Both the position numbers and the translations under genes were made by a program. Below, one piece after another: positions 1-64,000 of a stretch of DNA of 64,000 nucleotides (position 1 is its first letter; every line of letters begins with the position of its first letter). The DNA is from Rubrivivax sp. (GTDB lineage: Bacteria > Pseudomonadota > Gammaproteobacteria > Burkholderiales > Burkholderiaceae_C). The stretch is taken from assembly GCA_030653505.1 (NCBI GenBank), contig JAURZK010000038.1, positions 62,001 to 126,000 on the forward strand, written 5' to 3'. Below the pieces are notes generated by a model, which worked only from the letters and a program-made list of their open reading frames with translations, ran no database searches and had not been told where the DNA came from.

Positions 1-374
1 ATGGCCGGGAACTGGCGTTCCTGCGGGCCCCAGATCAGCAGCACCAGGCCGCGCATCAGGATCAGCAGGCCGATGGTGACCATGATCATCGAGAACACCG
101 ACTCGCCGATCAGGCGGCGGAACAGCAGGCGTTCGATGGCCAGGCCGATGAGCACCGAGATCGCCAGCGCCACGCCGATGCCCACGGCCGGGTGCATGCC
201 GCGCGACTGCACCGCCCACCAGACCAGGAAGGCACCGACGACCAGCATCTCGCCGACCGCCATGTTGAAGACCTTGCTGGCGCGGTAGATGACGACGAAG
301 CCCATCGCCACCAGCGAGTACAGCAGGCCGAGCAGGGCGCCGTTGAGCGCGTAGTTGAAGAACTCGATGATCAT
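1..374 (-). CDS. livH: Branched-chain amino acid-type ABC transporter permease (LivH-like), 3' end outside window
   Basis: Inner-membrane permease subunit of a HAAT/Liv-type ABC importer. Only the first 124 codons are in the window; the gene runs off the left edge. The reading frame starts MIIEFFNYALNGALLGLLYS and continues with hydrophobic stretches and the family-typical segment VFNMAVGEMLVVGAF near residue 35, as in LivH proteins. The start codon (374-372) overlaps the stop of the downstream-listed ligase by ATGA, so the two are translationally coupled. Together with the LivG-like ATPase two genes upstream it suggests a dedicated importer for the acid whose CoA ester the operon degrades. 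The substrate cannot be read from sequence; LivM, LivF and the binding protein would lie outside the window. Confidence 0.88.
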   Translation of the reverse strand, partial: MIIEFFNYALNGALLGLLYSLVAMGFVVIYRASKVFNMAVGEMLVVGAFLVWWAVQSRGMHPAVGIGVALAISVLIGLAIERLLFRRLIGESVFSMIMVTIGLLILMRGLVLLIWGPQERQFPA

Positions 375-2389
375 CGCGGGCCGGCCTTGCTGATGTCGGT
401 GGCGGTCACGGTGGCGCGCAGCTCGCCCTGGCGACCGTCCTGGTAAGTGATGGCGATCTTGCAATCGATGTCGTGCGCACCCGCGTACAGGCCCTCGATC
501 AGCGCCTGGTAGCGCTGCTCCAGGAACTCGCGGCGCAGCTTGCGGGTGCGGGTGAGTTCGCCCTCGTCGGCGTCCAGTTCCTTCGGGAAGTTGGCGAAGC
601 GCACGACGCGCGAGCCCTCGGGCAGCAGGGTGTTGATGCGCGCGATCTCGTCGCGCACCACGGCGCGGATCTCCGGCCGTTGCGACAGGTCGGTGAAGGT
701 GGAGAACGCGATGCGGCGCTCCTCGGCCCAGCGTGCGGCCACACCCATGTCGATGTTGATCAGTGCGCCCACCCAGGGCCGGGTGGCGTCGCCGAGCACC
801 ATCACGTCCTTGATGAAAGGCGAGAAGCGCAGCCGCGTCTCGATGAACTGCGGCGGGTAGGGGTGGCCGCTGGCCAGCTTGACCAGGTGCTCGACGCGGT
901 CGAGGAACACGATCTCGCCGCGCTCGGTGCGGCGCACCGCGTCGCCGCTGGCGAACCAGCCGTCGCGGTCGAGCGCGGCCGTCTTGTCGGGCTTGTTCCA
1001 GTAGCCCAGGAAGCCGGTGCCGCCGCGCAGCAGCAGTTCGCCGCCGGCCTCGATGCGGGCTTCCAGCGGTGCGCCGAAGGCGGGGTCCACGTCGAGCAGC
1101 GGGCCCACGGTTTCGAGGTCGTAGCGCTCGCCGCGATGGCCGGCGATGAGCCCGAATTCCGAGCAGCCGTAGAGGTTGCGCAGCGGCACACCCAGCGCGT
1201 GGAAGAGGCGGAACACGTCGGGCGCCATCGCCGTGCCGCCGGAGACGGCGATTTTCGAGCGCAGGAAGCCGAACTGGTCGCGCACGGCATGCAGCGTCAG
1301 CAGCTCGGCCAGCGGCAGCAGCAGCCGCGACAGCACCGGCGCCGGCCGGCCCTCGAGCCTGGCCACATGCACCTGGTGGCCGATGCGCACGCCCCAGCGG
1401 TAGAGGCCGCGTGCCAGCCCACCGGCGTGCAGCATGCGGGCCTCGATGGTGGCGGCGATGCTTTCCCACTGGCGCGGGCCGAACAGCACCATGTGCGGCG
1501 CCAGCTCGCGCAGGTTGGGCAGCACCTGGTCGGGCCCCTCGGGGAAGTTGACCACCAGCGGCAGCGTCAGCCCCAGCGTCACGCCCAGCAGCTGCTCGGT
1601 GATCCAGGCCAGCGGCGTGTACGACAGGTACTCCATGCCGGGCTCGATGGGCAGCGCGCTGCGCATGCGGGCGGCGTTGTCGATCAGCCAGCGGTGGCTG
1701 ATCATCACGCCCTTGGGCTTGCTGGTCGTGCCCGAGGTGTAGGTCAGCAGCGCCAGGTCGTCCAGGCCGCCGGCCTCGACCTCGCGCTCGAAGCGCTGCG
1801 GGTGGCGGCGGTGTTCCTCGCGCCCCGCCGCCAGCAGGGCGTCGAAGGCGTGCAGCAGGTCGTTGCGGTACGACCACATGCCCGAGTCGTCCCAGTAGCC
1901 GATGCCGAAGATGTCCGGCAGCCGGGGCGCCACCGCCAGCGCCTTGTCGACCTGTTCCTGGTCCTGGGCGAAGATGATCTTGGCGCCCGAGTCCGCGCAC
2001 AGGTAGTGCAGTTCCTCGGCTGTGGCGTCGGGATAGACCGACACCGTCTTGGCGCCCAGCGACTGGGCCGCGAAGACGGCCCAGTAGTGCTCGGGCTCGT
2101 TTTCGCCGATCACGACCGCGGTGTCGCCGCGGGCCAGGCCCAGCGCGGCGGCGCCCAGCGCAAGGCTGCGCACCTGCTCTAGCACATGGGCGAAGCCGTA
2201 CTCGCGCCAGATGCCCTTGCGCTTGACGCGCTGCGCCAGCCGCCCGGGCTGCGTGCGGGCGTGCGCCAGCAGCGTCTGCGGCAGGGTGCGCAGCGCGACG
2301 CCGCTGGCGGCAGCGGTGCTCGCTCGCGTCGTGGCCGCGGGCGCGGTTGGCGCAGCCTGCTTGGTCAGGGCCGTCGTGCCGCCGCTCAT
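371..2389 (-). CDS. AMP-dependent acyl-CoA synthetase, long form
   Basis: ATP-dependent activation of a carboxylic acid to its acyl-CoA through an acyl-adenylate. The 672-residue protein is longer than the usual 530-560 and has a low-complexity Ala/Thr N-terminus of about 35 residues. The P-loop-like motif YTSGTTSKPKG lies at about residues 217-227, followed by YGCSEFG (A5-type motif) and a GYWNKPDKT/GWFASGD region. The C-terminal lobe is extended, as in long-chain ligases and in the ligases that sit inside Liv-type transporter operons of Burkholderiales. It overlaps livG upstream and livH downstream by ATGA at both ends, so activation appears coupled to import. Substrate unknown; long-chain, aromatic or terpenoid acids are all possible. 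Confidence 0.9.
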   Translation of the reverse strand: MSGGTTALTKQAAPTAPAATTRASTAAASGVALRTLPQTLLAHARTQPGRLAQRVKRKGIWREYGFAHVLEQVRSLALGAAALGLARGDTAVVIGENEPEHYWAVFAAQSLGAKTVSVYPDATAEELHYLCADSGAKIIFAQDQEQVDKALAVAPRLPDIFGIGYWDDSGMWSYRNDLLHAFDALLAAGREEHRRHPQRFEREVEAGGLDDLALLTYTSGTTSKPKGVMISHRWLIDNAARMRSALPIEPGMEYLSYTPLAWITEQLLGVTLGLTLPLVVNFPEGPDQVLPNLRELAPHMVLFGPRQWESIAATIEARMLHAGGLARGLYRWGVRIGHQVHVARLEGRPAPVLSRLLLPLAELLTLHAVRDQFGFLRSKIAVSGGTAMAPDVFRLFHALGVPLRNLYGCSEFGLIAGHRGERYDLETVGPLLDVDPAFGAPLEARIEAGGELLLRGGTGFLGYWNKPDKTAALDRDGWFASGDAVRRTERGEIVFLDRVEHLVKLASGHPYPPQFIETRLRFSPFIKDVMVLGDATRPWVGALINIDMGVAARWAEERRIAFSTFTDLSQRPEIRAVVRDEIARINTLLPEGSRVVRFANFPKELDADEGELTRTRKLRREFLEQRYQALIEGLYAGAHDIDCKIAITYQDGRQGELRATVTATDISKAGPR

Positions 2390-3204
2390 GCTGCCGCACC
2401 CAGGTAAGCCTGAATCACGGCCGGGTCGGCCTGCACCTGGGCCGGCGTGGCGTCGGCGATCTTGCGCCCGAAGTCGAGCACGGCCACGCGGTCGGCCAGG
2501 TCCATCACCACGCCCATGTCGTGCTCGACCAGCACCACGGGGATGCGCCTGGCCTCGCGCACGTCGATGATGAAGCGCGCCAGGTCTTCCTTCTCCTCGG
2601 TGTTCATGCCGGCCATGGGTTCGTCCATTAGCAGCACCTTGGGTTCCATGGCCAGCGCCCGGCCGAGGTCGACGCGCTTGCGCAGCCCGTAGCCGAGCGA
2701 GCCCACCGGCTGGTGGCGGATGTTCTCGATCTCCAGGAATTCGACGATGTTCTCGGCCACCTCGCGGTGGCGGGCTTCCTCGCGCTGGGCCCAGGGGAAG
2801 TAGAAGAAGGCTTGGGCGAGGCTGGAACGCATGTGGCTGAAGCGCCCGATGAGGATGTTGTCGAGCACGCTCATGTTGGAGAACAGGTGCGTGCCCTGGA
2901 AGGTGCGCACCACGCCGTCGCGGGCGATGGCGTGTACGGCCCGGCCCAGCAGGTCGCGGCCTTGGTACTGCACGCGGCCCTGCTGCGGGCGGTAGAAGCC
3001 GCTCAGCACGTTGAGCAGCGAGCTCTTGCCGGCGCCGTTGGGCCCGATGATCGCCAGCATCTCGTCGGGCCGCACCTCGATGCTGACCTCGGACAGTGCG
3101 GTGACACCACCGAAGCGCAGCGTTATGCCCTCGGCGCGGAGAACGGGCGCGGCGCTGGCTGCGCTGCTCGTCGTGGACGTGGCCATGGTCGGAGTCAAGG
3201 TCAT
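2386..3204 (-). CDS. livG: Branched-chain amino acid-type ABC transporter ATP-binding protein (LivG-like)
   Basis: Cytoplasmic ATPase of the Liv-type importer, 272 residues. Walker A GPNGAGKSS is at about residues 54-62, the degenerate LivG signature LGYGLRKRVDLGRAL is followed by Walker B VLLMDEP, and the C-terminal extension is typical of LivG. The frame remains open upstream to 3396, but that extension is arginine/histidine-rich shadow sequence. The start at 3204 overlaps the stop of the upstream dehydrogenase by ATGA and gives the expected family length. A second ATGA overlap joins it to the ligase. Its place between a dehydrogenase and a ligase argues for uptake of a catabolic substrate rather than an amino acid. 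Confidence 0.9.
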   Translation of the reverse strand: MTLTPTMATSTTSSAASAAPVLRAEGITLRFGGVTALSEVSIEVRPDEMLAIIGPNGAGKSSLLNVLSGFYRPQQGRVQYQGRDLLGRAVHAIARDGVVRTFQGTHLFSNMSVLDNILIGRFSHMRSSLAQAFFYFPWAQREEARHREVAENIVEFLEIENIRHQPVGSLGYGLRKRVDLGRALAMEPKVLLMDEPMAGMNTEEKEDLARFIIDVREARRIPVVLVEHDMGVVMDLADRVAVLDFGRKIADATPAQVQADPAVIQAYLGAAA

Positions 3205-4361
3205 GAAAAGGCGTTGAGCCCGGTGAGGGCGCGGCCGATGATGAGCTTCTGGATCTCGGTCGTGCCGTCCGGGATGGTCATCATGCGGGCATTGCGGAAC
3301 AGCAACTCGACGCCGAAGTCCTTGGTGATGCCGTTGCCGCCGTGGATCTGCACCGCCTTGGAGGCCACGTCGACGGCGATCTCGGTGGCGTAGCACTTGG
3401 CCATCGCGCTCTCGACCTCGCAGCGCACGCCGTGGTCGATCAGGTTGAAGGCGCGGTAGACCAGCAGCTTGGCCGCGTCGAGTTCGATCGCGGCCTCGGC
3501 CAGCATGCCCTGGATGAGCTGGTGGGCACCGATCGGCTTGCCGTGCTGGCGGCGCTCCTTGGCGTAGGCCACCGCCTTGTCGAGCGCGGCCTGCGCGATG
3601 CCCACGGACGTGAGGCCGACCATCGGGCGCGCCTTCTCGAACAGCACCAGCGTGTTCTTCAGCCCGGCGCCGGGCGCGATCAGCATGTTGGCGGCGGGCA
3701 CGCGCACCTGGTCGAAGAACAGCTGCGCGGTGGAGGTGCTGTTCAGTCCCAGCTTGTCGATGTTGCGGCTCTCGTAGCCGTGCTCGGCGCGGTCGACGAG
3801 GATCATCGACAGGCCCTTGGCGCCTTCGTCCGAGGTGCGCACGATGACCATGCAGAAGTCGGAATAGTGGCCGTTGGAGATCCAGGTTTTCTCGCCGGTG
3901 ACGACAAAATGGTCACCGTCCTTCTTCGCGCGGCAGGTCACCTCGGCCACGTTGGAGCCGACCCCCGGTTCGCTGATACCGCTGCAGGCGATGATCTCGG
4001 CGCGCAGCATGCGCGGCAGGTACTTGTCGCGCATCGCCTCGTTGGTGCAGACCTCGAGCGAGTAGGCGCCGAGCTGCTGGATCAGCAGCGAGATCGCGAC
4101 GTCGCCCGAGACGCGCGCGAGCTGTTCGTACATCAGCGCGTAGGTCAGCCAGGGCATGCCCATGCCGCCGTGCTTCTCGGCGATGATGCCGTTGCCACCC
4201 ATGCCGTAGGGCAGCATCAGCTGGAAGATCTCCAGCATGCGCTCTTTCTCGATCAGCTTGTCGGGCTGGTAGCGCTGCACGATGGGGCGCAGCTTGGTTT
4301 CGAGAAAGCGGTTGAAGCCTTCGACGGCCAGGCCTTGTTCTTCGGTGGGCAGGAAGTTCAT
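3201..4361 (-). CDS. Acyl-CoA dehydrogenase
   Basis: FAD-dependent alpha,beta-dehydrogenation of an acyl-CoA, 386 residues. Sequence shows the helical N-domain, the substrate/FAD motif SGISEPGVGSNVAEV, the WISNGHYSDF beta-domain motif and the C-terminal FGVELLFRNARMMTIPDGTTEIQ segment. The last motif carries Asp where medium-chain enzymes have the catalytic Glu, a substitution also seen in the dehydrogenase at 46959. The start MNFLPTEEQ at 4361 is chosen because the open frame upstream (to 4460) is out of character and adds no family sequence. It lies 43 bp downstream of the thiolase gene in the operon. Specific substrate unknown. Confidence 0.9.
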   Translation of the reverse strand: MNFLPTEEQGLAVEGFNRFLETKLRPIVQRYQPDKLIEKERMLEIFQLMLPYGMGGNGIIAEKHGGMGMPWLTYALMYEQLARVSGDVAISLLIQQLGAYSLEVCTNEAMRDKYLPRMLRAEIIACSGISEPGVGSNVAEVTCRAKKDGDHFVVTGEKTWISNGHYSDFCMVIVRTSDEGAKGLSMILVDRAEHGYESRNIDKLGLNSTSTAQLFFDQVRVPAANMLIAPGAGLKNTLVLFEKARPMVGLTSVGIAQAALDKAVAYAKERRQHGKPIGAHQLIQGMLAEAAIELDAAKLLVYRAFNLIDHGVRCEVESAMAKCYATEIAVDVASKAVQIHGGNGITKDFGVELLFRNARMMTIPDGTTEIQKLIIGRALTGLNAFS

Positions 4362-4404
4362 GCGGTGGGTGCAGGTTCTGTTGCAGCGGGGCGGCGCGCG
4401 CGGG

Positions 4405-5652
4405 TCAGCGGCCGAGGATGGTGATGGCGCACACCGCCTCTTCGATGCCGAAGATGCCACCGCCGTTTTCGGCGATGGCCAGCCGGGCGTGCGCGACCTG
4501 GCGCGCGCCGGCCTCGCCGCGCAACTGCGTCACCAGTTCGTGCAACTGGCCCAGGCCGGTGGCGCCGATGGGGTGGCCCTTGGATTCCAGACCGCCCGAG
4601 GTGTTGATGGGAATGCGGCCGCCGATGGTGGTGGCGCCACTCTCGGCCAGCGCGCCGCCGGCGCCGAACTCGCAGAAGCCCAGGTTTTCGCTCTGCACGA
4701 TCTCACCGATGGCGGTGGCGTCATGGACCTCGGCCAGCGAGATGTCCTGCGGGCCGACGCCGGCGCGTTCGTATGCGATCTTGGATGCCTTGGCGGTGAT
4801 GTGCTGGCCCACGTCCTGCGGACGGCGCGTGCTGCCGGTGCCGACCACCGAAGCCAGCACGCGGATGGCGCGCCGACGCTCGGCCAGGCGGGCCAGTGCG
4901 CGTTCGGAACAGACCAGCGCTGCCGCTGCGCCATCGCTGATCGGCGCGCACATCGGCAGCGTCAACGGGTAGGTGATGGGCGGCGCGGCCAGCACTTCGT
5001 CGATGGTGTAGGCGTTGCGGTACTGGGCCAGCGGGTTGTGCACCGAGTGGCCGTGGTTCTTGGCCGCGACGGCCGCGAACTGGCGCTGCGTGCTGCCGAA
5101 CTCGCGCATGTGGAAGCGGCCGAACGCGGCGTAGATGTCCATGAACAGGCTGTACGGCGCCGTGGAGGTGCTGCCCTCGGGCGGAATGACGCCTTCGCCC
5201 ATCGCCAGCATCACGCGCCGGTTGGCCTCGACCGTCTGCAGATCCCAGGCGCCGTCGAAGACGCCGAACATCCGGGCCTTGTCGGCGCAGAACATCTTCT
5301 CGGCGCCGACTGCCAGCGCGATGTCGCCCTCGCCGGAGCGCACGTACTGCACCGCCAGGTTGAAGGCCGAACTGGCGCTGGCGCAGGCGTTCTCGAGGTT
5401 GTAGACCGGAATCGACTCGATGCCCATCGAGCGCAGCGCGATCTGGCCACGCACCATGGTCTGGCCTTCCAGCGCGCCTTGGGTGGCATTGGAGAAGAAC
5501 GCGCTTTGGATGTCGGCGGCCTGCAGGCCGGCGTCAGCGAGCGCGGCGTTCACCGCATCGGCCGTCAGCTGCTTGATGCTGCGGTCGAGGAACTTGCCGC
5601 TCGGCGTCATGCCGATGCCGGCGACGTAGACCGCGGGTTGGGGGCTGCTCAT
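4405..5652 (-). CDS. Thiolase family acetyl-CoA acetyltransferase
   Basis: Probable beta-ketoacyl-CoA thiolase, 415 residues, closing a beta-oxidation round by CoA-dependent cleavage. The nucleophile is Cys90 in LENACASASSAFNLA, and the C-terminal NTSGGLESKGHPIGATG motif supplies the catalytic His. The second-cysteine motif of classical thiolases is replaced by ENGGGIFG, which is usual in the SCP2/lipid-transfer thiolase branch. The start at 5652 is supported by an AGGAG ribosome site eight bases upstream (read on the minus strand); the longer open frame to 5718 is not needed. It sits between a crotonase and a dehydrogenase in the same operon. Confidence 0.87.
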   Translation of the reverse strand: MSSPQPAVYVAGIGMTPSGKFLDRSIKQLTADAVNAALADAGLQAADIQSAFFSNATQGALEGQTMVRGQIALRSMGIESIPVYNLENACASASSAFNLAVQYVRSGEGDIALAVGAEKMFCADKARMFGVFDGAWDLQTVEANRRVMLAMGEGVIPPEGSTSTAPYSLFMDIYAAFGRFHMREFGSTQRQFAAVAAKNHGHSVHNPLAQYRNAYTIDEVLAAPPITYPLTLPMCAPISDGAAAALVCSERALARLAERRRAIRVLASVVGTGSTRRPQDVGQHITAKASKIAYERAGVGPQDISLAEVHDATAIGEIVQSENLGFCEFGAGGALAESGATTIGGRIPINTSGGLESKGHPIGATGLGQLHELVTQLRGEAGARQVAHARLAIAENGGGIFGIEEAVCAITILGR

Positions 5653-5680
5653 GGCTTGGGCTCCTGTGGATGGCTGCAGT

Positions 5681-6481
5681 TCAATAGCCCTTGAACTCGG
5701 GCTTGCGTTTGCCGACAAAGGCCGCCAGGCCCTCGCGCATGTCGTGCGAGTGGCGGTGTGCGTCCAGCACCAGGCGCTCCAGCCGCAGCGCCGCGGCCTG
5801 CGGTTGCTCCAGGCCGTCGGTCACGGCCTGCTTCATCCGGCGCAGCACCAGCGGGCTCTTGCTGGCGATGCGGGTCGCCAGCTTGTCGACCTCGGCCACA
5901 AGCTCGGCGTCGGGCACGACGCGGTTGACCAGGCCCAGTGGCAGCAGCTCGGCCGCGCTCTGGGTGTCGCCGGCGAACAGCAGGTATTTCGCGGCCGTGG
6001 GCCCGATGCGCCGTGGCAGCACCGCCGTGCCGCCGGCGCCGGGGAAGACGCCGAAGTTGGCGTGCGCGTCGCCGATGCGCGCGCTGTCGGCGGCGACGAT
6101 CAGGTCGCAGGCCATCGCCAGCTCCAGCCCGCCGGCCATGGTCAGGCCGTTGAGCGCCGCGATGGTCGGCTTCGGCAGCCCGCGCAGGCGCTCGATCATG
6201 CCGGCGATCAGGTCGAGGAAGGCGCTCATCGGGTCGTCCGCCGCAGGCCCGGCGCCGGCGTTCTCGAACACGCCCTTGAGATCGGCACCGGCGCAGAAGG
6301 CGCGCCCGGCGCCGGTGAGCACCAGCACGCGAATGTCCGGCTCGTGCTCGACCTGCGCGATGGCGGCGAGCAGTTCGCTGCACATCGTCTCCGACAGGGC
6401 ATTCATCGCCTCGGGCCGGTCCAGCGTGATCCACGCCGTGGCACCTCGCCGCTCGAACCGCAGGGCAGTCGTCGCTTGCAT
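5681..6481 (-). CDS. Enoyl-CoA hydratase/isomerase family protein (crotonase)
   Basis: Crotonase-fold enzyme of 266 residues. The oxyanion-hole motif FCAGADLKG and the first acid in GGLELAMACD are present. The second hydratase acid, normally in PEIxxG, is replaced: the segment reads IGDAHANFGVFPGAGG with His at that position. Simple syn-hydration is therefore less certain, and an isomerase or other crotonase reaction is possible. The start at 6481 follows GGAGAAAG directly on the minus strand; an upstream extension to 6523 lacks such a site. The gene is 28 bp from the thiolase and 61 bp from the isovaleryl-type dehydrogenase, so it is operonic. Confidence 0.87.
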   Translation of the reverse strand: MQATTALRFERRGATAWITLDRPEAMNALSETMCSELLAAIAQVEHEPDIRVLVLTGAGRAFCAGADLKGVFENAGAGPAADDPMSAFLDLIAGMIERLRGLPKPTIAALNGLTMAGGLELAMACDLIVAADSARIGDAHANFGVFPGAGGTAVLPRRIGPTAAKYLLFAGDTQSAAELLPLGLVNRVVPDAELVAEVDKLATRIASKSPLVLRRMKQAVTDGLEQPQAAALRLERLVLDAHRHSHDMREGLAAFVGKRKPEFKGY

Positions 6482-6542
6482 CTTTCTCCATCCAAATTGG
6501 TTCAAGCCTGCGGTCTTCCGCAAGCCGCGCTTGGCGAGGGCC

Positions 6543-7727
6543 TCAGCCCTTGAGCAATTCCTCGGCGATGATCAGCTTGCGCACTTCCGATGTGCCGGCG
6601 CCGATCTCGAGGATCTTGATGCAGCGGAACAGCCGGTTGATCTCGGACTCCCAGATGTAGCCGCTGCCGCCATGCACCTGGACGGCCTTGTTCAGCACGC
6701 GATTGCAGGCCTCGCCGGCGAACAGGATTGACGCGGCGGTGAGCTTGTGCGCCTGGCCTCGGCCGCCGCCGCCGATCTCGAGATCGTTCACATCGGCCAG
6801 CGTGCGCCAGACCAGCGACTTCATGGCCTCGGTGTCGGTGTACATCTCGGCCAGCAGCGCCTGCACCATCTGGAAGCTGCCGATCGGCTTGCCGAACTGC
6901 TGGCGCGTGCCGGCGTAGGCCACGCTGAGTTCGAGCGCGCGCTCGGCGATGCCCACGCACAGCGAGGCGACCAGTGCGCGTTCGAGGTCCAGGCCGCTCA
7001 TCACGATCTTCACGCCGTCGTTCTCTGGCCCCACCAGGTTGGCGACCGGCACGCGGCAGTCCTCGAACACCAGTTCTCCCGTCTGGCTGCCGCGAAAACC
7101 CATCTTGATGAGCTTTTGCGCGACGCGAAAACCGGGGAAGCCCTTCTCGACGATGAACGCCGATATGCCCTTGGCGCCGCGCTCGGGTGCGGTCTTGGCG
7201 TAGACCAGCAGCACGTCGGCCACCGGGCCGTTGGTGATGTAGATCTTGGTGCCGTTGAGCACGTAGTGGTCGCCATGGCGGCGCGCCGTGGTGCGCATGC
7301 CGGCGAGGGCATCGGAGCCGGCGCCGGGCTCGGTCAGGCCCAGGGCGCCGATCCGGCTGCCGTTGCACAGGCCGGGCAGGTAACGGCGCCGCTGGGCCTC
7401 GCTCGCGTTGCGGAAGATGTTGTTGACGCACAGGTTGTCGTGCGCTGCCCACGACAGGGCCAATGCCGGGTTCCAGCGCGCGAAAGCCTGGCACACCAGT
7501 CCGGACGAGAACAGGTCCATGCCGGCGCCGCCGTATTCGCCGGGCACGGTCGCGCCCATGAAGCCGGCCGCGCCGATCTGCGGGAAGGCCTCGGGCGGCC
7601 ACCACTCCTCGTTGTCCATGCGGCCTGACAGCGGCGCCAGCACCTTGCGTCCGAACTTGTCGGCAGCTTCGAGCACGGCCTGGTCTTCGGCATGCAGGGC
7701 AAATTGCGAGGAGCGTGGGGTGGTCAT
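6543..7727 (-). CDS. Acyl-CoA dehydrogenase, isovaleryl-CoA dehydrogenase type
   Basis: FAD enzyme of 394 residues that probably oxidises a short or branched acyl-CoA. Two features place it with isovaleryl-type enzymes: the catalytic acid is carried by the internal motif SGLDLERALVA, while the C-terminal loop reads IGAGTSEVRKLI, where medium-chain enzymes have their Glu. FAD/substrate motifs LTEPGAGSDALAGM and YITNGPVADV are intact. It is the first gene of the leftward operon. A TTGACA/TAGCCT promoter candidate lies 78-106 bp upstream, with a second, divergent candidate overlapping it for the rightward ligase. Substrates other than isovaleryl-CoA are possible, for example citronellyl- or other beta-branched acyl-CoAs. 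Confidence 0.9.
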   Translation of the reverse strand: MTTPRSSQFALHAEDQAVLEAADKFGRKVLAPLSGRMDNEEWWPPEAFPQIGAAGFMGATVPGEYGGAGMDLFSSGLVCQAFARWNPALALSWAAHDNLCVNNIFRNASEAQRRRYLPGLCNGSRIGALGLTEPGAGSDALAGMRTTARRHGDHYVLNGTKIYITNGPVADVLLVYAKTAPERGAKGISAFIVEKGFPGFRVAQKLIKMGFRGSQTGELVFEDCRVPVANLVGPENDGVKIVMSGLDLERALVASLCVGIAERALELSVAYAGTRQQFGKPIGSFQMVQALLAEMYTDTEAMKSLVWRTLADVNDLEIGGGGRGQAHKLTAASILFAGEACNRVLNKAVQVHGGSGYIWESEINRLFRCIKILEIGAGTSEVRKLIIAEELLKG

Positions 7728-7804
7728 GGTTGATGTGCTGCGGCCGGCGGCGGGTGGCCTCCAGCCAGCGTGGAAGGTGGAGCTGCAGGACAGAGCAGCG
7801 ATGC

Positions 7805-7833
7805 AGGCTAAATGGGTGTTGTGAAACTGTCAA
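7805..7833 (-). promoter_or_regulatory. Candidate sigma-70 promoter for the leftward operon
   Basis: Read on the minus strand, a perfect -35 hexamer TTGACA (7833-7828) is followed by a 17-bp spacer and TAGCCT (7810-7805), which keeps the T, A and final T of the -10 box. The predicted transcript would start near 7798 and leave a leader of about 70 nt before the dehydrogenase start at 7727. This is pattern matching only. Confidence 0.45.
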
Positions 7834-7847
7834 GCGTTAGGTAGGAT
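7819..7847 (+). promoter_or_regulatory. Candidate divergent promoter for the rightward operon
   Basis: TTGTGA (7819-7824), a 17-bp spacer and TAGGAT (7842-7847) match the sigma-70 consensus at 4 of 6 positions each. The predicted start near 7854 is compatible with ligase translation from 7900 or 7909 but not with the longer open frame beginning at 7846. It overlaps the leftward promoter, so the two operons may compete for polymerase or share one regulator. Confidence 0.38.
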
Positions 7848-7899
7848 GCGGTCATTCGTGGCAGGCCGGATTCGGCGGTCGCGTGACCGAAGCCCACAG

Positions 7900-9441
7900 A
7901 TGCCCGAAATGGCGAACACCCAAACTGCCGCGTATGCGCTGACGGTGGCGGACCTGCTGCGCAAGCAGGCCGGCACGCGAGCGCATGCCGTGGCGCTGCA
8001 GGATGCGCGCGGGGTGCTGAGCTACGGCGAGCTCGATCGAGCGGCCAGCCGTCTGGCGCAGGCCATGCTCTTGCGCGGTCTGCGCGCCGGGGATCGGGTT
8101 GCGGTGTTGTCGGAGAACTGCCGCGAGTACCTGCAGTTGCAGCTCGCGGCGGCGAAGATCGGTGTCGTCGTGGCCTGCCTGAACTGGCGCCTGGCCGATG
8201 CCGAGCTCACGCACTGCCTGCGCCTGGTCTCGCCGATCATGGTCTTCGTCTCTGCACGGTACGCACCACCGCTGGCGCGCATCGGGCACGGCGTGGCGCA
8301 GGTCATCCTGATCGAAACGCAGTTCGACGCCTTCCTGGCCGGCGTGCTGGAAGACGATCCGCGCATCGACGTCGACCCCGAGCAAGGCCTGGTCATCCTC
8401 TACACCAGCGGGACCACCGGCCTGCCGAAGGGCGCCGTGATCAGCCAGCGCGCCATGGTGGCACGCGCGATGTGCTTTGCGGCGCAATACGGCATCGGGC
8501 CTGAACACAGCTACGTCGCCTGGTCGCCGCTGTTCCACATGGCAGCCACCGACTTCAGCCTGGCCACGCTGATGATCGGCGGCAAGGTCGTGGTGCAGGA
8601 CGGGCTGGACGTCGACCGCCTGTGCGCGACCATCGCCGCCGAGTCCATCGGCTGGCTGGTGGCCATGCCGGGCATGATCGACGTGCTGATCGACGGCCTG
8701 CGCCGCAACGCCACCCGGCCGCGCGGCGTACACGTGGTCGGGGCCATGGCCGACCTGGTGCCGCTGCAGCAGATCGCCGATCTCACCGGCCTGTTGAACG
8801 CGCCCTACATCAACAGCTTCGGCGCCACCGAGACCGGGCTTGCGCCGGCTTCGGGCGGCCGGCTCACACCCGGTGTCGTGCCCACCAGCCTGTCCAAGCG
8901 CGAGTCGGCGTTCTGCAGCGTGCGCCTGGTCGATGCCGACGATCGCGACGTGCCGGTGGGCACCGCCGGCGAAGCAGCGGTGCGCGGGCCGACGCTCTTC
9001 TCCGGCTACTGGAATGCGCCCGAGGCCAACGCGCACGACTTCCGCGGCGGCTGGTTCCACATGGGCGACCTGTTCGTGCGCCGGCCCGACGGCACGCTGG
9101 ACTTCGTCGACCGCGTCAAGTACCTCATCAAGTCGGGCGGCGAGAACATCTACCCGGCCGAGATCGAACGTGTGCTGCTGGCCGAGGCCGCGGTGGCCGA
9201 CGCCGCCGTGGTGCGCCGGCGCGATGAACGCTGGGGCGAGGTGCCGGTGGCCTTCGTCGCCTTCAAGCCGGGTGCCGATGCCGACACCGAGGCGCTCAGG
9301 ACCCGTTGTCGCGAGCAACTGGCCGGCTACAAGATTCCCAAGGAATTCCGCGTCGTGGAGCTGGCGGCTTTTCCGCGCAGCAGCACCGGCAAGATCCAGC
9401 GCCACGAGATCGAGCGTCTGTGGCTCGCGCCGCCGTCCTGA
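7900..9441 (+). CDS. Class I AMP-dependent acyl-CoA ligase
   Basis: Activates a carboxylic acid to acyl-CoA at the head of the rightward operon. The protein is about 513 residues, normal for the family. It has ILYTSGTTGLPKGAVIS (P-loop region), FGATETG, YWNAPEAN, the GWFHMGDL hinge region and the C-terminal GGENIYPAEIERVL plus SSTGKIQR with the catalytic Lys. The frame is open from 7846, but that start would lie on the -10 box of the likely promoter. ATG at 7900 or ATG at 7909 are the better choices; neither has a strong ribosome site. The genes that follow encode one complete beta-oxidation cycle, so its product probably feeds them. Confidence 0.9.
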   Translation: MPEMANTQTAAYALTVADLLRKQAGTRAHAVALQDARGVLSYGELDRAASRLAQAMLLRGLRAGDRVAVLSENCREYLQLQLAAAKIGVVVACLNWRLADAELTHCLRLVSPIMVFVSARYAPPLARIGHGVAQVILIETQFDAFLAGVLEDDPRIDVDPEQGLVILYTSGTTGLPKGAVISQRAMVARAMCFAAQYGIGPEHSYVAWSPLFHMAATDFSLATLMIGGKVVVQDGLDVDRLCATIAAESIGWLVAMPGMIDVLIDGLRRNATRPRGVHVVGAMADLVPLQQIADLTGLLNAPYINSFGATETGLAPASGGRLTPGVVPTSLSKRESAFCSVRLVDADDRDVPVGTAGEAAVRGPTLFSGYWNAPEANAHDFRGGWFHMGDLFVRRPDGTLDFVDRVKYLIKSGGENIYPAEIERVLLAEAAVADAAVVRRRDERWGEVPVAFVAFKPGADADTEALRTRCREQLAGYKIPKEFRVVELAAFPRSSTGKIQRHEIERLWLAPPS

Positions 9442-9523
9442 GCCCGTTGGCCGCGGCAGCCCGCCCGGCCACCGATTCAGTCAACCCCGTTTCACTGTCC
9501 GAACCGCTTCCACTGGAGTCCCC

Positions 9524-10708
9524 ATGAACCACACAGTCATCGTCGCCGGCGTCGGCATGATCCCGTTCGCCAAGCCGGGCGCGAGCGAGCCCTATCACGT
9601 GATGGGCGAGAAGGCCACGCGGCTGGCCCTGCAGGACGCGGGGGTCGACTACAAGGCGATCCAGCAGGCCTACGTCGGCTACGTCTACGGCGACTCCACC
9701 TGCGGCCAGCGCGCGCTGTACCCGGTGGGCATGACCGGCATCCCGGTGCTCAACGTCAACAACAACTGCTCCACCGGTTCGTCGGCGCTGTTCCTGGCGC
9801 GCCAGGCGGTGCAGTCGGGCGCGGTCGACTGTGTGCTGGCGCTGGGCTTCGAGCAGATGCAGCCGGGCGCAATCAAGGCCGCCTTTGCCGATCGGCCGAC
9901 GCCGTTCGACGACTTCGACCAGATCACCGACGAACTCGTCGGCCACCCCGAGATTCCGCTCGCGCTGCGCTACTTCGGCGGCGCCGGCAAGGCCCACATG
10001 GACAAGTACGGCACCAAGCTGGAAACCTTCGCCAGCATCCGCGCCAAGGCCAGCCGCCATGCCGTCAACAACCCGCTCGCGCTGTTCCGCAAGGAAGTCA
10101 GCACCGAGGACGTGATGGCCTCGCCGATGCTCTGGGAGGGTGTGATGACGCGCCTGATGGCCTGCCCGCCCACCTGCGGCGCCGCCGCGGCAGTCATCTG
10201 CTCGGAAGCCTTCGCGAAGAAGCACGGCCTGAACACCCAGGTCAGCATCGCGGCCCAGGCCATGACCACCGACTTCCGCAGCACCTTCGATTCGAAGGAC
10301 ATGATGCGCGTCGTCGGCTACGACATGGCGCGCGATGCGGGCCGCCAGGTCTATGAAGCGGCCGGTATCGGCCCTGGCGACATCGACGTGGTCGAACTGC
10401 ACGACTGCTTCGCGCAGAACGAGCTGATCACCTACGAGGGCCTGGGCCTGTGCCCGGAAGGCGGCGCCGAGAAGTTCGTGCGCGACGGCGACAACACCTA
10501 CGGCGGCAAGGTCGTCACCAACCCGTCGGGCGGGCTGCTGTCCAAGGGCCATCCGCTCGGCGCCACCGGCCTGGCGCAATGCTACGAGCTGACGCACCAG
10601 CTGCGCGGCACCGCCGACCAGCGCCAGGTGAAGGGCGCGCGGGTGGCGCTGCAGCACAACCTGGGACTCGGTGGCGCCTGTGTCGTGACCCTCTACAAGG
10701 CCGCCTGA
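9524..10708 (+). CDS. SCP-x type thiolase (lipid-transfer protein family)
   Basis: Thiolase-fold enzyme of 394 residues, expected to cleave a beta-ketoacyl-CoA of a bulky or branched substrate. Active-site Cys82 lies in NVNNNCSTGSSALFLA, and the C-terminus has NPSGGLLSKGHPLGATG with the catalytic His followed by HNLGLGGACVV, matching the SCP-x/sterol-carrier thiolases. The start at 9524 has GGAG seven bases upstream. The gene lies 82 bp after the ligase and 25 bp before the MaoC pair, so together with the SDR and paired dehydrogenases it completes a degradation cycle. Confidence 0.9.
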   Translation: MNHTVIVAGVGMIPFAKPGASEPYHVMGEKATRLALQDAGVDYKAIQQAYVGYVYGDSTCGQRALYPVGMTGIPVLNVNNNCSTGSSALFLARQAVQSGAVDCVLALGFEQMQPGAIKAAFADRPTPFDDFDQITDELVGHPEIPLALRYFGGAGKAHMDKYGTKLETFASIRAKASRHAVNNPLALFRKEVSTEDVMASPMLWEGVMTRLMACPPTCGAAAAVICSEAFAKKHGLNTQVSIAAQAMTTDFRSTFDSKDMMRVVGYDMARDAGRQVYEAAGIGPGDIDVVELHDCFAQNELITYEGLGLCPEGGAEKFVRDGDNTYGGKVVTNPSGGLLSKGHPLGATGLAQCYELTHQLRGTADQRQVKGARVALQHNLGLGGACVVTLYKAA

Positions 10709-10733
10709 AGCGCAACGCCGAGGACCCAAGCCC

Positions 10734-11177
10734 ATGATCGACAAGAAACACATCGGCTACGCGCCGCCCCCCATCCTGTGGGACGTGGAGAAGGGGCGCA
10801 TGGCCTTCTTCGCCAAGGTGATAGGCCTCACCGACCCGATCCACACCGACGAGGCCGCGGCCAGGGCCGCGGGCTACCGCGGCATCGTCGCACCGCCGAC
10901 CTTCATCTTCGGCGCCCCGGGAGACTCCGGCGAGACGATGAAGCTGATCGAGACGCTGAACATCGACCTCGGCAAGGTGCTGCACGGCGAGCAGCGCTTC
11001 GACTACCACGCGCCGGTGTGCGTCGGCGACACGCTGCGCTTCGAGTCGAAGGTCAGCGACATCTACGACAAGAAGGGCGGCGCGCTTGAATTCGTCGTCA
11101 ACGACACGAAGGTCACCAACCAGCTCGGCGAGCATGTGGCCGATCTGCACGCGGTGCTCGTCGTGCGCCACGGCTGA
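10734..11177 (+). CDS. MaoC-like dehydratase, N-terminal-type hotdog subunit (FAS1-like)
   Basis: A 147-residue single-hotdog protein beginning MIDKKHIGYAPPPILWDVEK. It resembles the MaoC_dehydrat_N half of two-domain hydratases: GYRGIVAPPTFIFG and LHGEQRFDYHAPVCVGDTL are characteristic. It lacks the D-x-x-x-x-H hydratase motif, which is instead present in the next gene. The pair therefore probably forms a heteromeric 2-enoyl-CoA hydratase, as described for ChsH1-ChsH2 of steroid catabolism. The spacing to the partner is 10 bp. Substrate not determined. Confidence 0.84.
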   Translation: MIDKKHIGYAPPPILWDVEKGRMAFFAKVIGLTDPIHTDEAAARAAGYRGIVAPPTFIFGAPGDSGETMKLIETLNIDLGKVLHGEQRFDYHAPVCVGDTLRFESKVSDIYDKKGGALEFVVNDTKVTNQLGEHVADLHAVLVVRHG

Positions 11178-11187
11178 AGGGGATGCC

Positions 11188-11604
11188 ATGACATTCGACA
11201 CTCAAAAGCTCGCCGTGGGCGATGCCATGCCGGTGCTGCAGCTGCCGCCCATCAGCCGCACCACGCTGGCCCTGTTCGCCGGCGCCTCGGGCGACCACAA
11301 CCCGATCCACATCGACATCGACTTCGCTCAGAAGGCGGGCATGAAGGACGTCTTCGCGCAGGGCATGTTGTCGATGGCCTACCTGGCCCGTGCGCTCACC
11401 GAGTGGGTGCCGCAGCGGCGCATCCTGAGCTATGGGGTGCGTTTTGCCGCCATCACGCAACTCGGCGACCGCGTGCAGTGCAGCGGCAAGGTGGTGGAGA
11501 AGCTGACCCACGCGGGGCGCCCCTGTGCGCGCATCGAGCTCACTGCCGCCAAGCGCAGCGGTGAAGTGACGCTTGCCGGCGAAGCGCTGGTGGCACTGGA
11601 CTGA
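11188..11604 (+). CDS. MaoC family (R)-specific enoyl-CoA hydratase subunit
   Basis: A 138-residue hotdog protein with the hydratase-2 motif in FAGASGDHNPIHIDIDFAQ (catalytic Asp and His) and a typical FAQGMLSMAYLARAL helix. It is expected to hydrate a trans-2-enoyl-CoA together with the catalytically silent partner encoded just upstream. The start at 11188 has GAAGGGGAT upstream and begins MTFDTQKLAVGD; the longer open frame from 11086 is antisense-like shadow inside the neighbour. It is followed after 32 bp by an SDR that would oxidise the resulting 3-hydroxyacyl-CoA. Confidence 0.88.
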   Translation: MTFDTQKLAVGDAMPVLQLPPISRTTLALFAGASGDHNPIHIDIDFAQKAGMKDVFAQGMLSMAYLARALTEWVPQRRILSYGVRFAAITQLGDRVQCSGKVVEKLTHAGRPCARIELTAAKRSGEVTLAGEALVALD

Positions 11605-11636
11605 AGTTTTTTCCAACCGACATCGAGGACACACCC

Positions 11637-12464
11637 ATGAAGAAGCTCGAAGGCAAGGTCGCCATCGTCTCCGGATCCGGCCGCGGCATCGGCCGCGCCA
11701 TCGCGATGAAGCTCGCCAGCGAAGGTGCCAAGGTCGTGGTCAACGACCTGGATGCCGCGCCGGCCGAGCAGACCGTCGCCGACATCAAGGCTGCCGGCGG
11801 CCAGGCGCTGGCCTGTGCCGGCAGCGTCACCGCCGACGGCTTTGCCGAGAAGTTCGTCAAGACTGCGATCGACGGTTTCGGCGGCCTGGACATCATCATC
11901 AACAACGCCGGCTACACCTGGGACAACGTGATCCAGAAGATGACCGACGAGCAGTGGCACTCGATCCTGGACGTGCATCTGACGGCGCCGTTCAAGATCC
12001 TGCGCGCTGCCGCCGACTACTTCCGCCACCAGTCCAAGGTCGAGGCCGAGGCCGGCAAGGAAGTGTTCCGCAAGGTCGTCAACATCTCGTCGATCGCCGG
12101 CACCGGCGGCAACGCCGGCCAGGCAAACTACTCGGCCGGCAAGGCCGGCATCATCGGCCTGACCAAGGCGCTGTCCAAGGAATGGGGGCGCTACAAGGTC
12201 AACGTCAACGCGGTCGCGTTCGGCATGATCAAGACGCGCCTGACCGAAGCCACGGCTGGCGGCAATGCGTCGATCGACGTCGAGGGCCGCAAGATCAAGG
12301 TCGGCGTCAACCCGGACCTGCTGGCGATGATGGAGCGCAGCATTCCGCTCGGCCGCGGCGGCACGCCCGAAGAGGCTGCCGGCTCGGTGTACCTGCTGTG
12401 CACGCCCGAGTCGAACTACATCAGCGGCCAGACGCTGATCTGCGGCGGCGGCATCTCCATCTGA
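11637..12464 (+). CDS. Short-chain dehydrogenase/reductase, probable 3-hydroxyacyl-CoA dehydrogenase
   Basis: NAD(P)-dependent oxidoreductase of 275 residues. Visible are the Rossmann motif SGSGRGIGRA, acidic VVNDLD at the end of beta-2 (favouring NAD), the NNAG motif, catalytic Ser in NISSIAG, and YSAGK (Tyr-x3-Lys). The C-terminus ISGQTLICGGGISI is typical of FabG-like enzymes. An insertion around residues 125-145 (SKVEAEAGKEVF) is longer than in FabG and is seen in bifunctional-enzyme type 3-hydroxyacyl-CoA dehydrogenases. Placed between the MaoC hydratase and acyl-CoA dehydrogenases, it likely carries out the second oxidation of the cycle. Confidence 0.9.
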   Translation: MKKLEGKVAIVSGSGRGIGRAIAMKLASEGAKVVVNDLDAAPAEQTVADIKAAGGQALACAGSVTADGFAEKFVKTAIDGFGGLDIIINNAGYTWDNVIQKMTDEQWHSILDVHLTAPFKILRAAADYFRHQSKVEAEAGKEVFRKVVNISSIAGTGGNAGQANYSAGKAGIIGLTKALSKEWGRYKVNVNAVAFGMIKTRLTEATAGGNASIDVEGRKIKVGVNPDLLAMMERSIPLGRGGTPEEAAGSVYLLCTPESNYISGQTLICGGGISI

Positions 12465-12485
12465 TCGTTGCCTGCGGAGCCGGCC

Positions 12486-13667
12486 ATGGACCTTTCCTTC
12501 AGCGACAGCGAGCGTGCCTTCCAGAAAGAGGTGCGCGCCTGGTTCGCCGCGAACACGCCCGCGCACCTGCAGCGCAAGGTGGTGACCGGCCAGATGCTGA
12601 ACAAGGACGACATCGTCCATTGGCAGCGCCGGCTCGACGAGCAGGACTACCTGGTCGTCGGCTGGCCGAAGGAGCATGGCGGCCCCGGCTGGACGCCGAC
12701 GCAGCGCTACCTGTTCGACCTTGAGCGCGCCGCGGCCAATGCGCCCGTGGGCCTGTCGATGGGCGTCATCATGCTCGGGCCGGTGCTGATGGCTTTCGGC
12801 ACCGAGGCGCAGAAGGCGCGCTACCTGCCGCGCATCAGGCGCTGCGAGGACTGGTGGTGCCAGGGCTATTCCGAGCCCGGCGCCGGCTCCGACCTGGCCA
12901 GCCTGAAGACCAGCGCGGTGGCTGACGGCGACGACTACGTCATCAACGGCTCGAAGATCTGGACCACCTACGCGCATTGGGCGAACATGATGTTCTGCTT
13001 GGTGCGCACGGCCAACACCGGCAAGAAGCAGGAGGGCATCACCTTCTTGCTGATCGAGATGGACCGCCCCGGTATCGAGGTGCGGCCCATCGTCTCGATC
13101 GACGGCGAGCACCACCTGAACCAGGTCTTCTTCACCGACCTGCGTGTGCCCAAATCCAACCTCGTGGGCCGCGAAGGCCAGGGCTGGGAGATCGCCAAGT
13201 ACCTGCTCACGCACGAACGCACCAGCATCGCCGGCGTGGCCGACAGCAAGGCCGCGTTGGCTAACCTGTACGCTGCAGCGGCGCAGCGGCGCGCCGGCGG
13301 AAAGCCGTTGCTCGACGACCCGGCGGTCCGCATCAAGCTGGCGCGCGCCGAGATCGACCTGATGGCGCTGGAATACACCAACCTGCGTGTGCTCTCGTCC
13401 ACTGCGGCCGGCAAGGCGCCGGGGCCGGAATCGTCGCTGCTGAAGATCATGGGCACGGCGGTGCAGCAGACACTGTCGGAGTTGAGCGTGGAGTTCGGCG
13501 GCGAGCAGGTCTGGCCCTGGCATGCACCGGGTGCGCTGGGCGAGACCGAGCACGCGCATGCGATGGAACGTTACGCCTTCCTGCGGGCGGCCACCATCTA
13601 CGGCGGCAGCGACGAGGTCCAGAAGACCGTGCTGGCCAGGTCTCTGCTGGGCAAGACCGCCGCCTGA
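12486..13667 (+). CDS. Acyl-CoA dehydrogenase, larger member of a paired (heteromeric) enzyme
   Basis: A 393-residue acyl-CoA dehydrogenase. It shows YSEPGAGSDLASLKT, an active-site-proximal WTTYAHWANMM and a C-terminal IYGGSDEVQKTVLA, where Gly stands in the usual Glu position. The neighbouring gene 22 bp downstream encodes a second, divergent dehydrogenase. Such adjacent pairs form alpha2-beta2 heterotetramers in actinobacterial steroid catabolism (FadE/ChsE type), with one functional FAD and active site per dimer. The start at 12486 has a GGAG ribosome site; the frame from 12468 would add six residues only. Confidence 0.87.
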   Translation: MDLSFSDSERAFQKEVRAWFAANTPAHLQRKVVTGQMLNKDDIVHWQRRLDEQDYLVVGWPKEHGGPGWTPTQRYLFDLERAAANAPVGLSMGVIMLGPVLMAFGTEAQKARYLPRIRRCEDWWCQGYSEPGAGSDLASLKTSAVADGDDYVINGSKIWTTYAHWANMMFCLVRTANTGKKQEGITFLLIEMDRPGIEVRPIVSIDGEHHLNQVFFTDLRVPKSNLVGREGQGWEIAKYLLTHERTSIAGVADSKAALANLYAAAAQRRAGGKPLLDDPAVRIKLARAEIDLMALEYTNLRVLSSTAAGKAPGPESSLLKIMGTAVQQTLSELSVEFGGEQVWPWHAPGALGETEHAHAMERYAFLRAATIYGGSDEVQKTVLARSLLGKTAA

Positions 13668-13689
13668 GCCCACCCGACGACAGCTTGCG

Positions 13690-14826
13690 ATGGACCTGAC
13701 GCCCACCTCCGAACAGAAGATGTTGCGCGATGCCGCGCACAAGTACCTGCGCGCCGAATACGCCTTCGACGCGCGCCGCCAGCTGCTGGCCACCGAGACC
13801 GGCATGAGCGCCGCGCACTGGCGCCGCTTTGCCGAGTTCGGCTGGCTCGGCCTGGGCCTGCCCGAGGCCCATGGCGGCTTCGGCGGCATGCCCGACGTCG
13901 TGCAAGTGGCCGAAGCCCTGGGTGCGGCGCTGGTCGTCGAGCCCTATCTGGCCAGCACCGTGCTGGCCGGCCAGGTGATCGCTGCTGCCGGCAACTCGAC
14001 CCAATGCGCGGCCCTGCTGCCGCCGCTGGTGAGCGGGGAAAAGATCTACACCCTGGCCCACACCGAAGCCGACGCTGGCGCCGACCTGGCCTGGGTGACG
14101 AGCAGCGCGCGCCAGGAGGGCGGCCGCTGGCTGTTGTCGGGGCGAAAGACGGGCGTGCCCGCGGCACCCTGGGCCGACGCCTTCGTGGTCGCGGCGCGCA
14201 CTGCAGGCGCGCCGGGTGAGCGTGACGGCATCGGCCTGTTCGTGGTGCCGGCCGGCGCGCCGGGCGTGCGCGTCGACGCCTACCCGCGCTACGACGGGGC
14301 CCGTGCCGGGGAGTTGCAGCTCGACGCCGTGGCGGTGGACGCGGCCGCTGCGCTGGGCGACCCGGCCGCCGGCTTCGCCGCGCTGGAGCACGCCGTCGAC
14401 CTGGCCACCGTCGCCGCCTGCGCCGATGCGCTGGGGGCGATGACGGCCGTGCTGTCCAAGACCGGCGAGTACCTCGCCACGCGGCGGCAGTTCGACGCCC
14501 CTTTGGCCAGCTTCCAGGTGCTGCAGCACCGCCTGGTGGACATGTTCGCGGCCGTCGAGGCCAGCCGCTCGATGCTGCTGCTGGCGGCGCTGCAGGCCGA
14601 CAACCCGGCGCCCGGCGAACGCGCGCGGGCGGTGTCTGCGGCCAAGGTGGCGATCGGCGAGCGCGCGCGCTACGTGGCGCAGCAAGGCGTGCAGCTGCAC
14701 GGCGGCGTTGGCATGACCGAGGAACTGGACATCGGCCACTACTTTCGCCGCCTGACGCTGTTCCAGCATGCCTTCGGTGGCAGCGACCATCACCTGCGGC
14801 GCTTTGCCGCCTTGCGTGATGCCTGA
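13690..14826 (+). CDS. Acyl-CoA dehydrogenase, second member of the paired enzyme
   Basis: A 378-residue divergent dehydrogenase. The substrate/FAD motif is degenerate (HTEADAGADLAWVTSSA instead of TEPxAGSD), the beta-domain is short, and the protein stops soon after the glycine-rich HLRRF segment, without the TxEIQ loop that carries the catalytic Glu in single-gene enzymes. It retains QLHGGVGMTEELDIGHYFRR. These losses, together with its position directly after a fuller dehydrogenase gene, suggest that it is the complementary subunit of a heteromeric dehydrogenase rather than an independent enzyme. Confidence 0.86.
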   Translation: MDLTPTSEQKMLRDAAHKYLRAEYAFDARRQLLATETGMSAAHWRRFAEFGWLGLGLPEAHGGFGGMPDVVQVAEALGAALVVEPYLASTVLAGQVIAAAGNSTQCAALLPPLVSGEKIYTLAHTEADAGADLAWVTSSARQEGGRWLLSGRKTGVPAAPWADAFVVAARTAGAPGERDGIGLFVVPAGAPGVRVDAYPRYDGARAGELQLDAVAVDAAAALGDPAAGFAALEHAVDLATVAACADALGAMTAVLSKTGEYLATRRQFDAPLASFQVLQHRLVDMFAAVEASRSMLLLAALQADNPAPGERARAVSAAKVAIGERARYVAQQGVQLHGGVGMTEELDIGHYFRRLTLFQHAFGGSDHHLRRFAALRDA

Positions 14827-14894
14827 CGCGTGCTGCGTGATCGCAGTGCCATGCACCGCCGCGGCCGGCCCGCACCTCTTGTGAAAGCCCCTGC

Positions 14895-16502
14895 ATGACC
14901 CTGATGACGTCCACCGTGTCGCACGGCAGCGAAGACTTCGCGCGCAACCGCGACGCCTACCTGGCGCGCATCGCCGACCTGCACGCGCGCCGCGCGCGGG
15001 CCCTGGTCGGCGGCCCCGAGAAGGCGCGCCGACTGCACAAGGAACGTGGCCAGTTGCTGCCGCGCGAAAGGCTGGCGGCGGTGCTGGACCCGGGCTCGCC
15101 CTTCCTCGAGTTCGGCCAGCTCGCCGGCGACGGCCTGTACGAGGGCGTTCCTCCCGGCGGCAGCATCATCACCGGCGTGGGCCTGGTCAGCGGCCGGCCG
15201 TGCATGCTGATGATCCACGACGCCACGGTGAAAGGCGGCACCTACTACGGCATCACCTCGAAGAAGCACGTGCGGGCGCAGATGTTCGCCTGGCAGCACA
15301 GGCTGCCGTGCATCACCATGGTCCAGTCGGGCGGCGCCAACCTGCCCGAGCAGGCGCACATCTTCCCGGACGACGGCCAGTTCGGCTCGATTTTCTACAA
15401 CCAGATCCGCATGTCGGGCGAAGGCATCACGCAGATCGCCACCGTGCACGGCCCGTCCACGGCCGGCGGCGCCTACCTGCCGGCGCTGTGCGACGAGGCG
15501 GTGATCGTGCGCAACCAGGGCGCGATGTTCCTCGGCGGGCCGCAGCTGGTGTATGCGGCGACCAAGGAAGTGGTCGATGTCGAGACGCTCGGCGGCGGCG
15601 ACATGCACAGCCGCGTCAGCGGCGTCACCGACCACCTGGCCGAGAGCGACAGCCATGCCATCGCCATCGTGCGCGGCATCGTCGCCAACCTGGGCACCGG
15701 CCCCAAGCAGCGCTGGGACGTGGCCGCAGCGAAGCCGCCGCGCTTCGACGCGCGCGAGATCTACGGCATCGTCAGCGCCGACAACCGCCACCCCACCGAC
15801 AACCGCGAGGTGCTGGCGCGGCTGGTCGACGACAGCGACCTGCAGGAATTCAAGCCGCTGTACGGCAGCTCGATGATCTGCGGCTTCGCCCGCATCAAGG
15901 GCTTTCAGGTCGCCATCCTGGCCAACAACGGCGTCATCTTCTCCGAGAGCGCACTGAAGGGCGCGCACTTCATCGAGCTGGCCTGCCAGCGCGACATCCC
16001 GCTGCTGTTCATCGCCGATGTGTCGGGCTTCATGGTCGGCCAGGCGGTCGAGCGCGAAGGCATCGCCAAGCACGGCGCCAAGTTCATGACCGCGATGGCC
16101 TCGGCCAACGTGCCGCGCTACACGCTGATCACCGGCGGCTCGTATGCCGCCGCCTACCTGGCGATGTGCGGCCGGCCCTTCAAGCCGCACGCGATGATGA
16201 TGTGGCCCACCGGCCGCGCCGCGCTCATGGGGCCCGAGCAGGCGGCCACCACGATGACGATGGTGCGCGACAACATCCACGAGCGCGAGGGCACGAGCTG
16301 GACCGAGGACGAGAAGGAGCGCTTCAAGCAGCCGATCCGCGAGCAGTTCGAGGCCTTCGCCAGCCCCTACAACTACGCCGCCAACATGTGGTGCGACATG
16401 GTCATCGACCCGCTGGAAACGCGCGACACGATGGCCCTGCTGTTCGAGATGGCGGGCCGCCAGCCGCAACGTGACACGCATTTCGGCGTGTTCCGGATGT
16501 AG
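14895..16502 (+). CDS. Biotin-dependent acyl-CoA carboxylase, carboxyltransferase (beta) subunit
   Basis: Transfers CO2 from carboxybiotin to an acyl-CoA; 535 residues, standard for MccB/AtuC/LiuB proteins. Two crotonase-like carboxyltransferase lobes are evident. HDATVKGGTYY and SGGANLPEQ occur in the N lobe, with the oxyanion-forming GPSTAGGAYLPAL. FIADVSGFMVG, ITGGSYAAAYLAM and the C-terminal FGVFRM are in the C lobe. The sequence is closest in pattern to 3-methylcrotonyl- and geranyl-CoA carboxylases, not propionyl-CoA carboxylase. The alpha subunit is encoded at 19850, separated by a CoA-transferase, a dehydrogenase and a crotonase. Confidence 0.9.
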   Translation: MTLMTSTVSHGSEDFARNRDAYLARIADLHARRARALVGGPEKARRLHKERGQLLPRERLAAVLDPGSPFLEFGQLAGDGLYEGVPPGGSIITGVGLVSGRPCMLMIHDATVKGGTYYGITSKKHVRAQMFAWQHRLPCITMVQSGGANLPEQAHIFPDDGQFGSIFYNQIRMSGEGITQIATVHGPSTAGGAYLPALCDEAVIVRNQGAMFLGGPQLVYAATKEVVDVETLGGGDMHSRVSGVTDHLAESDSHAIAIVRGIVANLGTGPKQRWDVAAAKPPRFDAREIYGIVSADNRHPTDNREVLARLVDDSDLQEFKPLYGSSMICGFARIKGFQVAILANNGVIFSESALKGAHFIELACQRDIPLLFIADVSGFMVGQAVEREGIAKHGAKFMTAMASANVPRYTLITGGSYAAAYLAMCGRPFKPHAMMMWPTGRAALMGPEQAATTMTMVRDNIHEREGTSWTEDEKERFKQPIREQFEAFASPYNYAANMWCDMVIDPLETRDTMALLFEMAGRQPQRDTHFGVFRM

Positions 16503-16524
16503 GGCCGCAGGCCGCACGCCCGCC

Positions 16525-17718
16525 ATGCTCGCGAACATCCTCCAGGGCTGCCGCGTCATCGATCTGACGCAGAACGTGGCCGGCCCGTTCTGCACCCAGA
16601 TTCTCGGCGACCTCGGCGCCGAGGTCATCAAGATCGAACGCCCGGCCAGCGGCGACGATGCGCGCCAGTGGAAGCCGCCCGAAGTGGCCGGCGTCTCGAC
16701 CGGCTTCGCGGCGCTGAACCGCAACAAGAAGAGTGTCTGCATCGACCTCGACAGCGCGGCCGGCCAGCAGCTGGTTGCGCGCCTGGCGGCCGGTGCCGAC
16801 GTGCTGGTGCATTCGCTCAAGCCCGGCAGCGCCGAAGCGCGCGGCCTCGGCGACGAACAGCTGCGGCCGGCCAATGCGCGCCTCGTGTACTGCGCGATCA
16901 GCGCCTTCGGCGAGGTCGGCCCGATGCGCGCGCTGCCCGGCTACGACCCGCTGATGCAGGCCTTCACCGGCATCATGAGCGTCAGCGGCCACGAAGGCGA
17001 CGAGCCGGCGCGCGTGGGCGTGTCGCTGATCGACATGGGCACCGGCATGTGGGCCACGATGGCGATCCTGGCCGCGCTGCTGCGCCGCGCCAGCACGGGC
17101 GAAGGCATGCGCGTGCACGCGAGCCTGCTCGAGACCGGGCTGTCGTGGATGACGGTGCCGGTGGCGAACTACCTGGCCACCCAGCGCCTGCCGCGCAAGA
17201 TGGGCTCGGCCATGGCGATGATGGCGCCCTACGAGCTTTTCGACAGCGCCGACGGCAAGGTCTTCATCGCCGCGGCCAACGACCGACTGTTCGGCCGCAT
17301 CTGCAGCGCGCTGGGCTGCCCCGGGCTGGCGCAGGACCCGCGCTTCAGCGACATGTCGGCGCGCATCGGCCACCGCGAGGCGCTGCACGATGAGCTGGAA
17401 GCGCGCACCCGGCAGCGCAGCACCGCCGACTGCGTGGCGGCGCTGCGCGCGGCCGGTGCGCCCTGCAGCGAGATGCACGACGTGGCCCAGATGCTGGCGC
17501 ACGAACAGGTGCAGGCGGTGGGCATGCTGGGCGCGCTGCCGCTGCCGGGCGCACCGCAACACCAGGCCATGGGCCTGCCCTTCAGCTCGCAGGGCCTGCG
17601 CGGGCGCAGCGGCCAGCCGCCGCCCGTGCTGGGCGCGAACACCGACGAGGTGTTGGCGGCGCTGGGCCTGCATGCCGATGAACTGGCGGCGCTGCGACAG
17701 CAGGGCGTCGTCGATTGA
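16525..17718 (+). CDS. CaiB/BaiF family (class III) CoA-transferase
   Basis: Single-domain CoA-transferase of 397 residues that moves CoA between carboxylic acids, usually from succinyl-CoA or an acyl-CoA product. The N-terminal Rossmann-like motif VIDLTQNVAGPFCTQILGD and EVIKIE are present, and the catalytic Asp is in VSLIDMGTGMWAT. Length and motif order match formyl-CoA/carnitine CoA-transferase homologues. It is the first of six CaiB genes in the window and one of three with the ordinary single-length architecture. It lies 22 bp after the carboxylase beta gene and 22 bp before a dehydrogenase. Confidence 0.9.
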   Translation: MLANILQGCRVIDLTQNVAGPFCTQILGDLGAEVIKIERPASGDDARQWKPPEVAGVSTGFAALNRNKKSVCIDLDSAAGQQLVARLAAGADVLVHSLKPGSAEARGLGDEQLRPANARLVYCAISAFGEVGPMRALPGYDPLMQAFTGIMSVSGHEGDEPARVGVSLIDMGTGMWATMAILAALLRRASTGEGMRVHASLLETGLSWMTVPVANYLATQRLPRKMGSAMAMMAPYELFDSADGKVFIAAANDRLFGRICSALGCPGLAQDPRFSDMSARIGHREALHDELEARTRQRSTADCVAALRAAGAPCSEMHDVAQMLAHEQVQAVGMLGALPLPGAPQHQAMGLPFSSQGLRGRSGQPPPVLGANTDEVLAALGLHADELAALRQQGVVD

Positions 17719-17740
17719 CACAGACAAGGCCGACATCCCC

Positions 17741-18901
17741 ATGAACTTCGACTACACCGAAACCCAGGGCCAGATCCGCGCCGCCGTCAAGGAGCTGTGC
17801 AAGGGCTTCGGCCCCGAATACTGGCGCCAGTGCGCGCAGGACGGCGCCTATCCGGAAGCCTTCGTCGACGCGATGGCCAAGGCCGGCTGGCTGGCCGCGC
17901 TGATCCCCGAGGAGTACGGCGGCGCCGGGTTGCCGCTGCTCGACGCCTGCCTGATCCTGCAGGAGATCAACCAGAACGGCGGCAGCGCGGTGCACTGCCA
18001 TGCGCAGATGTACACCATGGCGTCGATCATGCGCCACGGCTCCGAGGCACAGAAGCGCCGCACGCTGCCGCGCATTGCGGACGGCAGCCTGCGGCTGCAG
18101 GCCTTCGGCGTGACCGAGCCCGACGCGGGCTCCAACACGCTGGCGATCAAGACCTTCGCGCGCAAGGTGCCGGGCGGCTACGTCGTCAACGGCCAGAAGA
18201 TCTGGACCTCGCGCTACAGCCACTCGCACATGTACCTGCTGATCGCGCGCACCACGCCGATCGACGCGGTGAAGAAGAAGACCGATGGCCTGAGCCTGTT
18301 CCTGATCGACATCGCGAAGGCCGGCGCGGCGCTGAAGGCCACGCCGATCCGCACGATGATCAACCACCACACCTTCCAGGTCTTCATCGACAACCTCGAA
18401 CTGAGCGACGACGACCGCATCGGCGAGGAAGGCAAGGGCTTCCATTACCTGCTGGATTCGCTGCATTCCGAGCGTCTGCTGGTGGCCAGCGAGGCCATCG
18501 GCGACGGCCACTGGTTCGTCGGCAAGGCCGCGCGCTACGGCAGCGAGCGTGTCGTATTCGACCGTCCGATCGGCGCCAACCAGGGCGTGCAGTTTCCGAT
18601 CGCGCGCGCCCACATGAACATCGAGGCCGCCGAACTGATGCGCAACAAGGCCGCCACGCTGTTCGACGCCGGCCTGTCCTGCGGGCGCGAGGCGACGATG
18701 GTCAAGTACCTGTCCAGCGAAGCGGCCTGGGAGGCCGCCGAGGCGGCCATGACAACCTTCGGCGGCTACGGCGTGGCCTGCGAATACGACATCGAGCGCA
18801 AGTGGAAGGAGAGCCGGCTGTTCCGCACCGCGCCGATCTCCAACAACCTGGTGCTGGCGCAGGTGGCCGAGCACCTGCTCGGGATGCCGCGTTCGTACTG
18901 A
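17741..18901 (+). CDS. Acyl-CoA dehydrogenase
   Basis: FAD-dependent acyl-CoA dehydrogenase of 386 residues. Motifs are VTEPDAGSNTLAIKT, IWTSRYSHSHM and the C-terminal RLFRTAPISNNLVLAQVAEH; the latter belongs to a subgroup in which the final loop lacks the Glu of medium-chain enzymes. The start MNFDYTETQG at 17741 fits the family; the frame is open far upstream only because of shadow coding in the CaiB gene. It lies within the carboxylase module, so it could generate the alpha,beta-unsaturated acyl-CoA that the carboxylase uses. Confidence 0.9.
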   Translation: MNFDYTETQGQIRAAVKELCKGFGPEYWRQCAQDGAYPEAFVDAMAKAGWLAALIPEEYGGAGLPLLDACLILQEINQNGGSAVHCHAQMYTMASIMRHGSEAQKRRTLPRIADGSLRLQAFGVTEPDAGSNTLAIKTFARKVPGGYVVNGQKIWTSRYSHSHMYLLIARTTPIDAVKKKTDGLSLFLIDIAKAGAALKATPIRTMINHHTFQVFIDNLELSDDDRIGEEGKGFHYLLDSLHSERLLVASEAIGDGHWFVGKAARYGSERVVFDRPIGANQGVQFPIARAHMNIEAAELMRNKAATLFDAGLSCGREATMVKYLSSEAAWEAAEAAMTTFGGYGVACEYDIERKWKESRLFRTAPISNNLVLAQVAEHLLGMPRSY

Positions 18902-18908
18902 GATCCCG

Positions 18909-19709
18909 ATGGACTATCAAACCCTGTTGATCCAGCCCGCGCCGGGCACCGCACCGGAGGACGGCATCCGCTGCCTGGTGTTGAACCGGCCCGACGTGAT
19001 GAACGCGATGAACACGCAGATGTTCATCGACCTGCGCAATGCGCTGCACGAACTGGCCTTCGACGACGGCCTGCGCGTGCTGATCTTCAGCGGCGCCGGC
19101 GAACGCGCCTTCTGCACCGGCGGCGACCTGAAGCAGCGCGACGGCATGACCGATGCCGCCTGGCGCAAGCAGCACCAGCTCGCCGAAGAGGTGCTGCTGG
19201 CGGTGAAGGACTTCCCGCGGCCGGTGATCGCCGCGGTCGAGGGCCATGCCCACGGTGGCGGCTGCGAACTGGCGCTGATGTGCGACTGGATCGTGGCGGC
19301 CAGAACGGCGGTGTTCTCGCTGCCCGAAGTGCGGCGCGGCATCATGCCCGGCGGCGGCGGCATCCAGAACCTGGTGCGCGCCGTCGGCGCGCGGCGCGCC
19401 AAGCAGCTGCTGCTGACGGCACGTCGGTTCTCGGCCGAGCAGGCCGCAGTCTGGAACATGGTGACCACGCTGGCCGAGACTGGCCAGGCGCTGGCCGTGG
19501 CGGTGGCCGAGGCGCGCGAGATCGTGCTCGCCGCACCGATGGCGGTGCACTACGCCAAGCTTGCCGCCTCGCGCGGCGGCGAGGTCGACTTCCATACCGG
19601 TTACGCGCTCGACATCGCCGCCTACAACGTGCTGGTGTCTTCGGACGACCGGCTCGAAGGTGTCAAGGCCTTCAACGAAAAGCGCCCACCGCGCTGGAGC
19701 GGACGCTGA
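18909..19709 (+). CDS. Enoyl-CoA hydratase/isomerase family protein
   Basis: Crotonase of 266 residues retaining both hydratase acids: Glu in HGGGCELALMCD and Glu in LPEVRRGIMPGGGG. Oxyanion motif FCTGGDLKQ. Normal 2-enoyl-CoA hydration is therefore plausible. The C-terminal FNEKRPPRW is typical. It starts 7 bp after the dehydrogenase stop, which supports an operon, and is followed by a 140-bp gap holding a repeat-like, hairpin-rich sequence before the carboxylase alpha gene. Confidence 0.87.
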   Translation: MDYQTLLIQPAPGTAPEDGIRCLVLNRPDVMNAMNTQMFIDLRNALHELAFDDGLRVLIFSGAGERAFCTGGDLKQRDGMTDAAWRKQHQLAEEVLLAVKDFPRPVIAAVEGHAHGGGCELALMCDWIVAARTAVFSLPEVRRGIMPGGGGIQNLVRAVGARRAKQLLLTARRFSAEQAAVWNMVTTLAETGQALAVAVAEAREIVLAAPMAVHYAKLAASRGGEVDFHTGYALDIAAYNVLVSSDDRLEGVKAFNEKRPPRWSGR

Positions 19710-19849
19710 CGTGGAACACCCCTGCGCGCTTCGCGCGCTCCCTCAAGGGGGGCAACACCAGCGGCCCGGCGAAGCCGGTTCCGCGGCGTTCGCTTGGCTG
19801 GGCCTGATCCATGCGTCGTGGGTGGCGTCCATCGCCGTGGAAAACTGAC
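19710..19849. repeat. Hairpin-rich intergenic segment resembling a dispersed Burkholderiales repeat
   Basis: A 140-bp gap between two genes of the same strand. It contains nested inverted repeats: CCCCT...AAGGGG enclosing GCGCGC-TTC-GCGCGC (about 19728-19757), then CCGGC-GAA-GCCGG (about 19773-19785). I recognise the general form, a GCGCGCTTCGCGCGC hairpin followed by GGCGAAGCCGG, as resembling intergenic elements common in Comamonadaceae-like genomes. No second copy is evident in this window. It could act as a transcript-stabilising or partial terminator structure between the two halves of the carboxylase module. Confidence 0.4.
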
Positions 19850-21835
19850 ATGTTCAAGAAAATCCTGATCGCCAACCGCGGCGAGATCGCCTGCCGCATC
19901 GCCCGCACCTGCCGGCGCTTGGGCATCGCCGTGGCCGGTGTGCATTCGAGCGCCGACCGCGATGCACTGCACACGGCCTTGATCGGCGAGTCGATCGGCC
20001 TGGGCGGTGGCAGCGCGACCGAGAGCTACCTGCGCATCGATGCGGTCATCGCTGCGGCGCTGCGCTGCGGTGCGCAGGCCATCCACCCCGGCTACGGCTT
20101 CCTGGCAGAGAACCCGGATTTCGCGCGCACCGTCGAGGCAGCCGGGCTGGTATTCATCGGCCCCACGCCCGAGGTCATCGAACGGCTGGGCAACAAGGCA
20201 TCGGCCAAGGCCGAGGCACGGGCCGCCGGCGTGGCGGTGCTGGGCGGCGGTGAGCAGGCCAGTGCCGATGCCGGCGTGGTGGCCGGCTGGGCGCGCGCCC
20301 TGCCGCTGCCGGTGCTGCTGAAGCCGGCGGCCGGCGGCGGCGGCAAGGGCATGCATGTGGTGCGGCAGGCCGGTGCGCTGGCCGAGTCCATCGCCACCGC
20401 GATGCGCGAGGCCCGCAGCGCCTTCGGCGACCCCTCGCTGATCGTCGAGCCCTACATCGAGCGCGGCCGCCACGTCGAGGTGCAGATCGCCGGCGACGGG
20501 CAGGGCAGCGTCATCCACCTGTTCGAGCGCGAATGCACGCTGCAGCGGCGGCACCAGAAGCTGATCGAGGAAGCCCCCGCCGCGCCGCTGCCTGCCGGGC
20601 TGCGCGAGCAGATGCTGGCCGACGCCGTGCGCCTGGCGCAGCGACTGCGCTACCGCGGCGTCGGCACGGTGGAGTTCCTGGTCGCGGGCGACCGGCACTG
20701 GTTCCTGGAGGTCAACCCGCGGCTGCAGGTCGAGCATCCGGTGACGGAGGAGGTGACCGGCATCGACATCGTCGAGCTGATGTTGCGTGTGGCGGCGGGC
20801 GAGGGCCTGACGCTGACCCAGGCCGACGTGCGGCTGCGCGGCCATGCCGTCGAGGCCCGCCTGTGCGCCGAAGACGCCGAGCACGACTTCCTGCCGTCCA
20901 CCGGCGAGATCGTCGCGGTGCGCTTCCCGGGCCATGGGGTGCGCGTCGAGACCGGCGTGCGCGCCGGCTCGGTGGTCACGCCGTATTACGACTCGATGCT
21001 GGCCAAGCTGATCGTGCACGCTGGCGACCGTGATGCCGCGCTCGACCGCCTGTCGTCGGCCCTGGCCGAAACCCGGGTGCTGGGCGTGACCACCAATGGC
21101 GGCTTCCTACAGCAGCTGATCGCGCTGCCGCAGACGCGCGACGCCAGCTTCCACACCCGCAGCGTCGACGAAGTGCTGGCTACGCGGCCCGGCGCCGAGG
21201 CGGCGCCGCTGCGCTGGCTGGCCGCGGCGGCGGCCTGGTGGCTGCTCGATGCACGCCGGGGCGCAGGCTACGGCGCGTGGTCGGCACCCGACGTCACCGG
21301 CTGGCAGATGCATGCCGGCGATGACCCGGTGTCGGCGGTGCCGAGCCTGCTGCTGCGCGAAGGCAAACGGCTGCACGAGGTGCGCTTCGGCGCGCCGCAG
21401 CCGGACGGCCAGCTGCTGGTGCAGGTGGGCGGGGAGCGCGTGCGCCTGGGCCTGCGCGCCGAAGGCGCGGGCTGGCAGCTGAACATCGGCCCTTCGGTCG
21501 AGCTGCTGGCCATCGCACGCCGCGACGGCAGCCTGTTCGTGCAGGCGCAGGGCCTGGCCTTCGCTTTCGATGCCATCGACTACCTGGCGCAGGCCGCCGC
21601 GGCGCACGTCACGTCGGGCGAATTGCGCACGCCGCTGATGGGCACCATCCTGAAGACTCACGCTGCTGTCGGCGACACGCTGCGCGCCGGCGACGTGGTG
21701 GTGACCATGGAGTCGATGAAGATGGAATTGAAGATCTGCGCCGAGCACGACGGCGTGCTGCGCAGCCTGGGCGTCGTCGCCGGGCAGATGGTCGAACGCG
21801 GCCTGCTCGTCGGCCTCGTCGATGCCGCTGAGTGA
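19850..21835 (+). CDS. Acyl-CoA carboxylase alpha subunit (biotin carboxylase plus biotin carrier)
   Basis: ATP-dependent carboxylation of protein-bound biotin; 661 residues, as for MccA/AtuF/LiuD. The biotin carboxylase domain occupies roughly residues 1-445: ILIANRGEIACRI, IHPGYGFLAEN, ATP-grasp KPAAGGGGKGMHVV, ERECTLQRRHQK and EVNPRLQVEHPVTE. A linking domain follows and the carrier domain ends the protein, with biotin attached at Lys624 in MESMKME. The start at 19850 begins MFKKILIANRG; the frame from 19811 adds unrelated residues. It pairs with the beta subunit at 14895. GTGA overlap with the next open frame ties it to the downstream crotonases. Confidence 0.92.
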   Translation: MFKKILIANRGEIACRIARTCRRLGIAVAGVHSSADRDALHTALIGESIGLGGGSATESYLRIDAVIAAALRCGAQAIHPGYGFLAENPDFARTVEAAGLVFIGPTPEVIERLGNKASAKAEARAAGVAVLGGGEQASADAGVVAGWARALPLPVLLKPAAGGGGKGMHVVRQAGALAESIATAMREARSAFGDPSLIVEPYIERGRHVEVQIAGDGQGSVIHLFERECTLQRRHQKLIEEAPAAPLPAGLREQMLADAVRLAQRLRYRGVGTVEFLVAGDRHWFLEVNPRLQVEHPVTEEVTGIDIVELMLRVAAGEGLTLTQADVRLRGHAVEARLCAEDAEHDFLPSTGEIVAVRFPGHGVRVETGVRAGSVVTPYYDSMLAKLIVHAGDRDAALDRLSSALAETRVLGVTTNGGFLQQLIALPQTRDASFHTRSVDEVLATRPGAEAAPLRWLAAAAAWWLLDARRGAGYGAWSAPDVTGWQMHAGDDPVSAVPSLLLREGKRLHEVRFGAPQPDGQLLVQVGGERVRLGLRAEGAGWQLNIGPSVELLAIARRDGSLFVQAQGLAFAFDAIDYLAQAAAAHVTSGELRTPLMGTILKTHAAVGDTLRAGDVVVTMESMKMELKICAEHDGVLRSLGVVAGQMVERGLLVGLVDAAE

Positions 21836-21867
21836 CCGACGCCCCTGGCCTGCCCGAGGAGACCACG

Positions 21868-22662
21868 TTGAACTACGAATCGATCAAGCTGACGATGGAC
21901 GGCGAGCACGTTGCCCGTCTGACGCTCGCCCGCCCCGACATCCAGAACGCGATGAGCATGACGCTGGTGCAGGAACTGCGCCATGCGCTGCGCGTCATCG
22001 CCGCCAACGACAAGCTGCGCGCGGTGGTGCTGACGGGAGAGGGCAAGTCCTTCTGTGCCGGCGGCGACCTGAACTGGATGCAGAGCGTGCTCAAACAGAG
22101 CCGCGCCGAGCGCATCGCCGAATCCCGGGTGCTGGCCGAGCTGTTCTACGAGTTCGACACCCTGCCCAAGGTGCTGGTCGGCCGCATCAATGGTGCGGCC
22201 ACCGGCGGTGGCTTCGGCATGACCTGCATCTGCGACGTGACCGTGGCCTCGAGCGCAGCGCGCTTCTCGCTCACCGAGGCCAAGCTCGGCCTGCTGCCGG
22301 CCAACATCGGCCCCTATGTGGCGCGCCGTCTGGGGCTGGCGCGGGCGCGCCGCTATGGCCTGACGGCGAAGTTCATCGACGCGGCGCAGGCCGAGCGCAT
22401 CGGCCTCGTGGACCGGGTCGTCGAGTCCGACGAGCTGGACAGCGCGGTGGAAGAAGAACTGGCGCTGATCCTGGCCCTTCCGGCCGCCTCGATCGCCTCG
22501 ACCAAGAAGCTGTTCAACGACGTCATCGGCCGCCCGCCCCGCGACTGCATGGACTACACCGCAGCCGCGCTGGCCGACGCCTGGGAGACCGAGAACGCCA
22601 GCGAAGGCATCGCCGCCTTCCTGGGCAAGCGCTCGCCGTCCTGGAAGGTCAAGCGCGGCTGA
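21868..22662 (+). CDS. Crotonase of the methylglutaconyl/isohexenylglutaconyl-CoA hydratase type
   Basis: Probable hydratase of 264 residues acting after carboxylation. The first acid position reads TGGGFGMTCICD (Gly for Glu), the second Glu is kept in SLTEAKLGLLPANIGPYV; this pattern matches AUH, LiuC and AtuE hydratases. Start choice: a TTG at 21868 is preceded by CGAGGAGACC with good spacing, whereas the alternative GTG at 21832 overlaps the carboxylase stop (GTGA) but has no ribosome site. The longer version would add 12 residues. Adjacent to the carboxylase alpha gene and a paralogue, it supports a 3-methylcrotonyl- or geranyl-CoA type pathway. Confidence 0.86.
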   Translation: MNYESIKLTMDGEHVARLTLARPDIQNAMSMTLVQELRHALRVIAANDKLRAVVLTGEGKSFCAGGDLNWMQSVLKQSRAERIAESRVLAELFYEFDTLPKVLVGRINGAATGGGFGMTCICDVTVASSAARFSLTEAKLGLLPANIGPYVARRLGLARARRYGLTAKFIDAAQAERIGLVDRVVESDELDSAVEEELALILALPAASIASTKKLFNDVIGRPPRDCMDYTAAALADAWETENASEGIAAFLGKRSPSWKVKRG

Positions 22663-22703
22663 AGCGCCCGCCGCCAAACCTCTGCAACCACCAAGACGAT
22701 CCC

Positions 22704-23510
22704 ATGACGAACTTCGAAACCATCCGGCTCGACATCGATGCCGCCGGCGTCGCGCGCCTCACGCTGGCCCGCGCCGACGTCCACAACGCGCTGAACCCCA
22801 CCATGTTCAACGAGATCGGGCAGGCGCTCGACCTCATCGAGGCCGACCCCGCCGTGCGGGTAGTGGTGCTCAGCGGCGACGGCGAGAACTTCTGCGCCGG
22901 CGGCGACTTCCGCTGGCAGCAGAGCCAGGGCGACCAGGACCGTGCCAGCCGCATCCGCAGCGGCGTGCCGCTGGCCCGGATCCTGGCGCGACTCGACACT
23001 TTCGGACGCCCCATCATCGGCCGCATCAACGGCTCGGCCTACGGCGGCGGCGTGGGCCTGATCGCCATCTGCGACGTCGCCGTCGCGGTGGACAGCGCGC
23101 GCATCTCGCTCAGCGAGGTTCGCCTGGGTCTGGTGCCGGCGACCATCTCGCCCTATGTCGCGGCCAAGCTGGGGCCGAGCTACGCGCGGCGCGTGTTCCT
23201 CAACGGCAAGATCATGACGGCCGCCGAGGCGCAACGCTACGGCCTGGTGCACGAAGTGGTCACCGAGGCCGAACTCGAAAAGGCCGTGAATGCCGAGATC
23301 GACCTGGCGCTGGCCTGCGCGCCAGGCGCGGTGCAGATGACCAAGAAGCTGGTGCAGTTCGTCCTGGCCCACGACCCTGCGGACAACCTGATCTACACGG
23401 TCGACCGCCTGGCCGACTTCTGGGAGACCGAAGAAGCGCGCGAAGGCCTGAAGAGCTTCTTCGAGAAGCGCGCGCCGGCCTGGCGCCGCAAACACGTACC
23501 CGCAGCCTGA
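22704..23510 (+). CDS. Second crotonase of the methylglutaconyl/isohexenylglutaconyl-CoA hydratase type
   Basis: A 268-residue paralogue of the preceding crotonase. It has YGGGVGLIAICD and SLSEVRLGLVPATISPYV, even closer to the LiuC/AtuE signature. Having two such hydratases in tandem suggests that two carboxylated intermediates of different chain length are processed, for instance one acyclic terpenoid and one C5 unit. This is inference. No HMG-CoA lyase gene is visible in the window to complete the route. It is 41 bp downstream of its paralogue. Confidence 0.87.
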   Translation: MTNFETIRLDIDAAGVARLTLARADVHNALNPTMFNEIGQALDLIEADPAVRVVVLSGDGENFCAGGDFRWQQSQGDQDRASRIRSGVPLARILARLDTFGRPIIGRINGSAYGGGVGLIAICDVAVAVDSARISLSEVRLGLVPATISPYVAAKLGPSYARRVFLNGKIMTAAEAQRYGLVHEVVTEAELEKAVNAEIDLALACAPGAVQMTKKLVQFVLAHDPADNLIYTVDRLADFWETEEAREGLKSFFEKRAPAWRRKHVPAA

Positions 23511-23535
23511 ATCACCCCTCTGACGACAGAAAGAA

Positions 23536-24330
23536 ATGACCATGAACGACGCAGACACCGTGATCTACGAGGTGCGCGACGGCATCGCCACCGTCAAGAT
23601 CAACCGCCCCGAAATCCGCAACGCGCTGTCGCCCGCGGCGGCGAACCGCCTGCACGACTGCTGGGGCGAGGTCGACGCCGACAAGAACGTGCGCGTGGCC
23701 ATCCTCACCTCGGCCGATTGCGGCACCTTCTGCGCCGGGCTGGATCTGCGCGAAGCCGCGCGCGTGAAGAAGGAGGAGGGCGTCGACATCCTGACCAAGA
23801 TGAAGGACCCTTTCCACGGCCGCCAGCGGCGCGTGGCCAAGCCCATCATCGCGGCCATGACCGGGCACCTGATCGCCGGCGGCATGATGCTGAGCCTGAA
23901 CTCTGACCTGCGCGTGGGCCTGAAGGGCACGCAGGTGGGCATCACCGAAACGCGCATCGCCGGGCGCGGCAGCCCGTGGGCCATTCCGCTGCTGTGGATG
24001 CTGCCGCAGCCGCTGCTGATGGAGATGGTGCTGACCGGCGAGCTGTATCCCATCGACACCTTCCATCAGCTCGGTTTCATCAACTACCTCGAGGACACGC
24101 CCGACGCCGTGCGCGACCGTGCCCAGTCGCTGGCAGAACGCATCCGCGACAACGCACCGCTGTCGGTGATGGCGGGCAAGGAGTCGATCATGACGGCGAT
24201 GAGCGCCGGCTGCGAAGCCGGCATGGCGATGGCGCAGAACATCTACCGCGCCGCCTACGCCAGCGAAGACGCGCAGGAAGGCCCGCGCGCCTTTGCCGAG
24301 AAGCGCAAACCGGTATGGAAGGGGCGTTGA
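23536..24330 (+). CDS. Crotonase family protein, intact copy of a duplicated gene
   Basis: Crotonase of 264 residues with oxyanion motif FCAGLDLREA. The first acid position is Met (AGGMMLSLNSD), and the second Glu is kept in VGITETRIAGRGSPW. That residue pattern is unlike classical hydratase and the specific reaction is unclear. A decayed second copy with a 383-bp internal deletion lies at 54494-54894; homology begins at GACGCAGACACCG shortly after this start. It is followed after 31 bp by a metallo-hydrolase that was duplicated along with it. Confidence 0.87.
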   Translation: MTMNDADTVIYEVRDGIATVKINRPEIRNALSPAAANRLHDCWGEVDADKNVRVAILTSADCGTFCAGLDLREAARVKKEEGVDILTKMKDPFHGRQRRVAKPIIAAMTGHLIAGGMMLSLNSDLRVGLKGTQVGITETRIAGRGSPWAIPLLWMLPQPLLMEMVLTGELYPIDTFHQLGFINYLEDTPDAVRDRAQSLAERIRDNAPLSVMAGKESIMTAMSAGCEAGMAMAQNIYRAAYASEDAQEGPRAFAEKRKPVWKGR

Positions 24331-24361
24331 GGCGCCGTGCGCTGAAGTGCCGAGCCCGTCG

Positions 24362-25282
24362 ATGAGCCAGGCCGAACTGCCGCTCGGCGTGCAGGTCCTA
24401 GAGCGCGGCTGGTTGTCCAGCAACAGCGTGCTGTTTCTCGGTGCGCAGTCCACGGCCCTGGTCGACAGCGGCTACTGCGCGCACGCCGATCAGACACTGG
24501 CACTGGTGGCGGCGGCCCTGCGCGGGCGCCCGCTCGACCGCCTCGTCAACACCCATCTGCACAGCGACCACTGCGGCGGCAACGCCGCGCTGCAAGGCCG
24601 CTGGCCGGCGCTGCAGACGCTGATTCCGCCTGGTCTGGCGCCGCAGGTGGCGCAGTGGGATCCGGTGGCCCTGGGCTACGAGCCCAGCGGCCAGCGCTGC
24701 CCCCGCTTCCGGCACGACGGCCTGGTGCTGCCAGGCACCGAAATCGACCTTGCCGACACGGCATGGCAGGTCCATGCCGCGCCGGGCCACGACCCCGACT
24801 CGGTGATCCTGTTCGAGCCCGCCTCGCGCACCCTGATCTCGGCCGACGCCCTGTGGGAAAACGGCTTCGGCGTGGTGTTCCCGGAACTGGACCAGCGCGA
24901 CGCTTTCGACGAGGTCGGCGCCACCCTCGACCTGATCGAGCGGCTCGGCCCGCGCCGGGTCATCCCTGGTCATGGCCCGGTGTTCCGTTACGGCGCCGAG
25001 GTGCTGGGGCGGGCACGCAGCCGCCTGGAGGCCTTTGCGCGCAACCCGGCCCGCCACGCCCACCACGCCGCCAAGGTGCTGCTCAAGTTCAAGCTGCTGG
25101 AATGCCGGCAGATGTTGTTTGTCGACTATGTCCAGTGGGCCGCCGGCACGCCGCATTTCCAGGGCATCCAACGCCGATTCGCGCCTGCGCTGGAGATCGG
25201 CGACTGGATTGATCAGTTGACGCAGGAGCTGGTGCGTTCGCAGGTGCTGCGACGGGTGGGCGAGTCGATTCACGATGCTTGA
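24362..25282 (+). CDS. MBL-fold metallo-hydrolase
   Basis: Metallo-beta-lactamase fold hydrolase of 306 residues. The metal motif THLHSDHCGGN (His65, His67, Asp69, His70) binds two metals, with further ligands expected in AAPGHDPDS and IPGHGPV. It may hydrolyse a thioester or lactone in the pathway, but nothing in the sequence fixes the substrate. The start ATG at 24362 begins MSQAELPLGVQ; the frame from 24293 overlaps the crotonase and is not favoured. A degraded copy lies at 54926-55494. The gene ends the transcript segment: a 7-bp hairpin follows directly. Confidence 0.87.
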   Translation: MSQAELPLGVQVLERGWLSSNSVLFLGAQSTALVDSGYCAHADQTLALVAAALRGRPLDRLVNTHLHSDHCGGNAALQGRWPALQTLIPPGLAPQVAQWDPVALGYEPSGQRCPRFRHDGLVLPGTEIDLADTAWQVHAAPGHDPDSVILFEPASRTLISADALWENGFGVVFPELDQRDAFDEVGATLDLIERLGPRRVIPGHGPVFRYGAEVLGRARSRLEAFARNPARHAHHAAKVLLKFKLLECRQMLFVDYVQWAAGTPHFQGIQRRFAPALEIGDWIDQLTQELVRSQVLRRVGESIHDA

Positions 25283-25285
25283 AGA

Positions 25286-25306
25286 GCCGGGCCGTCGGTG
25301 CCCGGC
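25286..25306 (+). terminator. Hairpin after the metallo-hydrolase
   Basis: A perfect inverted repeat GCCGGGC/GCCCGGC with a 7-base loop begins four bases after the metallo-hydrolase stop codon. No U-tract follows, so a fully intrinsic terminator is not established; it may only attenuate. Confidence 0.4.
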
Positions 25307-25395
25307 GAGGACGGCGGAGCCGACAGCGGATTTTTCGGCCGTCCCACCCTGCGGCACGCGGACCGACCCATAGCACGCCGAGCACTCACCCCCTC

Positions 25396-25401
25396 TATAC
25401 T
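25396..25401 (+). promoter_or_regulatory. Candidate -10 box upstream of the crotonase operon
   Basis: In the 170-bp gap 25283-25452 a TATACT hexamer (5 of 6 to TATAAT) stands out in otherwise GC-rich sequence, 52 bp before the crotonase start. No good -35 hexamer lies 16-18 bp upstream, so an activator may be needed, or the match may be chance. Nothing else is evident in the gap besides the terminator-like hairpin. Confidence 0.32.
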
Positions 25402-25452
25402 TTGACGCGCGCAGCCGCGGTGGCTGGCGGTGCTTGGCAAGCGAGGCGGCCG

Positions 25453-26223
25453 ATGGAGATCGAGGTCGAGGACCGGGGCGGGGTGGTGCTGGTCACGATC
25501 AATAGGCCCGAGGCAGCGAACGCGCTGACGCCTTCGGCGCGCGACGCGCTCGAAGCGGCCTTGCTGGCCTTCGACGCCGACCCCGCAGCCCGCGTGGCGG
25601 TGCTCACCGGCGCCTGCGACAAATCCTTCTGCGCCGGCAGCGACCTGAAGGCCGGCGTGCCCACGCAGGCCGTGCCGGCGGGGATGTTCGACCCTGCCGA
25701 CCGGCCGCTGATGCGCGACCTGAACCTGTCCAAGCCGCTGATCGCCGCCATCAACGGCCATGCACTGGGCGGCGGGCTCGAACTGGCGCTGATCGCCGAC
25801 ATCCGCATCGCCGCCAGCCACGCCACCCTGGGCCTGACCGAGGCCGGTATCGGCAGCATGCCCGGCAGCGGCGGCACGCAACGCCTGCCGCGCCTGATCG
25901 GCAGCGGCCACGCGATGCTGATGGCGCTGGCCGGCGAACGCATCGCTGCCGACGAGGCGCTGCAATGGGGCCTGGTGTCGCGCGTGCTGCCGTCGGCGCA
26001 ACTGCTGCCGGCTGCGCTGGCACTGGCCGAACGCGTGGCCGCGAATGCGCCGCTGGCGGTGCGCGCCATCCGCCGCGCCATCCGCGAAGGCAGCGAGATG
26101 CCGCTGCCGCAGGGCCTGCTGTTCGAGCGCACGCTGTTCAATGCCTTGCGCAACACGGCCGATCGGGCCGAAGGCCGGGCTGCATTCCGCGAGCGCCGGC
26201 CACCGGTGTTCAAGGGCCAATGA
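25453..26223 (+). CDS. Enoyl-CoA hydratase/isomerase family protein
   Basis: Crotonase of 256 residues with both hydratase acids present (GGGLELALIAD and LTEAGIGSMPGSGGTQRLP), so ordinary 2-enoyl-CoA hydration is likely. Oxyanion motif FCAGSDLKAG. The open frame begins at 25279, but its first 58 residues cover the promoter-like gap and are not protein-like; MEIEVEDRGG at 25453 is the natural start. Its stop overlaps the start of the thiolase-fold gene (ATGA), which argues for coupled synthesis. Confidence 0.89.
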   Translation: MEIEVEDRGGVVLVTINRPEAANALTPSARDALEAALLAFDADPAARVAVLTGACDKSFCAGSDLKAGVPTQAVPAGMFDPADRPLMRDLNLSKPLIAAINGHALGGGLELALIADIRIAASHATLGLTEAGIGSMPGSGGTQRLPRLIGSGHAMLMALAGERIAADEALQWGLVSRVLPSAQLLPAALALAERVAANAPLAVRAIRRAIREGSEMPLPQGLLFERTLFNALRNTADRAEGRAAFRERRPPVFKGQ

Positions 26224-27389
26224 TGGCCGGCACCGACACGCCCAGCGCTGCGCTGCGCGACCGCCTGGCCATCGCCGGCGTCGGCGCCACGCCGCAGGGC
26301 AAGCTCGACGACCGCACGCCGCTGGACCTGGGCATCGAGGCCTTTCGCCTTGCGCTGGACGACGCCGGCCTGCGCAAGGGCGACATCGACGGCCTGCTGA
26401 CGATGCCCGGAACCACCTCGCCCGAAGCCAGCCTGCATTACCTGCGCTTCGGCGAGGCGGTCGGCATCGACCCGCGCTACACCGGCTCGATGACGATGGG
26501 CGGCGGCACCGCCGGTGCACTGGTGCAGATGGCGGCGCTGGCCATCAACGCCGGCCTGGCCAGCGCAGTGGCCTGCGTCTTCGGCGACACCGCCAAGACC
26601 GGTGGCTCGCGCTTCAACCGCGCCAGCGGCGGCGAGATGCCGTGGAGCCTGTGGGGCATGATGGGCGCGGCCGCCAACAGCGCGCTGGCCGCCGACCGGC
26701 ACATGCACCGCTACGGCACCACCAGTCGCCAGTTGGCCGAGGTGGCCGTGGCCTGCCGCCACCATGCCTCGCTGAACCCGCAGGCGGTGATGCGCGAGCC
26801 GATCACGGTCGACGACCACCAGGCTTCGCGCTGGATCGTGCGCCCGCTGCGCCTGCTCGACTGCTGCCTGATCTCCGACGGCGGCGTCTGCGTCATCGTC
26901 ACCTCGGCCGAGCGCGCACGCGAGCTGAAGCAGCCGCCGGTGCTGATCTCGGGCCTGGGCCAGGCCTACACCACGCGCAACCTCGAGCGCGAGGATTGGT
27001 GGAGCGTGCCGCACCAGCGCGACGCACTGCGCGATGCCTTCCGCATGGCCGGCGTCACGCCGCAGGACATTGACGTGGCCCAGCTCTACGACAACTTCAC
27101 GATCTCGGTGCTGCTGTGGCTGGAACATGCCGGCTTCTGCGCCGAAGGCGAGGGCGGCAGCTTCGTCGAGGGCGGCCGCATCCGCCTGGGCGGTGCGCTG
27201 CCGGTCAACACCGCCGGCGGCAACCTGTCGGAGAGCTACATGGAAGGCTGGCTGCACATCGTCGAGGGCGTGCGCCAGATGCGTGGTGCCTGCGGCCCGC
27301 GCCAGGTGACCGACGCCGAACTGTGCCTGGTCACCGGCCGCGGCATGGCGCTGAACTGCGCCAACGCGATGATCCTGAGGCGGGGGTGA
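26220..27389 (+). CDS. Thiolase-fold protein lacking the nucleophilic Cys (Ltp2-like)
   Basis: Thiolase superfamily protein of 389 residues. Where thiolases have the reactive Cys (NxxCSTGSSA), this protein has Gly: MTMGGGTAGALVQMA, residues 91-105. The C-terminal GHPxGATG motif is likewise replaced by NTAGGNLSESYMEGWLH. These are hallmarks of the lipid-transfer branch that includes the steroid side-chain aldolase Ltp2, which needs a DUF35 partner; a DUF35 gene follows 4 bp later. A retro-aldol C-C cleavage role is therefore more likely than thiolysis. Two start codons in tandem (26220 and 26223) are possible. Confidence 0.84.
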   Translation: MMAGTDTPSAALRDRLAIAGVGATPQGKLDDRTPLDLGIEAFRLALDDAGLRKGDIDGLLTMPGTTSPEASLHYLRFGEAVGIDPRYTGSMTMGGGTAGALVQMAALAINAGLASAVACVFGDTAKTGGSRFNRASGGEMPWSLWGMMGAAANSALAADRHMHRYGTTSRQLAEVAVACRHHASLNPQAVMREPITVDDHQASRWIVRPLRLLDCCLISDGGVCVIVTSAERARELKQPPVLISGLGQAYTTRNLEREDWWSVPHQRDALRDAFRMAGVTPQDIDVAQLYDNFTISVLLWLEHAGFCAEGEGGSFVEGGRIRLGGALPVNTAGGNLSESYMEGWLHIVEGVRQMRGACGPRQVTDAELCLVTGRGMALNCANAMILRRG

Positions 27390-27393
27390 GGGC

Positions 27394-27825
27394 ATGAATA
27401 CAGCCATGACCTTGCCACGCCGCCCGCAGCCCGAGATCAGCGCGCTGACCCGGCCGTTCTGGGCCGCCGCAGCCACGGGCGCGCTGGTCGTGCAGCGCTG
27501 CCTGGCCTGCGCACACCTGCGTTTTCCGCCCGGCCCGGTGTGCACGCAGTGCCTGGACGAGCGCAGCGAATGGACGCCGCTGTCGGGCCGCGGCAGCGTC
27601 TTGTCGCACCTGGTCTTCCACCAGGGCTACGACGCGATCTGGCGCCAGACGCTGCCCTACAGCGTGGTGATGCTGCAGCTCGACGAAGGCCCGCGCATGT
27701 TCTCCGACATCGACGACCCGCAGCGCCGCTGGATCGACGCCGACCTGGTGGGCCGCCGCGTCGAGGTCTGGTTCGACCCGCTGGCCGCAGGCATCGCGGT
27801 GCCGCGATTTCGGGTCGTCGGGTGA
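27394..27825 (+). CDS. DUF35 OB-fold protein with zinc ribbon
   Basis: A 143-residue protein with a rubredoxin-like zinc ribbon, Cys36-x2-Cys39 and Cys50-x2-Cys53, followed by an OB-fold (GRGSVLSHLVFHQGY and onward). DUF35 proteins are scaffolding or CoA-binding partners of thiolase-fold enzymes, including Ltp2-type aldolases and archaeal HMG-CoA synthase. Placement directly behind the cysteine-less thiolase-fold gene supports a complex. Its stop overlaps the GTG start of the tandem CaiB gene. Confidence 0.88.
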   Translation: MNTAMTLPRRPQPEISALTRPFWAAAATGALVVQRCLACAHLRFPPGPVCTQCLDERSEWTPLSGRGSVLSHLVFHQGYDAIWRQTLPYSVVMLQLDEGPRMFSDIDDPQRRWIDADLVGRRVEVWFDPLAAGIAVPRFRVVG

Positions 27826-29843
27826 GCGCGTCGGTCGCACCCGCGGCCGGGGCTGCGTTGGCGGGCTTGCGTGTGCTCGAACTCGGCAGCCGACTCGCGG
27901 TGGGCGCGTGTGGCCGCCTGCTCGCTGACCTGGGCGCCAGCGTGTTCATGGTCGAACCGCGCCTTCCGGCCGGACGGCACAAGTGGCAGGACCGCGCCCT
28001 GGCCGCCGCCGGCAAGCGCAGCGTGCTGTGCGACCCCGCGCGCAGCGACGATGTGGCCCTGGTCGCGGCGCTGGTGCGGTGTTGCGACGTGGTGCTGCTG
28101 AGCAGCGACATCGAAGCCTGGCCGCCCGCGCTGGCGCAGGCTGTGCGTGCCTGCCCTATCGTCTGCGACATCAGCGCCTTCGGCGCCACCGGCCCGCTGG
28201 CCGGCCAGGCCGCCGACGACGCGACGATCCAGGCCCTGACCGGGCTGATGGACACCACCGGCCCGGTCGACGGTGCGGCGCTGCCCATCGGCGTGCCCAT
28301 CGTCGAGTTGTCAGCCGGCATGTGGGCGGCCAGTGCGGTGGTCATCGCTGCGCAGGTGTTGGCGCGTGACGGCGTTGGCCAAGCCATCGACATGGCGCTG
28401 TTCGACACCGCGATCAATGCGCTGACCACCTTCCTGCCCGGGCACTTCTCCGGCAAGGGCGCCAGCCGGCTGGGCAATGGCCACTCGATGGGCGTGCCGT
28501 GGAACGCCTACAGGGCCTCCGACGGCTGGGTGCTGATCTGCTCGGCCACCGACCCCCACTGGCGCAAGATTGCCGAGCAGATCGACCCGGCGCTGGCACG
28601 CGAACCGCGCTACGCGGCGCTGACGGCGCGCGTCGAATTGCGCGCCGAGGTCGATGCCCTGGTGAGCGCCTGGGTCCGGCTGCAGAAGGTCGAACCCCTG
28701 GTGGCGGCGCTGTCGGCGGTCGGCGTGGCCTGCAGTGCCATCGTGCCCATCGCCCTCCTGGCCGATGAGCCGAACCTGGCGCTGCGCCGCGCCATTGCCA
28801 CGGTGCTTGAACCGTTGTCCGGGCACACCGCGAAGGTGCCGGGCGTGTTGATCCGCTTCGACGCCGACGAGCCGCCGCCGCCCGCGGTTGCCGCGCCCGA
28901 CGACGGGCGTTCCGAAGCCGCCGCCCTGACGCCGCGCCTGCGGCGCGCGGCCGGGGCCGCACGGGCGCCGTACGCGGGCCTGCGCGTGCTCGAGATCGGC
29001 CAGTTCACCACCGCGCCGCTGGTGGCCCGCCACCTGGCGAGTTTTGGCGCCGACGTCATCAAGATCGAGCCGGACGGGGGCGACAGCGCCCGCGGCTGGG
29101 CACCGCACCGCGACGGCACGAGCCACTTCTTCGTCATGAGCAACGGCGAGAAGCGCAGCCTGGCGCTGGACCTGCGCGACGCCGCCGGCCGCGAGCGTTT
29201 CGCCGCGCTGGTGGCTGGCGCCGACGTGCTGGTCGAGAACATGAAGCCCGGCTCGCTGGAGCGCTTGGGCTTCGATGCCGAACGCCTGCACGCGATCAAC
29301 CCGCGCCTGATCTATTGCGCCATTTCGGGCTTCGGCCTGCGCAGCGTCTATGCCGGCCGGCCGGCCTTCGATACCGTGGCGCAGGCGATGTCGGGCCTGA
29401 TGGACGCGACACATTGCGCGGGCGTGCCGATGAAGTCGGGCATCTCCGCAGCCGACATCGGCGGCGGCCAGATGGGGCTGCTGGCCATCGTCGCCGCGCT
29501 GCTCCGGCGCGAACGCAGCGGGCGCGGCGCGGCGGTGGAGATCGCGATGCAGGATGTCGGCGCCTGGCTCACGCAGACGCGCTGGAACCGGCCGGCGCAA
29601 ACTGCGCGTCCCGGCGTGGCGGTGGCGAGCGTGGCCCAGGCCGCCTGCCACCCGCAAACGCTGGCCCGCGAGCTGATCGTGCGCCGCCGCGACGCCGCCG
29701 GCACCGAGTGGGAATTGCTGGCTTCGCCGCTGCGCCTGCAGGCCACGCCACCCAGCGTCGGCATGCCGCTCGGACCGCCCCACCATGGCACGATGGCCTG
29801 GAAGGACGCCACACCCTTCGCCACGCAAGGAGCAAACCGATGA
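27822..29843 (+). CDS. Tandem-fused CaiB/BaiF CoA-transferase (double-length, N half lacking catalytic Asp)
   Basis: A 673-residue protein with two CaiB domains: residues about 8-345 (GLRVLELGSRLAVGACGRLL) and about 384-673 (GLRVLEIGQFTTAPLVARHL). The catalytic Asp is present in the C half (Asp545, SAADIGGGQMG). The equivalent N-half position is Glu162 (PIVELSAGMWA). The C half is shorter than a full CaiB chain. The GTG start at 27822 overlaps the DUF35 stop. This looks like a covalently linked pseudo-heterodimer; the family normally works as an interlocked dimer. Two more proteins of the same design occur at 48143 and 50907. CoA donor and acceptor are unknown. Confidence 0.88.
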   Translation: MSASVAPAAGAALAGLRVLELGSRLAVGACGRLLADLGASVFMVEPRLPAGRHKWQDRALAAAGKRSVLCDPARSDDVALVAALVRCCDVVLLSSDIEAWPPALAQAVRACPIVCDISAFGATGPLAGQAADDATIQALTGLMDTTGPVDGAALPIGVPIVELSAGMWAASAVVIAAQVLARDGVGQAIDMALFDTAINALTTFLPGHFSGKGASRLGNGHSMGVPWNAYRASDGWVLICSATDPHWRKIAEQIDPALAREPRYAALTARVELRAEVDALVSAWVRLQKVEPLVAALSAVGVACSAIVPIALLADEPNLALRRAIATVLEPLSGHTAKVPGVLIRFDADEPPPPAVAAPDDGRSEAAALTPRLRRAAGAARAPYAGLRVLEIGQFTTAPLVARHLASFGADVIKIEPDGGDSARGWAPHRDGTSHFFVMSNGEKRSLALDLRDAAGRERFAALVAGADVLVENMKPGSLERLGFDAERLHAINPRLIYCAISGFGLRSVYAGRPAFDTVAQAMSGLMDATHCAGVPMKSGISAADIGGGQMGLLAIVAALLRRERSGRGAAVEIAMQDVGAWLTQTRWNRPAQTARPGVAVASVAQAACHPQTLARELIVRRRDAAGTEWELLASPLRLQATPPSVGMPLGPPHHGTMAWKDATPFATQGANR

Positions 29844-30955
29844 CCCCTGCACTGCTCAGTGCGCTGCGGCTGCGCGAACTCGAATTGCCCAACCGCATCG
29901 TCGTGTCACCGATGTGCCAGTACAGCGCGGTCGACGGCTGCGCCACCGACTGGCATCTGGTGCACCTCGGCCAGTACGCGGTGTCGGGCGCCGGGCTGGT
30001 GATCCTGGAGGCCACGCATGTCGAACGCCGCGGCCGCATCACCCACGGTTGCCTGGGGCTGTACTCCGACGAGAACGAGGCGGCTCTGGTGCGTGTGGTC
30101 GACTTCTTCCGCCGTCACGGCAACGCCCGGCTGGGCATCCAGATTTCGCACTCGGGCCGCAAGGGCTCGGCACGCCGGCCCTGGGAAGGCCGTGGCGAAG
30201 CGCTGACGGCGGGCGAAGACGCCTGGCGCACGGTGAGTGCGTCCGATCTGCCCTTCGACGAGGGCTGGCCGCAGCCCGCGGTGCTCGATGGCGACGGCAT
30301 GGCTGCGGTGCGCGAGGCCTTCAAACAATCGACACGGCGCGCGGCGCGCCTGGGCTTCGACCTGGTGGAAATACACATCGCCCATGGCTACCTGCTGCAT
30401 GGTTTCCTGTCGCCGCTGTGCAACCGCCGCGGCGATGCCTACGGCGGCAGCCTCGAAAACCGGATGCGTTTCCCGCTCGAGGTCTTCGACGCAATGCGCG
30501 CCGAATGGCCGCAGCACAGGCCGATGGGCGTGCGCATCTCGGCCACCGACTGGGTCGAGGGCGGCTGGACGCTCGAAGACGCCTGCGAGTTCGCTCGCCG
30601 GCTGAAGGCGCGCGGCTGCGACTTCATCACCGCATCCAGCGGCGGCACGTCGCCCAAGCAGAAGATCACGCTCGGCGAGGGCTTTCAACTGCCGCTGGCC
30701 GCCGCGGTGCGCCAGGCCGCCGACCTGCCGGTGATGGGCGTGGGCATGCTGTTCGACCCGGCCCATGCCAACCGCGCCATCGCCGAGGGCCAGTGTGACC
30801 TGGCTGCCATCGCGCGCGGCATGCTGCACGACCCGCACTGGGCCTGGCGAGCCGCCGCCGCGCTGGGTGGCGAGGTGAGCCATCCGCCGCAATACATCCG
30901 CGGCTACCTTTCGTCGTGGCTGCGCGAGCAGCGCGCGGGCCATGGCGGCGCATAG
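29840..30955 (+). CDS. Old Yellow Enzyme family NADH:flavin oxidoreductase
   Basis: FMN-dependent ene-reductase of 371 residues, TIM-barrel type, resembling YqjM/xenobiotic reductase A. Diagnostic segments are [12 protein letters not shown] (with the FMN-modulating Cys of the YqjM class), [22 protein letters not shown], the substrate/FMN pair in [16 protein letters not shown] and GVGMLFDP. It probably reduces an activated C=C bond. The start at 29840 has AAGGAG upstream and overlaps the preceding stop (ATGA). A second, larger ene-reductase follows 30 bp later. Confidence 0.92.
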
Positions 30956-33022
<2,067 letters not shown>

Positions 33023-33025
33023 AAG

Positions 33026-33964
33026 GTGCCGGCCGCCACCATTGCCGACGCCACCGAGCCCCGGCTGCGCCACAGCCTGGCCAACGGCGTCAGCCACGCC
33101 CACTTCGAGTGGCGGCCCGAACGGCGCGGCCAGGCGCCGACCCTGTGCATGGTGCACGCCACCGGCTTCCACGGCCGCGTCTGGGACCAGGTCATCCACC
33201 ACCTGCCCGGCCGCCACGTCTTTGCGATCGAACAACGCGGCCATGGCCGCAGCCAGACGGTCGATTTCAATGGCTGGGCCGACTTCGGGCACGACCTGGC
33301 CGCACTGGCGGTGGCGCTCGATCTCCAGGGCACCGTGGGCATCGGGCACAGCATGGGCGCGCATGCACTCGTGCAGGCCGCCGCCTACCAGCCCGGCCGC
33401 TTCTCGCAACTGGTGCTGCTCGACCCGACGATCTTTGCGCCGGCCGACTACCACAAGCCGCCGCCCCCGCCCGGCACGCTGCACCCGGCGGCCACCCGCA
33501 AGAACCACTTCGCGTCCGCGCAAGCCATGTTCGAGCGCTTCGCCGCCCGTGCCCCGTACAACGTATTCCAGCGCCAGGCCCTGCTGGACTATTGCCGGCA
33601 CGGCCTGCGCCCGGTCGATGGCGGCGGCAGCGGCTTCCAACTCGCCTGCGAACCCACCTTCGAGGGCAAGATCTACCCGTTGGCGCAGCAGAACCCGGGC
33701 ATCTTCGCCAGCATCCGCGCGCTGCACATTCCCGTGCTCGTGCTGCGGGCGCGGCCTGGCGACCCGGCGATCCTGCCCTGGGACCCGCTGGGCTCGCCGA
33801 CCTGGCCGGGCCTGGCGCATGAGTTCCACCACGGGCGCGACCTGCCGCTGCTGGACAAGACCCACATGCTGCCGATGGAAGACCCGGCGCTGGTGGCGCG
33901 GATCATCAATGAAGCGATGGGCGCCGTGCCGGACAGCCTGCGAGGCACAGGGTGTTCAAGGTGA
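33026..33964 (+). CDS. Alpha/beta-fold hydrolase
   Basis: Hydrolase of 312 residues. It has the HATGFHGRVW oxyanion region, nucleophile Ser in GIGHSMGAHA, and a His near the C-terminus in LDKTHMLPMED. The GTG start at 33026 follows GAAAG and lies 3 bp after the FadH-like stop. It could hydrolyse a thioester or an ester/lactone of the pathway; the sequence does not say which. The last 13 bases overlap the next gene. Confidence 0.88.
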   Translation: MPAATIADATEPRLRHSLANGVSHAHFEWRPERRGQAPTLCMVHATGFHGRVWDQVIHHLPGRHVFAIEQRGHGRSQTVDFNGWADFGHDLAALAVALDLQGTVGIGHSMGAHALVQAAAYQPGRFSQLVLLDPTIFAPADYHKPPPPPGTLHPAATRKNHFASAQAMFERFAARAPYNVFQRQALLDYCRHGLRPVDGGGSGFQLACEPTFEGKIYPLAQQNPGIFASIRALHIPVLVLRARPGDPAILPWDPLGSPTWPGLAHEFHHGRDLPLLDKTHMLPMEDPALVARIINEAMGAVPDSLRGTGCSR

Positions 33965-34953
33965 TCGCGAAGATCGTGCGCGCTGTGATTCCGGCGGTTC
34001 GCGATCAGGCGCGCCGGCTGCTGCGGCATCCGGCACCGCATGGCGAAGCGATGCCCGTCGCACCCTGGCGAAGGCTCTGGGCCGGCCTGGCTCCGAACAC
34101 GCGCGGCGCATGCTGGATATTGGTCGGCGCACTGAGCTTCGTGCTGATGCTTGCGGTCAGCAAGAGCATGGGCAAGCGCTACGACCCCTTGCAGATGACT
34201 TTTTTCCGCTGTGCGATCAGCCTCGCCTTCGTGTTCCCGATTGCGATCGCCGGCGGCTTGGCCAACCTGCGCACCCGGCACCTGAAGATGCACGTCGTGC
34301 GCGCCCTGTTCGGCCTGTCGGCCTGGCTCGCCGCGTTCTACGCGGTCTCGCGACTGCCGCTCGCCGACTTCACGACGATGAGCTTCTCGATGCCACTGTT
34401 CATCACCCTGCTCGCGGTGCCGGTACTGGGCGAGCGTGGCTCATGGCAACGCTGGCTGGCGACCCTTGTCGGCTTCGTCGGGGTCGTCGTCACGGCGCGC
34501 CCGGGGGGCGAATTCCAGCTGGCAACACTGGTGGCACTGGCCAGCGCATTTGCCGGTGCCTGCGTACTGCTGGTCGTCAAGAAGACGCCTATGAGCGAAG
34601 CGCCGGCTTCGATGCTGTTCTACTCGAACTTGATTCTGACCGTCGTGATGTTGTTGCCGGCACTGGCGGTATGGCGCAGTCCCGACCTCTTCGATCTGCT
34701 GATGCTGGCGTTGATCGGGTTCTTCGGCATCGTGGCGCAGGTGAGCTACATCTTCGGCATGCGTAAAGGCGATGCTTCCGCGCTTGCCCCGTTCGACTAC
34801 GTGCGGCTGATCTATGCGGGCCTGATCGGGTTCGTGCTGTTCGCGGAGGTGCCCGACCTCTGGTCCGTGCTGGGCGCGGCGTGCATCATCGGCAGCACGT
34901 TCTATATCGGCCGTCACGAAGACCAGCTGGCCAGAGAGGTTTCTGTTCGGTGA
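33952..34953 (+). CDS. EamA/DMT-family membrane transporter
   Basis: Integral membrane protein of 333 residues with about ten hydrophobic helices in two EamA repeats, beginning after a basic, soluble N-terminal 45 residues. Segments such as GACWILVGALSFVLMLAVSK and the second-repeat DYVRLIYAGLIGFVLFAEVPD are typical of drug/metabolite exporters. The start is uncertain: GTG 33952 and GTG 33961 overlap the hydrolase, and ATG 34051 would give a 300-residue protein more typical of the family. It is the last gene of the rightward module and may export an intermediate or toxic acid. Confidence 0.85.
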   Translation: MFKVIAKIVRAVIPAVRDQARRLLRHPAPHGEAMPVAPWRRLWAGLAPNTRGACWILVGALSFVLMLAVSKSMGKRYDPLQMTFFRCAISLAFVFPIAIAGGLANLRTRHLKMHVVRALFGLSAWLAAFYAVSRLPLADFTTMSFSMPLFITLLAVPVLGERGSWQRWLATLVGFVGVVVTARPGGEFQLATLVALASAFAGACVLLVVKKTPMSEAPASMLFYSNLILTVVMLLPALAVWRSPDLFDLLMLALIGFFGIVAQVSYIFGMRKGDASALAPFDYVRLIYAGLIGFVLFAEVPDLWSVLGAACIIGSTFYIGRHEDQLAREVSVR

Positions 34954-35278
34954 TGCGCCCGGGGCGCTCCGCGCTTCGCTGGCGCCGACGGGCCCAAGCC
35001 TCAATCACGAAAGCCGGAACCCTTCGTCGCCCATTTCGGCCACGCCGGCCAAGCGCTGGCGGTAGCGCGAGTGCGCAGCCTGTAGATCAGGTAGCGGATC
35101 TTGTCGTAGCGGCTGCCCACCGGATCAGATGCCCAGATAGGCACGCCGCACCTCGTCGCTGCGCGCCAGCGCAGCGGCTTTGCCCGACATAACGACCTTG
35201 CCGCGCTCGACGATGAAGGCTTCGTCTGCCAGGAGATACGTGCGCTCTCGTGGCACAGGCCCGCCGTCCCATGCCGGT
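34954..35278. other. Convergent intergenic region with degraded coding sequence
   Basis: A 325-bp gap between converging operons. On the minus strand it holds the LivF remnant listed separately (35125-35240) and, downstream of it, a short coding-like tail ending at 35005 whose last residues read VAEMGDEGFRLS. I cannot assign that tail to a family. Inverted repeats near 34962-34990 (GGGGCGC/GCGC stretches) could aid termination. No intact gene is seen. Confidence 0.5.
35125..35240 (-). pseudogene. Remnant of a LivF-type ABC transporter ATP-binding protein
   Basis: The last 30 or so codons of a LivF-like ATPase survive. The minus-strand frame ends AFIVERGKVVMSG followed by DEVRRAYLGI and a stop at 35127-35125, the canonical LivF C-terminus. 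Upstream of about 35240 the similarity stops and the frame runs into antisense sequence of the PrpD gene. There is no Walker A or B. It indicates that a Liv transporter operon once lay here and was replaced by the present PrpD-containing operon. Confidence 0.72.
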
Positions 35279-36643
35279 TCATGCGGCGCCGAGCAGGCCG
35301 GCCAGGATGCTGGTGTCGGCGGCGCTGTCCAACGCCGCAAAGGCCGCGCGCAGCGCCTGCGCGCGGCCGCTGCCGAACACGGGTGCCACCAGGCCGTCGA
35401 ACTTGTGCGCCAGCGCTTCGTCGCTGATCGGATTCGCCGGCGAGCCGTAGCCGTCGTCGACCAGGCGCTCGTGCACCTGGCCATCGCCGGCGGTGAGGCG
35501 CAGGCGGGCCAGGCGCGCGGCCGGGTACTGCTTGTCGAGTGCGGCGTCCACGCGCACCGAGACCCGGCCGCAGAGCGCGAGCACCTGCGGCTCGGCGCGT
35601 GCGGCGTCGCCGAAGTCGGCCAGGTCGGCATGGCCGCGCACCAGCGCCACGGCCAGTGCGAAGGGGTAGCTCATCTGCGCCGACAGCATGTCGCCCCAGC
35701 CGGTGTGCGCGTGTTCGGCGCCGACGGCATAGGTGTCGACCTCGATGCGTATCACGTCGGCGGCACGCAGCCCGGTGGCGCGCTGGATGTCGAACAGGCC
35801 GTCCAGCGCCGGGTGCAGGTGCCGGCAGCAGGCCCAGGGCTTGATGTAGCAGCGGGTGACGGCCGGCTCGGCTTGTTCTGCCGGCTGCAACAGGCGCGAC
35901 GTGGCCGGGTCGCCAAAGGCCTGCACGAAGCCGTCACGGCTTTCCAGCACCCCCGTCGGCCCGCGCAGGCCGTGCTCGGCCATCAGCGCGGCGAGCAGGC
36001 CTTCGCGGGCGGCATGGCCGGCATGCAGGCGCTTGACGTCGCCGCCGCTGTGCAAGAAGGCGAACAGCCCGGCCGAACTGCTGGCGGCCAGGCCGAGCGC
36101 CTGTTCGATCGTCGCCGCATCGAAGCCGTAGAGCGTGCCGACGGCGCCGGCCACCGCCAGCGGGCCGACCACCGCGGTGTTGTGAAAACCGCGCCGGCGC
36201 GAGGCCGGGTGGATGCCGACGGCGAGCCGCGCCGCCAGCTCGTAGCCCACCGCCACTGCGCTGACCAGGCGCTCGCCGCGCACCGGCCGCAACTGCATCG
36301 CTGCCAGCAGGCCCGGCACGACGGTGGTGCCCGGATGCACCGAGCCCTGGGTGTAGCCGTCGTCCAGCTCCAGGCCATGTGCGGCGGTGCCCATCAGGTA
36401 GGCGGCGCTGAGCGCGTCCCACCCGCGCGCCAGGCCCGGCACGGCCACCGGGCCGGGCGCGACCAGCCCCGCATGCACTTCGGCGGCCAAACGCGCCGGC
36501 GGCTGGGCCATGCCGGCGATCACCGCGCCGGTGGTGTCCATCAAGTGGCGGCGCGCGGCGTGGCGCACGGCGGGCTGGGCCAGCGCCGCGAAGTCGCCTG
36601 CAGCCAGCGCGGCAAGCTGCGCCGTGATCGGGAATGAGCTCAT
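35279..36643 (-). CDS. MmgE/PrpD family protein
   Basis: A 454-residue protein of the MmgE/PrpD fold, whose members include 2-methylcitrate dehydratase, cis-aconitate decarboxylase and other enzymes acting on small carboxylic acids. Family features are RHLMDTTGAVIAGMA near the N-terminus, the AAHGLELDDGYTQGSVHPGTTVVPGLLA active-site region and KPWACCRHLHPALDGL. The start at 36643 overlaps the stop of the acyl-CoA synthetase gene (ATGA). It is one of two PrpD paralogues in this operon (the other is at 39928) and is the last gene. Confidence 0.89.
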   Translation of the reverse strand: MSSFPITAQLAALAAGDFAALAQPAVRHAARRHLMDTTGAVIAGMAQPPARLAAEVHAGLVAPGPVAVPGLARGWDALSAAYLMGTAAHGLELDDGYTQGSVHPGTTVVPGLLAAMQLRPVRGERLVSAVAVGYELAARLAVGIHPASRRRGFHNTAVVGPLAVAGAVGTLYGFDAATIEQALGLAASSSAGLFAFLHSGGDVKRLHAGHAAREGLLAALMAEHGLRGPTGVLESRDGFVQAFGDPATSRLLQPAEQAEPAVTRCYIKPWACCRHLHPALDGLFDIQRATGLRAADVIRIEVDTYAVGAEHAHTGWGDMLSAQMSYPFALAVALVRGHADLADFGDAARAEPQVLALCGRVSVRVDAALDKQYPAARLARLRLTAGDGQVHERLVDDGYGSPANPISDEALAHKFDGLVAPVFGSGRAQALRAAFAALDSAADTSILAGLLGAA

Positions 36644-38763
36644 GCGGCCACCCCTGTCGTCTTGAGCACCAGCAAGCCATCCAGCGCAACCACGCCTTCT
36701 CCGTCGCGTCGCACCAGCAGCGGGTTGATCTCGGCCTCGGCCACCGGTGCGCCGTCGAGGCAGGCCAGCAGCGACAGCGCGCGCACGGCGCGCACCAGCG
36801 CAGCGCGGTCGCCGCTCGGGCCGCCGCGCCAACCGGCCAGCAGCGCCAGGCCGCGCACGCCGTCGACCATGCGCGCGGCCTCGGCCAGCGACACCGGTGC
36901 CGGCCGCACCACCACGTCGCGGTAGATCTCGGCCTGCACGCCGCCCATGCCGACCATCACCGTGGGCCCCACCTGCGGGTCGTGCCTGAAGCCGACGATG
37001 GCTTCGACCACGCCGCGCTCCATGCGCTGCACCAGCGCGCCGGCGATGCGCGCCGCAGGCGCATGGCGCCGCGCCGCGGCGATGACTTCGGCCACCGCGG
37101 CGCGCAGTTCGGCTTCGCTGGCACAGCCGAGCTTCACGGCGCCGATGTCGCTCTTGTGCGGCAGGTCGGGCGACAGCACTTTCACCGCCGCCGGCAGCGC
37201 CAGCACCGCGCTGGCCTGCGCGTCGGCCAGCACCTGCCAGTCGCCCTGCGCGATGCCCAGCGCGGCGAACACGGCGCGTGCCTGCGCTTCGTCGCAGGTG
37301 CCGCTGCCGCAGGCTTGCAGCCGCAGCGCGGCGGCGGCGAGGGCGGCAATCTCAGCGCCCTCGGGTGAGGCGGGCGGTTGCGGTTCACGCCAGCGCGCCA
37401 GCGCGCGCAAGGCGTCGGCGCAGGACTCGGGGGTGCGGAAGGCCGGCACGCCGGCCTGCTCGAACAGCTGCAGCGCCTCGTCGGCCTGCGGCGTGGCGAA
37501 GGCCAGCAGCGACTTGCCCTGCCGTTGCGCACCGGCGATCGGCTCCACCGCAAGCTGCGGATGGAACTGCGCCGACGAGCCGGCGATGGCCAGCACGGTG
37601 TCGCAGTGGTCCGACGAGAGGTAGGCATCCAGCACCGAGCGGTAGATGCCCCGCTTCGTGCCGGCCATCGTCAGGTCGGTGACGGCGCCCGAGCCGATGC
37701 GCACGCCCTGGGCCGCGAAGCTGTCGATCAACGCTTGCGGCGGGCCGACCAGTTCGACCGCGCTGCTGTCGATGCGGTCGACCACCATCGCGGCGCCGCC
37801 GCCGGTGGTCGTCACCACCGCCACGCGCCGGCCGGCGGGCGGGCGCGCCTGGCGCAGCGCCGGCACGATCTCGAGCAGGGTCTCGAAGTGGTCGACGCGC
37901 ACGATGCCGTTGGTGTCGAGCCAGGCGTTCATCGCCTCGGCATTGCCCATCAGCGCGCCGGTGTGCGTGACCGCGAGTTCGCGCCCGACCTCGGAGCGGC
38001 CCAGAACATAGGCCACCACCGGCTTGCCGGCTGCAGCGGCGCGCCGGCTGGCTTGGGCCAGCCGGGGTGCATCGCGCAGGGTTTCGAGGAACAGCAGGAT
38101 GGCGTCGGTCTGCGGGTCGTCGGCCAGCCAGTCGGCGACGTCGCCTGCCGACAGGTCGCATTCGTTGCCGATCGAGACCAGCGCCGAAAAACCGATGCCG
38201 CGCGCCTGCCCGCGCGACAGGATGGCGCCGATCAGGCTGCCGCTTTGCGACACCAGGCCCACGCGCCCCGGCAGCAGCGCAGGCAGGTCCAGCACGGCGT
38301 TGACCGACAGCGCGACGCCGCGCCCGGGGATGACGGTACCCACCGAGTTGGGGCCGATCACGCGCGCGCCGCCGGCGCGTGCGATGTCGGCGATGCGCTG
38401 CTGCATCGCCAGGCCTGCGGCGCCGGTCTCGGCGAAGCCGTCGCTGTAGATGCTGATCAGCGGCACGCCCTTAGCGACGCAGGCGGCCACCGCAGATTCG
38501 ACATCGGCCGCCGGCACCATCACGAACGCATGGTCGACGGTGCCCGGCGCATCGGCCAGGCTGGGCCAGGCGCGCTCGCCGAAGAGTTCGCCGCGCGAGG
38601 CATTGACCAGCACCACGCGCCCGGCGTAACCATGCTGGCGCAGGTAGCGTTGCGGGCGCGCGGTGTTCTTGCCGGCTTCACCCGAGGCACCGATGATGGC
38701 CACGCAGCCCGGCGCCAGCAGCGCCTGCGCGGCGCGTTGGTGAGCGGCGATGTCGGCGGGCAT
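36640..38763 (-). CDS. ADP-forming acyl-CoA synthetase (CoA-binding plus ATP-grasp fusion)
   Basis: NDP-forming acyl-CoA synthetase of 707 residues. Domains in order: CoA-binding Rossmann domain (CVAIIGASGEAGKNTARPQR, about residue 20), succinyl-CoA ligase-like domains (VGLVSQSGSLIGAILSRG), the phosphorylatable His267 in AVTHTGALMG, and the C-terminal ATP-grasp (SPDLPHKSDIGAVKLG to EAEINPLLV). It interconverts acyl-CoA and acid with ATP/ADP. The frame is open to 39807, but codons before MPADIAAHQ at 38763 are antisense shadow of the dehydrogenase gene. It adds an alternative to the CaiB transferase for activating the substrate of this operon. Confidence 0.9.
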   Translation of the reverse strand: MPADIAAHQRAAQALLAPGCVAIIGASGEAGKNTARPQRYLRQHGYAGRVVLVNASRGELFGERAWPSLADAPGTVDHAFVMVPAADVESAVAACVAKGVPLISIYSDGFAETGAAGLAMQQRIADIARAGGARVIGPNSVGTVIPGRGVALSVNAVLDLPALLPGRVGLVSQSGSLIGAILSRGQARGIGFSALVSIGNECDLSAGDVADWLADDPQTDAILLFLETLRDAPRLAQASRRAAAAGKPVVAYVLGRSEVGRELAVTHTGALMGNAEAMNAWLDTNGIVRVDHFETLLEIVPALRQARPPAGRRVAVVTTTGGGAAMVVDRIDSSAVELVGPPQALIDSFAAQGVRIGSGAVTDLTMAGTKRGIYRSVLDAYLSSDHCDTVLAIAGSSAQFHPQLAVEPIAGAQRQGKSLLAFATPQADEALQLFEQAGVPAFRTPESCADALRALARWREPQPPASPEGAEIAALAAAALRLQACGSGTCDEAQARAVFAALGIAQGDWQVLADAQASAVLALPAAVKVLSPDLPHKSDIGAVKLGCASEAELRAAVAEVIAAARRHAPAARIAGALVQRMERGVVEAIVGFRHDPQVGPTVMVGMGGVQAEIYRDVVVRPAPVSLAEAARMVDGVRGLALLAGWRGGPSGDRAALVRAVRALSLLACLDGAPVAEAEINPLLVRRDGEGVVALDGLLVLKTTGVAA

Positions 38764-38768
38764 CCGAT

Positions 38769-39920
38769 TCAGTCGCCCGCCCGCTGCGGGAAGCTGCGGC
38801 CGAACACGCCTTCGGCGATGCGGTTCTTCATGATCTCGATCGAGCCGCCGGCGATCATCCAGCCGCGCGTGCGGCGGAAGCAGTACTCGACCAGCGAATC
38901 GTCGCTGTAGCCGGCGCCGCCCATGACCTGCATCGCTTCGGACGCACAGTCGAAGCCCACCTGGTTGCACCAGGCCTTGGCGATGGCGGTCTCGTCGGCC
39001 GACGGCAGGCCCGCATCCGCCCCGGCGGCCGCGCGGTACAGCAGCAGTTGCGCTGCATCGAGCTTGATCTTCATGTCGGCGAACTTCCACTGCAGGCCCT
39101 GGAATTCGCACAGCAGGCGGCCGAACTGGCGCCGCGTCTGCGCATGCTCGCGCGCCACCTCGAACGCGTAGCGGCCCAGCGCCAGCGAACGCGCGGTGTT
39201 GCCGATGCGTTCGACATTGAAGCCGGCGATCTGCTTCTTGAAGCCGCCCGGGCCGAGCAGCACGTTGCCGGGCGCGACGTAGACGTTGTCGAAGAACATC
39301 GGCACCCACTCTTCGCCCGACAGGAACTTGGACGGCTTGCCGTAGCTGAAGCCCGGCGTGTCGCGCTCGATGATCACCGAGCCGATGCCGCCCATGCCGG
39401 GGCCGAAGCGCACATAGGCCAGCAGCATGTCGGCATGGCGGCCGTGGGTGGTGAAGATCTTGCTGCCGTTGATGCGAAAGCCCTCGCCGTCGGGCGTGGC
39501 GCTGGTGCGCAATTCGGTCACCGCGCTGCCGGCGTCGGGCTCGGTCATGCCCACCGCGATCAGGCGCGATGGTTCGAGCAGCGGGCGCAGCAGCCGCTCG
39601 CGCTGCTCGGGCGACGCGAACTGCGCCAGCACGCGGATCGCGCCGAAGTTGCCGGCCTGCACCACGTCGGCCGAGCGCGGGCACACCGAGGCGATGGTCT
39701 CGATGGCCAGCACCGCGTCCATCAGCGTGCCGCCCTGGCCGCCGTGCTCTTCGGGGATGGTGATGCCCAGCAGCCCCTGCGCGGCCATCAGCCGCGCCAC
39801 GTCCCACGGGTAGCCCGGGTCGTGGGCACGGGCGCGCGCGCCGTCACGCAGGTGCTTCTCGGCAAAGGCCCGCACGGCGTCGCAGAAGGCGCGCTGTTCT
39901 TCGGTCAGCTTGAAATTCAT
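38769..39920 (-). CDS. Acyl-CoA dehydrogenase
   Basis: FAD-dependent dehydrogenase of 383 residues. Motifs are MTEPDAGSAVTELRT, IFTTHGRHADMLL and a C-terminal MIAGGSIEIMKNRIAE, where Gly replaces the usual catalytic Glu. It starts MNFKLTEEQ at 39920, 7 bp downstream of the second PrpD gene. In this operon it would oxidise the CoA ester formed by the CaiB transferase or ADP-forming synthetase. Substrate unknown. Confidence 0.9.
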   Translation of the reverse strand: MNFKLTEEQRAFCDAVRAFAEKHLRDGARARAHDPGYPWDVARLMAAQGLLGITIPEEHGGQGGTLMDAVLAIETIASVCPRSADVVQAGNFGAIRVLAQFASPEQRERLLRPLLEPSRLIAVGMTEPDAGSAVTELRTSATPDGEGFRINGSKIFTTHGRHADMLLAYVRFGPGMGGIGSVIIERDTPGFSYGKPSKFLSGEEWVPMFFDNVYVAPGNVLLGPGGFKKQIAGFNVERIGNTARSLALGRYAFEVAREHAQTRRQFGRLLCEFQGLQWKFADMKIKLDAAQLLLYRAAAGADAGLPSADETAIAKAWCNQVGFDCASEAMQVMGGAGYSDDSLVEYCFRRTRGWMIAGGSIEIMKNRIAEGVFGRSFPQRAGD

Positions 39921-39927
39921 CGTGTCC

Positions 39928-41277
39928 TCATCGCGTTGGCGCAGCCGCCTGCCACAGCGCGGCCAGGGCGCCGGGGCGTTCGAATTCACGCAGCGCTCCG
40001 AACAGGTCGGCGGCACGCTGCGCGCCGAGCACGGCTTCGGTCAGCGGCATGAACTTGGCGCGCAGGTCGTCCCAGCTCATGGGGTTGTCGGGGTTGCCGC
40101 GCGCCAGCGCGATGCGGGTCTCGGCCTGCGTGCCGTCGGCGAAGTCGAGTCGCATGCGCGCGGCGGTCTCGGCGATCATCGCATCGGCCTGCAGCACCAC
40201 CTTGGCGGTCAGTGCGCGCAGGGGCGCGTCGGCGATGCGCGCGGCGGAAAAGTCGCCCTGCGTCGCCGCATGGCCGCTGAGTGCCAGCGCGCAGCAGTAG
40301 GCGGTGCTGAACTTGCCTTCCAGCGGCGTCGTCGGCGCCGGCTTGCCGGCCAGGTGGATGGCCAGCGGGTTGACGAAGGCGGTGACGCGGGCAATCTCGC
40401 GGCCGGCCACTTGCGCCGCCAGCGCGCGCCCGGCGTCGATGCTGGCATGCGTGAGCAGGCAGCAGGCGTAGGGCTTGAAGGTGTTGCGCAGCACTTCCCA
40501 GCCGGCGTCGAAGTCGGCCGCGGGCAGGGCGTGCGAGCCGTCCTGCACCAGCGCGCGCGCCATGCCGCCGTCGGGTTCGATGAGATCCAGCGCCGGCACG
40601 AAGCCGTTGGCCGCCAGCTCGGCCGACAGCACGCCGTTGAAGGCCGCCTTGCCGGCGTGGAAGGGCTTGGCCATGGTGCCGAAAGACCCCGTCAGGCCGC
40701 TGACCTGCGTGGCCGCGGCGCCGAGCGCACGGCCGGTGGCGTCGGCGTCCAGCCCCATCGCGGCAGCGGCACCGGCCGCCGCCGCCAGCGCGCCGAAGAT
40801 GCCGGTGGCGTGCCAGCCCGCATGGTCGACCGCGACGCCGTAGCCCTGGCCGCCGATGCGCGCACCGACCTCGAACGCGGCGACGAAGCAGGCAAGCAGG
40901 GCGCGTTCGTCCAGGCCCTGCGCCGTGCCGGCGGCGAGCACGGCGGCCCACGACGGCGCGCTCAGGTGGGCGACCGAGCCGACGTGGGTGTCGTCGAAGT
41001 CCAGGCAATGCGCCAGCGTGCCGTTGGCCAGGGCCGCCGCGCCCGGCGTCGTCGGCGTGCCGAACAGCACCGGCGCCGCGCCGCGCGCCTGCCATCCGGC
41101 GACGGTGGCGCGCACGGCGCGCGCCGCCGCTTCGTCGCGCGCGCCGATGGCCACGCCGGCCCAGTCGGCCAGGCACTTCTTGGCCGCGTCGAGAACGTCG
41201 GGCGGGAGTTCGCGATGCCGCAGTTGCGAGGCAAAGCGCGCCGCGCGATCCAGGTTCGTGTGTCTCACAGGGTTCAT
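39928..41277 (-). CDS. MmgE/PrpD family protein
   Basis: A 449-residue PrpD-fold protein, a paralogue of the one at 35279 but clearly divergent. It shows CLADWAGVAIGARDEAAARA, LAHCLDFDDTHVGSVAHLSAP (active-site loop) and FKPYACCLLTHASIDAGRAL. Two different PrpD enzymes in one operon suggest two dehydration, hydration or decarboxylation steps, or a heteromeric enzyme. The start overlaps the stop of the CaiB gene by ATGA. Confidence 0.89.
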   Translation of the reverse strand: MNPVRHTNLDRAARFASQLRHRELPPDVLDAAKKCLADWAGVAIGARDEAAARAVRATVAGWQARGAAPVLFGTPTTPGAAALANGTLAHCLDFDDTHVGSVAHLSAPSWAAVLAAGTAQGLDERALLACFVAAFEVGARIGGQGYGVAVDHAGWHATGIFGALAAAAGAAAAMGLDADATGRALGAAATQVSGLTGSFGTMAKPFHAGKAAFNGVLSAELAANGFVPALDLIEPDGGMARALVQDGSHALPAADFDAGWEVLRNTFKPYACCLLTHASIDAGRALAAQVAGREIARVTAFVNPLAIHLAGKPAPTTPLEGKFSTAYCCALALSGHAATQGDFSAARIADAPLRALTAKVVLQADAMIAETAARMRLDFADGTQAETRIALARGNPDNPMSWDDLRAKFMPLTEAVLGAQRAADLFGALREFERPGALAALWQAAAPTR

Positions 41278-42470
41278 GGCTCGCCCTTCGTCGTGGGTGG
41301 CGACAGGCCCAGCTCGGCCAGTACCTCGGCAGTGTGCTCGCCGAGCAGCGGCGGCGGCCGGTGCCGTGCGGCGGCCAGCCCGGAGCGCGCCAGCGGGTTG
41401 CCCAGGCGCGTGACGCGGCCGTCGTGCGGATCGTCCTCCTGGTAGACCATGCCGCGCGCCCGGGCATGGTCGCTGGCCAGGGCTTCGTCAGGGCTGGCGA
41501 CCACGCGCACCGGCACGTCGCGGGCCTGCATCGCACGGTCGATCTCTGCCGCACTGTGGCGCTTGCAGTAGTCGCTGATCGCGGCGCGGTAGTGCGCGGC
41601 GCGCTCGCCGTGGTCGGAGTGGCGGTGCTCGGGGCGCTCGTCGTCGAACACCAGGTCGGCGCGGCCGATGGCATCGCAGAAGCGTGCCCACAGGCGCTTT
41701 TCGAGCAGGCTGACGGCAACGTGGCGGCCGTCGGCGGTGGGGTAGATCGCGTAGCGCGGGTTGCCGCCCCAGACCTCCATCATCGGCGTGCCCGACTGGC
41801 CGTTGGCACGCGCCAGCGCGCCGGTCAGCGCGATGTCGCCCATGGCCAGCAGGCCATCGAACATCGCGATGTCGAGGTACGCGCCTTCACCGCTGCTGCG
41901 CCTGCGGTGCAGCGCGCTGAGGATGCCGATGAGCGCGAAAGTGCCGCCCGCGTAGTCGGCGGCCTGGAAGGCCGGCATCGCGCCCGCCGGGCCGACGCCG
42001 AGCACGCCGCTGCCGGCCTGCACCACCAGGTCGTGGCCCGGGGACTCGGCCAGCGGCCCGTTCTGGCCGAAGCCGCTGATCGAGCAGTACACCAGGTCGG
42101 GCTTAAGCACGCGCGCGGTCGCGTAGTCGATGCCCAGGCGCTGCGCCACGCCGACGGCGAAGGACTCGACCAGGATGTCGGCGCGCGCGATCAGGCGCCG
42201 CGCCGCCTCGGCGCCGTCGGGGCTGCGCAGGTCGAGCACGACGCTGCGCTTGCCGCGGTTGACGCCGGCGAAGTAGGCGCTGTGGGCCTGCTGGCGCGGT
42301 GGGTTGTGGCGGCTCGGGTCGCCTTCGGGTGACTCGACCTTGATGACCTCGGCGCCCAGGTCGGCCAGCATCTGCGTGCACCACGGGCCGGGCAGCAGGC
42401 GCGAGAAATCGACGACGCGCAGACCGTCGAGTGCGGGGGCTTGCTTCATGTCGGGTTTGGCCGCAGTCAT
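41274..42470 (-). CDS. CaiB/BaiF family CoA-transferase
   Basis: Single-domain class III CoA-transferase of 398 residues with GLRVVDFSRLLPGPWCTQML, EVIKVESPEGDPSR and the catalytic Asp in FQAADYAGGTFALIG. GNPRYAIYPTADGRHVAVS is the usual glycine-loop region. It starts at 42470, where ATGA overlaps the crotonase stop; the alternative start MKQAPALDG lies 21 bp further in. With the Bug receptor upstream in the same operon, it probably activates an imported carboxylate using an endogenous CoA donor. Confidence 0.9.
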   Translation of the reverse strand: MTAAKPDMKQAPALDGLRVVDFSRLLPGPWCTQMLADLGAEVIKVESPEGDPSRHNPPRQQAHSAYFAGVNRGKRSVVLDLRSPDGAEAARRLIARADILVESFAVGVAQRLGIDYATARVLKPDLVYCSISGFGQNGPLAESPGHDLVVQAGSGVLGVGPAGAMPAFQAADYAGGTFALIGILSALHRRRSSGEGAYLDIAMFDGLLAMGDIALTGALARANGQSGTPMMEVWGGNPRYAIYPTADGRHVAVSLLEKRLWARFCDAIGRADLVFDDERPEHRHSDHGERAAHYRAAISDYCKRHSAAEIDRAMQARDVPVRVVASPDEALASDHARARGMVYQEDDPHDGRVTRLGNPLARSGLAAARHRPPPLLGEHTAEVLAELGLSPPTTKGEP

Positions 42471-43249
42471 TTGCCGCTGAACTTGGCCTTGCGCTTGCCC
42501 AGGAAGGCGCCGATGCCTTCCTTGCGGTCGGCGGTCTGGTAGATGGTGGAGACGAGGAAGGTCTCGAACTCCAGCGCCGAAGCCAGGTCCATCTGCATGC
42601 CGCGGTGCACGCTGCGCTTGATCCAGGCCAGCGACAGCGGCGCGCGGTCTTCGTAGACCGCCACCATCTTCTTGGCTTCGGCCAGGGCCTGGCCTTTGGG
42701 CGCGAGACGGTTGATGAGGCCGATGCGATGGGCCTCCACGGCGTCGACCGGGTCGCCGGCGAACATGATCTCCAGCGCCTTGGCCTGCCCGACGATGCGC
42801 GGCAGCCGCTGCGTGCCGCCGGCGCCGGCCACGGTGCCGATCTTCGAGCTGGTGACGGCATAGCTCGAGCCTTCGGCACCGACGCGGATGTCGCAGGCCA
42901 GCGCCAGTTCGCAGCCGCCGGTCATGCAGAAGCCTTCGATGGCCGCGAGCACGGGCTTGGACAGCGTTTCCAGCGTGTCGCACAGGCGGTGCCAGCGCTT
43001 GAAGTAGGCCACGCCTTCGGCCGGGCCGGCGATCGCCAGCGCGTCGTTCAGGTCGGCACCGGCGGAGAAGAATTCGGTGTTGCCGGTGATGATCATGGCC
43101 CGCACCAGCGGGTCGGCCTCGGCCTGCTGGGCGGCCAGGATCAACTCGTCCTGCACCTGGGTGCTGATGGCATTGCGCACCTTCGGCCGGTTGAATGTGA
43201 CCACCAGGGCCGCACCGTCGCGCTCGACAAGGATGTGCTCGTAGTTCAT
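42467..43249 (-). CDS. Enoyl-CoA hydratase/isomerase family protein
   Basis: Crotonase of 260 residues. Oxyanion motif FFSAGADLND, first Glu in TGGCELALACD, but the second acid position is Ser in YAVTSSKIGTVAGAGG. That makes isomerase or other chemistry possible. C-terminal IGAFLGKRKAKFSGK is typical. ATGA overlaps join it to the alpha/beta hydrolase upstream and the CaiB gene downstream. Confidence 0.88.
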   Translation of the reverse strand: MNYEHILVERDGAALVVTFNRPKVRNAISTQVQDELILAAQQAEADPLVRAMIITGNTEFFSAGADLNDALAIAGPAEGVAYFKRWHRLCDTLETLSKPVLAAIEGFCMTGGCELALACDIRVGAEGSSYAVTSSKIGTVAGAGGTQRLPRIVGQAKALEIMFAGDPVDAVEAHRIGLINRLAPKGQALAEAKKMVAVYEDRAPLSLAWIKRSVHRGMQMDLASALEFETFLVSTIYQTADRKEGIGAFLGKRKAKFSGK

Positions 43250-44064
43250 GGCTGCTCCGTTGGCGCCGCGGCGGGCGCGTGAAAATCGATCAACAGCCGG
43301 ACGATGTCGTCCGGGCGTTCGTAGGGTACCCAGTGGCTGCCGCCGGGCACGAATTCGAGGCGGGCATCGGGGCGGGCCTGGCGTACCCGCTCGGCGCGGG
43401 CAGCGGGTGAAGGGTGGGCCATCGGGTCCGACGCGCCCCAGATCACCTGCACCGGGCAGGCCAGGGCGGCGAGGTCGGGCGCCAGGCATTCGCGGTGGCT
43501 CACGCGCAGGCTGTTGAAGCGCGTGTGAGCGACGTTCCAGAGCTGCTGGTCGATGGCGTCGTCGTCGATCGACGACGCATCTGCCAGCATCATCGCCTGC
43601 AGGTTGTGGCGTGCCACTTCGCGCCGCGCGGCGGGGCTGCCGTCGGTGTCCTTGAAGGTGCGCATCGGGATGTCGCGCCCGATCGGCTTGCCGAAGCCGC
43701 CCGGGCCGATCAGCGTGAGCCGCTGCACGCGCGCGCCCCAGACACGCGCCACGCCCGCTGCAAGCGCGCCGCCGAACGAGAAGCCGACCAGGTGCACGCC
43801 GGCCGCGGGCACCAGGCGGGAGAGGCTCGCTGCGGCCAGCGCGACATAGTCGTCACCGCTCAGGCCAGAGGGAACGTCGGGCGATTCGCCGTAGCCGGGC
43901 AGGTCGGGGGCGTGCACGCTGAAATGCCGCGCCAGTGCGGAGGTGACGCGCACCCAGTGGCGGTGCGAGCCGGTGCCGCCGTGCAGCAGCAGCATGGGCG
44001 GTCCGTCACCCGCCGCGTGGTCGGTCAGCGTCAGGGCTCGGGGCTGGGTGTCACCGGATGTCAT
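43246..44064 (-). CDS. Alpha/beta-fold hydrolase
   Basis: Hydrolase of 272 residues with HGGTGSHRHW (oxyanion region), nucleophile Ser in VGFSFGGALA, an acid in IWGASDPMAHP and His in VPGGSHWVPYE. The pattern resembles meta-cleavage product hydrolases and thioesterases of catabolic operons. Start MTSGDTQPR at 44064 is preceded by only a weak ribosome site, so a GTG 18 bp upstream is possible. It lies 38 bp after the Bug receptor gene in the same direction. Confidence 0.87.
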   Translation of the reverse strand: MTSGDTQPRALTLTDHAAGDGPPMLLLHGGTGSHRHWVRVTSALARHFSVHAPDLPGYGESPDVPSGLSGDDYVALAAASLSRLVPAAGVHLVGFSFGGALAAGVARVWGARVQRLTLIGPGGFGKPIGRDIPMRTFKDTDGSPAARREVARHNLQAMMLADASSIDDDAIDQQLWNVAHTRFNSLRVSHRECLAPDLAALACPVQVIWGASDPMAHPSPAARAERVRQARPDARLEFVPGGSHWVPYERPDDIVRLLIDFHAPAAAPTEQP

Positions 44065-44102
44065 CTCGTCGCGGGTCACGGCTTGCGCATCTTGCAGCCG
44101 GC

Positions 44103-45086
44103 TCACTCGACGCGGATGCCCAGGGTCTTGATCACAGGCCCCCACTGCGCGAGTTCAGCGGCGAGACTGCGCGCCGCCTCCTCGGGGCCGGTAAAGTTGA
44201 CGTCGAGCCCGGCGCCGCTGAGACGCTCGATGACGTCGGGGACTGCCAGGACCTTCTTGGCTTCCGCGGCCAGACGCTGCTGAATGGCCACCGGCAGGCC
44301 CGCCGGCGCGACGAATCCGATCCACAGGATGACTTCGTGGCCTGGCAGGCTCTCAGCCACCGTCGGCGTGTCGGGCAGCAGGCGTTGGCGCTTGGCGCCG
44401 GTGGTGGCCAGCGCGCGGATCTTGCCCGAGGCGATCAACGGCATTGCTGCGGCGGGCGTGGTGATGCTGAAACCGACATCGCCGCTGAGCAGGCCCGACA
44501 TCGCGGGTCCGCCGCCGCGGTAGGGCACATGGAGCAAGGTCAGCTTGGCCTGGCTGGCCAGCAGTTCGCCTGCCAGATGTGGACCGCTGCCGACGCCTGC
44601 GCTGCCGTAGCTGATCGATCCGGGCTTGAGGCGCGCCGCGGCGAGTATCTCGTCGAAGGAACGGTAGGGGCTGTCGGCGCGGACCAGGTACAGATAGGGG
44701 GTATCGACCAGCCGCGCGACCGGTGTGAAGTCGCGCACCGGGTCATAGCCCACATCCTTGTGGATCAGCGCGCCGGCCACCAGGTTGGAGTCCGAACCGA
44801 GGCCAATGGTGTAGCCGTCGGCCGGCTGCTTGGCCAGGCGGACCAGGCCCAGCGTGGTGCCGGCGCCGGGGATGTTTTCCACCACCACGGCCTGGCCGAG
44901 TTGTTCGGCCAGCTTGGTGGCGATCAAGCGGGCGGTGAAGTCGAACGATGCACCGGGTGCGGACGGAACGATGAGGCGGATGGGCTTGCTCGGCCAGCGG
45001 TCCTGGGCCGCAGCTCCGCTCGCCAGCGAGAGAGCCATACCGAGGGCTGCCAAGGCGGGCAGCAGCTTTGTGCGGGTAATCGACAT
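44103..45086 (-). CDS. Bug/TctC-type periplasmic solute receptor
   Basis: Extracytoplasmic binding protein of 327 residues, first gene of the leftward operon. A signal peptide of about 28 residues (LLPALAALGMALSLASGAAA) precedes RWPSKPIRLIVPSAPG. Bug-family features are VPSAPGASFDFTARL, ENIPGAGTTLG, ADGYTIGLGS and HVPYRGGGPAMSGLL. Bug proteins bind small carboxylates, dicarboxylates or aromatic acids and feed tripartite or other transporters; no TctA/TctB genes are in the window. The gene diverges from the ring-cleavage operon, whose control region it shares. Confidence 0.92.
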   Translation of the reverse strand: MSITRTKLLPALAALGMALSLASGAAAQDRWPSKPIRLIVPSAPGASFDFTARLIATKLAEQLGQAVVVENIPGAGTTLGLVRLAKQPADGYTIGLGSDSNLVAGALIHKDVGYDPVRDFTPVARLVDTPYLYLVRADSPYRSFDEILAAARLKPGSISYGSAGVGSGPHLAGELLASQAKLTLLHVPYRGGGPAMSGLLSGDVGFSITTPAAAMPLIASGKIRALATTGAKRQRLLPDTPTVAESLPGHEVILWIGFVAPAGLPVAIQQRLAAEAKKVLAVPDVIERLSGAGLDVNFTGPEEAARSLAAELAQWGPVIKTLGIRVE

Positions 45087-45179
45087 GGTGACTCGTCTCC
45101 TCGAGGCTGTCGCGGCAGCACCGCTACGGGGTCATCGACGCCGGCGCGCGCTGGGCCGGTGCTTGTCGTGTCCTCCGGT

Positions 45180-45196
45180 GTTCCGTTGCATGGAAC
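45180..45196. promoter_or_regulatory. Operator-like palindrome, site 1
   Basis: The 17-bp sequence GTTCCGTTGCATGGAAC is an inverted repeat GTTCC...GGAAC. It matches site 2 (45273-45289) in length and arms, consensus GTTCCR-N5-TGGAAC. It lies between the divergent Bug receptor and BadI-like genes. An IclR-type regulator is encoded inside the rightward operon at 50148 and is the natural candidate ligand; binding is inferred. Confidence 0.55.
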
Positions 45197-45234
45197 CGCT
45201 CCCACTGCTCGGGACACAACGCCGGCAAAGGTAC

Positions 45235-45263
45235 TGGACGCACCGAAATCTGTCCATTAGAAT
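45235..45263 (+). promoter_or_regulatory. Candidate promoter of the ring-cleavage operon
   Basis: TGGACG (45235-45240, 4 of 6 to TTGACA), 17-bp spacer, TAGAAT (45258-45263, 5 of 6 to TATAAT). Predicted start near 45270, directly at operator site 2, so a bound regulator would block initiation. Confidence 0.5.
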
Positions 45264-45272
45264 CTTCCGGAG

Positions 45273-45289
45273 GTTCCATCTAGTGGAAC
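45273..45289. promoter_or_regulatory. Operator-like palindrome, site 2
   Basis: GTTCCATCTAGTGGAAC, a perfect inverted repeat with 6-bp arms and a 5-bp centre. It begins 9 bp after the candidate -10 box and is 93 bp centre-to-centre from site 1, a spacing that would allow DNA looping or cooperative binding. Confidence 0.6.
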
Positions 45290-45347
45290 AGCGTGCTGCT
45301 GTGCAGCACAGCCGGCCGACCAGGCCATGATTGAACCAGGAGACGAC

Positions 45348-46148
45348 GTGAGCTACGAAGACATCGTTTACGCCGCCGCCGGCGGCATCGCCACGATCAC
45401 GATCAACCGCCCCGAGGTGCGCAACTCGGTGCGCCCGAAGACCTACGAGGAACTGACGCACGCGATGCACCAGGCCGCGGGAGACCCCGAGATCGGTGTG
45501 GTCGTGATGACCGGCGCCGGCGACAAGGCCTTCTGCTCCGGCGGCGACGTGCGCGACCAGCAGAAGCGCGTGCCCGATGTCGGCCGCGTGCACATGCGCA
45601 GGCTGTTCGCGCTGTCGTCGGCGATGCGCATGATGGACAAGCCCATCATCGCCAAGGTGCGCGGCTTCTGCGTCGGCGGCGGCAACGAGATCAACCTGTT
45701 CTGCGACCTCAGCATCGCCAGCGAGGACGCCAAGTTCGGCCAGGTCGGCCCGCGCGTGGGCAGCGTGCCGATCTGGGGCGCCTGCCAGTTGCTGGCGCGT
45801 TACGTCGGCGAGCGCAAGGCGCGCGAGATGCTCTACACCTGCCGGCTTTACCCGGCCGCGGAGGCGCTGGCGATGGGCCTGATCAACCAGGTCGTGAAGG
45901 CCGAGGATCTGGACGCCACGGTCGACGGCATCTGCCAGGAGATCCTCGACAAGAGCCCGCAGAGCATCCGCATCGCCAAGGTCGCGCTCAACGCCGGCTC
46001 GGACCAGGAGTTCTACAGCTCCTACTTCCCGACCGCCGAACTGCTGGCCTCGATCTACGGCAATGCCGAGAACATGGAAGGCGTGCGCGCCTTCCTGGAA
46101 AAGCGCCCGCCGAACTACCGCCAGTACCGCGCCAAGCGCACCGACTGA
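45348..46148 (+). CDS. BadI/MenB-like crotonase, probable cyclic beta-ketoacyl-CoA hydrolase
   Basis: Crotonase of 266 residues whose key segments match BadI (2-ketocyclohexanecarboxyl-CoA hydrolase) and MenB rather than hydratases: FCSGGDVRDQQ, CVGGGNEINLFCDLSIAS, FGQVGPRVGSVPIWG and REMLYTCRLYPAAEAL, with C-terminal EKRPPNYRQY. BadI opens the alicyclic ring hydrolytically to a dicarboxylic mono-CoA ester. The start is GTG 45348, set by AGGAGA six bases upstream; ATG 45327 lacks such a site. It heads an operon with a BadH-like dehydrogenase. The exact ring substrate is not known. Confidence 0.85.
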   Translation: MSYEDIVYAAAGGIATITINRPEVRNSVRPKTYEELTHAMHQAAGDPEIGVVVMTGAGDKAFCSGGDVRDQQKRVPDVGRVHMRRLFALSSAMRMMDKPIIAKVRGFCVGGGNEINLFCDLSIASEDAKFGQVGPRVGSVPIWGACQLLARYVGERKAREMLYTCRLYPAAEALAMGLINQVVKAEDLDATVDGICQEILDKSPQSIRIAKVALNAGSDQEFYSSYFPTAELLASIYGNAENMEGVRAFLEKRPPNYRQYRAKRTD

Positions 46149-46158
46149 GGAGACTGCT

Positions 46159-46944
46159 GTGGACTACGGATTGCGCGACCGGGCGGTGCTGATCACCGGT
46201 GGCGCCCGCGGCATCGGCTTCGCGGCGGCGCAGATGTTCGCTGCCGAGGGTGCGCGGGTGGCCCTGGTCGACATCGACCAGGCGGCGGCCGAGGCCTCGG
46301 CCGCGCGGCTGGTACAGGGCGGCGCCCAGGCGATCGGGCTTGGTGTCGACATCCGGTCCGCCGAGCAATGCACGGCGATGCTGCAGCGCGCCGAAGGCGC
46401 GCTCGGCCCGCTCGGCGTGCTGGTCAACAGCGCCGCTGTGCTCGACGACAAGACCTTTCTCGAATCCTCGCCGGCCGACTGGAAGCGCATGGTCGACGTC
46501 TGCCTGTTCGGCGCGATGAACGTGCTGCACACCGCCTTGCCCGGCATGGTCGAGCGCCGCTTCGGGCGCGTCGTGTGCATGGCGTCCGATTCGTTCCGGC
46601 TCGGCCAGGCGCGGCTGTCGTACTACGCCGCGGCGAAGGCCGGCGTGGTGGCCCTGGTCAAGTCGGTGGCGCAGGAGGTCGGCGGCGCCGGCGTCACGCT
46701 CAACATCGTCTCGCCCGGCGCCACCAACACCGAACTGCGCCAGACCCGCGAGGCCGGCATGCGCGCCAGCATGGGCGAAGAAAAGTATGCCCGCCGCGTC
46801 AAGTCGGTGCTCAAGATGTACCCGACCGGCCGCATCGGCGAGCCGGCCGACGCCGCCAGCGCCATCCTCTACCTGAGCAGCGCCTCCGCGGGCTGGATCA
46901 CGGGGCAGGTGCTCAGTGTCAACGGCGGCTTCACGATGGCCTGA
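46159..46944 (+). CDS. BadH-like short-chain dehydrogenase
   Basis: NAD-dependent SDR of 261 residues. Rossmann TGGARGIGFA, acidic LVDID, NSAA in place of NNAG, Ser in MASDSF, YAAAK catalytic pair and C-terminal ITGQVLSVNGGFTMA. The stretch LPGMVERRFGRVVCMASD resembles BadH, which oxidises 2-hydroxycyclohexanecarboxyl-CoA to the 2-keto ester that BadI cleaves. Start GTG 46159 with GAGGAGACTGCT upstream, only 10 bp after the BadI-like stop. The two-gene order supports an alicyclic acid pathway. Confidence 0.87.
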   Translation: MDYGLRDRAVLITGGARGIGFAAAQMFAAEGARVALVDIDQAAAEASAARLVQGGAQAIGLGVDIRSAEQCTAMLQRAEGALGPLGVLVNSAAVLDDKTFLESSPADWKRMVDVCLFGAMNVLHTALPGMVERRFGRVVCMASDSFRLGQARLSYYAAAKAGVVALVKSVAQEVGGAGVTLNIVSPGATNTELRQTREAGMRASMGEEKYARRVKSVLKMYPTGRIGEPADAASAILYLSSASAGWITGQVLSVNGGFTMA

Positions 46945-46958
46945 AAGAGATCGATCGC

Positions 46959-48116
46959 ATGGAATTCGCCCTGACCCAAGACCAGCAGATGATGCGCGAG
47001 GCCGCGCGGGCCCTGCACGAGCGCGAGATCGCGCCGGTGCTGGCGGCGCACGACGCCGATGCCTCGTTGCCGAAAGCGGCGATGCTGAAGATCTTCGCCG
47101 CGCTGGCCAAGCTGGGCATCACCGCGCCGCGCCTGCCCGAGCGCGATGGCGGCGGCGGCCTGTCGATGCTGGCCTACGGGCTGATGTTCGAGCAGTTGCC
47201 GCCGGTCGTGTCGATCGCGCTGATGTCGCACGAATGCACCATCGCGCGCATCTGGGCCGAGACCACGGCTGAGAACCGCCAGCGTTTCCTGCCCGACCTG
47301 CTGGCCGGGCGCAAGATCTGCTGCACCGGCACCACCGAACCCGATGTCGGCTCCGATCCGCGCAGCGTCAAGACGCGCGTCGTGCGCGATGGCGACGAGC
47401 TCGTCATCACCGGCCGCAAGATGTGGATCACCAACGTGACCATCTGCGACCTGATCAACGTCTCGTGCGACGAAGGCCCCGATGCGCGCGGCCTGGCCAC
47501 GCTGCGCCGCCTGGTCGTCGAACGCGACAAGACGCCCTTCGAGACGCGTGAGATCCGCACCCTGGGCCTGCGCCAGGGCCACCTGGGCGAGGCCCTGTTC
47601 GACGCTGCGCGCGTGCCGCTGGACAACGCCCTGGGCAACTCCGGCGACGCCGCGCGCATGCTCACGCTGACCTGGAACGGCAACCGCCCGCTGGTGGGCC
47701 TGGCCGCCGTGCATCTGGCCCAGCGCGCGCTCGACCTGGCGCGCGACTACGCGGGCCTGCGCGTGCAGTTCGGCACCAAGATCGGCGGCCACCAGTTGAT
47801 CCAGAAGAACCTGGCCGACATCGAGACCGCGGTCATGACCAGCCGCCTGCTGTGCTACTACGCCCTGGACGCGATCGACCGCGGTGACCGCGCCAACGGC
47901 AGCTCGGCGATGGCCAAGCGCTATGCCACGAGTGCCTGCGAACAGGCCATCTCCTTGGCCATGCACACCCACGGCGCGATGGGCATCAGCGAAGAGCTGG
48001 GCCTCGAGCGCCTGTACCGCGACATCCGCATGCTGCCCATCCCCGACGGCACGAACGAGATCCTGACGCTGATCCAGGGCCGCGAGTTGACCGGCATCGA
48101 CGCCTTCCGCGCCTGA
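46959..48116 (+). CDS. Acyl-CoA dehydrogenase, possibly alicyclic acyl-CoA specific
   Basis: FAD-dependent dehydrogenase of 385 residues. Motifs are TTEPDVGSDPRSVKT, MWITNVTICDL and the C-terminal MLPIPDGTNEILTLIQG, with Asp rather than Glu at the usual catalytic position. AliB and other cyclohexanecarboxyl-CoA dehydrogenases introduce the first double bond ahead of BadK/BadH/BadI; by position this gene is the candidate for that role. The assignment to an alicyclic substrate is inference from neighbours. Confidence 0.87.
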   Translation: MEFALTQDQQMMREAARALHEREIAPVLAAHDADASLPKAAMLKIFAALAKLGITAPRLPERDGGGGLSMLAYGLMFEQLPPVVSIALMSHECTIARIWAETTAENRQRFLPDLLAGRKICCTGTTEPDVGSDPRSVKTRVVRDGDELVITGRKMWITNVTICDLINVSCDEGPDARGLATLRRLVVERDKTPFETREIRTLGLRQGHLGEALFDAARVPLDNALGNSGDAARMLTLTWNGNRPLVGLAAVHLAQRALDLARDYAGLRVQFGTKIGGHQLIQKNLADIETAVMTSRLLCYYALDAIDRGDRANGSSAMAKRYATSACEQAISLAMHTHGAMGISEELGLERLYRDIRMLPIPDGTNEILTLIQGRELTGIDAFRA

Positions 48117-48142
48117 GCCGCTGCCCCGCCCCCGCCACCGCC

Positions 48143-50146
48143 ATGGACCGAGCCCCCGTGCTGCAAGGTCTGGTGGTCGCCGAACGCGGCGGCCGCCTGG
48201 CAGCTGCCGTCGGCGCCGGTCTGCTGGGCCAGTTGGGCGCCAGCGTGCTGCGGCTGGAGGATGGCGCCGGGCGTCCCGCGTCCGACCCGCCGTCGTGGCA
48301 CCTGCACCCCTTGGCGCTGGCAGGCAAGCAGCGCGTGCAGGCCGGCAGCGCTGCCGAGCGCGACGCCGCCTGGCAGGCGCTGTCGGCGCGGGCCCATGTG
48401 GCCTTCGTGTCCACGCCCGGCGGCGCCGCACCGGCTTCGGCTGCCGCGCTGACGGTGTCGCTGACAGCCTTTGGCGCCGGTGAAGCCGCCAGCGCCGCAC
48501 CAGAGCTGGCGCTGCAGGCGGCCGCTGGCGCGATGGACACCACCGGCCCTGCGGGCGGAGCACCGTGTGTCACGCGCGCGCCGCTGCTCGAACTGCTCGG
48601 CGGCCTCAATGCAGCGACGTCGGTGCTGGCGGCGCTGCGCGTCGGCAGCCGCGATGCCACGCTCGACCTGGGCCTGTTCGACAGCGCCTTGGCCTTGGCC
48701 GGCACCTTCCACACCCAGGCGCTCGCCAACCCCGCGCGCCAGTTCAGAAACGGTTCGCGGCACACGCTGTGCGCACCGTGGAACGTGTACCGCACGCGCG
48801 ACGGCTGGGTCACCTTGTGCGTCGCCTCCGACGAGCAATGGCGCCGCGCTGCCACCGTCATCGGCCGGCCCGACCTGGCCGCCGACCCGGCGCTGGCCAC
48901 GTCGCCGCTGCGCGTGGCGGCGATGGCGCGCGTCGATGCCGCGGTCACCGGCTGGACCGGCCAGCGCAGCGTCGAAGAAGCCGTGCAACAACTCGGCGCG
49001 GCCCGCCTGCCGGTATCGGCGGTGCGCACGCCGGGGCCGGCGGCGGCCAGCGCGACCGTCAAGGTGCACGACGCAGCGGGTGCGGCCTGCGAGGTGCCGC
49101 TGGCGCCCGTGTGGTTGTCCGCGACGCCGCTGCACCAGCCCTTGCACATCGGCGCCGTGACGCCGCTGCGCCCGAACGAAACGCAAGTCAGCCCACCGGC
49201 CTGGCCAGCGGCGACCTCGGGCGCGCCGATGCGCGGTCTGCGGGTGGTCGAAATCGGCGCCTACACCGCCGGCCCGCTGGCCGCGCGCTACCTGGCTGAC
49301 ATGGGTGCCGAGGTGATCAAGGTCGAGCCGCCCGGCGGCGAAGAGTCGCGACAGTGGCAGCCGCGCGTCGGCCATGCCAGCGCCTATTTCGCCAACTACA
49401 ACTGTGGCAAGCGCAGCGTGGAGATCGACCTCGGCAGCGCCGAGGGCGTGGCCCGCCTGCGCGAGCTGATCGCCGCGGCCGACGTGGTGGTGCAGACCAT
49501 GATGCCGGGCGCGCTGCGCCGCCGCGGCATCGACCTCGAGGCCTTGGCCGGCGCGCACCCGCGGCTCATCGTCTGCAGCATTTCAGGCTATGGCCGCAAC
49601 GGGCCACCGGCGCCGGCGCTGGACACCGTGATCCAGGCCGCCAGTGGCCTGATGGGCCTGGTCGATGGACCGACCGACGACGGCCCGCTGAAGACCGGCT
49701 ACTCCTACGCCGACCTCGGCGCGGCCCATGTGGCGGCCTTCGGCATCGTCGCCGCGGTTCTCGAGCGTGATCGCAGTGGCCGTGGCCAGGTGATCGATGT
49801 CGCCATGCAGGATGCGCTGGTCTGGCTGACCCAGCTCGGCTGGCCCGGTGCCGGCTGCCCGCCGTACCGGGTGAGCGGCAGCGCGGCGGCCTGGGCGCTC
49901 GGCGTCGTCGATGAGCCCGCCGTGCCGGTGCAGGGCGTGGCGGGCGCCCTGCAAGGCGCCGTGGCGCGTCGGCGCAGGCTGCTGCGCGAGGTGCAGACAG
50001 GCGCCGTCGGCCTGGCCTGGCAGGTGCTCGCCGCTCCCTACCGCTGGAGCGCCGATGTGCCGGCGCTGGGCCATGGCGTTGCGCTGCCGGGTGCCGACAA
50101 CGCGAGCGTCTTTGCCGCACGGCAACCGGCAGCGGCAGGCAGCTGA
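48143..50146 (+). CDS. Tandem-fused CaiB/BaiF CoA-transferase (second)
   Basis: A 667-residue double CaiB protein. N half (about residues 1-340) is degenerate: the Rossmann start LQGLVVAERGGRLAAAVGAG is loose, and the catalytic position is Glu150 (APLLELLGGL). C half (about 362-667) begins GLRVVEIGAYTAGPLAARYL and keeps Asp524 in YSYADLGAAHVAA. The C-terminal tail after about residue 570 is unlike CaiB and rich in Arg and Ala. Design matches the protein at 27822. It precedes the IclR regulator gene by one base and probably activates the substrate or product of ring cleavage. Confidence 0.87.
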   Translation: MDRAPVLQGLVVAERGGRLAAAVGAGLLGQLGASVLRLEDGAGRPASDPPSWHLHPLALAGKQRVQAGSAAERDAAWQALSARAHVAFVSTPGGAAPASAAALTVSLTAFGAGEAASAAPELALQAAAGAMDTTGPAGGAPCVTRAPLLELLGGLNAATSVLAALRVGSRDATLDLGLFDSALALAGTFHTQALANPARQFRNGSRHTLCAPWNVYRTRDGWVTLCVASDEQWRRAATVIGRPDLAADPALATSPLRVAAMARVDAAVTGWTGQRSVEEAVQQLGAARLPVSAVRTPGPAAASATVKVHDAAGAACEVPLAPVWLSATPLHQPLHIGAVTPLRPNETQVSPPAWPAATSGAPMRGLRVVEIGAYTAGPLAARYLADMGAEVIKVEPPGGEESRQWQPRVGHASAYFANYNCGKRSVEIDLGSAEGVARLRELIAAADVVVQTMMPGALRRRGIDLEALAGAHPRLIVCSISGYGRNGPPAPALDTVIQAASGLMGLVDGPTDDGPLKTGYSYADLGAAHVAAFGIVAAVLERDRSGRGQVIDVAMQDALVWLTQLGWPGAGCPPYRVSGSAAAWALGVVDEPAVPVQGVAGALQGAVARRRRLLREVQTGAVGLAWQVLAAPYRWSADVPALGHGVALPGADNASVFAARQPAAAGS

Positions 50147-50147
50147 A

Positions 50148-50900
50148 ATGGCGCGCGCACTGCTCCGGGCCCTGTCGATCCTCGAGTGCTTCTCGCTCGA
50201 GACGCCGGCCTTGGCCTTGCAGGAGATCTACCGCACGGTCAAGCTGCCCAAGTCGACCACCTTTCGCCTGGTGGTCACGCTGCAGGAAGCCGGCTACCTG
50301 TTGCAGCGCAGCGACCAGCGCTACACCCTGTCGTACAAATTGCTGTTGCTGGGCAGCGTGGTGCGCGAAACGCAGGACGTGCGCGAGATCACCCGCCCGC
50401 TGATCGAAGAGCTGGCGCGCACCACCGGCGAGACGGTGACGCTGAGCACGCGCAGCGGCGATGAGCGCATCGTGCTCGATGTCGCGCAGAGCAAGTCCAC
50501 GCTGCGCAGCATCGTGCTGCCCGGTGACCGCCTGCCGCTGCTGTACGGCGCCTCGGGCAAGATGTTCCTGTCGCAGCTCGACGATACGGCGGTCGAGCGG
50601 ATGCGCCTGGCGCAGCAGCTGCCCAAGCGGCGCGTCACGCGCAAGGCGCTGTTCGATGCACTGGCCGAGATTCGCGAGCAGGGCTACGCGCGCACGCAGG
50701 ACGACCGCGTGGCCGGTGTGATCGCGTTGTCGGCGCCGGTGCGCGACGCGTCGGGTGAAATGTGCTACTCGGTGACGGTCACCGGGCCATCGAGCCGCAT
50801 CGAGGGCCGCGAGCAGGCGCTGATCGACCCGCTGATGCGCGTCGCCAAGCGCATTTCCACCTTGCTCGGCCACTCGCCTTCGAGTCGCCCGGTCAAGTAG
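50148..50900 (+). CDS. IclR family transcriptional regulator
   Basis: DNA-binding regulator of 250 residues. The N-terminal winged helix-turn-helix covers residues about 5-65 (ALSILECFSLETPALALQEI, LPKSTTFRLVVTLQEAGYL), followed by the IclR effector domain ending in the signature region SAPVRDASGEMCYSVTVTGP. It is embedded in the operon between two tandem CaiB genes, which is unusual; most IclR regulators are at operon edges. It is the best candidate to bind the GTTCCR-N5-TGGAAC palindromes at 45180 and 45273. The start ATG 50148 overlaps the end region of the preceding gene by a single-base gap. Confidence 0.91.
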   Translation: MARALLRALSILECFSLETPALALQEIYRTVKLPKSTTFRLVVTLQEAGYLLQRSDQRYTLSYKLLLLGSVVRETQDVREITRPLIEELARTTGETVTLSTRSGDERIVLDVAQSKSTLRSIVLPGDRLPLLYGASGKMFLSQLDDTAVERMRLAQQLPKRRVTRKALFDALAEIREQGYARTQDDRVAGVIALSAPVRDASGEMCYSVTVTGPSSRIEGREQALIDPLMRVAKRISTLLGHSPSSRPVK

Positions 50901-50906
50901 GCCGGC

Positions 50907-53252
50907 ATGCACACCGATCAGGCTCTGACGGGCGTCTTGGTCGTCGACCTGACGACGGATTTCGGCTACGCATCGAAGCTCTATGCCGACCTCGGCGCCA
51001 CCGTGATCCTGGTCGAACCACCCGGCGGCAGCCCGGCGCGGCTGCGCCCGCCGCTGGCACACGGGGACAGCCTGTGGTTCGCCTACCGCAACAGCGGCAA
51101 GCGCAGCATCGTGCTCGATCCAGATGCCGACGCCGACCGGCAGTGCCTTCAACGCCTGCTCGCCGCCGCCGACATCGTGTTCGACGACCGGCCTCAGGCC
51201 TACTGGCGCGAGCGCGGGCTCGACTGGGCCCGCCTGCATGCTGCGGCGCCTGGGCTGGTGTGGTGCTCGATCACGCCGTTCGGGCAGACCGGCCCGGCCG
51301 TCGGCGCCGCGGGTTGCGACCTGATCGCCATGGCCAGCGGCGGCATGGCCTGGCTCACCGGTTATGAAGACAGCGGCCCGCTGGTGGGCGACTGCGGCCT
51401 GGCCACCACGTCGGCCGCGCAATACGCGGCCGTCACCGCCCTGATCGCATGGATCGGCCGCAACAATACCGGCGGCGGCCAGTGGGTCGATGTCTCGATG
51501 CAGGAAGTGATGGCGCTGGGCACCGAGACGGCGCCGCAGTTCCTGGCCATGAAGGGCGTGACGCGACGCCGCCGCGGCGAGCAGGTGCGTCAGGCCGGCA
51601 TCGGCGTCTATCCCTGCGCCGATGGCCATGTGTTCCTCTATGCCGCCGACTCGGGTGTGGGCCGTGGCTGGAAGCTGCTGGCGCAGTGGCTGGCCGAGGC
51701 GGGCGTTGCCGGAGCCGAGGAATTGCTCGATCCGCGCTGGCAGGACAGCGGCTACAACACGCAGGCCGTCGCGTGCGCCCGCTTTGCCGCGCTGTGGGCC
51801 GAATTCGCGCGGGAGCGCAAAAAGCAGGCGCTGTTCGAGGACGGCCAGGCGCGGCGCATCGCGATTTCGCCGCTGAACAGCGCGCTCGATGCCGTCGCCG
51901 ATCCGCACCTGCGGGCGCGTGCCTTCTTCGATTCGCGCGCTTGGCCCGGCGCGCCATACGGCCTGTCGGCCACGCCCTGGCAGGCGCCGGCTGCGACCCC
52001 TGCATTGAACGCCGACGCGGCGTGGGTGTGGCGCGAGATCGAGCGCCAGCGCGAGGCGCCTGCGGGGCTGCCGCGCGCCGATGGCGGCAGCGCCGCGCTG
52101 CCGCTGGCGGGCCTGCGGGTGGTCGACCTCACCTGGGTCGGTGCGGGGCCGTTCGCCACCAAGCTGCTGGCCGACTTCGGCGCCGAAGTCTGGAAGATCG
52201 AATCGCGGGAGCGGCCCGACCAGTTGCGCCGCGCCGAGCCGGTGGCGGCTGCGGGCGGCCTCGACGCCAGTGGCTATTTCGCCAACCGCAACACCAACAA
52301 AAAGAGCGTCACGCTGAACCTGAAGCAGCCGCGGGACCTGGCCTGCGTCAAGGCCATGTTGCAGGGTGCCGACCTGCTAGCCAATTCCTTCACGCCCGGT
52401 GCGATGGACCGCCTGGGCCTGTCGTGGCGCGAGGCGGCCGCGATCAATTCGCGGCTGGTCTATCTGGGCATGCCCTTCGCGGGCGACGACGGACCTTACC
52501 GAGACTACCTGGGTTACGGCATCAACATCGCCACCACGGTGGGCATGTTCGGCCGGCACGGGCTGCCAGGCCACCTGCCGGTGGGCACCGGCACCAACTT
52601 CCCCGACCACCTGCCCAACCCGCTGCATGCCTGCTTTGCCGTGCTCGCCGCGCTGGTGTGGCGGCAGCGTTCCGGGCGCGGCCAGCACATCGCGGTGGCG
52701 CAGATCGAATCGACGCTGGCGGCCTGCCCGGACGGGGTGCTCGAGGTCGCAGCGACTGGCCAGGAGTCGCCGCCGCCGGCGTATGTGGAGCCGTGGCGCG
52801 CGCCGCACGGCATCTACCGCTGTGCCGGCGACGACCGCTGGTGCGCGCTGTCGGTGGCCGGCGATGCGGCGTTCCTGCGCCTGGCCGCACTGCTCGGCCA
52901 GCCTGCGCTGGCACCGGCGGTGCGCTTCGAGCGGCGTACCGAAATCGAGGCGCTCGTGCGCGCTTGGATGGCCGGCCGCAGCGCGGAGCAGGCCGTCGCT
53001 GCCTTGCGCGCCACCGGCGCTGCGGCGGCGGTGGTTGCGACGCCCGACGACCTGTTGCACCACGACGCGCAGCTCGCCGCGCGTGGTTTCTGGCAGACAC
53101 TGGACCACCCGGTCATGGGCTGCGTCGTCTACCACGGCGTGGCCGCCGCCTTCTCGCAGACCCCGACGCGCTACCGCAGCGGCGCACCGCTGCTGGGCCA
53201 GCACAACGACGCGCTGGCGCGCTGGATGCCGGCGGCGCCGATCAAGGAATAG
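50907..53252 (+). CDS. Tandem-fused CaiB/BaiF CoA-transferase (third, longest)
   Basis: A 781-residue double CaiB protein with two near full-length halves. N half, residues about 8-380 (GVLVVDLTTDFGYASKLYAD), has Thr167 where the catalytic Asp belongs (CGLATTSAAQYAA). C half, about 399-781 (GLRVVDLTWVGAGPFATKLL), carries Asp567 in NFPDHLPNP. The halves differ strongly from each other, so the fusion is not a recent duplication. It starts 6 bp after the IclR gene. Functionally it should be a CoA-transferase in which only the C half forms the aspartyl-CoA intermediates. Confidence 0.88.
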   Translation: MHTDQALTGVLVVDLTTDFGYASKLYADLGATVILVEPPGGSPARLRPPLAHGDSLWFAYRNSGKRSIVLDPDADADRQCLQRLLAAADIVFDDRPQAYWRERGLDWARLHAAAPGLVWCSITPFGQTGPAVGAAGCDLIAMASGGMAWLTGYEDSGPLVGDCGLATTSAAQYAAVTALIAWIGRNNTGGGQWVDVSMQEVMALGTETAPQFLAMKGVTRRRRGEQVRQAGIGVYPCADGHVFLYAADSGVGRGWKLLAQWLAEAGVAGAEELLDPRWQDSGYNTQAVACARFAALWAEFARERKKQALFEDGQARRIAISPLNSALDAVADPHLRARAFFDSRAWPGAPYGLSATPWQAPAATPALNADAAWVWREIERQREAPAGLPRADGGSAALPLAGLRVVDLTWVGAGPFATKLLADFGAEVWKIESRERPDQLRRAEPVAAAGGLDASGYFANRNTNKKSVTLNLKQPRDLACVKAMLQGADLLANSFTPGAMDRLGLSWREAAAINSRLVYLGMPFAGDDGPYRDYLGYGINIATTVGMFGRHGLPGHLPVGTGTNFPDHLPNPLHACFAVLAALVWRQRSGRGQHIAVAQIESTLAACPDGVLEVAATGQESPPPAYVEPWRAPHGIYRCAGDDRWCALSVAGDAAFLRLAALLGQPALAPAVRFERRTEIEALVRAWMAGRSAEQAVAALRATGAAAAVVATPDDLLHHDAQLAARGFWQTLDHPVMGCVVYHGVAAAFSQTPTRYRSGAPLLGQHNDALARWMPAAPIKE

Positions 53253-53254
53253 GC

Positions 53255-54439
53255 ATGGACTTCGAGTTGCCCGATCATGTGCGCCAGGTGGCCGACACGG
53301 TGCGACGTTTCGTGCGCGAAGAGTTGCTGCCGCTCGAACGCATGGTGATCCGGCGCGAGGCCGAACGCGGCCTGACCGACACGCCGATCCTGCCGCCGGA
53401 AGTCTCCGCCGCGCTCGACGAGAAGGCGCGCGCGCTGGGGCTGTGGGGCATCGACGTGCCGGCCGTGTACGGCGGCCAGGATCTCGGTGCGCTGGTCAAG
53501 TGCGTGGTCACCGAAGAGCTCAAGTACTCGATCGTGCCCTTCGTGCTGCGGCCTGACAGCCCGAACCTGCATTACCTGCAGCAATGCGCCAGCGGGCCGC
53601 AGATCGAGCGCTATCTGCTCCCCTATGCGGCGGGAAGCAAGCGCTCCTGCCTGGCGCTGACCGAGGCCGGCGCGGGCTCCGACGCCGGCGCGATCACGAT
53701 GCGTGCGGTGCGGCGCGGCGACCAGTGGGTGCTCAACGGCAGCAAGGTCTTCATCTCCAACGCCCGGTCATCCGACTTCATCATCACGATGGCGGTGGCC
53801 GAGGCCGAAGGCGGCGAACGCCTGGGCATCAGCGCCTTCCTGGTGGATGCCGACACACCGGGCCTGACGATCCCCAGTTCCTACCCAACCATCGGTGACT
53901 ACCACCCCTACGAGGTCCATTACGACAATGTGACGGTGGGCAACGATCAGGTGTTGGGCGAGTTGGGCAAGGCCTTCGGCCCGCTGCAGCGGCGCCTGGG
54001 CATCCGGCGCGCGGAGATCGGCGCCCGCTGTGTCGGCCTGGCGCAGCGCTGCCTGGACATGATGATCGAGCAGGCCAAGCTGCGTCATACCTTCGGTGCG
54101 CCGCTGGCCGACCGCCAGGCGGTGCAATGGTGGATTGCCGACACCTGGCAGGACATCGAAGCCGTGCGCACGCTGACCTACCGGCTTGCCACTCGCATCG
54201 AGCGCGGCGACGACATCAAGCGCGAAGCCTCGATGGTCAAGGTCATGGCCACCGAGATGATTTCGCGCGTGGTCGACCGCGCGATCCAGCTTTTCGGCGG
54301 CATGGGGGTGAGCAAAGAGTTGCCGCTGGAGTACATGTACCGCATGGTGCGCGTGTACCGCATCGTCGAAGGTCCGAGCGAAATCCACCGCTCGATCATC
54401 GCGCGCGACTTGCTCGGCCGCGGCAGCCGGCAGCATTGA
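53255..54439 (+). CDS. Acyl-CoA dehydrogenase
   Basis: FAD-dependent dehydrogenase of 394 residues. LTEAGAGSDAGAITM, VFISNARSSDFII and the C-terminal YRIVEGPSEIHRSIIARDLL with Glu in the standard position identify a conventional enzyme, unlike the Asp form at 46959. It starts 2 bp after the tandem CaiB stop. Directly downstream the operon runs into a truncated crotonase, so a functional gene may have been lost here or the break marks the operon end. Confidence 0.9.
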   Translation: MDFELPDHVRQVADTVRRFVREELLPLERMVIRREAERGLTDTPILPPEVSAALDEKARALGLWGIDVPAVYGGQDLGALVKCVVTEELKYSIVPFVLRPDSPNLHYLQQCASGPQIERYLLPYAAGSKRSCLALTEAGAGSDAGAITMRAVRRGDQWVLNGSKVFISNARSSDFIITMAVAEAEGGERLGISAFLVDADTPGLTIPSSYPTIGDYHPYEVHYDNVTVGNDQVLGELGKAFGPLQRRLGIRRAEIGARCVGLAQRCLDMMIEQAKLRHTFGAPLADRQAVQWWIADTWQDIEAVRTLTYRLATRIERGDDIKREASMVKVMATEMISRVVDRAIQLFGGMGVSKELPLEYMYRMVRVYRIVEGPSEIHRSIIARDLLGRGSRQH

Positions 54440-54493
54440 AGTGAACGCTTTCCTCGCAGGGCCTTGTCGAGGCCGGTCCGAACTGCTGCACTC

Positions 54494-54894
54494 CGACGCA
54501 GACACCGTGATCTACGAGGTGGGCGACGGCATTGCCACCGTCAAGATCAACCGCCCCGAAATCCGCAATGCGCTGTCGCCCGCGGCAGCCAACCGCCTGC
54601 ACGACTGCTGGGGCGAGGTCGACGCCGACAAGAGCGTGCGTGTGGCCATCCTCACCTCGGCCGACTGCGGCACCTTCTGCGCCGGGCTGGACCTGCGCGA
54701 AGCGGCGTGCGTCAAGAAGGAAGAGGGTGTCGACATCCTGAGCAAGATGAAGGACCCTTTCCACGGCCGCCAGCGCCGCGTCGCCAAGCCCATCATCGCG
54801 GCGATGACCGGGCACCTGATCGCCGGCGGCATGATGCTGAGAAGGTCCGCGCGCCTTTGCCGAGAAGCGCAAACCGGTGTGGACGGGGCGCTGA
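54494..54894 (+). pseudogene. Truncated, frameshifted copy of the crotonase at 23536
   Basis: Near-identical to 23547-24330 over the first 345 or so bases (same GACGCAGACACCG start of homology, same FCAGLDLRE segment). Then 383 bp are missing: sequence jumps from the counterpart of 23894 directly to that of 24278. The deletion is not a multiple of three, so the remaining tail is read out of frame. The original start codon context is absent; upstream sequence is unrelated. It cannot encode a working crotonase, as it lacks the second half of the active site. Confidence 0.85.
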
Positions 54895-54925
54895 GGCGCG
54901 GCGCCCTGAAGTGCCGAGCTCATCG

Positions 54926-55494
54926 ATGAGCCAGGCTGAACTGCCGCCCGGCGTGCAGGTACTCGAGCGCGGCTGGTTGTCCAGCAACAGCGTTGCGCGC
55001 ACGCCGAACAGACACTGGCACTGGTGGCGGCGGCCCTGCGCGGGTACCCGCTCGACTGCCTCGTCAACACCCATCTGCACAGTGAACACTGCGGCGGCAA
55101 CGCCCCGCTGCAAGGCCGCTGGCCCTCGATGCGCACCCTATCCCCGCCGGGCTTAGCGGATGCGGTGGGGGCCTGGGATCCGGCGACCCTGGGCTACCAC
55201 CCCACGGGCCGCGCTGTCCGCGCTTTCGCCACGATGCGGTGGTCTTGCCGGGCACCGAGACCGAGCTCGGCGGTCTCCCCTGGCAGGTCCACGCCGCGCC
55301 GGGCCACGACCCCGATTCGGTGATTCTTTTCGAGCCAGGATCGCGCGTACTGATCTCGGCCGACGCGCTGTTGGGAGAGCGGCTTCGGCGTGGTGTTCCC
55401 CGAACTCGAAGGTGACGCCGCCCTTGCCGCGGTCGGCAGCACTTTCGACCTGATCGAGAAGCTCGGCCCGCGCTGGGTCAACCCCAATCTGCCG
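54926..55494 (+). pseudogene. Degenerate copy of the metallo-hydrolase at 24362
   Basis: Begins like the intact gene (MSQAELPPGVQ, ERGWLSSNS) but has lost about 46 bp after codon 22, carries further frameshifts, and reads THLHSEHCGGN in one frame, where Glu replaces the metal-binding Asp. Homology fades near 55494, where IS4-type transposase remnants begin. It is more diverged than the adjoining crotonase copy. Confidence 0.82.
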
Positions 55495-55735
55495 GTCGAG
55501 CAGACGCTGGACGACGGCAGCTACCTCAGCACCTTGCGGCCCGCGCGAGTGAGCGTGGCCCAGACGCTGGCCCGTGCGATCACGGTGCGGGTGATCGACT
55601 ACACACCCAGGTCTCTGAGCGCGCGATGCTGGTGGAGGCGCTGGACAAGCTCTCCCCTGGCGACGTTCTGGTGCTCGACCGAGGCTACCCGGCGGCCTGG
55701 CTGGTGGCGTTGGGTCGCGTCCCAGCGCGTGGTGT
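55495..55735 (+). pseudogene. IS4-type transposase fragments
   Basis: Short frames recall IS4-family transposases: NLPVEQTLDDGSYLSTL followed by TVRVIDYT in one frame, and after a shift LSPGDVLVLDRGYPAAWLVAL, a typical IS4 DRGY motif. The order is scrambled relative to a single transposase, so two remnants may be joined. No intact gene or ends are visible. The fragments abut the IS256-type element. Confidence 0.55.
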
Positions 55736-57025
55736 AAGTCCACAGCCCAGAAGAGCTGAGGTGCACGCTACTCAGCGAGCCACTGCGGACAGCCGAGTGG
55801 GAACAGTATCGCTGAGGGATTGCAGGCCCTCAAGTTGCATGTAGCGCCGGTTCAGACTCCACTCGTCGTTCTGCTCGAGCATCATGGCGCCGACCAGCCT
55901 GGTGATCGAAGCGTCGTTCGGGAAGATACCCACGACGCGGGTGCGCCGCTTGATCTCCGCGTTCAGCCGCTCCAGCGGGTTGGTGCTGTAGATCTGCGTC
56001 CAGTGCGCTCGCGGGAAGGTCATGAACGCCAGCACATCGTTCTCGGCCTCGTCCATCAACGCACCGAGTTTGGGGAACTTGCCGCGCAACTGATCGGCCA
56101 CCGATCGCCACTGCGCCCGCGCCGTATCGGCCGACTCCTGCACGAACACCGTGCCGATGGCCGCGCTGACCATGCGCCGCTGGGTCTTGCCGGCGTGCGC
56201 CAGGGCGTTGCGCATGAAGTGCACCCGGCACCGCTGCCAGGTGGCCTTGAGGACCTTGCTGGCGGCCGCCTTGATGCCCTCGTGGCTGTCGCTGATGACG
56301 AGCTTGACGCCGCGCAGCCCGCGCCGGTTCAGGCTGCGCAGGAACTCTGTCCAGAAGGGTTCAGCCTCCGAGGCGCCGACCTTCAGGCCCAGCACCTCGA
56401 GCTGGCCCTCGGTGTTGACGCCTACAGCCACTATCACCGCCACGCTCACGATGCGCCCGGCCTCGCGTGTCTTCACGTACGTGGCGTCGATCCACAGGTA
56501 AGGCCAGTCGCCCTCGATCTGGCGGTTCAGGAAGGCGCCCACGCGCTCGTCGAGTTCGCCGCACAGTCGGCTGACCTGGCTCTTGGACACGCCGCTCATG
56601 CCCAGGGCCTTGACCAACTCGTCCACCGAGCGGGTCGACACGCCCTGGATGTAGGCTTCCTGGATGACCGCGGTGAGTGCCTTCTCGGCCGTGCGCCGTG
56701 GCTCCAGGAATTCGGGGAAGTAGCTGCCCTGGCGCAGCTTGGGGATCTTCAGCTCGACACTGCCGGCGCGCGTATCCCAGGTGCGGTCGCGGTACCCGTT
56801 GCGGCTGTTCAGCCGATCAGGGGTCTTCTCGTCGTAGCCGGCGCCACAGCGCCCGTCGACATCGAGCTCCATCAAGCGTTGGGCCATGAACTGCACCATC
56901 TGGCGCAGCACGTCGATGTCGGCTCCCTTCTCGGCGAGTTCGGCCAGTGCCATAGTCGGAGTACGTCAAGAACCAAGAGAAAGAGGACCAAAGGTTGGAC
57001 CAACTCGGTCTGTGGAGATAAGCCG
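55731..57025. mobile_element. IS256/Mutator-type insertion sequence
   Basis: Roughly 1.3 kb around one transposase gene. Candidate terminal inverted repeats share TCCACAG(C/A)CC: 55739-55748 at the left and, reverse-complemented, 57007-57016 at the right. I see no clear target duplication, so the ends are approximate. The element sits at the junction between the decayed crotonase copy and the mutase module. Confidence 0.7.
55772..56953 (-). CDS. IS256 family transposase
   Basis: Transposase of 393 residues that appears intact. The DDE residues are placed as in the Mutator/IS256 superfamily: Asp in LWIDATYVK, Asp in VISDSHEG and Glu in [24 protein letters not shown] and GFxxNDAS-like [13 protein letters not shown] are typical. 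N-terminal residues 1-60 include [20 protein letters not shown]. The length is normal. An intact transposase suggests a fairly recent insertion compared with the decayed sequence to its left. Confidence 0.93.
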
Positions 57026-57124
57026 CCACCGGAAGGTGGCCCATGAAATGAGGGGCCGCGTTAGCGTCCCCTTCCAGCCGCTTCGAGCGGCTCACATCAC
57101 GAAAGCCCCCGGCTTTGCCGGGGG
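57025..57124 (+). other. Four consecutive hairpins resembling an IS200/IS605 right end (orphan omega-RNA-like)
   Basis: In 100 bp four stems follow one another: GCCACC-GGAA-GGTGGC (57025-57040), GGGG-C-CGC-GTTA-GCG-T-CCCC (57052-57071), AGCCGC-TTCGA-GCGGCT (57076-57092) and CCCCCGGC-TTT-GCCGGGGG (57106-57124). The sequence ACGAAAGCCCCCGGC...GGGGG followed by a few bases is reminiscent of right ends of IS200/IS605 elements, where TnpB-associated RNAs are encoded. No tnpB or tnpA gene is present next to it. It may simply terminate transcripts entering from either side. Confidence 0.42.
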
Positions 57125-57183
57125 ATGGTTACCGCTTGACAGAAATACAAGTCCATGTCCCGCATTTACCTATGAACTTCAGT

Positions 57184-57930
57184 TTAGCCCTTCGACCACT
57201 GCCGGGCGATGAAGCTGCAGGTGGCCAGCAGCAGCTGCGCATGCTCCATCACATTGGCTTCCAGGCGGTGCCGCGGCCCCGCGATCGCGACGGCGAGGGT
57301 TTCGGAATGGACCGAGAGGAAAGCCGACACCGCCCACACGTCCGGCACGTTCTCGCCGCGCGTGAGAAAGTAGCCCCGCCGCCGACTCTCCAGGATGTCG
57401 GCGATGAGGACTTCCTTGTCTGTCAGCGTGGCGCCGGTCACGACCGTGAGCGACTGGCCCGCGACCAGCGCGCGCAGCTCGGCCTCCTTCAGGCTGCCAA
57501 TCAAGGCCTTGCCGATCGCGCTGGAATGCAGCGGCTTGAACTCGCCCGGTCGGGCCGAATAGCGGATGGGGTGGGCACTCTCCACCACCTGCAGGTAGAT
57601 CACGGCATTGCCTTGCCGCTTGCCGAGGATCACGGTCTCCCGCGAGGCGTCGCACAACCGCTCGAGCATCGGCATCAGACGTTCGACGAAGGGGTCCTTC
57701 TCATGGATCGATCGGGCCAGGTCGAAGAAGCGCCGCGTGGGGTACAGGGCTCGCGGGCGTGTCAGTGAATACAGGTAGCCGCGGGCCGTGAGCGTCCCGA
57801 CGATCGCATGGCAGCTGCTCTTCGGGGTGTCCGTCAGCTCCGCCAGGTCGGTGAGCGACAGCGGCTTCCGGGCTTTTTCGAAGGCTTCGAAGATGTCGAG
57901 CACGCGCTCGACGGCAGTGACGGCGACCAT
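57184..57930 (-). CDS. IclR family transcriptional regulator
   Basis: Regulator of 248 residues, divergent from the crotonase-mutase operon and so its likely controller. Winged helix at about residues 3-70 (AVERVLDIFEAFEKARKPLS, TPKSSCHAIVGTLTARGYLY), then the effector domain (RPGEFKPLHSSAIGKALIGS) and DVWAVSAFLSVHSETLAVAIAGP. The start MVAVTAVERV at 57930 is chosen because the open frame to 58074 crosses operator-like repeats in the divergent region. It differs clearly from the IclR protein at 50148. Confidence 0.91.
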   Translation of the reverse strand: MVAVTAVERVLDIFEAFEKARKPLSLTDLAELTDTPKSSCHAIVGTLTARGYLYSLTRPRALYPTRRFFDLARSIHEKDPFVERLMPMLERLCDASRETVILGKRQGNAVIYLQVVESAHPIRYSARPGEFKPLHSSAIGKALIGSLKEAELRALVAGQSLTVVTGATLTDKEVLIADILESRRRGYFLTRGENVPDVWAVSAFLSVHSETLAVAIAGPRHRLEANVMEHAQLLLATCSFIARQWSKG

Positions 57931-57956
57931 GCTCAAAGGCAGCGGAAATTCAGCGC

Positions 57957-58025
57957 GTTGAACAAAACTCCTCCGAGACGCATGTTGTCGAGCAATCAGG
58001 TGACGTTTGTTCAACATCACGAACA
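57957..58025. promoter_or_regulatory. Operator-like inverted repeats in the divergent iclR/crotonase region
   Basis: GTTGAACAAA (57957-57966) and its exact reverse complement TTTGTTCAAC (58006-58015) are 39 bp apart. The second arm also forms TGTTC-N8-GAACA (58008-58025). Both arms contain a TTGAAC/GTTCAA core, consistent with binding of the adjacent IclR-type protein. No confident -35/-10 pair was found in the 129-bp gap. Confidence 0.5.
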
Positions 58026-58059
58026 AGCGTCCTTTGCAGCGAACTTCTTTGAATCTAGC

Positions 58060-58860
58060 ATGCACCCGATGCAATCACCTAACGCCGAACCCGCCACGCC
58101 CAACGTGCGCGTGCACGAGCCGCAACCGGGTGCGGTCTGGCTCACCATCGACCGCGCGCAGAAACACAACGCCCTCGCCCGCCCCGTGCTCGCCGAACTC
58201 GCCGACGCTGTACGCGCGGCCGGCGAGCGGGACGACGTGCGCTACATCGTCCTCACGGGCGCCGGAGAGAAATACTTCGCGGCCGGCGGCGACCTCCGCG
58301 ACCTCGCCAGCGTCCGCGACGAAGCCGCCGTGATGTCCATGATGGAAGAGGCGGGCGCTGCGCTCGATGCCATCCGCCAATGCCCCGTGCCCGTGGTCGC
58401 CTTCCTGAACGGCGACGCAATCGGTGGCGGCGCCGAGCTGGCCCTGGCGTGCGACATGCGACTGCAGGCTTCGCACGCACGCATCGGCTACATCCAGGCC
58501 AAGCTGGCGATCACTTCCGCCTGGGGCGGCGGGCCGGACCTGTTCCAGCTGATCGGCCCCGCGCATGCGATGCGCATGATGAGCCGGTGCGAGTTGGTGG
58601 CAGCCGGGCAGGCGCTTGCCTGGGGCTTGGCCGACGCCATTATTTCCGACGGGCCGCAAGGCGCCGACTTCGCCGCATTCACCAAGCCGCTAGAAGCCTG
58701 CGCCCCGCAGGTGATGCGCGGCATCAAGGCCCAGGCGATCGCCGCGCGGCAAAGCCTTGGCTGGAAGGCGCACCGCGCCGTCGAACAGCAACACCTGGTC
58801 CGCACGTGGTTGCATGACGACCACTGGGCGGCTTCCGAAAAGCTCCTGCCCAAAGGCTGA
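58060..58860 (+). CDS. Crotonase family protein, possible (substituted) malonyl-CoA decarboxylase
   Basis: Crotonase of 266 residues (or 263 if the ATG at 58069 is used). Oxyanion motif FAAGGDLRDL and a single acid in GGGAELALACD are present. The second hydratase Glu is absent: the segment reads IGYIQAKLAITSAWGGG. Loss of that Glu and the SAWGGG motif occur in decarboxylating crotonases such as ethylmalonyl- or methylmalonyl-CoA decarboxylases, which would fit a partner of the acyl-CoA mutase encoded 2 bp downstream. This function is inferred; isomerase or hydrolase activity is possible. Confidence 0.84.
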   Translation: MHPMQSPNAEPATPNVRVHEPQPGAVWLTIDRAQKHNALARPVLAELADAVRAAGERDDVRYIVLTGAGEKYFAAGGDLRDLASVRDEAAVMSMMEEAGAALDAIRQCPVPVVAFLNGDAIGGGAELALACDMRLQASHARIGYIQAKLAITSAWGGGPDLFQLIGPAHAMRMMSRCELVAAGQALAWGLADAIISDGPQGADFAAFTKPLEACAPQVMRGIKAQAIAARQSLGWKAHRAVEQQHLVRTWLHDDHWAASEKLLPKG

Positions 58861-58862
58861 CG

Positions 58863-60488
58863 ATGAACGCGAGAGACTCTGCCTCCCGGACCCCCCTGGC
58901 CGACCCCGAGCTGGGCCCCATCAGCCGCAGCGGCATTCCCGTGCCCAAAGCCGTCGAAGCGAGCGCGGTCGATCCGGCGCGCATCGGCGAGCCCGGCGAA
59001 TACCCGTTCACGCGCGGCATCTTCTCGGACGGCTATCAGGGGCGCCTTTGGACCATCCGCCAGTACTCGGGCTTCGGGACCGCCGAGGAATCCAATGAGC
59101 GCTACAAGTTCCTGCTGGACCAGGGCCAGACTGGCCTGTCGGTCGCGCTGGACCTGCCAACGCAATGCGGCTTCGATCCCACACACGCGATGGCCAGACC
59201 GGAGATTGGCAAGGTCGGCGTTTCGTTGTCGAACCTGAGCGAAGCTGAGATCCTGTTCAAGGACCTCGACCTGTCGAAGATATCCACGTCGTTCACCATC
59301 AACGGCACTGCGGCCATCATCTATGCGATGTACTTGGCGGTCGCGGACAAGCAGGGCGTGCCGCGCAGCAAGCTGACCGGCACCATCCAGAACGACATCC
59401 TGAAGGAATACGTGGCGCGCGGCACCTGGATCTTTCCCGTGCGACCGTCGATGCGCCTCATCGCGGACTCGATCCTGTACTCGAACGAAGTCACGCCGCG
59501 CTTCAACCCCATCTCGATCGCGGGTGCGCACGTTCGCGACGCCGGCGCGACTGCAGCCGAGGAGATGGCGTATACGCTGGCCAACGGCCTCGCTTACGTG
59601 GACGAGTTGCAGCGCCGCGGCGGCGACGTGGAGAAGTTCGCCAAACGCCTGTCGTTCTTCTTCTACGTGCACATGGACTTCTTCGATGAAATCGCGAAGT
59701 TCCGCGCCGGCCGGCGCCTGTGGGCCAAGCTGATGAAGGACCGCTACGGCGTGAAGGACCCGAAGGCGCAGCACTTCCGCTTCGGCGTGGTGTGTGGCGG
59801 CTCGTCGCTGGTTGCACCGCAGCCTTACAACAACGCGGTGCGCGTGGCGGTGGAGACAATGGCGGCCGTCTTCGGCGGCGCCCAGTCCATCTTCACCTGC
59901 GCCTTCGACGAAGCCTTCCAGATTCCGACAGAGTTCTCCGCGGAACTGGCGGTGCGCACGCAGCAGATGATCGCGTATGAAAGCGGCATCGCGCGCACGG
60001 TCGATCCGCTGGGTGGAAGCTATTTCCTGGAGCAGCACACCGATCGCATGGAGGAAATGATCACGAAGATCATGGGCGAGATCGACGCCTATGGCGGCGT
60101 GATCCCGGCCATCGAGGACGGCTGGATGCAGCTGCGCCTGGCCGAGCGCGGCCTGGAGCGCAAGCTGGACACCGACTCTGGCAAGAACGTGATCGTGGGC
60201 CAGAACCACTTCAAGAAGGAGAACGAGAAGATCGGCGTAGGCGATGTGTTCAAGCTTGACCCGACGGTCGCCAAGCGCGCACTCGAGAAGTTTCAATGCA
60301 CGCTGGACACACGCAACAATTCGCAGGTTGACGCGTCGCTGGCTAAGGTTTCCGCCGCTGCGGCCAACGACAGCGAAAACGTCATGCCCTACCTGGTGGA
60401 CTGCTGCCACGCGTATGCGACCGTCGGCGAGATGGTGGCGTGCCTGAAGAGGGAATGGGGCGAATTCAAGGAACCGGTGAATCTATGA
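58863..60488 (+). CDS. B12-dependent acyl-CoA mutase, large (catalytic) subunit
   Basis: A 541-residue TIM-barrel subunit of the methylmalonyl-CoA mutase superfamily without its own B12 domain. PFTRGIFSDGY, TIRQYSGFGTAEESN and GTIQNDILKEYVARGTW identify it. By alignment from memory, Tyr68 and Arg186 correspond to MCM Tyr89 and Arg207, favouring a substrate with a free carboxylate rather than the isobutyryl (Phe/Gln) or 2-hydroxyisobutyryl (Ile) type. Catalytic His223 (MCM His244) is kept, but the preceding Tyr243 is Ala222 (SIAGAHVRDAG), and QTGYDSD is CGFDPTH. This suggests an unusual, perhaps larger, substrate. Confidence 0.88.
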   Translation: MNARDSASRTPLADPELGPISRSGIPVPKAVEASAVDPARIGEPGEYPFTRGIFSDGYQGRLWTIRQYSGFGTAEESNERYKFLLDQGQTGLSVALDLPTQCGFDPTHAMARPEIGKVGVSLSNLSEAEILFKDLDLSKISTSFTINGTAAIIYAMYLAVADKQGVPRSKLTGTIQNDILKEYVARGTWIFPVRPSMRLIADSILYSNEVTPRFNPISIAGAHVRDAGATAAEEMAYTLANGLAYVDELQRRGGDVEKFAKRLSFFFYVHMDFFDEIAKFRAGRRLWAKLMKDRYGVKDPKAQHFRFGVVCGGSSLVAPQPYNNAVRVAVETMAAVFGGAQSIFTCAFDEAFQIPTEFSAELAVRTQQMIAYESGIARTVDPLGGSYFLEQHTDRMEEMITKIMGEIDAYGGVIPAIEDGWMQLRLAERGLERKLDTDSGKNVIVGQNHFKKENEKIGVGDVFKLDPTVAKRALEKFQCTLDTRNNSQVDASLAKVSAAAANDSENVMPYLVDCCHAYATVGEMVACLKREWGEFKEPVNL

Positions 60489-60502
60489 ACGTCGCCGCAC
60501 CG

Positions 60503-60531
60503 CCCCAAGACGCGAATGCCCACTCTTGGGG
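60503..60531 (+). other. Hairpin between mutase subunit genes
   Basis: CCCCAAGA and TCTTGGGG form an 8-bp stem with a 13-base loop in the 79-bp gap between the mutase subunits. No U-tract follows. It could set the ratio of the two subunits. The gap is too short for a cobalamin riboswitch. Confidence 0.4.
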
Positions 60532-60567
60532 GAAACGCATTGCACGAAGTGAAAAGCGTAGGGAAAC

Positions 60568-60987
60568 ATGACTGACGTGAACGAAGAAGCACGCCCGCTC
60601 GCGGGCAAGCGCATCCTGGTCGGCAAGCCCGGCCTGGACGGCCACGACATCGGCGCGAAGATCATCGCCCTCACGCTGCGTGACGCGGGCGCTGAGGTGA
60701 TCTACACCGGACTGCGCCGCAGCCCGGGCCAGATCGCCCAGGTGGCGGTCGACGAAGGCGTCGACGCGGTGGGCCTATCCATCCTCTCCGGCAGCCACAA
60801 GGAGCTCGTGGCGGACGTGATGGTGGAGTTGCGCAAGCTCGACGTCAGCGGGATCAAGGTGTTCGTCGGCGGGACCATTCCAGGCGAGGACCACGCGATG
60901 CTTCAGGAACTCGGTGTGGCCGCCATTTTCACCGCCGACATGCCGCTGGACGCGGTGGTCTCGCAACTGGCGGCGCAGCTGCGATGA
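60568..60987 (+). CDS. B12-binding small subunit of the acyl-CoA mutase
   Basis: A 139-residue cobalamin-binding domain protein that supplies the cofactor to the large subunit. The base-off/His-on motif is complete: Lys20, Asp24, His26 and Gly29 in KPGLDGHDIGAK. LSGSHKELV and GGTIPGEDHAMLQELGV form the rest of the Rossmann-like pocket. Split large/small subunits are known for 2-hydroxyisobutyryl-CoA and many other bacterial and archaeal mutases. The stop overlaps the start of the CaiB gene (ATGA). Confidence 0.92.
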   Translation: MTDVNEEARPLAGKRILVGKPGLDGHDIGAKIIALTLRDAGAEVIYTGLRRSPGQIAQVAVDEGVDAVGLSILSGSHKELVADVMVELRKLDVSGIKVFVGGTIPGEDHAMLQELGVAAIFTADMPLDAVVSQLAAQLR

Positions 60988-62111
60988 GCGCGCCCCTGGC
61001 CGGCATCCGCGTGATCGAGGTCGGCCACATGCTGGCCGGGCCCTATTGCGGCCTGCTCCTGGCCGACATGGGTGCCGAAGTCATCAAGATCGAGCCGCCC
61101 GAAGGCGACATCGGGCGCAAGGTCAGCCCGCACTTCATCGGGCCGCACAACGCGTACTTCGCCAGCCTGAACCGCAACAAGAAGAGCGTGGTGCTGGACC
61201 TCGCGAGCCCGGAAGGCCGCGCGGAACTCGAATCCATCGCGGCGAGGTCGCACGCGCTCATCACTAACCTGCGCCCCGCCGCCATCAAGAAGCTGCGACT
61301 CACCTACGAAGACATGAAGCGTTGCAACCCGAAGATGGTGTGCGTGGCGCTCACGGGCTACGGTCTCGAAGGCCCATACTCCGACAGCCCGGCCTACGAC
61401 TACGTCATCCAGGCGTTGACCGGCGTGATGTCGCTCACCGGAGACCCTTCGGCGCCGCCGACCAAGACCGGTTACTCCGCCGTCGACAACTCCGCCGGCA
61501 TCATGGCCGCGCTGGGCCTCTTGGCGAAGGTCGTGGAGGGCCTGGGCGGCCAGGTGGACGTTGCCATGTACGACGTGATGATGTCACAGCTGAACTATCT
61601 GGCCGGCGCGTCGCTGAACGCGGGCGAGGTGATGGAGCGGCTCGCCAATTCCTCGCACCCCTACATGGTGCCGGCGCAGATCTTCCCTACTAGCGACGGC
61701 TGGCTCACCCTCTTCATCTCGCACGACAAGTTCTGGCAGAAGTTCTGCGCGAAGATCGGCAAGCCGGAGTGGGCTATCGACCCGGCATTCGCCACCATGG
61801 CGAGCCGGCGCGACAATCGGGCGCAGGTGCTCGCCGCGATCGGCGAAGTCCTTCGACAGGCGAGCGCCGCCGACTGGGTGCGCCGGCTGGGGCCCCTGGG
61901 CATCGTCGTCGCCGAAGTCGGGACGATGGGACAGGCGCTGGAAAGCGGCCAAGCCCGCGCGCGCGGCCTGATTGTGCCGCTGGGCGATGGCAAGCAGAAC
62001 CTGCGCGCCGTCGGCAGCCCGCTCAAGTTCGACGGGTTCGCGCCGGTCTACGGCATGCCGCCGCTGCTGGACGAGCACCATCAAGAGGTGTTAGGCAAGG
62101 CCGTCGCATGA
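60984..62111 (+). CDS. CaiB/BaiF family CoA-transferase of the mutase operon
   Basis: Single-domain CoA-transferase of 375 residues: GIRVIEVGHMLAGPYCGLLLADMG, EVIKIEPPEGD and catalytic Asp in GYSAVDNSAGIMAALG. Coupled by ATGA to both the small mutase subunit and the MeaB-type GTPase, so its role is tied to the mutase. The most economical idea is that it charges an imported di- or hydroxy-carboxylate with CoA to make the mutase substrate. The donor is unknown. Confidence 0.91.
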   Translation: MSAPLAGIRVIEVGHMLAGPYCGLLLADMGAEVIKIEPPEGDIGRKVSPHFIGPHNAYFASLNRNKKSVVLDLASPEGRAELESIAARSHALITNLRPAAIKKLRLTYEDMKRCNPKMVCVALTGYGLEGPYSDSPAYDYVIQALTGVMSLTGDPSAPPTKTGYSAVDNSAGIMAALGLLAKVVEGLGGQVDVAMYDVMMSQLNYLAGASLNAGEVMERLANSSHPYMVPAQIFPTSDGWLTLFISHDKFWQKFCAKIGKPEWAIDPAFATMASRRDNRAQVLAAIGEVLRQASAADWVRRLGPLGIVVAEVGTMGQALESGQARARGLIVPLGDGKQNLRAVGSPLKFDGFAPVYGMPPLLDEHHQEVLGKAVA

Positions 62112-63004
62112 CGAAACCTCCGCTGGACAGGCATGCGCTCGGCCGCCGGCTGTCGAAGCTGGCGAATGCGAGCGCCTCGGACCTGCTGCGCCTGCAGCCG
62201 GTCGCGACCGGCGCCCCGCCCGCGCGGCGCATCGGCCTCACCGGCGCTCCCGGCGCGGGCAAGAGCACGCTGGCCGGCCACCTGGCCCTGCACCGAGGCC
62301 GCGACCGTCGCCTGGGCGTGCTCGCGGTCGACCCAAGCAGCCCTCGCACCGGCGGCGCCATTCTGGGCGACCGCATCCGCATGGACGATCTCGTGGGCAG
62401 TTCGGAGGTGTACATCCGCTCGATCGGCTCTCGCTCCGCATGCGACGGCCTCTCGGACAATCTACCCGAGATGCTGGACACGATGGACCAGTTCGGCTTC
62501 GAAGAAGTGCTGCTGGAAACCGTCGGCGTGGGCCAGGCCGAGTACGCCGCGCGCGCGCAGGTCGACACGCTCGTTCTGGTGCTGCTGCCTGAGAGCGGTG
62601 ACATCGTGCAGGCCATGAAGGCCGGCATCATGGAGATGGCGGACCTCTTCGTCGTGAACAAGGCTGATCTGCCGGGCGCACAGAAGATGGCGACAGACAT
62701 CAAGCGAATCAGCGCGCTGGCACGCCACGCCGAAGGCGCCTGGTGCCCGCTGGTGCTCCTGGCTTCCTCTGCCCAGCCGGAAACGATCGCGGCGCTTTCG
62801 AACGGCATCGACGAACACCAGGCGTGGCTGGCGACAAGCCGCGGAGGCGACAACCTGTTGCTGGCCCGTGCCCGCTACCGCCTGCGCCGCCTGATCGAGC
62901 GGCGCGCCGCCGAGGCGGTGGCGGCACTGGACACCCAGGCGCTACAGGCGCCCCTGCAGCAACAACTGGACCAGGCGCTTCAAAGAATCCGCAATCCTGG
63001 ATAG
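62108..63004 (+). CDS. MeaB/ArgK family GTPase chaperone for the mutase
   Basis: G3E-family GTPase of 298 residues that loads and protects adenosylcobalamin in acyl-CoA mutases. Motifs: Walker A GLTGAPGAGKST, the switch-like VDPSSPRTGGAILGDRIRM, ETVGVGQAE and NKAD. It is somewhat shorter than the usual 320-340 residues, mainly at the N-terminus. Presence of its own chaperone beside the split mutase argues that the module is functional on its own after transfer. Start ATG 62108 overlaps the CaiB stop. Confidence 0.92.
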   Translation: MTKPPLDRHALGRRLSKLANASASDLLRLQPVATGAPPARRIGLTGAPGAGKSTLAGHLALHRGRDRRLGVLAVDPSSPRTGGAILGDRIRMDDLVGSSEVYIRSIGSRSACDGLSDNLPEMLDTMDQFGFEEVLLETVGVGQAEYAARAQVDTLVLVLLPESGDIVQAMKAGIMEMADLFVVNKADLPGAQKMATDIKRISALARHAEGAWCPLVLLASSAQPETIAALSNGIDEHQAWLATSRGGDNLLLARARYRLRRLIERRAAEAVAALDTQALQAPLQQQLDQALQRIRNPG

Positions 63005-63027
63005 ATCGGCACCCCAAGGAGACATCG

Positions 63028-63993
63028 ATGGTCAAGAAGATCCGCCCCTGGACCACCCTCGCCGGCTGCGCCCTCATCGCCTTCGCGGCGCAGGCCCAGG
63101 TCTTCCCCGATCGGCTCGTGAAGATCCTGGTGCCGCAGACTCCGGGCGGTGCCTCCGACGCATTGGCCCGCATCGTGGCGCAGGAGCTGAACAGGAAGTG
63201 GGGCCAGTCCGTCGTGGTGGAAAACCGCGCGGGTGCCGGCGGCAACGTCGGCATGGAGGTGGTCGCCAATTCGCCGGCCGATGGCTACACGCTGCTCATG
63301 AGCTACGTGGGGACGCACGCGATTAACGGCGCGCTGTATAAGAAGTTGGCCTTCGACCCGGAGAAGGACTTTGTGCCCGTCGCGACGCTGGCGACGCTGC
63401 CCTTCGTCGTCGTCGCCAAATCCGACGCGCCTTTCAGGACGATCCCCGATCTCGTCTCCGCCGCGAAGAAGGGATCGCTGACGTATGGCTCGGCGGGCAA
63501 CGGATCGGTCAATCACTTGCTGGGTGAGATGTTCAACTCCGCAGCCGGCGTGAAGCTCACGCATGTGCCTTATCGCGGCGCGGCACCGGCGATGCAGGAC
63601 CTGATGGGTGGGCATATCCATCTGGTGTTCACGAGTCTGCCCTCAGTGTCGGGGTCGATCCGGCAGGGTACGCTGCACCCGATTGCCGTCACGAGCGCCA
63701 AGCGCGCGGCTTCGTTCGCGAACATCCCGACCGTGGCTGAAGCGGGCTTCAAGGACTTCGACGTGAACCCGTGGTTCGGCCTGTTCGCGCCGGCCAAGGT
63801 TCCGGCGGCCGTGATTGCAAAGATCAATGCCGACGTGAACGAAGTGCTGAAGGCCAAGGAAGTGGTGGACAAGTTCGCCGCGCAGGGTGCGGAGCCCTAT
63901 CTCACGACACCGCAGCAGTTCGCGGCGGTGCTCCAGGCGGACATCGCCAAGTGGGGCCAAGTAGTGAAGGCCTCGGGCGCCAGCGTTGACTGA
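63028..63993 (+). CDS. Bug/TctC-type periplasmic solute receptor
   Basis: Extracytoplasmic receptor of 321 residues. The signal peptide (TTLAGCALIAFAAQAQ) precedes VFPDRLVKILVPQTPGG. Bug features: PQTPGGASDALARI, ENRAGAGGNVGMEVV, ADGYTLLMSY, HVPYRGAAPAMQDL. The start at 63028 has AAGGAGACATCG upstream. It is the last gene seen in the mutase operon and probably binds the carboxylate destined for CoA transfer. It is distinct from the receptor at 44103. Seven bases remain after its stop. Confidence 0.92.
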   Translation: MVKKIRPWTTLAGCALIAFAAQAQVFPDRLVKILVPQTPGGASDALARIVAQELNRKWGQSVVVENRAGAGGNVGMEVVANSPADGYTLLMSYVGTHAINGALYKKLAFDPEKDFVPVATLATLPFVVVAKSDAPFRTIPDLVSAAKKGSLTYGSAGNGSVNHLLGEMFNSAAGVKLTHVPYRGAAPAMQDLMGGHIHLVFTSLPSVSGSIRQGTLHPIAVTSAKRAASFANIPTVAEAGFKDFDVNPWFGLFAPAKVPAAVIAKINADVNEVLKAKEVVDKFAAQGAEPYLTTPQQFAAVLQADIAKWGQVVKASGASVD

Positions 63994-64000
63994 AGAAGGA

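Follow-up and report, generated by a model that had tools for sequence, protein, structure and literature searches.

A conserved B12-dependent acyl-CoA mutase module with its own regulator in Rubrivivax sp., predicted to act on substituted succinates

The seven-gene locus and its palindrome

Near the end of the window (the whole 64,000-nucleotide stretch of Rubrivivax sp. DNA that we analysed), positions 57184-63993 hold seven genes, each an open, complete reading frame closely spaced with its neighbours, as the initial annotation had described. On the plus strand, from the crotonase gene to the Bug gene, gaps of 2 and 79 nt are followed by two overlaps of 4 nt each and a gap of 23 nt. The features are as follows:

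55772-56953, minus strand: Mutator-family (IS256-type) transposase, in the flank and outside the module (PF00872, 425.7 bits)
57184-57930, minus strand: IclR-family regulator, divergent (Pfam IclR_C and HTH_IclR)
58007-58026, no strand: operator-like palindrome TTGTTC-N8-GAACAA in the IclR/crotonase intergenic region (recurs in divergent regions)
58060-58860, plus strand: crotonase-fold protein, putative substituted-malonyl-CoA decarboxylase (Pfam ECH_1)
58863-60488, plus strand: AdoCbl-dependent acyl-CoA mutase, large (substrate) subunit, apparently of its own subfamily (PF01642 MM_CoA_mutase, 619.7 bits; tree; pocket residues)
60568-60987, plus strand: mutase small subunit, B12-binding (PF02310 and TIGR00640 above cut-off; DxHxxG reads DGHDIG)
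60984-62111, plus strand: class III CoA-transferase, CaiB/BaiF (PF02515 CoA_transf_3, 369.2 bits)
62108-63004, plus strand: MeaB-type GTPase, predicted mutase chaperone (PF03308, 218.7 bits; TIGR00750, 215.3 bits, under its cut-off of 240.75)
63028-63993, plus strand: Bug/TctC periplasmic binding protein (PF03401 TctC, 252.4 bits)

The IclR start was set at the ATG at 57930, and its reading frame remains open upstream as far as 58074. No convincing terminal inverted repeat of the transposase was found within 55500-57200. With a PF01642 large domain and a B12-binding domain carrying DxHxxG, the mutase belongs to the AdoCbl-dependent acyl-CoA mutase superfamily.

The palindrome at 58007-58026 is the sole exact copy in the window, and the genome holds two exact sites. 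When divergent regions of related loci were compared, 31 of 35 (window included) carried it with at most 2 mismatches over its 12 fixed bases, against a chance level of ~0.65% of mononucleotide shuffles, the 35 regions being related to each other rather than independent. An IclR gene adjoins the operon upstream in 45 of 56 related loci (36 divergent, 9 in the operon's direction). These observations agree with the earlier view of a module with its own regulator; we infer that IclR binds the palindrome, through which the divergent regulator would control the operon.

Conservation of the module and its flanks

We examined gene order in 61 related loci, two of which (L008 and L056) come from one Hydrogenophaga strain. 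Most belong to Burkholderiales, and Rhodobacterales, marine Alphaproteobacteria and plasmids are also represented. Neighbours were scored when correctly placed and on the operon strand (IclR on either strand), with loci whose contig was long enough, or which showed a match, as the denominator. Synteny, which the initial annotation had proposed to check, is conserved: the core order of crotonase, split mutase, class III CoA-transferase and MeaB is nearly invariant, with the crotonase in its expected position in 58/60 loci, the small subunit in 58/59, CaiB in 56/59 and MeaB in 56/58. Among the exceptions, CaiB is missing in L027 and L040, the crotonase is not in place in L027 and L043, MeaB is missing in L107 and L019, and the missing neighbours of L055 reflect frameshifts. 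The operon, earlier called portable, also occurs on plasmids: 428 plasmid records contained a match, seven of them at 60% identity or more (four of these seven were examined). Diaphorobacter, Paraburkholderia, Marinobacter and Sulfitobacter records label the mutase 'methylmalonyl-CoA mutase family protein', a label that, our results suggest, hides another activity.

The Bug receptor, which had been taken for a fixed part of the set, lies shortly downstream of MeaB in only 22 of 55 loci. LivK-type (10/54 loci, near MeaB) or TAXI-TRAP (5/54) parts replace or accompany it elsewhere, and Bug is thus an exchangeable part of the module.

Flanking genes were counted at set identity thresholds on sequence retrieved around each of the 61 loci. 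An IPNS-like 2OG-Fe(II) oxygenase lies nearby in 14, 11 of these with an aldehyde dehydrogenase, a pairing that would be expected if a methyl group were first oxidised to the second carboxylate. In all, an aldehyde dehydrogenase is near 12 loci, an SDR near 6 and a Baeyer-Villiger-like monooxygenase near 4. TauD, RraA and an FMN dehydrogenase form another set (9, 9 and 7 loci, respectively), which never occurs with the 2OG oxygenase (0 loci vs ~2 expected, a weak signal). Since the neighbouring oxygenases vary (2OG, TauD or neither), different loci may serve different compounds. In the Rubrivivax genome itself, the 2OG oxygenase gave no match, a weak negative from a search run without a positive control, and TauD matched in two places at only 28% identity.

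Ten representatives of the flanking proteins were also run against NCBIfam. The 2OG oxygenase representative matched nothing there, and the TauD, monooxygenase, FMN dehydrogenase, aldehyde dehydrogenase, TPP-enzyme and hydroxyacid-dehydrogenase matches all fell below cut-off. RraA passed as 4-carboxy-4-hydroxy-2-oxoadipate aldolase/oxaloacetate decarboxylase (182.7 vs 179) and the SDR as a generic glucose 1-dehydrogenase subfamily (327.2 vs 215). As neither model names a mutase-containing pathway, assigning a substrate from the neighbours was abandoned.

The mutase pocket and the partner enzymes

B12 acyl-CoA mutases have few known substrates; the classes include methylmalonyl-, ethylmalonyl-, hydroxyisobutyryl-, pivalyl- and benzylmalonyl-CoA mutases, each of them the mark of a catabolic or biosynthetic pathway. 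The initial annotation regarded the mutase as non-standard, a view that placement inside characterised methylmalonyl-CoA mutases (MCM) would have contradicted. In our tree, 24 core rows and six MCM rows formed two separate groups, each at 100/100, and the core clade was also distinct from ethylmalonyl-like, 2-hydroxyisobutyryl-, isobutyryl-CoA (IcmF) and iaa-like mutases. Here, the ethylmalonyl-like rows (L095, L097 and L098) are labelled by residue pattern and host rather than being named enzymes, and the three iaa-like loci, which stand in for IaaGH (phenylsuccinyl-/benzylmalonyl-CoA mutase) of Aromatoleum aromaticum in the tree, are labelled by their neighbours.

Residues were counted over 59 rows, i.e., the window and 58 of the 61 loci, leaving out L055 as frameshifted and L057 (partial contig) and L108 as partial. 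Tyr89, Arg207 and His244 are retained in 59/59, the first two being what we take to be the carboxylate-binding pair. Relative to MCM, the changes M78G, F117L, Y243A, E247D and Q330V are likewise present in 59/59, such that Met78, Phe117, Tyr243 and Gln330 of methylmalonyl-CoA mutase give way to Gly, Leu, Ala and Val. The Ala222 singled out earlier was correctly read: it aligns with Tyr243 of the P. shermanii enzyme, whose residue number we take to be the chain index plus one, as is usual. Of the rows left out, L057 retains the five altered residues and has Cys at 207, and L108, which ends near residue 244, reads Leu at that point, with Ala at 247. The signature of 2-hydroxyisobutyryl-CoA mutase (Ile89/Asp116/Gln207) is absent as well, the window having Tyr, Ala and Arg.

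Of 102 positions conserved in a reference set excluding the GG, IcmF, LN, actinobacterial and x rows, 12 carry a change specific to the core, and the five altered positions are among these. A set of presumed substrate contacts was weakly enriched (5/36 vs 1.8 expected, p 0.025), here with the LN rows included in the reference. Segments 326-332 and 363-368 hardly vary among 7 MCM and 10 HCM rows and differ in the core; they are also divergent in 3/3 ethylmalonyl-like and 3/3 iaa-like rows, presumed mutases of larger acids. Those rows have Tyr at 243, indicating that a larger acid does not require a small residue there. Taken together, the pocket residues and the tree suggest that the mutase represents an apparent specificity class of its own.

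Of the two catalytic Glu residues of the crotonase, the first is retained in 57/57 relatives and the second is lost in all 57 (Gln in 55, His in 2); the E. coli methylmalonyl-CoA decarboxylase ScpB likewise lacks the second. As background, the motif is similar to that of mammalian ECHDC1 (ethylmalonyl-CoA decarboxylase). A crotonase fold lacking the hydratase Glu pair fits a predicted acyl-malonyl-CoA decarboxylase; the lost Glu by itself would indicate 'not a normal hydratase' rather than 'decarboxylase'. Class III CoA-transferases use a catalytic Asp, and the residue aligned with Asp197 of CaiB is Asp in three structures (4hl6, 4ed9 and 5yit), Glu in 10uh and Ser in 9br7. The closest named models of CaiB are dicarboxylate CoA-transferases, the best being succinate-glutarate CoA-transferase (246.7 bits, far under the cut-off of 750), with a succinyl-CoA:mesaconate transferase model also below cut-off.

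Candidate routes and known systems

We lean, with moderate confidence, towards a module that breaks down a 2-substituted or 2,2-disubstituted succinate. In this route, which supports the one outlined in the initial annotation, the acid or its precursor would be imported by Bug (LivK-ABC or TAXI-TRAP in other loci) and CaiB would activate it by CoA transfer, with succinyl-CoA as the probable donor. Maintained by MeaB, the split AdoCbl mutase would then shift the CO-SCoA group to the adjacent carbon, converting HOOC-CH2-C(R1)(R2)-CO-SCoA to HOOC-CH(CO-SCoA)-CH(R1)(R2), a substituted malonyl-CoA. Decarboxylation of the latter by the crotonase would yield an acyl-CoA usable by beta-oxidation and pull the reversible rearrangement forward. 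The gene content, the conserved order, the separate mutase clade with its altered pocket and retained carboxylate pair, the dicarboxylate-type models nearest to CaiB, the crotonase lacking its second Glu and the recurring palindrome fit this outline; every reaction, the substrate and the direction are predictions from sequence.

An ordinary Sbm-like module (succinyl-CoA to methylmalonyl-CoA to propionyl-CoA and CO2, with CoA returned to succinate) appears distinctly unlikely. Its functions do match E. coli scpA (mutase), argK (MeaB-type), scpB (crotonase decarboxylase) and scpC (CoA-transferase), and two of the six genomes that we examined (G004 and G006) have no PF01642 match other than the window-type mutase, which would allow a role with succinyl-CoA. 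However, ScpA groups with MCM in the tree, with the window mutase far outside; MCM and HCM rows, among others, conserve the five positions that are altered in the core; CaiB is a class III enzyme, while ScpC belongs to another class; and the Rubrivivax genome also has an MCM-type fragment, L003, which ends a contig (another fragment, L004, ends a different one). Less plausible still is a biosynthetic direction, with the crotonase as hydratase or thioesterase and the mutase working towards a succinyl-CoA product, so that branched succinates are made, not broken. Mutases of this type are reversible, and the same direction has been proposed for ActD/MatB in actinonin/matlystatin biosynthesis (PMC5719088), yet the module has no carboxylase to form a malonyl-CoA, its crotonase lacks the second Glu, and its uptake genes and IclR regulator suit catabolism.

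Three further readings each seem possible but doubtful. In one, an ethylmalonyl-CoA-mutase-like module runs in reverse, from methylsuccinate through methylsuccinyl-CoA and ethylmalonyl-CoA to butyryl-CoA. Methylsuccinate is the smallest substrate requiring a wider pocket, the two below-cut-off CaiB models agree with it, and Gln122 and Gly328 are common to the window and the three ethylmalonyl-like rows; yet the core clade is separate from these rows, and the changes at 78, 243 and 330 would go unexplained. Moreover, a dehydrogenase can oxidise methylsuccinyl-CoA directly (PMC5798300), making a mutase unnecessary. An aerobic IaaL/IaaGH counterpart would take an aryl- or alkyl-succinate to an arylmethyl- or alkylmalonyl-CoA, with non-oxidative decarboxylation in place of IaaF. 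The step order is that of the indoleacetate pathway (as outlined in PMC8360864), but mutases of the three iaa-like loci form a different clade with other residues, their CaiB proteins are only 25.5-27.5% identical, and the module has no acyl-CoA dehydrogenase. The remaining reading, equally tentative, is a new B12 mutase class for quaternary-carbon succinates (e.g., 2,2-dimethylsuccinyl-CoA to isopropylmalonyl-CoA, with decarboxylation to isovaleryl-CoA), aerobic and sometimes plasmid-borne. Such a class would account for three observations: smaller residues at 78 and 243, a 2OG oxygenase near 14 of the 61 loci (11 with an aldehyde dehydrogenase), and a co-occurring second unusual mutase (10/50 module genomes vs 8/399 genomes sampled in the order). 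If true, such a funnel would let bacteria degrade gem-dimethyl or tert-alkyl compounds, in which beta-oxidation is blocked.

Returning to the favoured route for substituted succinates, the conserved module and coordinated mutase changes point to a defined enzyme set, which may clarify the aerobic breakdown of branched diacids. Our literature search, covering mostly titles and abstract openings, found none describing a crotonase-mutase-CaiB-MeaB operon. The gene set is nevertheless less unusual than first proposed, as two systems precede it. The E. coli sbm operon likewise places a mutase, a MeaB-type GTPase, a crotonase-fold decarboxylase and a CoA-transferase in one gene run, whereas its mutase is fused and of the MCM clade, and neither IclR nor Bug adjoins; its enzymes act on succinyl-/methylmalonyl-CoA (PMC5512728). 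In the iaa pathway of A. aromaticum, the IaaL CoA-transferase and the IaaGH B12 mutase lead from a substituted succinyl-CoA to a substituted malonyl-CoA, as proposed here; unlike the module, it starts from indoleacetate and IaaF decarboxylates oxidatively (PMC8360864).

HcmAB (2-hydroxyisobutyryl-CoA mutase, 4r3u), the best PDB match of our mutase by sequence, shares the split mutase and a G-protein chaperone gene (PMC7176365), but has the signature residues named above and a CoA ligase in place of CaiB. The ethylmalonyl-like rows share Tyr89, Arg207, Gln122 and Gly328 with the window, yet have Pro/Ala at 78, Tyr243, Gln330 and longer frames (663-722 aa). ActD/MatB, compared by description only, resemble the proposed reaction in interconverting a malonyl-CoA and a succinyl-CoA (hexylmalonyl-CoA and 2-pentylsuccinyl-CoA, as proposed in PMC5719088), but are biosynthetic and accompanied by a carboxylase. 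Against these systems, the architecture itself has precedents, and what appears new is the mutase's apparent specificity class and a widespread module with its own regulator.

Gene set, conservation and an operator-like site

The seven-gene unit described in the initial annotation was borne out, in that all seven genes are intact and lie closely spaced at 57184-63993 (G000 is the window's own genome and C21 its contig):

G000:C21:62001-126000: the window
Within 57184-63993, divergent from the other six genes: IclR regulator
Within 57184-63993, +: crotonase
Within 57184-63993, +: split B12-dependent acyl-CoA mutase (large and small subunit)
Within 57184-63993, +: class III CoA-transferase (CaiB)
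Within 57184-63993, +: MeaB GTPase
Within 57184-63993, +: Bug/TctC receptor

Successive + strand genes are separated by 2, 79, -4, -4 and 23 nt, short gaps as in a single transcript. Near a Mutator-family transposase, a further crotonase frame (54441-54929), probably a truncated gene, matches only positions 3-107 of the family model's 251. Just downstream of the operon lies a flavin monooxygenase (L100:1929-3554), perhaps of the Baeyer-Villiger kind, which shares 52% identity with a counterpart near the module of locus L027.

Scanning a genome collection with the mutase large subunit yielded 182 pattern matches and 156 relatives, of which the best 80 were retained; 55 of these, together with four plasmid records and two genomes from a sample of the order, make up the 61 related loci counted here (the core). 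Among the best 80 of the 156, the closest large subunits (91-92%) belong to Ramlibacter and a Burkholderiales MAG, and the hosts include Ramlibacter, Hydrogenophaga, Polaromonas, Rhodoferax, Achromobacter, Bordetella, Sulfitobacter and marine Alphaproteobacteria. Some mutase match was found in 428 plasmid records, seven of them at 60% identity or above. The mutase was present at 67% identity or above in 3 of the 399 genomes sampled from the order (the window's own included), so its occurrence there is sporadic.

Conserved synteny, which the initial annotation had named as a check, was evident: the crotonase (58/60 loci), small subunit (58/59), CaiB (56/59) and MeaB (56/58) were at the expected place and strand. 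The exceptions were L027 (crotonase and CaiB), L040 (CaiB), L043 (crotonase), the frameshifted L055 (small subunit and CaiB), and L107 and the short contig L019 (MeaB). An IclR gene adjoins the module upstream in 45 of 56 loci; 36 of these genes are divergent and nine run the same way as the operon. Bug, previously counted as a member of the unit, is one in the window but follows close behind MeaB in only 22 of 55 loci; others carry LivK (10/54) or TAXI (5/54), and some combine two of the three. Behind the module of a Marinobacter plasmid lies a cobalamin adenosyltransferase gene (L104:18275-18844), which fits an AdoCbl-dependent enzyme.

A palindrome, TTGTTC-N8-GAACAA, is located at 58007-58026. 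In the divergent intergenic regions of the window and 34 loci (35 in total, related and so not independent), it was matched with no mismatch in 10, one in 12, two in nine and three in four; about 0.65% of mononucleotide shuffles reached two mismatches or fewer. In its own genome the exact palindrome occurs twice, here and on contig C138, with zero exact matches to a control pattern. Among 16 module genomes, picked partly for a known good intergenic site, 12 held exact sites, at 20 places altogether, while a reversed control pattern gave 4 matches in 4 of the 16. Twelve of the 20 places, in eight genomes, lie ~1 kb from the mutase gene, and in four of those eight the sites are paired, 60-61 bp apart.

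Placement and pocket of the mutase

In a 68-row tree, a branch supported at 100/100 sets the 24 core rows apart from the methylmalonyl- (MCM; six rows, human and P. shermanii among them), 2-hydroxyisobutyryl- (HCM), ethylmalonyl-like, isobutyryl- (IcmF), iaa-like and other mutase groups. The large subunit thus does not fall inside the MCM clade; a position within it was the outcome that the initial annotation had named as counting against its view. Three actinobacterial rows join the core at 100/100. The forks between groups are less well supported, and the tree program warns of long branches meeting (four long rows: L121, L124, L122, L106), so the deeper kinship of the core is uncertain. Two actinobacterial relatives with the core's altered residues (L060:9971-11575 and L063:9995-11599) are preceded by genes resembling, by eye, a succinate dehydrogenase flavoprotein/iron-sulfur pair; no small subunit was detected adjoining them.

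The claim of a non-standard residue pattern held up. All 59 rows compared, from the window plus 58 of the 61 loci, keep Tyr89, Arg207 and His244 (1REQ numbering, chain index plus one) and are equally uniform in having Gly78, Leu117, Ala243, Asp247 and Val330. Of 102 positions conserved across 43 reference rows (MCM, HCM, ethylmalonyl-like, iaa-like and a Bacillota/other group), 12 show a core-specific change. The latter five residues, which the three actinobacterial rows also have, belong to these 12; the remaining seven include conservative or distant ones, such as D148E. A looser test against 46 rows gave 37 specificity positions, 36 of them numbered, of which five are in a contact list (1.8 expected, p 0.025), modestly backing an altered substrate pocket. 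Segments 326-332 and 363-368, near constant in seven MCM and ten HCM rows, deviate in the core and in the ethylmalonyl-like (3/3) and iaa-like (3/3) rows, which fits larger substrates; however, all six of the latter rows retain Tyr243, which counts against that reading. Another mutase group combines Gly78 with Gly243 or Val243 (L123:7471-8988, L124:542-2128, L125:903-2465), and L121:5173-9518, perhaps a distant version of the module, has a Cys243 mutase along with a MeaB-like frame and a CaiB that shares 41% identity with that of the window.

A second unusual mutase lies outside the window, 31 kb away:

G000:C21:153753-155324 (= L101:9254-10825): second split mutase

It has its own MeaB, with thiolase, Rieske oxygenase and CaiB genes nearby, and carries Leu89, Ile116, Asn207 and Gln243. 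Since it is without the carboxylate-binding pair (Tyr89/Arg207), it probably acts on something other than a succinyl-CoA. Of the 50 module genomes that underlie 50 of the 55 scan loci, 10 have a homologue at 65% identity or above, as do eight of the 399 order genomes, two of these eight with the module. Because the two sets are not taxonomically alike and 40 of the 50 are without this second mutase, the co-occurrence is only a lead. On a Diaphorobacter plasmid (L102:897-11500), this mutase type precedes the module's crotonase by ~10 kb and is accompanied by its own MeaB, an AMP-binding ligase and genes for a Liv-type ABC transporter.

Substrate, route and relation to known systems

The crotonase keeps the first catalytic Glu in all 57 core relatives with a crotonase match, and has Gln (55/57) or His (2/57; L035, L107) at the second, where E. 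coli ScpB, the methylmalonyl-CoA decarboxylase, has Pro. Replacement of the second Glu speaks against a hydratase function, and the residues are compatible with decarboxylation.

An IPNS-like 2OG-Fe(II) oxygenase occurs in 14 of the 61 loci (11 of them also with an aldehyde dehydrogenase) and a TauD-type oxygenase in nine; no locus carries both, although the fetched stretches are unequal in length and such absences soft. Both settings occur in Hydrogenophaga sp. 2FB, which carries two copies of the module (L008, L056): TauD/RraA accompany one and the 2OG oxygenase/aldehyde dehydrogenase the other. In two marine alphaproteobacterial modules (L042, L044), the 2OG oxygenase is directly upstream, and MeaB is followed by an amidase, a hydroxyacid dehydrogenase and a two-part sulfopyruvate-decarboxylase-like TPP enzyme (scanned in L044). 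The differing settings may represent alternative ways of making or importing one kind of diacid. The window's own genome showed neither set close to the operon, nor at good identity anywhere else, which suits direct diacid uptake by Bug.

Judging from residues and gene neighbourhoods, the best reading, and one we consider reasonably probable, is the general form of the route proposed initially, in which a substituted succinate would be taken up, activated by CaiB, rearranged to a substituted malonyl-CoA and decarboxylated by the crotonase. Candidates for the substrate are chiefly methylsuccinate, 2,2-dimethylsuccinate, and succinates that are longer or carry an aryl group.

The iaa pathway of indoleacetate (PMC8360864) has the same order of steps as expected for the window module. 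Three loci of the order (L118-L120), with split mutases near a CaiB of 25.5-27.5% identity to the window's, were taken as iaa-like by neighbourhood, as scanned in L119 (molybdopterin-binding protein, 3HCDH/ECH fusion) and L120 (FAD subunit of molybdopterin dehydrogenase, acyl-CoA dehydrogenase, TPP/POR protein). Their mutases form a clade separate from the core, so that the window module is probably not IaaGH/IaaL. The combined gene set, thought unusual in the initial annotation, is not without precedent: similar architectures are known from iaa and from the E. coli sbm operon (scpA, argK, scpB, scpC).
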